Of a stretch of DNA of 35,100 bases, positions 1 to 35,100 are shown in pieces. Source of the DNA: Methanobacteriota archaeon (lineage in GTDB: Archaea > Thermoplasmatota > Poseidoniia > Poseidoniales > Poseidoniaceae); assembly GCA_011526375.1 (NCBI GenBank), contig WTIT01000068.1:77123-112222 (forward strand), in the 5' to 3' direction. Each line of letters begins with the position of its first letter. Within the stretch, counting starts at the first letter, position 1. The position numbers and the translations under genes were made by a program. Below the pieces are notes generated by a model that saw only the letters and a list, made by a program, of their open reading frames with translations, was not told where the DNA came from and did not search any database.

Positions 1-309
1 ACCGTAGATATCGTAGCCCCGGAAGATGGTCTGCTAATCGGTGCTGCAACTAATCCTTTCACAGCATCTGGCATGCCTGTTGGCCATTTCTTACCAGTGT
101 CTAAGCATATTTCACTGCTTCAAGAACAAATTGATTCCAATGGAAAATTCATGGTAAGTGGCTCGGATGGAAAACCATCATGGAGAGAAGAAGTAGATAT
201 TAGCGAAGTTGCATTAGAAGGCGAGTGGAGTGGTGGCAGTGTCGATTCTGAATGGGTAAATGCTGTATCTAATCAAAAGAATCTTGATACATACCAAGAA
301 TTTGAGTAA
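1..309 (+). CDS. C-terminal part of a CDS truncated by the window edge; possibly succinylglutamate desuccinylase/aspartoacylase-like
   Basis: Frame 1 is open from base 1 (TVDIVAPEDGLLIGAATNPFTASGMPVGHFLPV...) to TAA at 307-309. The 'APEDGLLIGAATNPF...G' stretch resembles the C-terminal beta domain of AstE/aspartoacylase proteins; weak family evidence. Confidence 0.5.
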   Translation, partial: TVDIVAPEDGLLIGAATNPFTASGMPVGHFLPVSKHISLLQEQIDSNGKFMVSGSDGKPSWREEVDISEVALEGEWSGGSVDSEWVNAVSNQKNLDTYQEFE

Positions 310-1566
310 TTATTGGTTCAAGAACTGATGGACTGCAGATTCAACTTCGCTATCTAGCATGTTTCTTCTTTGTGATTTAGCAACTTCGAACAAATGGGAA
401 ACCAATTCATCGCTTGCTTCATAGCCATTTTGTTCCAACCACCAAATTATGTTTGAACGTCCTGCCATATGTCCTATTCTAATTACCTGTTTTAATCCGA
501 AATCACCGGCAGGTACACCTGAATAAACTCTGTCTGCTAACCAATCATCACCCTTCCTCATGGCCTTGATTACTGCAGACGCATGAACTCCAGTACCTGT
601 TTCAAAGGCATCTTCACCGAATACCGGGTAATTTCTCGGCAATGGAACCTCGATGTATTTATTTGCAGTTCTCATGTACTCATCTAGTAATGTTAGGTCG
701 TTATCAATAACACCCATCAATTTCAAGTTGACCAAAGTCTGGTCAAGCGGTGCATTTCCTGCTCTTTCACCAACTCCTAAGGCAGTTCCGTGAATAACAT
801 CTGCACCTGCTTCAACCGCTGCGATATTGTTTGCGACACCTAAGCCACGGTCTTGATGACCATGCCAATTAACTTCGATTTCGTTTCTCTTATACCCTCC
901 ATCTTTGATTACTTCCTCATCGATGAAATTGAGTAATTTTTTGACGCCATTTGGTGTCACATGGCCACATGTATCACAAACACATAATCTTCTGACCCCT
1001 AGTTCCATCGCTCTTTGATAAATTGCTTTGACATCATCAGGATTGGATCTTGTGGTATCTTCCGTGACAAACATTACTGGAACTTCATTTTCTACTGCAT
1101 ATGAGACTGCTTTTTCCATTGTTGAAATTAGTTTCTCCATTGTCCAACCTTCAGTATATTGACGAATTGGACTTGTTCCAAGGAAAGCTGATGCTTGTAT
1201 TGGTATTCCATGATTTTGTTGCATCTCAACAAGCGGTTCGATATCTTGCATCAAAGTTCTAACTGCAGCACCAGGCCTAATTTGAAAATCATTTTCAGTA
1301 ATGTGAGATAGCATTGCGTTGATATGTTCTCGGTGAAAAGGTCCTGCTCCCGGCAATCCTAAGTCTACTTTCTGAATACCAAGTTTCTCCATGTAAGTCA
1401 ATAGTTCTGTTTTTTCATCTATTGTCGGATTCCGAGCGCTTGGACTTTGCAAACCATCCCTTAATGTTTCATCATCAAACCAGACACCATGAGGATGGTT
1501 GGCTGGATTTCGATTAATTTCATAATCAATTACGTTCCAGTCGTAAATCAGTTTACTTGTATCCAT
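310..1566 (-). CDS. HMGL-like / 2-isopropylmalate synthase-like acyltransferase (DRE-TIM metallolyase superfamily)
   Basis: DETLRDGLQSP near the N-terminus, VEAGADVIHGTALGVGERAGNAPLDQTLV and the HGHQDRGLGVAN metal-site region are diagnostic of the superfamily; exact substrate not assignable. Confidence 0.85.
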   Translation of the reverse strand: MDTSKLIYDWNVIDYEINRNPANHPHGVWFDDETLRDGLQSPSARNPTIDEKTELLTYMEKLGIQKVDLGLPGAGPFHREHINAMLSHITENDFQIRPGAAVRTLMQDIEPLVEMQQNHGIPIQASAFLGTSPIRQYTEGWTMEKLISTMEKAVSYAVENEVPVMFVTEDTTRSNPDDVKAIYQRAMELGVRRLCVCDTCGHVTPNGVKKLLNFIDEEVIKDGGYKRNEIEVNWHGHQDRGLGVANNIAAVEAGADVIHGTALGVGERAGNAPLDQTLVNLKLMGVIDNDLTLLDEYMRTANKYIEVPLPRNYPVFGEDAFETGTGVHASAVIKAMRKGDDWLADRVYSGVPAGDFGLKQVIRIGHMAGRSNIIWWLEQNGYEASDELVSHLFEVAKSQRRNMLDSEVESAVHQFLNQ

Positions 1567-1635
1567 TATACCTCACCCAACACTTCGGTTGTATCAACCA
1601 CACTCGTTATGCAATTTGAATCCGTCGATATCAAT

Positions 1636-6343
<4,708 letters not shown>

Positions 6344-6359
6344 TCACCTTAGGTTTGGG

Positions 6360-6367
6360 ATTTAAAC
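6360..6367 (-). promoter_or_regulatory. Putative TATA box for gyrB
   Basis: Reverse strand GTTTAAAT about 24-30 nt upstream of the gyrB ATG (6337). Confidence 0.4.
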
Positions 6368-6592
6368 AACATATTTGTTACTAAATTAGGTTAAAACTAT
6401 CCGCCGAAAAACTGTCAAACTTGCCCGCTGTAAGCCGAAACTTGTCAGTCAAAACCCCTACCATTGTCAATCGGAGAAGGGGGTACTTTAAGGTACTGCA
6501 AATCACAGAACTAACAGGCGCAATTGTCTACCAAATTTTGCGTTTCAATTGCCCATTTTTGATAAATCTCATTGGTTGATATGGCCGTGAGC

Positions 6593-6600
6593 ATTAATAA
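6593..6600 (+). promoter_or_regulatory. Putative TATA box for aroD-like gene
   Basis: ATTAATAA about 22-29 nt upstream of ATG at 6622, consistent with a leaderless or nearly leaderless transcript. Confidence 0.4.
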
Positions 6601-6621
6601 CATATCCAAATTGGGCAACCC

Positions 6622-7419
6622 ATGGCAGAACCAAAAGTGTGTGTCTCATTGGAAGCAATCACAGTCGAAGATATGATTGATGAAGCTACAAGAGCAAATA
6701 TTGCTGGAGCCGATTATGTAGAGGTTAGATTCGATAGACTGTACCTAAACAAGCCTGAACCTGTTACTATGGTAAACAATGATGGCGAAGAATATAGCAA
6801 AATGCCACCTGTTGAAGAATGGGGAGTCAAAGATTTCTCGGAAATTGATGTTGAGCAAGCTATATCAACCCTTAAGGAAGGTATTCCTGTACCTGTAGTA
6901 TTCACTGCAAGAGCAGTCAGAGAAGGAGGATTCTTCGCCGGAAACGAAGAACAACGTCTTGAGATATTAGAAAAGGCGATACAATCAGAAGTTACATTTG
7001 TTGATCTTGAATTATCAATAGAAAAGAAATCTAGAGATAAATTGTTGAAACTAGCCAAGGATTCTAACTGCAAAGTAATCGCCTCGATACACGAAACAAA
7101 AGCCACTCCAAAAGCCGATGAAATAATTACCATGGTTGAGGAAAATGCATCCCAAGGCGATGTCGTAAAATTCTGCTCTGCTGTGAACAGCCACCAAGAT
7201 GCATTGCAAATCTTTGAAGCCGCAAACTCCCTTGTTGGCAAGGACTCCAAACACTCAATCATGGGACTAGGTAACGGTGGAGATTGGGTCAGATTACATG
7301 CCCCAGTACTTGAGCAAGAGATTGTCTATGCGACAATGATGAACAATTTCAGGCTATCCGACAAAGGTCTAATCAATGTAAGAGACCTTAGAGATGCATG
7401 GGCACTAATGGAATACTAA
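6622..7419 (+). CDS. aroD: Type I 3-dehydroquinate dehydratase
   Basis: CVSLEAITVEDMIDEATRANIAGADYVEVRFDRL, VFTARAVREGGFFAG, VDLELSI, VIASIHETKATP, VVKFCSAVNSHQDALQIF match the type I DHQase pattern (Schiff-base Lys in VVKF). Confidence 0.88.
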   Translation: MAEPKVCVSLEAITVEDMIDEATRANIAGADYVEVRFDRLYLNKPEPVTMVNNDGEEYSKMPPVEEWGVKDFSEIDVEQAISTLKEGIPVPVVFTARAVREGGFFAGNEEQRLEILEKAIQSEVTFVDLELSIEKKSRDKLLKLAKDSNCKVIASIHETKATPKADEIITMVEENASQGDVVKFCSAVNSHQDALQIFEAANSLVGKDSKHSIMGLGNGGDWVRLHAPVLEQEIVYATMMNNFRLSDKGLINVRDLRDAWALMEY

Positions 7420-8519
7420 TCGCCTGAATTATCGTTTGATATGTCGGGGTAACTCTTGCCTTCTACGGCCTCCACGCCACGATCTGGCAATTCGGCATCT
7501 ACTTCTAAAGAAGGTACTAATCCAGGTTCTGTAAGGCCATTATCAACATCTAAACCTGCTTTCATGTACCTTGCATTTAGGATGAATGGGAAGATCACCA
7601 TGCCAACTATCATCATCAAGAAAATTATAGCAACAGTGTAATTCGGTAATATAAACGATCTTTCAGTAGTTATTATTGTAACATCTGCGGCAGTAACTAC
7701 TCCTGGAGCAGGAGCGTCATTGTCGTGATTATTGTCCCACGTGTCGATAACGATGTAGAAGTCTTGCCACCTTTCAGAACCAAATAACGGCGTATATGAT
7801 TCTGGACCGTCTAAGTTTAAGGCAAAATTAATTTCGTTTACCGACTCATACTGGTGAGCATCTCTGTAAGACCGCCATCCAGTGAAATCTAAACTACGCC
7901 ACTCTGGTGAAATTTCGCTGAGGGCTTCTGAAACATCGTTGTAAAAACTTTGTTCAGAATGTGAAGAATAGTATAACTCAGTGTACTTTTGGTACTCGGA
8001 AGTCGTCATCAAATATACATCGACTGAATAATCATCATTGGTCTCATTGAGTGCTTGAACTGTTATACACACAGTAGTTCTGTGCTGTTCAGATAAGTTA
8101 ACTCTTAATGCACCAATGCTATCATTACCGACAAGCATTGTTGAATGGTGATTGGATGTCAAAGTTTGGAGCCTAGAATCACGGTCCCAATCCATATACA
8201 TCCATTCCTCTTCGGGGTTTAGTTCGGTTTTCTCCCTAGGTTCTTCAATATACCAATCGTTGTTGGTATCGTGGTCTCGACCCTTTTTTCCATCATCCCC
8301 ATAATCACCAAAACCAAAGTAACCGCTATAGTAATTGTAATGTGGAACTAAGGCTGAACGACCTAATGTTTGATTCCACACTATTGGTTCAATATTACCG
8401 CTACATGAGTCTGCAGCCGAGGCATTGCTAACAATAGGATTGCCGCTTGAACCAAGCAATGGAAGAGTAAAAATCAACACCAATAGGACAACAACTTTCC
8501 TACTCATGTCAATCCCCAA
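7416..8519 (-). CDS. Predicted secreted/membrane-anchored protein of unknown function
   Basis: N-terminal signal-like VVVLLVLIFTLPLLGSSG, long acidic extracellular region, C-terminal TM segment YTVAIIFLMMIVGMVIFPFIL. Confidence 0.75.
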   Translation of the reverse strand: MGIDMSRKVVVLLVLIFTLPLLGSSGNPIVSNASAADSCSGNIEPIVWNQTLGRSALVPHYNYYSGYFGFGDYGDDGKKGRDHDTNNDWYIEEPREKTELNPEEEWMYMDWDRDSRLQTLTSNHHSTMLVGNDSIGALRVNLSEQHRTTVCITVQALNETNDDYSVDVYLMTTSEYQKYTELYYSSHSEQSFYNDVSEALSEISPEWRSLDFTGWRSYRDAHQYESVNEINFALNLDGPESYTPLFGSERWQDFYIVIDTWDNNHDNDAPAPGVVTAADVTIITTERSFILPNYTVAIIFLMMIVGMVIFPFILNARYMKAGLDVDNGLTEPGLVPSLEVDAELPDRGVEAVEGKSYPDISNDNSGD

Positions 8520-8555
8520 TTGCCCCTAAATTAAATCAGTTCAATATTATAGCCA

Positions 8556-11500
8556 TCAAATCCTTCTGCGAAGTGGCCTAATATACCCACTTTCTTCGCT
8601 CCTGCGTTCATCTTTTGATAGGATTGCAGGAGCGGGAGGTGGAGTATGCTGGTCCATACCAAGTAATCCACCTTGAACTTCGACATGCTCAACATCTGTA
8701 TAAGTCTCCGCAGCTTGCTTTGCCTCATCTTCAACTTCAGATGACTCTCTCAATACCAACCAGCCAAGTATTAGAGCAACTGCAATTAATGCAATGTAAG
8801 TTGCAAGATCTGAACCCGCATCCTTTACCCAGGTAGACCAATCTTCCAATTCAAAATCTGAAAGCGAGGGTTGGGGATCTGGCTTTGGAGTCACTTCAAC
8901 AGTATCCCTAAATTCCACACAAACACCAATTCCATCACAAACTTCAATCAATATCTTGTAACTACCAGATTCGTTCCATAATGCAGAGATTCGATAATTG
9001 ACTGCTGTGTCTTTTGGAATAAGCCAATCATCCTCTAGTATGCCATTTTTGTTGGTATCTCGCTCTGTGTTGATATCCCACTGAACTGCTAATTCTGTAT
9101 TCAAGGTCTCATCTTCATCATATAGAGAACCGTCTTCTATATTCAGATCCCTGTAGACGATTAAATTTCTATTCATTTCATAATCGGAAACATTGGCGCT
9201 TAGATATGTCGATTCCCCTGCAATAATTTCATCTGGAATTTCGACTCTTAGAATTTCTGGAGGTTGGTCAACAACTATAGTATACGATTCCTTACTTACA
9301 TCACCGGTACCGTATGAGTCCCTTACTGTGAGCGTGACAGTGTAAGTCCCAGGGTTTTCATAAAAGTGCCAAGGAGATGGTTCTTTGGATAGCGGGGTAG
9401 CATCACCAAAATCCCAAGTGTATTCTACGATTCCATTCCAATTGGAATTTTCTTCATCATTAACTGGGGAATACTTGCCTTCATACCTCCTGTCTCCATC
9501 TCTCGTGCCCTCAGAATCAAAGTACAACATGTAGCCGGGTGCAGTAAATGTATTGCCGTCAGAATCAAATGTGTGCGACCATGCATCAGGAATGAAACCT
9601 GTTGGCCTTGGAGAGTTACGATCCATCTGTTCTCCGTCAACATAACCATCAAGTATCCTCACGCTAATTATTGGCAATGGATTCTGCACCCTGACTGTAA
9701 TGGTTTTAGTCAAGCTTTGTGCACCATAGTCATCAGTTACATACAGAGATACCTCGTGGATACCAGGTTCTGTAAAAGTATAGCTTGCTATTGCACTATC
9801 TCTGTATTCTCCATCACCAAAAGACCAGTTGTAAGACAGTCCTGAAGAATCTCCTGTTGTTGAATCAATATCGTATGATGAAACTCCATCAAAAGTGTAT
9901 GGGACATCGACAAAGCCATCCTCTGCTCTGAAATCTATAGCAACTGTTTCGCCATCATCTGTTGTTCTAACAGTGAAGTCAGCCACAGGTACTTGGTTAA
10001 GCACATTAACGAATAATTGAGCATTTGATTCACTACCGTCATCATCGGTTACTTTCAGGGTTACTGATTTTACCCCGGGCGTATTCCATGACGGTTTTGG
10101 ATATGGTAAATCAGATTCAGTTTGAACAAAATCATCTTCTTGGTCGGTTATGCCACCATTTAGATTTACACCATCGGCAAAGTTCCATTCATAGCTAACA
10201 ATAGTTCCATCATCATCAGTAAAGATATCAGGCATTGTAACCGATGTGTATGTGTAAGTGGTTAAATTTTCAGCAAATATTTGGTAAGGCACCCTGTTGT
10301 TTACATAGACTGTTATATTCTTGATTCCAGTGTTGATGCCATCAAAAACTGATAATGTAAGATTGTAAGCCTCTACTTCACTGTCTATTGAACCCCATTC
10401 ATGTTGAGCGATGTAAAGCCCATCACCATTGTCAAACGTTCCATCACCCCAATTCCATTGGAATACAAGATTTTGAATCGGAACATTATCTGCTGTCCTA
10501 GATGCAGAAAACTGTATCATTTGATTGGTCAATATGCTTATGTTATCTGTGATCACAATATTATTCACAGTGATAATTGGTTGTGGAACTGAATCATCCG
10601 TGACATTGATGACTATGACATCAGTTTCTGACCATGTATTCCCTTGGTCCATTATCCTCAGCGTGGCGTTGTAAGAACCAATGTCTTGATATGACCTAGT
10701 TGGAGATTTTAGATTTGAAGTAACACCGTCACCAAAGTCCCAAGCATATGCTACTGGCTGGTCGAGGTATGGCAGGGTGTTGTTATCCAAGGACAGCCCC
10801 CATGCATCAAATCCACCGCCGATGAATTGGATATTTTCCCATGTTTGACTTGCATTACTGGACACCGAACCATTAGCTACTGGCCTCATATTTGCCAGAT
10901 CCCATGGTTGTGTCTCGACGCTGTCTACCAAACTACCAATCATATCATACATGTCAAATTCGACGGTGTATTGACCATCAAGCGGTGCAGTAAACCAAAT
11001 GTTACTGTTAGAATTAACACCGCCGCCTGCTGAAATTCTCGAGGTTATTTCATCAATTACTTGTCCTTGTGAATCAACTATTCTTGTTTCGACATCTAAG
11101 TCCTCGAAAAAGGCGTTTGAGAAGACGTCAAAGTTGACTTGAACTGTATCATCATCACCGTCGCCATCACGATCGGTAAGCTCCGTGGTATTGATTGTCA
11201 AAGATGCTGGAGCGGTTATTCTTGCGGCTTCTATATCGACAGTACCTTGAGGATATGAAGGGCCACAAGAAGTATAGTCACAATCTGCTATTGTGCTTCC
11301 ATACCATGTGATGGCCCAAACCTCATCAGTAAGATTGCCAAATCCAGGGATTAACGCTGTTGCGATATTATTTTGGAAGTCAAGATCAGAAACAGAAAGT
11401 AAGCCATCAACCATTGATTTGCTAACAATTACACCATCAAACTGACTAACATCAGCAGTTAGCCTGATGGTCAGCGGAGCCGGCGATGAACCACCAGGAG

Positions 11501-12770
11501 TAAATTTGAATGCTCTAAGCCCCCATCCTTCGACAGTATGTCCAGTTGAGGAATATGGAGTACTCCAATCACTGTTAACATCGGTAGGCTGCGCTCGGCA
11601 GAATGAACCTGATGAGCAGGTAGGAGTTAAGTCCAAATTTGAAAATCCATAAATTCCTTGTTCGGAATCTAGGAAGGCTGCAACTGAAAAGTTAGCAAAA
11701 ATTTCGCTCATGGTTCTACCAAGCATGCCCGGTTGTCCTGATGGCGGGGATAATGCTAGATTCTGTACAGAAACTCCTCCGGTCGCTGAATCCTGAACCA
11801 GTTGTCGAACCGCTGGGCCGCCTCCAAGATGGTCAGCCAAATACATTGTGAAAATGAATCCTGCACCATAATCAGCAAACCTTTGATTCCACCATCTTAT
11901 AGATAATTCAGGAGATTCTGTCCATTGATTCAAGTGACTCACCAAGGTAGAGTCAGAACCAAAACATAGGTAAATTGCAACATCTGCATTTCCTTCGTCA
12001 ATCCATAAGTTTTCGTAAGGATCCTGCGCGTTGTGGAGTAGATGTTGCAATTCATGAGCAATAATTGACTTACCCCAGGATAGAGTTATGTCAGCAAAAT
12101 CTACGAACACTGCTTCCCTTGAACTAGCAAAAGATGGAGCAAAATAACCACCTGTGTTAAATGCACCATCAATGTCATAAATCACAATTTGGACTTGGCA
12201 ATTATTATCAACGTCTGGAGCTGCCAGGCCCCTACCATCTTGGTAATCTTTGCCGTAATATGTTGTCATTGTTGGATATATTGTTGAATCCCAAGATGAT
12301 GCTAAGTTGTTGAGTACTGTAGAGGAAAGCGTCCTACCGTTTTGTACAATAAATGCCACCGTGCTTGTGGTTTTTGCCACATAAGCATCTAACGAACCAC
12401 CAGAAATTGGCACTGTTAGAGAGTCTCCTACTAAGTGAGGATTACATGCTCTTCCGCTCGTTCTCCCATGAGTTACCGGCTCATATTTCATATCATCAAC
12501 ACCAGGCATGCCAGCATCAATCCATGCTTGTTTCATGAAACCATAGGCAGATACTACCGGAGTTTCCTCATCAATTAGTAGATATTCACGTCCGCTATTT
12601 ACGTCGAAATTTGCTAAATCACCGATTATTACTCCTTGAGCATCATATACTATTTGTTCCGAGTTGGAGCCTGAATCTGCGGAAACAGAAGAAGACATTA
12701 TTGGAACTACTAAAGAAAACAACATTAGCGCGATTAAGAGGCATGATTTTGTAGAGCGTTTTTCCGACAT
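8556..12770 (-). CDS. Large secreted gluzincin-like metallopeptidase with about five PKD domains and a C-terminal membrane anchor
   Basis: Signal peptide (LLIALMLFSLVVPIMSSSVSA), HELQHLLHN...LWIDEGNADVA (HExxH + downstream Glu), repeated YxWxFGDG...GxYxVTLxVxD PKD motifs, C-terminal TM IALIAVALILGWLVL. Confidence 0.85.
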   Translation of the reverse strand: MSEKRSTKSCLLIALMLFSLVVPIMSSSVSADSGSNSEQIVYDAQGVIIGDLANFDVNSGREYLLIDEETPVVSAYGFMKQAWIDAGMPGVDDMKYEPVTHGRTSGRACNPHLVGDSLTVPISGGSLDAYVAKTTSTVAFIVQNGRTLSSTVLNNLASSWDSTIYPTMTTYYGKDYQDGRGLAAPDVDNNCQVQIVIYDIDGAFNTGGYFAPSFASSREAVFVDFADITLSWGKSIIAHELQHLLHNAQDPYENLWIDEGNADVAIYLCFGSDSTLVSHLNQWTESPELSIRWWNQRFADYGAGFIFTMYLADHLGGGPAVRQLVQDSATGGVSVQNLALSPPSGQPGMLGRTMSEIFANFSVAAFLDSEQGIYGFSNLDLTPTCSSGSFCRAQPTDVNSDWSTPYSSTGHTVEGWGLRAFKFTPGGSSPAPLTIRLTADVSQFDGVIVSKSMVDGLLSVSDLDFQNNIATALIPGFGNLTDEVWAITWYGSTIADCDYTSCGPSYPQGTVDIEAARITAPASLTINTTELTDRDGDGDDDTVQVNFDVFSNAFFEDLDVETRIVDSQGQVIDEITSRISAGGGVNSNSNIWFTAPLDGQYTVEFDMYDMIGSLVDSVETQPWDLANMRPVANGSVSSNASQTWENIQFIGGGFDAWGLSLDNNTLPYLDQPVAYAWDFGDGVTSNLKSPTRSYQDIGSYNATLRIMDQGNTWSETDVIVINVTDDSVPQPIITVNNIVITDNISILTNQMIQFSASRTADNVPIQNLVFQWNWGDGTFDNGDGLYIAQHEWGSIDSEVEAYNLTLSVFDGINTGIKNITVYVNNRVPYQIFAENLTTYTYTSVTMPDIFTDDDGTIVSYEWNFADGVNLNGGITDQEDDFVQTESDLPYPKPSWNTPGVKSVTLKVTDDDGSESNAQLFVNVLNQVPVADFTVRTTDDGETVAIDFRAEDGFVDVPYTFDGVSSYDIDSTTGDSSGLSYNWSFGDGEYRDSAIASYTFTEPGIHEVSLYVTDDYGAQSLTKTITVRVQNPLPIISVRILDGYVDGEQMDRNSPRPTGFIPDAWSHTFDSDGNTFTAPGYMLYFDSEGTRDGDRRYEGKYSPVNDEENSNWNGIVEYTWDFGDATPLSKEPSPWHFYENPGTYTVTLTVRDSYGTGDVSKESYTIVVDQPPEILRVEIPDEIIAGESTYLSANVSDYEMNRNLIVYRDLNIEDGSLYDEDETLNTELAVQWDINTERDTNKNGILEDDWLIPKDTAVNYRISALWNESGSYKILIEVCDGIGVCVEFRDTVEVTPKPDPQPSLSDFELEDWSTWVKDAGSDLATYIALIAVALILGWLVLRESSEVEDEAKQAAETYTDVEHVEVQGGLLGMDQHTPPPAPAILSKDERRSEESGYIRPLRRRI
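9300..10790 (-). repeat. Tandem PKD-domain region within the secreted peptidase (approximate limits)
   Basis: Five motif occurrences: YAWDFGDG, FQWNWGDG, YEWNFADG, YNWSFGDG, YTWDFGDA, each followed by a VTLxVxD-type strand. Confidence 0.75.
12042..12056 (-). other. HExxH zinc-binding motif (HELQH)
   Basis: Reverse-strand codons CAT GAA TTG CAA CAT; downstream DEGNAD supplies a plausible third ligand. Confidence 0.7.
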
Positions 12771-12825
12771 ATTTCATATCCCACTAAATGCGTTATTGCA
12801 TTCAAATTGAGCAGTAAAAAAGAAG

Positions 12826-12833
12826 TATTTAAG
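12826..12833 (+). promoter_or_regulatory. Putative BRE/TATA promoter for the M28 peptidase gene
   Basis: AAAAAAGAAG-TATTTAAG with the TATA-like element 24-31 nt upstream of ATG at 12857; purine-rich BRE-like flank. Confidence 0.5.
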
Positions 12834-12856
12834 GGTCAGTCTGTTAGGATTCTATA

Positions 12857-14074
12857 ATGCTCACTGGCAATCACCCAGTAGAAAGCCGTTCAGTGGTTGC
12901 TTTTCTACTGATTTGTATCTTTTTGAATGGGTTTATTGGATTCTCGAGTGCTAATAACTCTGAATATTCATATCAAGGTACTGAACCTTGCTCATCAATA
13001 CAACAATTATCATTTAATTCTACTGCAGCAAATGCATCAATTACTTGGCAAACTGATTTAGGACCAAGGCTCCCTGGCTCAAACGCATCTGCAGTCTTGA
13101 GAAATTCAATCTCTGAAAACTTGACATCATTTAGTTTCGAAGAATCTAGTCACTTTAGAGAAAATTTCACCCTCACTAATCTTGTAGGAACATATAGTCC
13201 AGAAAACTCCACTGGTCAGAATGTCATTTTCGTTGCACATTACGACAGTAGATACATCGCTGAAAGAGATGATAATGAGTCAAAAAGAAATCAACCTATA
13301 GACGGTGCAAATGATGGTGCAAGTGGCGTTGCAGTTCTCATAGAACTGGGTAAAATCATTCCTAATCTTGAACTAAATCATGATGTTACTTTATTTTTTA
13401 CTGACGCTGAAGACCAAGGAATCACTGGAGGATTCCACCCCTATACATGGTCGTATGGAGCATACGCATGGGTAGAAAATTTAACAGAAGATTACAAAAA
13501 TAATATTTCTGCATACATCGTTATTGACATGATTGGGGACGCATACCTTGATTTTACCAAAGTAAAAGATACCTCTTCAGACTTATGGGACACAGTAACA
13601 CCGATAGCCGGAGCTCTTGGAATGATGGAGTCGGAACTTGACTGTGAGGGCAATTATGGTGAGCCAATATATGACCCAAACAAAACTAGAGGAGTGATCG
13701 ACGACCATGTTCCGGCAAATAATGCCGGAATCCCAGCAATTAATTTCATTGACATAAATTATGGCGAGAATGCTAGCATGTTTGGTGGCCATTGGCATAC
13801 TCACAATGATACTGCAGACAAAGTCAGTGCTGAATCCCTTGGCTACATTGGAAATATATTGGAATTGGGTTTGATCACCTCTGCGTGGACATTGTTACCA
13901 ACTAATTCAGATGAGAATTCTAACACTGTAAATCAAGATGAAAATGTAATGCAGCAGTTCGACAATGAAGAAGAAGATGTTGAGAAAAGTCGCTTTGTGG
14001 GTTATATATCAATAATTTTGGTTTCAATTATTCTTGTTCTAATTTTGATGGCAGACATCAGTCTTAAACTCTAA
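12857..14074 (+). CDS. Secreted M28-family metallopeptidase (aminopeptidase / glutaminyl-cyclase-like) with C-terminal TM anchor
   Basis: VIFVAHYDSR, DGANDGASGVAVLIELG, LFFTDAEDQG, IDMIGD, C-terminal GYISIILVSIILVLILMADI. Confidence 0.88.
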   Translation: MLTGNHPVESRSVVAFLLICIFLNGFIGFSSANNSEYSYQGTEPCSSIQQLSFNSTAANASITWQTDLGPRLPGSNASAVLRNSISENLTSFSFEESSHFRENFTLTNLVGTYSPENSTGQNVIFVAHYDSRYIAERDDNESKRNQPIDGANDGASGVAVLIELGKIIPNLELNHDVTLFFTDAEDQGITGGFHPYTWSYGAYAWVENLTEDYKNNISAYIVIDMIGDAYLDFTKVKDTSSDLWDTVTPIAGALGMMESELDCEGNYGEPIYDPNKTRGVIDDHVPANNAGIPAINFIDINYGENASMFGGHWHTHNDTADKVSAESLGYIGNILELGLITSAWTLLPTNSDENSNTVNQDENVMQQFDNEEEDVEKSRFVGYISIILVSIILVLILMADISLKL

Positions 14075-14142
14075 TGTCGGGCGCGGACATTTAGGGGAAG
14101 AGGTATTATCCGCGCACGGTAAGGGTTAATCAACTCGGGGGT

Positions 14143-14994
14143 TTGGTTGTGTCTGAGAAGAGTTTTGATGAACGAAGAGCCGCTCTAAGAGAGCGAGTTC
14201 AAAATCAACTCGAAAGCAATCAATCAAACGTGATGGAATTGAATGAGGATTCTTCAGTTTTTCATGATGATGCGGATATAGTAGTTAAGCCGATGATTGA
14301 TCTTGATTATGATGACAGAGAAAGACTGAGAGTGATTGTTGCAATTTTGGTATTAGTCGGCAGCATTCTAGGAATTGTTAGTGGGGGTATTTTAATTCAA
14401 GGTAACCCGGATGATTTACTCAATTCGACCCTCTTCAAAGAAGTTGAAACTGTTGATCTGACAGGGCAAGTACTAACAGTGGATGGTGTTACATTAGAAA
14501 ACGCAACAATTGAATTGTACGAAGAAAATAGCGTTATTGTAAGCACATCTACTGTATCAGATGAGAATGGTTACTTTCAATTCTATGACATTAAACCAGA
14601 AATTATGGAGATACGAGTAGTTATTTCTGGATATCAAAGCGTCGAAAGAACCCTCAGAGCAGAAAATGGATTAATTGCTCCATTTACCATGGTTGAAGGG
14701 AATTCTTCAAACATAATTCAGGAAAATACTGTAGGGAGTGAAGGCGGATGGTCGCTTGAAGCCGCAGTAGCATTATCGACGTTCCTTGGCGTATTAACTA
14801 TCATTACCGGCTTTGTTGGCATACAAGCATCTGTTGAAATTAGAAGAGGGCAGAAATATCGTAGAACACAATATTTAGCCGGGATTGCCCTTTTTAGCAG
14901 AGGATTGATTTGGATAGGCCCAATATGTATTCTTGCCGGGATGGCACTAAACAGCCTTGTAAAGGACCAATATGAAGACTATACTGAGGATTGA
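14143..14994 (+). CDS. Membrane protein with carboxypeptidase-regulatory-like (Ig-fold) domain
   Basis: TM segment VIVAILVLVGSILGIVSGGILI, then LTGQVLTVDGVTLENATIELYEENSVIVSTSTVSDENGYFQFYDIKPEIMEIRVVISGYQSVERTL, then two TM segments. TTG start (or GTG at 14149) is uncertain. Confidence 0.75.
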   Translation: MVVSEKSFDERRAALRERVQNQLESNQSNVMELNEDSSVFHDDADIVVKPMIDLDYDDRERLRVIVAILVLVGSILGIVSGGILIQGNPDDLLNSTLFKEVETVDLTGQVLTVDGVTLENATIELYEENSVIVSTSTVSDENGYFQFYDIKPEIMEIRVVISGYQSVERTLRAENGLIAPFTMVEGNSSNIIQENTVGSEGGWSLEAAVALSTFLGVLTIITGFVGIQASVEIRRGQKYRRTQYLAGIALFSRGLIWIGPICILAGMALNSLVKDQYEDYTED

Positions 14995-16343
14995 TCATGT
15001 ATCTAATCTCAGTTGAGGGAGGAGATGGTTCTGGTAAAGGAGAAGCTGCTAGAATCATTAGTGAATTATTAACCAGTTTTCCATTCCCAAAAATTCATTC
15101 AACTCACGAACCTAGAAGGCACAGTGAACTCGGTAAACTGGCACTAGATTCGGTTATGAAAGGTGATAAAACCCCCCTTGAGGAAGCTGGATTATTTGCC
15201 GCAGATAGGCTTGATCACTCCCATACAATAATCAAGCCATTGTTAGACAAGGGCCACGTTGTAATATCGGATAGAAATATACACTCATCACTAATTTATC
15301 AGGGAATAGTTGGTGATTTAGGAATTGATGATGTAGTAAAAATGAATTCTGCCGCCATGATTCCTGATTTGGTCATATGGATTGACTGTGACCCGGCAAA
15401 AGCGATGAAGAGAATACGCTCTGGGACATTAAGGATGACTAGCAATAAGCAAGAATACTTTGAAACTACCGAAATTCAAAAGAAAATAAGGCAAGGATTT
15501 AGTGAACTGTTATCTGGCAAGATAAGTGTCCCTGAACCATTTGATAAATGTGAAATCGTAGGCCCAATTCTTAATGAATCTGGATTGGATGATTTAAAGA
15601 AAAAATTGGCTGAAACACTTAGGACATTTTTTAACAAAAAACCTGCACCTTTGAATGTCGATTCTGACAAAGTAGATAGATACTTACTAAGTCGTCTGAT
15701 TAACAATCTAGAAACACAAACAAGACTTCCAGGTGCTCCGTTGAACATGAGTGCTGTTCACGAAGGTTGGCTCAATGGGAAAAGCCCTGCGCAATGGATG
15801 AAATTCGTTGAAGATAATTGGCCAAAAGAATCTGCAAAAGAATTCGATGTGCCAAGTAATCCTTTTTCATTTTCCGCATGGTCAATTATTGGTACTCTAT
15901 CACTAATAGGAGGTTCAACTGAAGTTCCTAAACTACACAAATTATTAGGTCCGCATAGAATGATGACAAAACGGCATACTCAGAGGCTTGTTAAGTGGTT
16001 GGAAGAAGAAAAATGGATCAATAAACAGTTTAATCACATACCATTTTCTGATGCTAAGGTCTTCAAATTAAAACAAGATCGTGTTGGCTTTGGAAGACTA
16101 TCTCTAGCATTGTGGCCATTGAGGAGTACTATCTCATCTTGGAGAAGAGCTAATTCTGAACTAGAATGGGAAGATGCCTTGGAAGACATCATTGCCAACT
16201 CAAAGTTACCTAGTTATCAAATCAAAAAATCCCTTAATGACGTTTTTGAGCGGTTGAAAATTCTAACTAGTGGACATAACGAATGTCCCGTTCCTAGCAC
16301 AATACAAGAATTAGCCATATGGTGGAAAACTCCCCCTCCATAA
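14991..16343 (+). CDS. tmk: Thymidylate kinase-like protein with uncharacterised C-terminal domain
   Basis: ISVEGGDGSGKGEAARII, THEPRRHSELGKLALD, FAADRLDHSHTIIKPLLDKGHVVISDRNIHSSLIYQG, PDLVIWIDCDPAKAMKRI. About 235 extra aa after residue ~215. Start probably ATG at 14991 or 14997. Confidence 0.82.
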   Translation: MIMYLISVEGGDGSGKGEAARIISELLTSFPFPKIHSTHEPRRHSELGKLALDSVMKGDKTPLEEAGLFAADRLDHSHTIIKPLLDKGHVVISDRNIHSSLIYQGIVGDLGIDDVVKMNSAAMIPDLVIWIDCDPAKAMKRIRSGTLRMTSNKQEYFETTEIQKKIRQGFSELLSGKISVPEPFDKCEIVGPILNESGLDDLKKKLAETLRTFFNKKPAPLNVDSDKVDRYLLSRLINNLETQTRLPGAPLNMSAVHEGWLNGKSPAQWMKFVEDNWPKESAKEFDVPSNPFSFSAWSIIGTLSLIGGSTEVPKLHKLLGPHRMMTKRHTQRLVKWLEEEKWINKQFNHIPFSDAKVFKLKQDRVGFGRLSLALWPLRSTISSWRRANSELEWEDALEDIIANSKLPSYQIKKSLNDVFERLKILTSGHNECPVPSTIQELAIWWKTPPP

Positions 16344-17072
16344 TCACTCTTCTTCGACAAGGCGGAATTTCATTCCACCCGGCAAAGACACTTGAGCGGC
16401 TGATTTGAAAAACTTTGACCGAGCAGAATAAGCAGCACTGATTAACACGCCAAGGCCAACACCAAAACCAACTCCGGTTATCGGACGAGTGATATTGTTT
16501 GACTCATAAGAGGTCAGTAGTTGGGTAAATCCATCAACTATGAGCGGCAAACACAACAAAATTCCGCACAATAACCAAATGAGTGTTCTTCTATTTTTTT
16601 GATAAGTACCGAGCAACCATTTGTCGGGTAGTAGAGACAGGCATGTATCCTTAACTGTCCATCTGTTGTAACCTTTTCTAGAAAACCAAAAACCGCCAAC
16701 TGCAAGTCCGAAAAATATTCCTACATCCCTAGTACAAACCGGCATTTGATTATCATTAATTTTGATAGAACGTTCTGGTTTGTTATGACAATTTAAGTCG
16801 CCAAAGGCGTAGATAAATCCAGAATATGGATCTAATTCTGTCCAGGCAAATGTTTCGTTAGGGTTTGAGTTATCATTTCCTGAGGACCAAAGTCCGTCTT
16901 CTGTTGCAAAGTCAAATGCATTTGCTCGCCCATTGTTGATTTCCGGAATTTCTCCAGTATCTACAACCATTGGCGCAAAAAAGAATGAAATGAAAAAAAA
17001 ACCGGAGATATAGAACACCCAATTTCCAACTTTCTTTTCTCTCTCCCTAGACGCAAGGCCGTTCTTGTTCAC
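16344..17072 (-). CDS. Predicted membrane protein of unknown function
   Basis: Several TM segments (WVFYISGFFFISFFFAPMVV; GIFFGLAVGGFWF; LIWLLCGILLCLPLIVDGF; GVGFGVGLGVLISAAYS). Confidence 0.65.
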   Translation of the reverse strand: MNKNGLASREREKKVGNWVFYISGFFFISFFFAPMVVDTGEIPEINNGRANAFDFATEDGLWSSGNDNSNPNETFAWTELDPYSGFIYAFGDLNCHNKPERSIKINDNQMPVCTRDVGIFFGLAVGGFWFSRKGYNRWTVKDTCLSLLPDKWLLGTYQKNRRTLIWLLCGILLCLPLIVDGFTQLLTSYESNNITRPITGVGFGVGLGVLISAAYSARSKFFKSAAQVSLPGGMKFRLVEEE

Positions 17073-17135
17073 GTTCTGGGCACCAATTGACAGTTAAAAA
17101 CAATTAACGTCAAAGTGTTCATCTATCCCCATTAA

Positions 17136-17783
17136 TTGCAGTTACATATGGAGGATGCCCAAGGTGAGCCAGTCGGACTTGGAATGGGCTTTCAAGCAGG
17201 TGGGCTAATTGGACTCTACCTCGGGTTTTCATTGGCCACCATTTCAGTTTTAACCGATGCAGAAAATATCCAAAGGACTGTATCACTAATGTGCATACCC
17301 CCATTTTTGTTTTCAATCCTTCTTGGCCCATTTTTAGCTAGACGCCGCAAACCAGTAATACTCACTAAGGAGCCGTTGATTGAGGCAAGAGAAAAATTGG
17401 CACAATTCAATGAAGGACAAGGAAAATGGCGGGTATTAAGCCATGTTTCAAGTGACGGGGTAAATCTAAGAATTGATATGCATAATTTAGAGAATATTGA
17501 GGGGGTTGTTGATGCAGCCCTTGAGTTAGCAGAGCGAACAACTGTCAAGTTTATTGTGGGAAGAGGAAATGTCAAGAGTTCATCTCCAAAACTTCGTAAT
17601 AGGGTCCTTAATAGGGTTGAAGATCGTGTTGGAGTTCTACGAAGAACCCGCAAAGCAAAGTCTATAGAAGTTAATCCTGTAAAGTCAAGTGAATATAATG
17701 AATATCAAAATAGATTGAACCGTATTTTGTTAATTTTATTGCCAATTGTTTCATTTTTGGCTTGGTTGGAAATGCGAAATTGA
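17136..17783 (+). CDS. Predicted membrane protein of unknown function
   Basis: Two N-terminal TM segments, soluble middle region, C-terminal TM (ILLILLPIVSFLAWL); larger antisense ORF has no recognisable domain. Confidence 0.6.
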   Translation: MQLHMEDAQGEPVGLGMGFQAGGLIGLYLGFSLATISVLTDAENIQRTVSLMCIPPFLFSILLGPFLARRRKPVILTKEPLIEAREKLAQFNEGQGKWRVLSHVSSDGVNLRIDMHNLENIEGVVDAALELAERTTVKFIVGRGNVKSSSPKLRNRVLNRVEDRVGVLRRTRKAKSIEVNPVKSSEYNEYQNRLNRILLILLPIVSFLAWLEMRN

Positions 17784-17832
17784 GCAATCAAGTAGGAAAA
17801 TAAGTTATCAAACAATCAATACACGGAGTGTC

Positions 17833-18750
17833 ATGCGAGAGGTCACTTTGTTTTGGAAAAGAGACCGAATCAAGCATCTAGATATTGGAGAGTTAACCAA
17901 TATTTTCAAGCAAGCAGAATTCATCTCTTATGTAAAAAGAGTACCAAAAGATATCAGAATAATATTGAAGGTTAATTTTTGCGATGGAAAATCACCTGAA
18001 GACATAACTGACCTACATTTTCTTGAATTACTTGATGTAATACTAGAGCCGAGAGATACATCAGATAGTTATCTGTTGTTAGTCAAATTAAATCACTCAG
18101 TCTCAAACTTAAACGCTAGAACAAATGGTACTAGTTCTATCCCAGGTAGTAGATTGGATGGAGAAGGCTTGACTTACATTATTCAAGGGCCACCAATCAA
18201 ATTAAGATTAGTATCAACTTTAGCGAGATTAATCGCTCAGCCTGATCGAGTCAGTGCTAGAAGTCTTGATTTCAACTCAACGCTAAACCATTCTGCTCTT
18301 TCCACTAAGCAACTAAAGTTAGCGAAATTTGCCTATGATAGAGGATTCTTTGACATTCCTAAGCGAACGAGAATTTCTGATTTAGCGAGTGAAATCGGTC
18401 TCGCTAGAGCCACAATATCCGAGCATTTGGCACGTATCGAATCAATACTAATGGATGATATGTTTTCATCCTATGATGAATCATACACTGATCCCAAATT
18501 GGTTAAATCGCTAATTGAAACTGTTACAATGGAAATAGAAAATGATGATATGAACTTAGTAGATAACATGATTCACCTGTTATCGAACATTAAGCAATCA
18601 ATTTCTGAACAAATTGCTGAATTAAACAAAGAAGATTTCGAACCAAAAACTGATGATGAGCTGATTGAGTTAGCGGTCAAAGAATACGAAGAAAACTTGA
18701 GTTTCATTGATGAAATTGTGGAAGAGAAATTTAAGTCATCATCAAATTAA
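17833..18750 (+). CDS. Bacterio-opsin activator (HTH_10)-like transcriptional regulator
   Basis: STKQLKLAKFAYDRGFFDIPKRTRISDLASEIGLARATISEHLARIESILM matches the HTH_10/Bat C-terminal helix-turn-helix pattern. Start at ATG 17833 preferred over 17746, which overlaps the upstream gene. Confidence 0.8.
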   Translation: MREVTLFWKRDRIKHLDIGELTNIFKQAEFISYVKRVPKDIRIILKVNFCDGKSPEDITDLHFLELLDVILEPRDTSDSYLLLVKLNHSVSNLNARTNGTSSIPGSRLDGEGLTYIIQGPPIKLRLVSTLARLIAQPDRVSARSLDFNSTLNHSALSTKQLKLAKFAYDRGFFDIPKRTRISDLASEIGLARATISEHLARIESILMDDMFSSYDESYTDPKLVKSLIETVTMEIENDDMNLVDNMIHLLSNIKQSISEQIAELNKEDFEPKTDDELIELAVKEYEENLSFIDEIVEEKFKSSSN

Positions 18751-18787
18751 TGGCATCATTTACAAGATACGAAGTTATAGGTCCATT

Positions 18788-19759
18788 ATGACCCGGGCAG
18801 CGGACCTCCTTAGGCGGCTGTCTAAAGAAGGATTCATAGTTCCAGAGCAAGTAAAAAAAGCAATGCTAAAAGTAGACATTGAGGACTTTACAGATTATGA
18901 TGTAGCACCATTTTATGCTGACCGTCCAGTCCCATATATCGAGTCAGATTCTGGTAACATCAAGACAATTTCAGCACCTCATATGATTATTACTCTGTTA
19001 CATCATATGGAACTTGCCTTGGGCCAAGAGATAATCGTAATAGGGTGCAAAGGCGGCTACCTATCTGCATTAATCGCGACAATAGTTGGAGAAGATGGCC
19101 GGGTTAATGTTCTGGACCCATCGAGTGAAGTTGTCAACCATGCTAAAGAAAGATTATCTCATTGGCCAACAATAGAAATTAGATCTGTTGAAGATTTAGA
19201 TATCGCTCCAGTCGCTTTTCCTGGAGAGTTTAATCGAGTAATTTTGACCGGACAAATCGAAGCAATACCTGAATGGATAAAATCAAGAATCAGTGATGGT
19301 GGTTTTGTTATCGCACCTTTAGGTGACATCGATTCACAAAATTTAATGAAAATTGAATTCCAAGATAATATAGAACTTGAAACAAACCTGGGAAATGTCT
19401 GCTTTGGCCCAATAGACCTAGATTCAACAGACAACACACACCTCCACCCAAAAGAACTTGCAGACCTCATTGAATTGTCTATCGAAACCTGTGAAGAGTT
19501 AGAGATAATCGATTATGAAGAGCTGCAAAGTCTACAAGACTTAGTTGCAAAATTGAACAATTTACCTGACGAAACACCACCAATTGGTGAAGGAGGTATA
19601 CCAATATCAGAGCACCCCATGGTTAAGTTGCTTTGGCATTATTCACCTTCATTCTTACGTCTATGGCCAATAATCCAGGTTATGTTACACCCAATGATTT
19701 CAAACTTCAATTTACAAACCTGGAATCAAATTGATGATGATGAGGATATTGACTGGTGA
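18788..19759 (+). CDS. pcm: Protein-L-isoaspartate O-methyltransferase-like protein (divergent)
   Basis: N-terminal VPEQVKKAMLKVDIEDFTDYDVAPFYADRPVPY, SAM-fold EIIVIGCKGGYLSALIATIVGEDGRVNVLDPSSEVVNHAKERL, FNRVILTGQIEAIPEWIKSRISDGGFVIAPLG. ATG 18788 fits the Pcm N-terminus better than 18707. Confidence 0.72.
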   Translation: MTRAADLLRRLSKEGFIVPEQVKKAMLKVDIEDFTDYDVAPFYADRPVPYIESDSGNIKTISAPHMIITLLHHMELALGQEIIVIGCKGGYLSALIATIVGEDGRVNVLDPSSEVVNHAKERLSHWPTIEIRSVEDLDIAPVAFPGEFNRVILTGQIEAIPEWIKSRISDGGFVIAPLGDIDSQNLMKIEFQDNIELETNLGNVCFGPIDLDSTDNTHLHPKELADLIELSIETCEELEIIDYEELQSLQDLVAKLNNLPDETPPIGEGGIPISEHPMVKLLWHYSPSFLRLWPIIQVMLHPMISNFNLQTWNQIDDDEDIDW

Positions 19760-20760
19760 TAAACTTGTCAACGAGGTTTTCTAGTGTGACAAATCTGAAC
19801 AGTAAAGATGATCGAAAGAAAAGACGGGCAGTTAGAGAACTTTTCGAATTGGATGACGAAAATAACTTGTCTTCATTCATTCCTTTACTGGACGATAAGG
19901 ATTCTTGGTACAGGTCCAAAGCACTAGACGCATTTAGGATGTGGTCAATTAGATTAAACACTTCGCACTTAGCCCCATTGATTAATCACAATAATCTTGA
20001 TTACAATAGAGCAGCTGCTAATTTATTGGAGAAATTTCATAATATTGATTCTGAAATAGTTATGCAATTATTTAACAAAGAAGATTTCATCTGCCAAATA
20101 AAATCTGCAGAATTTATTTTACAATTTGATAACCAACAAGAATTCTATGACAAATTGATTGTACACCAAAATGCAAAATTAAGATTGATTGCCTTGAGTA
20201 GTAAATATTCATCCCAAGATGTACTGATTAATTCATTAGATGACGAATCAAACACCATTGTAAACTTCAGCCTGATTAAACTCTTTGAATCTGACTATGA
20301 TATTAATGATGAAAAGTTATCAGAATTAATCTCTAGAGGGGCTGAGTTTTCAACTTTTGCGCCTCATTTGCTAAAGCATAACCCAGCAAAATTGGTCAAA
20401 CAATTTGGTAACATAAATTCAGCAAACATGAAAATTATTGTCAAATTACTGAATCAACAATGTGATAGCGTAGACAATGAAATTATCAAGTTGTTAATCA
20501 AAAACGAATCCTATGTAGTCCTAGGCAGGTGGTTACAGGGTAGAAGAGGCGATAAAATTGATGAATTGCGTTGGAAAATTATCGGCAATGATGATGTTGA
20601 TGAGATAGAACGAAGTAGGCTTATCGAAAGATTATTTGCGCGCTGTGACGAAGAAAAAATCAGAGAAATGGCCCATTATATTTGTGAAAATACTAGCAGT
20701 GAATTAATCAAAGTCACAGCGCATAACCTTTCAACCGCCGGTGACCAGGCTAAACCATGA
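19756..20760 (+). CDS. HEAT-repeat-like alpha-solenoid protein
   Basis: DDRKKRRAVRELFELDDENNLSSFIPLLDDKDSWYRSKALDAFRMWS...LAPLINHNNLDYNRAAANLLEKF resembles HEAT/armadillo-type repeats; overlaps neighbours by 4 bp. Confidence 0.6.
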   Translation: MINLSTRFSSVTNLNSKDDRKKRRAVRELFELDDENNLSSFIPLLDDKDSWYRSKALDAFRMWSIRLNTSHLAPLINHNNLDYNRAAANLLEKFHNIDSEIVMQLFNKEDFICQIKSAEFILQFDNQQEFYDKLIVHQNAKLRLIALSSKYSSQDVLINSLDDESNTIVNFSLIKLFESDYDINDEKLSELISRGAEFSTFAPHLLKHNPAKLVKQFGNINSANMKIIVKLLNQQCDSVDNEIIKLLIKNESYVVLGRWLQGRRGDKIDELRWKIIGNDDVDEIERSRLIERLFARCDEEKIREMAHYICENTSSELIKVTAHNLSTAGDQAKP

Positions 20761-22580
20761 CAGGGAGTTCTGGTGTTAAGTTCGCCATCGATGCAACTGA
20801 TGGAGCAAGTAGGTACTTGCATGTTAGGGTAACTATCTCTCCACCTTTCGATGCCAATAAATTAACTCTAAAATTCCCAAGATGGGTCCCGGGATCATAT
20901 TTCATAAGGGAGCCAATGCAATATTTGACCGGAATTTCATGCCAACAAAACGATCAAGATGTGAGTTTTTCCCGTAAAGGAGTAGATTCTGTAGAGGCGA
21001 AAATAAATGATCATTCAAGTGATTTAGTCGTCAGTTACAAAATACTTGGTATTGAATTATCTGTTAGATCAACTCATATAGATAAATCACATTTACACAT
21101 GATGCCACCATTCACCTTCCTCCTTCCTACTGCGGGAATTAACATGTCACGAATGGATATGGAACACCAAATTGAACTTTATTCCCCCCCAGGATGGACT
21201 CCAGCAACACAATTACAACTTATCAACACAAGCCAGCGATGTGATTCGTTAATCAATAACCTAGCAGATAGGTTCACATTTTCAGCGCCAGATAGGGACC
21301 ACCTACTAGATGGTATTATGGAAGTAAATAGTAACAAAAATATTGATTTTGAAGTAGATGGAAGAGCCCATATTCTTAAGTTATGGGATAGCGGTAATTT
21401 CCCAACTGATACAACAATGGTAAACCGCTTTATCGAGGATATGAAAAAAATAATCAAAGAATATCATGCGCTTTTTGGGGTTCCAAACTGGGGAGATTAT
21501 GTAACAATTTTACAATTGACTGAAACCTCACGAGGAGGATTAGAACATCTAAACTCCCAAACATCAATGTTACCTAGAGTATGCTTGATCGATGGTTTTG
21601 TCGATGAGTATCGAGACCTTATCAGCCTTTTCAGCCATGAATACATGCACCAATGGAATGTTAAGCGATTGAGGCCAAAGAACTTCATTCACTATGATCT
21701 GCAACAAGAAATTCACACTGATTTACTTTGGTGGTTTGAAGGTTGTACCTCTTGGCTAGGAGACATGTTGTGTGTCCGTTCAGGAGCATGGTCTGAAGAG
21801 GATTGGCGCAAAGATATGGAAAGAAAACTATCTAGACACACAATTAGGAATGGGTCCAAACATGAATCCCTAGCTGAATCGAGTCATGACGCATGGATAC
21901 ACCTCTATAGAAGCCACAGCTTCTCTAGGGAAATTCAAATTTCATACTACCTTGAGGGTGAATTGGCAATATTTTGTCTAGATGCAGAATTAAGAAAGAG
22001 GTCAAAAGGTAAACATGGAATTTGCAACCTTATGGTAAGTTTGTGTGAAAAATACGCCTTGGGATATCCTAACTCACTTAATACCGGGATCGATTACAAA
22101 GATATTAGGAAAGAATTGGTAAATATGGCAGGGGGTAGAAATTTAGGAAAGTACCTCGATAAATTAGTTTTTGAAAAATCTCCACCAAATATAGCCGAAG
22201 CGCTTGAATACTACGGACTGGGTCTGAAAAGTAAAGTCACTAATGACAAACAGCTATCATCATCTTGGTTGGGACTTAATTTAGCTGAGAAAAATGGTCG
22301 TGTAGTCGTTAGCAGTCATCAAAATAACTCACCAATACGCGAATTGATTATGCCCGGTGATGAATTAATTTCGATCAACAGACTTAGGATAAATGGTGTT
22401 AAATCATTAAAGTCAATACTCTCAAAACTAGACCCATCAAATGTAGAAATTTGTTACAATCATGAAGGGATAATCAATTTCAGCAAGATAGATCTACGTG
22501 TCGAGCCTGAATTGAGAAATATCTTAGATGGTAAAGGTAATACAAAATGGCGTGAATACATCTCAACTAGAATTACTTAA
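20757..22580 (+). CDS. M61-family glycyl-aminopeptidase-like peptidase with C-terminal PDZ domain
   Basis: SHEYMHQWNVKRLRPKNF (M61 HExxH signature), LWWFEGCTSWLGDMLCVRSG, PDZ-like LGLNLAEKNGRVVVSSHQNNSPIRELIMPGDELISINRLRI. Confidence 0.9.
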   Translation: MTGSSGVKFAIDATDGASRYLHVRVTISPPFDANKLTLKFPRWVPGSYFIREPMQYLTGISCQQNDQDVSFSRKGVDSVEAKINDHSSDLVVSYKILGIELSVRSTHIDKSHLHMMPPFTFLLPTAGINMSRMDMEHQIELYSPPGWTPATQLQLINTSQRCDSLINNLADRFTFSAPDRDHLLDGIMEVNSNKNIDFEVDGRAHILKLWDSGNFPTDTTMVNRFIEDMKKIIKEYHALFGVPNWGDYVTILQLTETSRGGLEHLNSQTSMLPRVCLIDGFVDEYRDLISLFSHEYMHQWNVKRLRPKNFIHYDLQQEIHTDLLWWFEGCTSWLGDMLCVRSGAWSEEDWRKDMERKLSRHTIRNGSKHESLAESSHDAWIHLYRSHSFSREIQISYYLEGELAIFCLDAELRKRSKGKHGICNLMVSLCEKYALGYPNSLNTGIDYKDIRKELVNMAGGRNLGKYLDKLVFEKSPPNIAEALEYYGLGLKSKVTNDKQLSSSWLGLNLAEKNGRVVVSSHQNNSPIRELIMPGDELISINRLRINGVKSLKSILSKLDPSNVEICYNHEGIINFSKIDLRVEPELRNILDGKGNTKWREYISTRIT

Positions 22581-22980
22581 GTTCTTCAAGACTAACTAAT
22601 ATAGGTGGTAAATCAAAGATTGTTGTATGCTTAGTAGTCTTTGGCGGGAATAATTCGTTAGAATTGCACATTTCAATCACCATAGATTTAGTAATTGAGC
22701 TATAACCTGAATTTGGCCATAACTCTAGCGTGATGTCATCTGATGAAAGATAGTCAAGACATATTGCTGGAATTTTTGACAGTCCCAACTCCTGAGCAAC
22801 TGATAACCTATGGTGCCCATCTAGTAATGAACCCGTTATACTATCAACAAGTACTGGTTTAGTAAATCCACCCCAACGCTTTGTCATATCAAGCAACTTG
22901 TCCCTCGCTTTGATTTTTATCTCTTCATGTGGTTTTAACCAACTGACATCTACTATGACAACATCATCTTCAGTCCACAT
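22573..22980 (-). CDS. ParB/SerK-like (ParB N-terminal fold) protein
   Basis: VDVSWLKPHEEI...KPVLVDSITGSLLDGHHRLSVAQELGLSKIPAICLDY; DGHHR motif and 'LFPPKTTKH' tail as in archaeal ParB-fold serine-kinase-like proteins. Confidence 0.7.
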   Translation of the reverse strand: MWTEDDVVIVDVSWLKPHEEIKIKARDKLLDMTKRWGGFTKPVLVDSITGSLLDGHHRLSVAQELGLSKIPAICLDYLSSDDITLELWPNSGYSSITKSMVIEMCNSNELFPPKTTKHTTIFDLPPILVSLEELK

Positions 22981-23031
22981 GAAACTGGGAACAGTATTTC
23001 AAGGATAATACTTTGGCAATTACCATAGGGA

Positions 23032-24384
23032 TTGGAGATTAACTTGACGCAACTTATTCTGGGCAATGAATCGGATGTTAAAGGAACTCCTTTAACCGAC
23101 AAGATGACTAAATTTGTCGACGATTTACCAACTGAATTAATTGAAGTGTTAAACAAAATTGCACTTAATGGCGGTGGAGCTTGGATTGTGGGTGGAGCTG
23201 TACGCGATGCTTCAATGGGATACATGCCAACAGACATAGATTTAGCAACTGATTTAACACCTGACAAGCTTCTTTCTATATTTCCCGATGCTATCGAAAC
23301 GGGAGTTTCTTTTGGGACAATTACCATAAAATCTGGAGGATTTCTTTACCAAACCACTACGCTAAGAACAGATGGTGATTATCTCGATTCGCGCAGGCCT
23401 GTTGATGTAAAATGGAATTCATCACTATTTGAAGACCTTAAAAGACGCGACTTTACAATCAATTCGATGGCCATTGATGTTGCTAGAAGGGAATATTATG
23501 ATCCACACAATGGAGTAAATGACATTAAAAATAAAATTATCCGTAGTGTTGGAAATGCTCACAAAAGAATAGATGAAGATGCGTTAAGAATCCTTAGAGC
23601 GTATCGATTTTTAGGCCAAATTGAGGGTAATGATTGGCAACTAGAAAGCAAACTGAGTACTGCTATGATAGATAACTCATTCAAAATTGGTGAATTGTCC
23701 AAGGAAAGAATATGGCAAGAATTAAACAAAATACTTGCTTTCAATAATTCTGGAGAGATATTGATCAAGATGATGAACGACGGAATTCTAAAAATCATTT
23801 TCCAATGGCAGCAAATTGAATATGTAAATTTATCATCTGCCCTAAGTGATTCGAATGAGCTTGATTATATCTCTAAGTTTGTTCTGCTAAATCAACAACT
23901 TGGATTAGAAGGAATTACACAGTTATGTAAATCATTAAAATTATCCAAAAATGATACTAAGAGCATAATATTAACCTATACTAACTCTCTCATTATTCCA
24001 CAGAAATCAGAATCATATCTACGGTTATATAGATTTATAATTGGAGATAGATGGAGACAAGTATTAATGTTAAGCAAAGTAATCTGTAAATATGGATTAA
24101 ACAAGAACGTCCATGAGATAAATGTTGACTTTTTTGACCAAATCATATCATTAATCGTTGATTTACCAAAAAATAAAATCCAGTCTCAATTAATAGACGG
24201 CAATTGGCTAATGAAAACAACCAATATCGGCCAGGGGCAAAAACTGGGTCGTCTTAAAGAGTGGTTGTACCGTATCCAAATCGAAAATGACCTTTCTGAA
24301 ATCTCGGACATAAACCGCTATTTAGTAAAAATTCAGTGGCATAATAGCGATTTTGAGTCGTGGCCTAGAATGTCTCTACAATGA
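23032..24384 (+). CDS. Class II CCA-adding enzyme / poly(A) polymerase-family nucleotidyltransferase
   Basis: GGAWIVGGAVRDASMGYMPTDIDLATDLTPD, SFGTITI, LFEDLKRRDFTINSMAID, DPHNGVNDIKNKIIRSVGNAHKRIDEDALRILRAYRF, ELSKERIWQELNKIL. TTG start at 23032. Confidence 0.88.
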   Translation: MEINLTQLILGNESDVKGTPLTDKMTKFVDDLPTELIEVLNKIALNGGGAWIVGGAVRDASMGYMPTDIDLATDLTPDKLLSIFPDAIETGVSFGTITIKSGGFLYQTTTLRTDGDYLDSRRPVDVKWNSSLFEDLKRRDFTINSMAIDVARREYYDPHNGVNDIKNKIIRSVGNAHKRIDEDALRILRAYRFLGQIEGNDWQLESKLSTAMIDNSFKIGELSKERIWQELNKILAFNNSGEILIKMMNDGILKIIFQWQQIEYVNLSSALSDSNELDYISKFVLLNQQLGLEGITQLCKSLKLSKNDTKSIILTYTNSLIIPQKSESYLRLYRFIIGDRWRQVLMLSKVICKYGLNKNVHEINVDFFDQIISLIVDLPKNKIQSQLIDGNWLMKTTNIGQGQKLGRLKEWLYRIQIENDLSEISDINRYLVKIQWHNSDFESWPRMSLQ

Positions 24385-24417
24385 AGGCATCATATTCAAG
24401 AATAATGAATACTACGC

Positions 24418-25557
24418 TTGAGCATGTTCAGCGGTAGGATATCTCAGGCAGTTGCCAACCAAATTGAGAAAAAAATATCAGAGAATAACGACTTAAATTC
24501 ACTATCTAATTCTGAACTTGCTGATTTAGCAATAGAATTCGTTGGAGATGCACCGCCATCTCATGTTCCAAGAGAAACCGTAATTGAGATTCTTTCTCAA
24601 CAACCTTCAATCAATTCCTGGAGAGAAGAAATCAAACAGAAAGCTATTGAGGCTGCCAAAAATAAGGTTAGCAATGCATCAAGTAACGTTGATCCTAGGA
24701 TGGCAAAAATGATCAAACAACAATTTGGCCAATGGCTACAAAATTCTGGACTTAGTACAGTTGAGATTACAACCAAAATAGATACAAACTCTGACGGAAT
24801 GATAAGCAGAGACGAATTAGATCACTTCATTCATAACCTCTCTGGAACTAAACCACCAGAATGGGTTTCAGAATCTCTAATTTCCATATTGGATACGGAC
24901 AAGAATGGTGTGATTGAAGTCCAGGAACTCTGGGATTATCTTGGAGCAATAGGGTTCCATGTTCCAGTAATAGAAGAACCAGTAAGCGAAAAAATCGTGA
25001 ATGAGGAATCAGTTATTGATGAAACTCAATCAACTGTTGCTGAAGAAGATGTGTTTGAGGATGCTGAATGGTCTGAAGATTCCGAAATCAACATTGAAGA
25101 AGAAATCGCACAGGTCCCTGACATTGAGCCAGTTAATGAGTCCTTAACCGAGAACCATTTAGAAGATATGCAAACAACAAACGATAATTTGGATGAAAAT
25201 ATTGAGTCGGTTCCTAGCATAAACACCTCTATAGAAATAGGCATAGAAAGACTGCATTCCACAAGACTTCACAGAGAAGCGGTTGATGTAATTGATTCAA
25301 CAAATCCAGGAAATTGTACGCTGATGGTTGAAAGAGTTGAGAGAACTTTGATGGTAATGGATAGTTATAGAGGCGGAATGACTGCTATTGGTTTATTAGA
25401 TAATGGACCATATACCGTTTCAGTTCTATTTGAACCAGAGTATAATGACCAAGTTGAATCTCTTGAAGGAAAGAAAATTTCATTCATTGGAACACTATTT
25501 GATTGGTCGAGTGGTTTGAGACAAGCGAAACTCAAAGGTTCGGAGTTAAGATCTTAA
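24418..25557 (+). CDS. EF-hand domain protein with probable C-terminal OB-fold-like domain
   Basis: Two EF-hand loops (DTNSDGMISRDE; DTDKNGVIEVQE), acidic linker, C-terminal beta-rich domain. No signal peptide apparent. First codon at 24418 is TTG. Confidence 0.75.
   Translation: MSMFSGRISQAVANQIEKKISENNDLNSLSNSELADLAIEFVGDAPPSHVPRETVIEILSQQPSINSWREEIKQKAIEAAKNKVSNASSNVDPRMAKMIKQQFGQWLQNSGLSTVEITTKIDTNSDGMISRDELDHFIHNLSGTKPPEWVSESLISILDTDKNGVIEVQELWDYLGAIGFHVPVIEEPVSEKIVNEESVIDETQSTVAEEDVFEDAEWSEDSEINIEEEIAQVPDIEPVNESLTENHLEDMQTTNDNLDENIESVPSINTSIEIGIERLHSTRLHREAVDVIDSTNPGNCTLMVERVERTLMVMDSYRGGMTAIGLLDNGPYTVSVLFEPEYNDQVESLEGKKISFIGTLFDWSSGLRQAKLKGSELRS
24781..24816 (+). other. EF-hand loop 1 (DTNSDGMISRDE)
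   Basis: Direct translation in the 24418 frame; canonical DxNxDGxIxxxE. Confidence 0.75.
24892..24927 (+). other. EF-hand loop 2 (DTDKNGVIEVQE)
   Basis: Direct translation; canonical DxDxNGxIxxxE. Confidence 0.75.
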
Positions 25558-26739
25558 TCACTTCAGGGATCTTGCAATTACTATCCTTTGGACCTCTTGG
25601 GTGCCCTCGTATATTTGAGTAATCTTAGCATCCCTGAAGAACCGTTCCACTGGGAATTCTTTGGTGTAACCATAACCTCCCAAAACTTGAATCGCTCTTT
25701 CTGAAACCCACATTGCGGTATCTCCCGCATACAGTTTAGCCATGCTAGCTTCCTTGGTATGTCTAGGCCCATCATTCTCATAATGTTCTTGCTTTGCCCA
25801 GGATGCTTGGTATACAAGGTGCCTTGCAGCCTGTATTCTTGTCGCCATATCTGCTAGATATGACATAATCATTTGGTGATGGGCAATTGGTTTCCCAAAT
25901 GCTTCCCGCTCATGTGAATAATTTAGTGCAGCCTCATAGGCGCCTTGTGCAATGCCTAGGGCTTGGGCGGCAATACCTATTCGACTGTTATCCAAAGCAT
26001 TCATTGCGATTGGAAAACCATTACCTACGCCTTTCAAAACGTTCTCAACAGGGACTTTACAATTGTTCAAAATTAATGTGCAAGTGTCAGATGAGCGAAT
26101 TCCAAGTTTGTCTTCTTTCTTTCCGACCGAGAATCCTTCGAATGATGACTCAACTATGAATGCAGTTGTTCCACCATGTTTCTTGACGCCGTAATCTGGA
26201 TGGTCAACATCTTTAGCAAATAGTACCAGTATCTCTGCCTGAGCACCATTAGTGACCCACATCTTTTCTCCATTCAGCAAAAAGTGCTTACCATCATCTG
26301 ATAGTTTAGCTTTGCAGATCATTGCTGCAGCATCTGTTCCCGCACCTGCCTCGGAAAGTGAGTATGCACCTACTTCTCCTGCTGCAAGCCTTGGGAGGTA
26401 TTTTTGCTTCTGTTCGTCATTACCATGAAGCGCGATAGTTTTGGCACACAAACCGACATGGACACAGAACATAACACCAAACGATGGGTCGACTCTTGAA
26501 AGTTCTTCAACAATAATCGATTCAGAAATATCATCTACTGGAGAACCGCCATATTCTTCTGGTATCGTTACTCCCTGTAAACCATAATCGAGGAATTGTT
26601 GCCATTCTTCCTTTGGAGGTATTTGATTTGCATCTCTATGCTCAACTGTGGGTGATAATACTGTCTCAGCAAAGTCTCTAACAAGTTCTCTTATCATTTG
26701 CTGTTCATCGGTTTCGGCGTAGTCCATAAGTCTCCCCAA
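25558..26739 (-). CDS. Acyl-CoA dehydrogenase
   Basis: AYSLSEAGAGTDAAAM, FLLNGEKMWVTNGAQA, KEDKLGIRSSDTCTLIL, YSHEREAFGKPIAHHQMI, VQVLGGYGYTKEFPVERFFRDAKITQIYEGTQEVQRIVIAR-type signature. Confidence 0.96.
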   Translation of the reverse strand: MGRLMDYAETDEQQMIRELVRDFAETVLSPTVEHRDANQIPPKEEWQQFLDYGLQGVTIPEEYGGSPVDDISESIIVEELSRVDPSFGVMFCVHVGLCAKTIALHGNDEQKQKYLPRLAAGEVGAYSLSEAGAGTDAAAMICKAKLSDDGKHFLLNGEKMWVTNGAQAEILVLFAKDVDHPDYGVKKHGGTTAFIVESSFEGFSVGKKEDKLGIRSSDTCTLILNNCKVPVENVLKGVGNGFPIAMNALDNSRIGIAAQALGIAQGAYEAALNYSHEREAFGKPIAHHQMIMSYLADMATRIQAARHLVYQASWAKQEHYENDGPRHTKEASMAKLYAGDTAMWVSERAIQVLGGYGYTKEFPVERFFRDAKITQIYEGTQEVQRIVIARSLK

Positions 26740-26834
26740 TCAAGCCAATAAGCCGACTCACTTAACCCGTTTGCTAATTTTACCAACTCCCTATTTCCCA
26801 AATTATTCATATACGATGCTTTTGAGGCGCGGAC

Positions 26835-26840
26835 AGGAGG
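26835..26840 (+). promoter_or_regulatory. Shine-Dalgarno sequence (AGGAGG) for the GcvH-like gene
   Basis: Seven nt upstream of TTG at 26848. Confidence 0.65.
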
Positions 26841-26847
26841 AATCATT

Positions 26848-27249
26848 TTGGATGAAGAAACCGTTGAATTTAATGTAGCACACAATAGAAAATACTCCAC
26901 AGACCACCTGTGGTATCAAGAAAAGGACGAGCGTCTTATGATTGGAGTCAGTGAATTCCTAAGACTAGAAATTGGTGACATTTTGGAAGTCAAACTTCGA
27001 CAAGCTGAAACTGAGATTGACAAAGGAGATTTCATGTTTTCAGTTGTCACAGAATCTGAAAGGATGCCATTTCCTACTCCATTCTCTGGACTCATTGCCG
27101 AGGTTAATGGTGAAGTTGAAAGTAATCCAGAGCTAGTCAACGAATCTGCTTATGACCTTGGATGGGTCATCATTCTAGAACCTCATGATTTTGACACTGA
27201 ATTATTACTAGATCCTGACGAATATGTCGAATATCTCGCAGAACTTTGA
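26848..27249 (+). CDS. GcvH-like (glycine cleavage H / biotinyl-lipoyl fold) protein without lipoyl-lysine
   Basis: YSTDHLWYQEKDERLMIGVSEFLRLEIGDILEVKL...FSVVTESERMPFPTPFSGLIAEVNGEVESNPELVNESAYDLGWVIILEP aligns by eye to GcvH. Shine-Dalgarno AGGAGG at 26835-26840 before TTG 26848. Confidence 0.82.
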   Translation: MDEETVEFNVAHNRKYSTDHLWYQEKDERLMIGVSEFLRLEIGDILEVKLRQAETEIDKGDFMFSVVTESERMPFPTPFSGLIAEVNGEVESNPELVNESAYDLGWVIILEPHDFDTELLLDPDEYVEYLAEL

Positions 27250-27836
27250 TGGTATTGGTGACCATCATGGAAGAGATAGATATTTTGAAGCAAAGCCTAA
27301 TCAAGGCTCCAATTATTTGGAAAGGTGATTATCCATATTTTATACATCCAATTACCGATGGCGTTCCAAGGCTAGAACCAAAAGTCCTCGAAGCGATAAT
27401 CGAGTTGTCTGTTCCACTAATCGACTGGGAAAACATCGATGTGATTTTGGGTATCGAAGCGATGGGTCTGCCTCTAATGGCACCTCTTTCAATGCGAACC
27501 AATATTCCAATGGTTATCGCAAGAAAGCGCCAATATGGACTCGAAGGAGAAGTTGAGGTAAATCAAGAAACCGGGTATTCGAAAGGCAGCATATTCCTTA
27601 ACGACATTAAACCAGGAGAAAAAATTGCCATTATCGATGATGTTTTATCAACTGGTGGCACAATTAGGTCAGTCATTGAAGGAGTAAAAAGAACAGGTGC
27701 GATAATTCAGAATATTGTAGTAGTAGTCGAAAAAGGCCCTGGGATGGAAATTTTGCAAAATGAGTACCCAAGCATTAAGTTTGACTCGCTTGTAAAACTT
27801 GAGATGGATGGCGAGAAAGTCGTTATTTTAGATTAG
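27246..27836 (+). CDS. hpt: Archaeal-type purine (hypoxanthine/guanine) phosphoribosyltransferase
   Basis: GIEAMGLPLMAPLSMRTNIPMVIARKRQYGLEGEVEVNQETGYSKGSIFLNDIKPGEKIAIIDDVLSTGGTIRSVI: PRPP loop IIDDVLSTGGT. Start could be GTG/ATG slightly downstream. Confidence 0.82.
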   Translation: MMVLVTIMEEIDILKQSLIKAPIIWKGDYPYFIHPITDGVPRLEPKVLEAIIELSVPLIDWENIDVILGIEAMGLPLMAPLSMRTNIPMVIARKRQYGLEGEVEVNQETGYSKGSIFLNDIKPGEKIAIIDDVLSTGGTIRSVIEGVKRTGAIIQNIVVVVEKGPGMEILQNEYPSIKFDSLVKLEMDGEKVVILD

Positions 27837-27847
27837 GGTGTGAATTT

Positions 27848-28957
27848 TTGGATTTAGAAAGACACGATTTTCAACTGGATGATTTGGTAGAGAAAATCAA
27901 ACAAAACGATAACCGCTTAATCGCTCTGCAAGTCCCGGAGGGCCTCAAAATGCAGGCTCTTGAAATGATGGATGAAATTGAGACGGAGACTAGTGCCAAA
28001 GTAGTTTTAGCTGCTGATCCTTGTTATGGTGCCTGTGATTTAGTACATGATAAAATGAAAATGATGGGGGTTGAGTTAGTTGCCCATATGGGTCATTCTC
28101 AAATGAACATAGATTCCGGGATGCCAACTGAGTTTATCGATGTGAAATATGATGGCGACCCTGAGTTAAAACCAGTACTACCAATCCTGACTAAACACCT
28201 TTCAATGGCTAAAGAACGAATGGCCAAACAAGATGATAATGAACAATTATCTGAGGAAGAAGCCCAAGATCGATTTCTTGATGCGGTTGGTAGAATGGCT
28301 CCACTTACTGGCACCAAACTTGGACTAGTCGGCTCAATTCAACACCTTCATCTGTTACCTGATTTCCATGACCGTCTGGAGAAAGCCGGATTTGATGTGA
28401 CAATTCCAATCGGTGGAGCTAGGCTGTCTTTCCCTGGGCAGGTACTCGGATGTAATTACTCGGGTGATGATTCCAGCATTGGCCACTATCTTTTCTTGGG
28501 CTCAGGAGACTTTCACCCAATTGGATTAGTACTTCATACGGGTAAACCTCTAGCCATGCTTGACCCTTACTCGGGCTCTGCAGAAGAAATGTCCTTTGAA
28601 AGAATAGAACGAATATTGAGGCAGAGATTTGGATTGATAATGTCAAGCCAAGACTGTCAGTCATTTGGCATCTTAATTGGTGAAAAACCTGGACAAATGC
28701 GACGTACTCTAGCTCTAAGAATGAAAAGAATGCTTGAAAACCACGGTAAGAAAGGCTATTTGTTGGCACTTGAGCATATAGGACCGGATTTGATTGATTT
28801 CTATCCTGTTGATGCATTTGTCAACACTGCTTGCCCCAGGATTGCCATTGATGATGCTGTGAGGTACCGCAAACCACTGATTACGCCCTTTGAACTAGAG
28901 GTCGCACTAGGAGAAAAACAGTGGGAAACTGGCTATATGTTTGACGAAATACCTTGA
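27848..28957 (+). CDS. dph2: Diphthamide biosynthesis enzyme Dph2 (2-(3-amino-3-carboxypropyl)histidine synthase)
   Basis: IALQVPEGLKMQALEMMDEIE, AADPCYGACDLVHDKM, LVGSIQHLHLLPDF, LGCNYS, FVNTACPRIAIDDAVRYRKPLITPFELEVALG with the three expected Cys clusters. Confidence 0.92.
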   Translation: MDLERHDFQLDDLVEKIKQNDNRLIALQVPEGLKMQALEMMDEIETETSAKVVLAADPCYGACDLVHDKMKMMGVELVAHMGHSQMNIDSGMPTEFIDVKYDGDPELKPVLPILTKHLSMAKERMAKQDDNEQLSEEEAQDRFLDAVGRMAPLTGTKLGLVGSIQHLHLLPDFHDRLEKAGFDVTIPIGGARLSFPGQVLGCNYSGDDSSIGHYLFLGSGDFHPIGLVLHTGKPLAMLDPYSGSAEEMSFERIERILRQRFGLIMSSQDCQSFGILIGEKPGQMRRTLALRMKRMLENHGKKGYLLALEHIGPDLIDFYPVDAFVNTACPRIAIDDAVRYRKPLITPFELEVALGEKQWETGYMFDEIP

Positions 28958-29030
28958 GTGCAATAATTGACTAATCTAGTCCAAATCAAAGCGTATATTC
29001 AATAACGGTTGGCGTAAGCCTTCAGTTGTT

Positions 29031-30227
29031 ATGAGTAGTTATCTAGACAGGATTGGTGCGGGTTATGTGATTGATAACCCTGACCCTCTAGATTTTGATT
29101 ATGTTCCTGAAGAATTAGTTTGTCGTGAGAAATATCAAACCCTTCTAGCCACAAGATTCTCTTCTATAGACAAAGTTGATTCTAGTTGTCGGGCTATAAT
29201 AACTGGTCCGGTCGGTAGTGGAAAGACAGTGCTTGTCAAAACCTTCTGTCGTGATTTACAACGACATCTAGCAAATCGTAGAAGTATAATCATCGCACAC
29301 GTCAACTGTAGGAATGCTTCGACAAGTACTAGAGTTATCCAAAGAATACTACATGCAATTGATCCTGGACACCCAGATAGAGGTTTGTCGATCGGTGAAT
29401 TACTACTTAGTTTGCGTAAATTAACTAGGAGAAACTCCTCACACTTGATTGTGATACTAGACGAAGTAGATCACATGCTTAGGAAGTCTGGAGACGATAT
29501 ACTGTATCAATTATTAAGAATTGATGAAGACCAGGAAGGAAAGGGTACCTTATCACTAATTTTGATTAGCCAAGAACAAGTTTTGGATGTTTTGGAAACG
29601 GCAGTGATTTCTAGAATCGGCAAGACTAATCTGATAAAAATACCAGCATACAATGAAGATGAATTGTTCAATATCGCTATGCAGAGGGCTGATTTGGCTT
29701 TGGTAAAGGGCTCTTATTCGGAAGAAATAGTTAGGCTCATTGCGGAAAAATCGGCACCTGTTGGTGATGCTCGATTAGCAATTGAATTGCTAAAAGCTGC
29801 TGCAGAATCATGTGAAATAAGACAAGATGACCACACTGAAAGAGAAATAAGCATTGAAGATGTTCATGCCAAAGATGAAATTTTATCTGTAGACATGGTT
29901 TCTGAAATTGATGCTATTGATGGTTTGAAACCACATGCAATGTTGGTACTGCTAGCGATATGTAGGCGTCTAAAGAAAGTTAGTTCAATGACCACCGGTG
30001 ATGTCGAAAGCCTCTATGCCGTGGTATGCGAAGAATACGAGCAGCAGATGAAAAGTCACACTACATTATGGAAATACCTGAAAGAACTTGAACACAGACA
30101 ACTAATCAAAACACGAATTTCAACAGTCAGTGATGGTCGTGGAAGAACAACCCACCTAAGCATGCCTCATTTCCTTCCTAGTGACATTGCCAGTAGGCTA
30201 GAAATGTTGGTAAAAAAGCGCTTATAA
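29031..30227 (+). CDS. cdc6: Orc1/Cdc6 family replication initiator AAA+ ATPase
   Basis: AIITGPVGSGKTVLVKTFCRDL (Walker A), HLIVILDEVDHML (Walker B), GDARLAIELLKAAAESCE (sensor 2), C-terminal winged helix LWKYLKELEHRQLIKT. Confidence 0.92.
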   Translation: MSSYLDRIGAGYVIDNPDPLDFDYVPEELVCREKYQTLLATRFSSIDKVDSSCRAIITGPVGSGKTVLVKTFCRDLQRHLANRRSIIIAHVNCRNASTSTRVIQRILHAIDPGHPDRGLSIGELLLSLRKLTRRNSSHLIVILDEVDHMLRKSGDDILYQLLRIDEDQEGKGTLSLILISQEQVLDVLETAVISRIGKTNLIKIPAYNEDELFNIAMQRADLALVKGSYSEEIVRLIAEKSAPVGDARLAIELLKAAAESCEIRQDDHTEREISIEDVHAKDEILSVDMVSEIDAIDGLKPHAMLVLLAICRRLKKVSSMTTGDVESLYAVVCEEYEQQMKSHTTLWKYLKELEHRQLIKTRISTVSDGRGRTTHLSMPHFLPSDIASRLEMLVKKRL

Positions 30228-30261
30228 GCAATCTTAAACCCAAGATAATCATCCGGTGAGC

Positions 30262-30270
30262 ATAAATATA
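30262..30270 (+). promoter_or_regulatory. Putative TATA box for the S6e/aIF2-gamma operon
   Basis: ATAAATATA about 37 nt upstream of ATG 30307, with GAGG Shine-Dalgarno-like at about 30295-30299. Confidence 0.45.
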
Positions 30271-30306
30271 GGTCACTGTTGGCCAACCTGTCTTAGAGGC
30301 GTAATT

Positions 30307-30798
30307 ATGGCTACTGGTACACAAGGAGAGTTCGTTGCTGTCGTAAATGATACTGACCCAAAAAGCAACGGCAAAGCATACTCACTGAAAATTTCGGGAA
30401 ATAACTATTCCCAAATCCTAGGTAAGAAAATCGGCGATGTTGTTGATGGTATTTTCGTTGGTGAAGGTGATAAAACCCTATCCGGCTACAAGCTGCAGAT
30501 TACTGGTGGAGCCGACAAGACAGGAACTCCTCTGAGGAGAGATCTTGAAGGTGGTTCTAGACAATCTATTTTGGTAACTCAATCAACTGGTTTCAAAGGC
30601 CACAACCTTGTATTCAAGACCAAAGGTGGAGAGAAAAAGCGTTTCCGCTACAAACCAGATGGCCTTAGAAAGCGTAGAAATTTCCGAGGCAACACAATTA
30701 CTCAAGACACCAGACAAATCAATCTCAAAGTCGTAGAAGCCGGCAAGAAAGCGCTAGGTGATATTCTTGCGGCTGAAAGTGAGGAAACATCGGAGTGA
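30307..30798 (+). CDS. rps6e: 30S ribosomal protein S6e
   Basis: EFVAVVNDTDPKSNGKAYSLKISGNNYSQILGKKIGDVVDG...LSGYKLQITGGADKTGTPLRRDLEGGSRQSILVTQSTGF; ATG 30307 matches family N-terminus better than 30256. Confidence 0.95.
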   Translation: MATGTQGEFVAVVNDTDPKSNGKAYSLKISGNNYSQILGKKIGDVVDGIFVGEGDKTLSGYKLQITGGADKTGTPLRRDLEGGSRQSILVTQSTGFKGHNLVFKTKGGEKKRFRYKPDGLRKRRNFRGNTITQDTRQINLKVVEAGKKALGDILAAESEETSE

Positions 30799-30835
30799 AT
30801 CCCGAGAGGGTTTTCGTAAATAGGAGAGTGTAGGA

Positions 30836-32074
30836 ATGGCGAGAAAACTTCCTACACAACCGACTGTTAACATTGGACTAGTTGGCCATGTAGATCATGG
30901 CAAGACTACACTCACTAGAGCCCTTTCCGGAGTTTGGACAGATACTCACTCTGAAGAGAGAAAGCGAGGTATATCAATAAAACTAGGCTATGCTGATACA
31001 GCATTCTATCAAACTAAAGACGGAACCTATTATGCTTCGGGAAAGAACCCTAATGGCAAAAAAGACGTTAATGAAGAATTACAACGTGTAGTTTCATTTG
31101 TTGATGCTCCAGGTCACGAGACACTAATGGCTATCATGATTACAGGTGCTTCGATAATGGATGGAGCCATGTTAATGGTCGCAGCAAATGAAAAGTGTCC
31201 CCAACCTCAAACTCGAGAACATTTGATGGCATTGAATATGTCTGGAATCAAAAATATAGTCGTAGTACAAAATAAAATCGATCTTGTTAGTAGAGAGCGT
31301 GCTATTGAATCTTATCAGGAAATTAAAGAATTTCTGAAAGGCACGGTTGCAGAAGACGCGCCAATAATTCCTGTTTCAGCCCATCATGATGTAAATCTGG
31401 ATATTCTTATTGACGCAATTGAAAAAACCATTCCAACTCCAGAACGAAGTGACAAAGAAAAACCATTGATGCACGTTGCTAGATCATTTGATATCAACCG
31501 ACCCGGAACCAGGCCAACTAAACTCAGAGGTGGAGTTATTGGTGGTAGCATAGTCAAGGGTGAATTCAAAGTTGGTGATAAAATTGAAATTGGCCCGGGC
31601 AGGAAAATTCAACAAGGCTCCAAAGTAAGGTGGGAGTCAATCAAGGCAACCGTGACTAGTATGCAGGGTGGAGGATTGAGCCTAGACAAAATGCACGCAG
31701 GCGGATTATGTGGACTTGCTACAGAGCTAGACCCCTCTATCACTACATCAGATAACCTTTCAGGACAAGTGGTTTCATTATCTGGCGAGCTTCCAAAAAC
31801 AAGGGACAAAATTGAAATTTCTGTCCATTTAATGGAATCAATGGTCTCGACTGATGGTTCAAATCCAGAAAAAATCCATCCTCTGCGCAATAATGAGATG
31901 TTAATGATAAATGTTGCAACTGCAACATCAGTGGGTGTGACAAAGAATGCTGAAAAAACGAGAACTGGTCTCGAATTGAGACTACCAATTTGTGTTGATG
32001 TTGGAGAAAGAGTCTCCTTGTCTAGAAGAATCGGCTCACGATGGCGATTAATCGGCTACGGAATTATCCAATAG
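30836..32074 (+). CDS. eif2g: Translation initiation factor aIF2 subunit gamma
   Basis: QPTVNIGLVGHVDHGKTTLTRALSGVWTDTHSEERKRGISIKLGYAD, SFVDAPGHETLMAIMITGASIMDGAMLMVAANE, QPQTREHLMAL, VQNKIDLV. Confidence 0.97.
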   Translation: MARKLPTQPTVNIGLVGHVDHGKTTLTRALSGVWTDTHSEERKRGISIKLGYADTAFYQTKDGTYYASGKNPNGKKDVNEELQRVVSFVDAPGHETLMAIMITGASIMDGAMLMVAANEKCPQPQTREHLMALNMSGIKNIVVVQNKIDLVSRERAIESYQEIKEFLKGTVAEDAPIIPVSAHHDVNLDILIDAIEKTIPTPERSDKEKPLMHVARSFDINRPGTRPTKLRGGVIGGSIVKGEFKVGDKIEIGPGRKIQQGSKVRWESIKATVTSMQGGGLSLDKMHAGGLCGLATELDPSITTSDNLSGQVVSLSGELPKTRDKIEISVHLMESMVSTDGSNPEKIHPLRNNEMLMINVATATSVGVTKNAEKTRTGLELRLPICVDVGERVSLSRRIGSRWRLIGYGIIQ

Positions 32075-32082
32075 GGGATTGA

Positions 32083-32463
32083 ATGACTCACAAGATTATT
32101 GTCGACAGTTGTGGCTGGGTGGCATTGATTGATGCTAAAATCAATCTTGATGTAGAGTTAGAAAGAATATTTGGAACATTTCAGTTGATTCTCTTAGATA
32201 GCGTTGATAATGAACTGAATAATCTAGAATCTAGTAGACCAAACAGAAAATCGTTACTATTAGAAATGCTTAGGAGTAAATCAAACTTGGTTTCGAGCAG
32301 CTTGAATTCTCATACTGATGATCAAATTTTTGATTTAGCATGTAGTGATTCATACTCAGTTTTGACTATTGACAAGATATTGAAAAAGCGATTATATGAG
32401 AGCGGCATTTCAGTAGTCGAGGTAGCGAAAAGTAACCACCTAAGGTTGATTGAAGGTCTATAG
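32083..32463 (+). CDS. PIN-domain protein (Fcf1/VapC9-like)
   Basis: IIVDSCGWVALIDAKINL...LLDSVDNELNNL...DDQIFDLACSDSYSVLTIDKILKKRL: PIN acidic residues; follows aIF2-gamma as often in archaea. Confidence 0.8.
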   Translation: MTHKIIVDSCGWVALIDAKINLDVELERIFGTFQLILLDSVDNELNNLESSRPNRKSLLLEMLRSKSNLVSSSLNSHTDDQIFDLACSDSYSVLTIDKILKKRLYESGISVVEVAKSNHLRLIEGL

Positions 32464-32468
32464 AACGA

Positions 32469-32768
32469 TTACGGCAGTGTAAATAAATTGTCATCTCCGT
32501 GACCATCAAGCAATTTTAACTTGATACCTGCATCTATCCATGCATGGGCATAATTTATCGCACCAAATGCCCTGATATAGTCGCCGTTCTCCATGAAATA
32601 ATTTGCATCACTTGTGTAATCATCTGCCATTCTTAGTAACACCGCTAACATCTCAGATTCTTGTGAACCGTCTGGATGAATGGGAGTTGCCTTCGCCCTT
32701 GCCAGTTTTGTTAGATTTAGATAATGCTGTAATTTCTCCTGAGAAATAGTATCCTGGATAACTTTCAC
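32469..32768 (-). CDS. DUF357-family protein
   Basis: MADDYTSDANYFMENGDYIRAFGAINYAHAWIDAGIKLKLL is characteristic of the short archaeal DUF357 family. Confidence 0.8.
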   Translation of the reverse strand: MKVIQDTISQEKLQHYLNLTKLARAKATPIHPDGSQESEMLAVLLRMADDYTSDANYFMENGDYIRAFGAINYAHAWIDAGIKLKLLDGHGDDNLFTLP

Positions 32769-33814
32769 TCTCCACCCTCCTTCTGTCTCTTCAATAGTCT
32801 TCTAACATCTTCCCTGCGTCCAAGTGCTTGATATAGTTCAACTGCTAGAGACAATCTGCCTTCTTCCTCTGCCTGAGATGCTCGATCAAAAATTACTTTC
32901 CTTTCATCCCAATTCCTCGCTAAGGCAGCCTCTGCAGCAGCTTGGAAACGACTTTCTCTCTCTGTGTTTGCAAGATGCGGTGCTTTCCACATCCTAACTA
33001 AACCATTTCTGGTTGCGGTAACCATGCTATCTGTAGTAACTTTCTGCAACAAGTCACCAAGATTCATGTTATTGCCTAGGATTGTATCATCCTCACCCTC
33101 TAATCCTGATAGTAAGTAGAGTAACCCTTCGATTCCCAAAACCCACCAGCCATCGCCACATCTTATGCCTTCCATAGGCTCTAGAGAATCGGATTGCAGT
33201 TTCTCGATATAATCCCATCCAAATGGATGAGGAACACCCTCCCAAATTTCTCCGGAACTTGTTTGTAATAATAGACGGCCTTGATCCAATCTTGATACCC
33301 AACTCCAAACCCTGTCTTCTAAGCATCGCTTTGAGTAATTGTTGCCAAGCCTACCACACCACAACTTTCCATCAGCGGATTGCCATAAAATATGTTCTCT
33401 ATCAAGCCAACCCACCAATCTCCTAATTTTTCCTGTTTGAAATCTTTTGATTCCGACACCTTCATGAGAGAATAAATGCATTTGGCCTTCTTTACCAGTC
33501 AATATCCAACCGCCACCTGGCCGATGTAAAACATCGGTGAATCCACCAAATGTGGACCTGCCGTCGTGCAGCATACTACCATCTGTAGTTGAGATTACAT
33601 AGAAACCATGAGCGGCGAGTGCTGCCAGTATACCGTTGTTGTAATTAATTGAATGAACTTTGAATGGTGTCTTTACTGACCACCTTATATCTCCATTAGA
33701 TTCAATTAACACCATTGTTAAACCATGACTAACTACAATTCCACCCTCAACTGCAGCAATTGCTGATATTCTCTCTGTGGCTTGCCAAGACCAAGATATA
33801 CTCCAAGACATCAT
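32765..33814 (-). CDS. Beta-propeller (WD40/PQQ-like) protein with C-terminal alpha-helical (TPR-like) segment
   Basis: Repeated hydrophobic-GxxW/L-type strands (GGIVVSHGLTMVLIESNGDIRWSV; GGWILTGKEGQMHLFSHEG; ILWQSADGKLWCGRL) then helical FQAAAEAALARNWDERKVIFDRASQAEEEGRLSLAVELYQALGRREDVRRLLKRQ. Confidence 0.65.
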   Translation of the reverse strand: MMSWSISWSWQATERISAIAAVEGGIVVSHGLTMVLIESNGDIRWSVKTPFKVHSINYNNGILAALAAHGFYVISTTDGSMLHDGRSTFGGFTDVLHRPGGGWILTGKEGQMHLFSHEGVGIKRFQTGKIRRLVGWLDREHILWQSADGKLWCGRLGNNYSKRCLEDRVWSWVSRLDQGRLLLQTSSGEIWEGVPHPFGWDYIEKLQSDSLEPMEGIRCGDGWWVLGIEGLLYLLSGLEGEDDTILGNNMNLGDLLQKVTTDSMVTATRNGLVRMWKAPHLANTERESRFQAAAEAALARNWDERKVIFDRASQAEEEGRLSLAVELYQALGRREDVRRLLKRQKEGGE

Positions 33815-35100
33815 TCATCACCTCCCATAATCCCCCAAGCAATAAGTTGGGCTTTCGCGGATTGAGTTAGTTTGTAATACCTGCTCCGTCCTTTAATACG
33901 CGCATCTAAGATACCAGCTTTTAGCAGCCTATTACTAATCTGAGACAATCTTGGACGCTTTATTCCTAAATGCTGAAGAATATCCTTATCGCTGGGTGAG
34001 TAGTCCCTTACTCTTGCAATAGAAAGCACATATGATTCAGTTGAATTGAGTGAGGAAAGTACGGAAGGATTCAATGGATAGTCAATTTTTTGTCCAAAAT
34101 TATTTGAAGACAAATTCATCATTTTTTCAAGAAAATTATCTTCAATTGGACTCTGATTAGAATTTGATTGATAAACTAAACTAGTCAGTATGCTAACCAA
34201 TTTCTGCATAGTTTGATTGTCGCTATCTAACTCTTCAAAAGATTCTGATTGTACGCTATCCTCAGGCTCAACAAACTGCAAATCATCATTTATTTCCATG
34301 CCTATTTCATCATGGATTAGTTCTGCAGAATTATGTTCTTCGAATTCTACCCTTTCTTCAGGTTGAATCATCTCTTTAGAAACCCATAACTCAGTACCAT
34401 GTTGATTGTGTTGATTGACCATTTCTTCAGGTTCCGATTTATCCATTTCATCAAAATCTCTTGTTCTACCTAAAAGGCCTCCAAATGCCCCTGCATTGAT
34501 GATTGGCTTGGGTTTAGAATCTGCAACAATAATCTCTCCTGTATCGGGATTGGCAGAATAAGCAAAGTCTTCTATTGGTTTATCTGAATCTTGAGATTCA
34601 GAGAGCCCATCTAAATCTAATTCAAATCCAAATGGATTAGCATCTGTTATCAAGTGATTTGTATTATCCTCGGCATCCCTTTCATCCCAAGGCACTGACG
34701 CATCAATAATCTCTGATTCATTGGTTGCAACAATATTTTGTAATTCATCCACAGAATGATTCGTGATTTGAGTATCTTGTGAGTGAGTTTGGACTGGTAA
34801 ATCTTGATCCTGTTCTCTAAAACCCGAATCTCTAAGTCGGTAATTATCAATTGCATCTCGCATGAATTTTACCACTTCTAGAGGTATACCTCCGGTCTTA
34901 TCATGAATTGCTTTGGCGTGATTAAAATCCAATTTAAACTCTTTATTACTAGCAGAGGTTATTCGTTTTTCGATTAGTGCCTGTACTTCATCTATTGATA
35001 ATTGAGTTAATGTTTCAACATTATCAAAACTATGCAATACGTTATCTTGAATATTCATCCTTTGCTTTGATTCAACTACAACAACAATCACGGCTTGTAG
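33811..35100 (-). CDS. C-terminal part of an AAA+ ATPase-like protein with acidic linker and winged-helix domain (5' end outside window)
   Basis: Reverse frame stays open to the window edge (LQAVIVVVVESKQRMNIQDNVLHSFDNVETLTQLSIDEVQALIEKRI...KTGGIPLEVVKFMRDAI = post-Walker/lid region); C-terminal wHTH ILQHLGIKRPRLSQISNRLLKAGILDARIKGRSRYYKLT. Confidence 0.65.
   Translation of the reverse strand, partial: LQAVIVVVVESKQRMNIQDNVLHSFDNVETLTQLSIDEVQALIEKRITSASNKEFKLDFNHAKAIHDKTGGIPLEVVKFMRDAIDNYRLRDSGFREQDQDLPVQTHSQDTQITNHSVDELQNIVATNESEIIDASVPWDERDAEDNTNHLITDANPFGFELDLDGLSESQDSDKPIEDFAYSANPDTGEIIVADSKPKPIINAGAFGGLLGRTRDFDEMDKSEPEEMVNQHNQHGTELWVSKEMIQPEERVEFEEHNSAELIHDEIGMEINDDLQFVEPEDSVQSESFEELDSDNQTMQKLVSILTSLVYQSNSNQSPIEDNFLEKMMNLSSNNFGQKIDYPLNPSVLSSLNSTESYVLSIARVRDYSPSDKDILQHLGIKRPRLSQISNRLLKAGILDARIKGRSRYYKLTQSAKAQLIAWGIMGGDE

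Follow-up and report, generated by a model that had tools for sequence, protein, structure and literature searches.

What does a glycine-cleavage H protein do once the lysine that carries its lipoyl arm has gone? A modified lysine is the defining feature of biotin/lipoyl-type carrier proteins. The window analysed here (the whole stretch of 35,100 nucleotides, from a contig of a Poseidoniaceae archaeon) encodes an H-like protein, hereafter GcvHL, in which the initial annotation had reported this residue to be missing.

Identity and fold of GcvHL

The view of GcvHL as a GcvH-like protein with the H fold was borne out by both profile searches and structure prediction. Its match to PF01597 (GCV_H) spans the full length at E=1.5e-21 and 77 bits against a gathering cut-off of 22.2, which makes it a superfamily member. 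It nevertheless scores below both NCBIfam cut-offs for GcvH (TIGR00527, 65.5 against 115.85; NF002270, 80.3 against 117), whereas the canonical GcvH paralog of its own genome lies above them at 155 and 169. The GcvH-related models TIGR03077 (35.9 against 144.05) and NF045810 (44.1 against 150) also leave it under their cut-offs. An AlphaFold2 model built from a 44-sequence alignment gave a confident H-protein fold (mean pLDDT 90.6) that Foldseek matched to the T. thermophilus H-protein 1onl_A with a TM of 0.86/0.90 and an rmsd of 1.5 Å; all 22 Foldseek matches at E <= 0.001 were H or H-like proteins. In composition GcvHL is strongly acidic, with 33 D+E against 9 K+R, and the window copy contains no cysteine. 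The strong Shine-Dalgarno sequence noted initially is indeed present, and is listed with the other features in Table 1.

Table 1. Coordinates of GcvHL and neighbouring features within the window
Feature	Position	Strand	Basis or remark
Short-chain-type acyl-CoA dehydrogenase, constant divergent neighbour	25558..26727	-	PF02771/PF02770/PF00441
Shared divergent promoter region, ~120 bp	26728..26847	.	Relatives' upstream regions; predicted function
CTTAACCCGTTTG, conserved block, likely dehydrogenase promoter	26761-26773	read on -	Relatives' upstream regions; predicted function
TTCATATA, likely TATA box toward GcvHL	26806-26813		Relatives' upstream regions; predicted function
Shine-Dalgarno GGAGG of GcvHL	26836..26840	+	Read from sequence; 7 nt upstream of start
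GcvHL (GcvH-like protein, no lipoyl lysine)	26848..27249	+	133 aa, TTG start; PF01597, AlphaFold2 model, Foldseek
Leu21 codon, equivalent to Glu14 of the pea/E. coli H protein, which holds the aminomethyl-lipoyl arm	26908..26910	+	Alignment
Former lipoyl hairpin, residues 65-81 (SVVTESERMPFPTPFSG)	27040..27090	+	Alignment with canonical paralog and 114 orthologs
Ser70 codon, in place of lipoyl-Lys	27055-27057	+	Alignment with canonical paralog and 114 orthologs
Archaeal hypoxanthine/guanine phosphoribosyltransferase (hpt)	27267..27836	+	NF040646, 224 bits, cutoff 200

The former lipoyl site

Counting without gaps from either side (Gly60 +10, Gly81 -11) places Ser70 at the lipoyl-lysine position, which in the AlphaFold2 model falls in the turn that joins strands 62-68 and 72-76. 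The window protein has no lysine at all between residues 60 and 81; it carries Val67 where GcvH has a glutamate three residues before the lysine (K-3) and Arg72 two residues after it, while at this hairpin the genome's own canonical paralog has VVESVKSASPIFAPLAG. The change extends across the family. Among 114 distinct GcvHL sequences from both Poseidoniales families, position 70 is E47 D33 S9 N9 Y6 Q3 F2 G2 L1 H1 T1 and never lysine (0/114), position 67 is mostly Trp (76) or Arg (22), with other residues besides, and never Glu (0/114), and position 21, where GcvH has the Glu of its HEW motif, is Leu in 108, Val in five and Ile in one. In the E. coli H protein Glu-14, together with Glu-12, holds the aminomethyl-lipoyl arm (PMC7733448). 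GcvHL thus lacks the features of a functional GcvH, namely the lipoyl lysine at the hairpin tip, the glutamate at K-3 and the Glu14 equivalent. Since positions 21, 67 and 70 have all been replaced, the whole lipoate-handling face has been rewritten, beyond the lysine alone. The initial claim that the usual site cannot be lipoylated therefore appears, on the alignment, to hold family-wide, and because the loss is order-wide among orthologs, a strain-specific change or sequencing error was ruled out.

The further claim that the segment contains no lysine applies to the window's close clade but does not extend to its relatives, as 80 of the 114 orthologs have a lysine within residues 68-74, in most cases at position 72, which lies two residues beyond the lipoyl site. 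The initial annotation had named a lysine retained in close relatives as grounds for refutation, and this applies in the letter only, the lysine being shifted to position 72. It is conceivable that GcvHL is a carrier modified at this shifted Lys72 in most species and that the site was lost secondarily in the window clade, and the 79 orthologs with Lys72 (69%) speak for this. Yet position 72 is Arg in 24 (21%), the window clade included, and Thr, Val, Ala or Ser in 11 (T6 V2 A2 S1); a covalent site would not tolerate replacement in 31% of orthologs, so Lys72 is not an obligatory one. Against the idea, too, the model puts position 72 beyond the turn, in the first part of the next strand, the motif around the lipoyl site does not move along with Lys72, there being no Glu three residues ahead of it, and selection is no weaker in the window clade, where the residue is Arg. 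We consider modification at Lys72 very improbable. Across the ortholog alignment there is no invariant Lys, Cys or Ser column (S35 is nearly invariant, at 111/114) and no conserved Cys column, which disfavours the initial suggestion of a carrier with other chemistry. Judged from these sequences, GcvHL would no longer carry any covalent group.

In Thalassarchaeaceae (L034-L055, L112), GcvHL has an acidic, poorly conserved insert of 20-35 residues just ahead of the former lipoyl hairpin strands, and in some of these proteins the hairpin is also four residues longer.

Distribution, selection and genomic neighbourhood

GcvHL is present throughout Poseidoniales under strong purifying selection, as an ancient paralog of the H protein of the glycine cleavage system. 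In 293 sampled Thermoplasmatota genomes, matches at E <= 1e-24 were found in 81, all of them Poseidoniales, and in none of the 211 from outside this order; one sampled Poseidoniales genome, G043, had no match at this threshold. The order, with the families Poseidoniaceae and Thalassarchaeaceae, corresponds to Marine Group II, and its sister lineage in the same class, presumably MGIII from its position, had only a Lys-bearing GcvH and no GcvHL in the genomes inspected. In a tree of 74 rows, including 54 canonical Thermoplasmatota GcvH that all retain ES[VT]K (54/54), GcvHL formed a single clade (100/100) apart from the canonical rows, with a stem of 1.27 changes per site leading to it, although the alignment is short for placing its branching point. 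The simple reading is that gcvH was duplicated at the base of Poseidoniales or earlier.

For unsaturated pairs, dN/dS is about 0.025-0.05, and selection is equally strong in the window clade. These values count against GcvHL being a degenerate relic of a gcvH duplicate, despite the loss of its cofactor site, as do its near-universal retention across the whole order, 14 columns invariant over both families, the strong Shine-Dalgarno sequence and the conserved promoter. We regard this reading, offered initially as a regulatory relic, as already refuted and hardly credible.

A complete glycine cleavage system is itself present elsewhere in the genome. As the initial annotation stated, the window holds no other gcv gene, and the genome search that it proposed located a canonical, Lys-bearing GcvH on contig C164, GcvPA, GcvPB and GcvT on contig C123, and a lipoate-ligase catalytic domain on contig C67; by sequence, the canonical GcvH is the protein that serves glycine cleavage here with GcvP/T. 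We weighed the possibility of a regulatory or decoy role for non-lipoylated GcvHL in lipoate and glycine metabolism: it would take the place of H on GcvP, GcvT, lipoamide dehydrogenase or the lipoate ligase and throttle glycine cleavage or lipoylation, and the dehydrogenase described below would be a mere neighbour. Retention of the complete H fold beside a lipoyl system and a canonical GcvH is what such a role would call for. However, no gcv or lipoate genes lie near GcvHL, the face that would meet lipoate and T protein is the one rewritten at positions 21, 67 and 70, and canonical GcvH occurs across Thermoplasmatota whereas GcvHL is confined to Poseidoniales. GcvHL shows no linkage to gcvP/gcvT, but in this genome the canonical gcvH also lies on a different contig from gcvPA/PB/T. 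On balance we hold this reading to be rather unlikely. As a separate observation, an apparent fusion of a HemK-like methyltransferase and a biotin-protein ligase domain (503 aa) was seen in another sequence (L118 560-2071, G000:C131).

The initial annotation placed GcvHL just before hpt with a 4-bp overlap. The adjacency stands in the window but the overlap does not, because hpt most likely starts at ATG 27267, which has its own GGTGA and matches the start conserved in relatives, 17 nt past the GcvHL stop. Moreover, hpt lies downstream of GcvHL at 65 of 82 Poseidoniaceae loci but at 0 of 32 Thalassarchaeaceae loci, and the link was ruled out as a functional clue.

The one constant genomic partner of GcvHL is instead the acyl-CoA dehydrogenase encoded head-to-head with it. 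This enzyme lies divergently and directly upstream at 75/75 Poseidoniaceae and 33/33 Thalassarchaeaceae loci, counting loci with the flank present, some of which may be the same species in two collections. It has the catalytic-Glu motif IYEGTQEV (YEGT), its closest solved relatives are of the butyryl-CoA-dehydrogenase type (4l1f, 1buc), and an electron-transfer flavoprotein is encoded in the same genome, as are three other dehydrogenases. With the tRNA nucleotidyltransferase gene as reference, the pair has one orientation in Poseidoniaceae and at three Thalassarchaeaceae loci, and the opposite one at 30 of 33 Thalassarchaeaceae loci and in one Poseidoniaceae genus, so GcvHL and the dehydrogenase have been inverted jointly at least twice. 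An ortholog of the enzyme with 72-75% identity occurs in MGIII in a different context (four genomes of genus g23 were read) and without GcvHL. It follows that GcvHL joined an older enzyme and is not generally required by it. Genomes lacking GcvHL lacked the dehydrogenase too, but this co-absence was discarded as evidence, since adjacent genes vanish together in incomplete genomes and the case probably reflects one assembly gap.

Several neighbouring genes can be noted in their own right. The tRNA nucleotidyltransferase (23032-24384), whose gene adjoins the pair in both Poseidoniales families, is of the bacterial type, class II, with a PF01743 PolyA_pol head; archaeal enzymes are usually class I. 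In Poseidoniaceae, a gene between it and the dehydrogenase (24418-25557) encodes a protein with two EF-hands whose C-terminal part has no Pfam match. Further away in the window, the product of 14991-16343 has a thymidylate kinase domain (residues 8-175), after which ~270 residues match no Pfam family.

A proposed role and its known relatives

Based on this, we propose that GcvHL is an ancient, neofunctionalised, non-lipoylated H paralog that acts as a non-covalent accessory of the paired dehydrogenase, a reading to which we give a probability of about 0.45, a little short of even. GcvHL would serve the enzyme as a non-covalent module: it may be an accessory or regulatory subunit, or it may tether the enzyme to another flavoprotein or lipoyl enzyme. 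The binding surface may be the face of the former lipoyl cavity, which has become hydrophobic (Leu21, often Trp67), and the common promoter region could keep the two products in proportion. The scaffold or regulator suggested initially remains the best class, with its partner in both families being the acyl-CoA dehydrogenase and not hpt, which is linked in Poseidoniaceae only. The order-wide pairing suggests a cofactor carrier reused as the partner of a metabolic enzyme. More tentatively, an H protein minus its swinging arm may have become, once and at the base of Poseidoniales, a non-covalent subunit or allosteric regulator dedicated to an acyl-CoA dehydrogenase, a 'pseudo-carrier' by analogy with pseudo-enzymes.

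The weak step in this proposal is that from gene pairing to physical or regulatory partnership. Conservation between the families also extends to part of the wider neighbourhood (tRNA nucleotidyltransferase, ParB-like and PIMT-like genes), so inherited synteny may account for some of the pairing, and head-to-head pairs can last merely through promoter sharing. GcvHL could then have an unrelated function, such as binding RNA, nucleotides or other proteins, and its pairing with the dehydrogenase would be purely regulatory. Eukaryotic Simiate/FAM206A offers a precedent for an H-derived protein with a different role (PMC3859600). The strongly acidic composition of GcvHL nevertheless speaks against nucleic-acid binding and the pair has survived two inversions, and we judge an unrelated function distinctly unlikely.

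Lysine-less GcvH homologs corresponding to the GcvHL family were not found described in the open-access literature searched, and comparison with known systems sets the accessory reading in context. With GcvH itself (TIGR00527 / PF01597), GcvHL has in common the fold, the length, the EVNGEVE.NP.LVN..AY..GW region and the overall topology, but not the lipoyl lysine, the Glu at K-3 or the Glu14 equivalent, and it stays below both GcvH cut-offs. Without this distinction, annotation would label it GcvH, and two H proteins would be counted per genome. Two divergent H-like proteins are similarly encoded outside the gcv operon: Streptococcus GcvH-L (5a35), to which the fold match is weaker (TM 0.71/0.84), and chlamydial 'not_gcvH' (TIGR03077), against whose cut-off of 144 GcvHL scores 35.9. 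Eukaryotic Simiate (FAM206A, Abitram) is reported to descend from the H-protein family and to act outside glycine cleavage (PMC3859600); by description only, it differs in being reported absent from archaea and has ~20% identity to H proteins. The lipoate-binding proteins (LbpA) of sHdr sulfur oxidation are H-protein paralogs dedicated to another pathway, as GcvHL would be, but their lipoyl lysine is strictly conserved and most have two cysteines (PMC6067878). GcvHL has neither lipoyl lysine nor conserved Cys and does not lie beside hdr genes. Thus where the LbpA paralogs keep the lysine, GcvHL has had its whole lipoate-handling face replaced while under strong selection, order-wide in abundant surface-ocean archaea, and it offers a clear example of how a carrier fold is reused once its cofactor is gone, with a concrete candidate partner in the short-chain-type acyl-CoA dehydrogenase.
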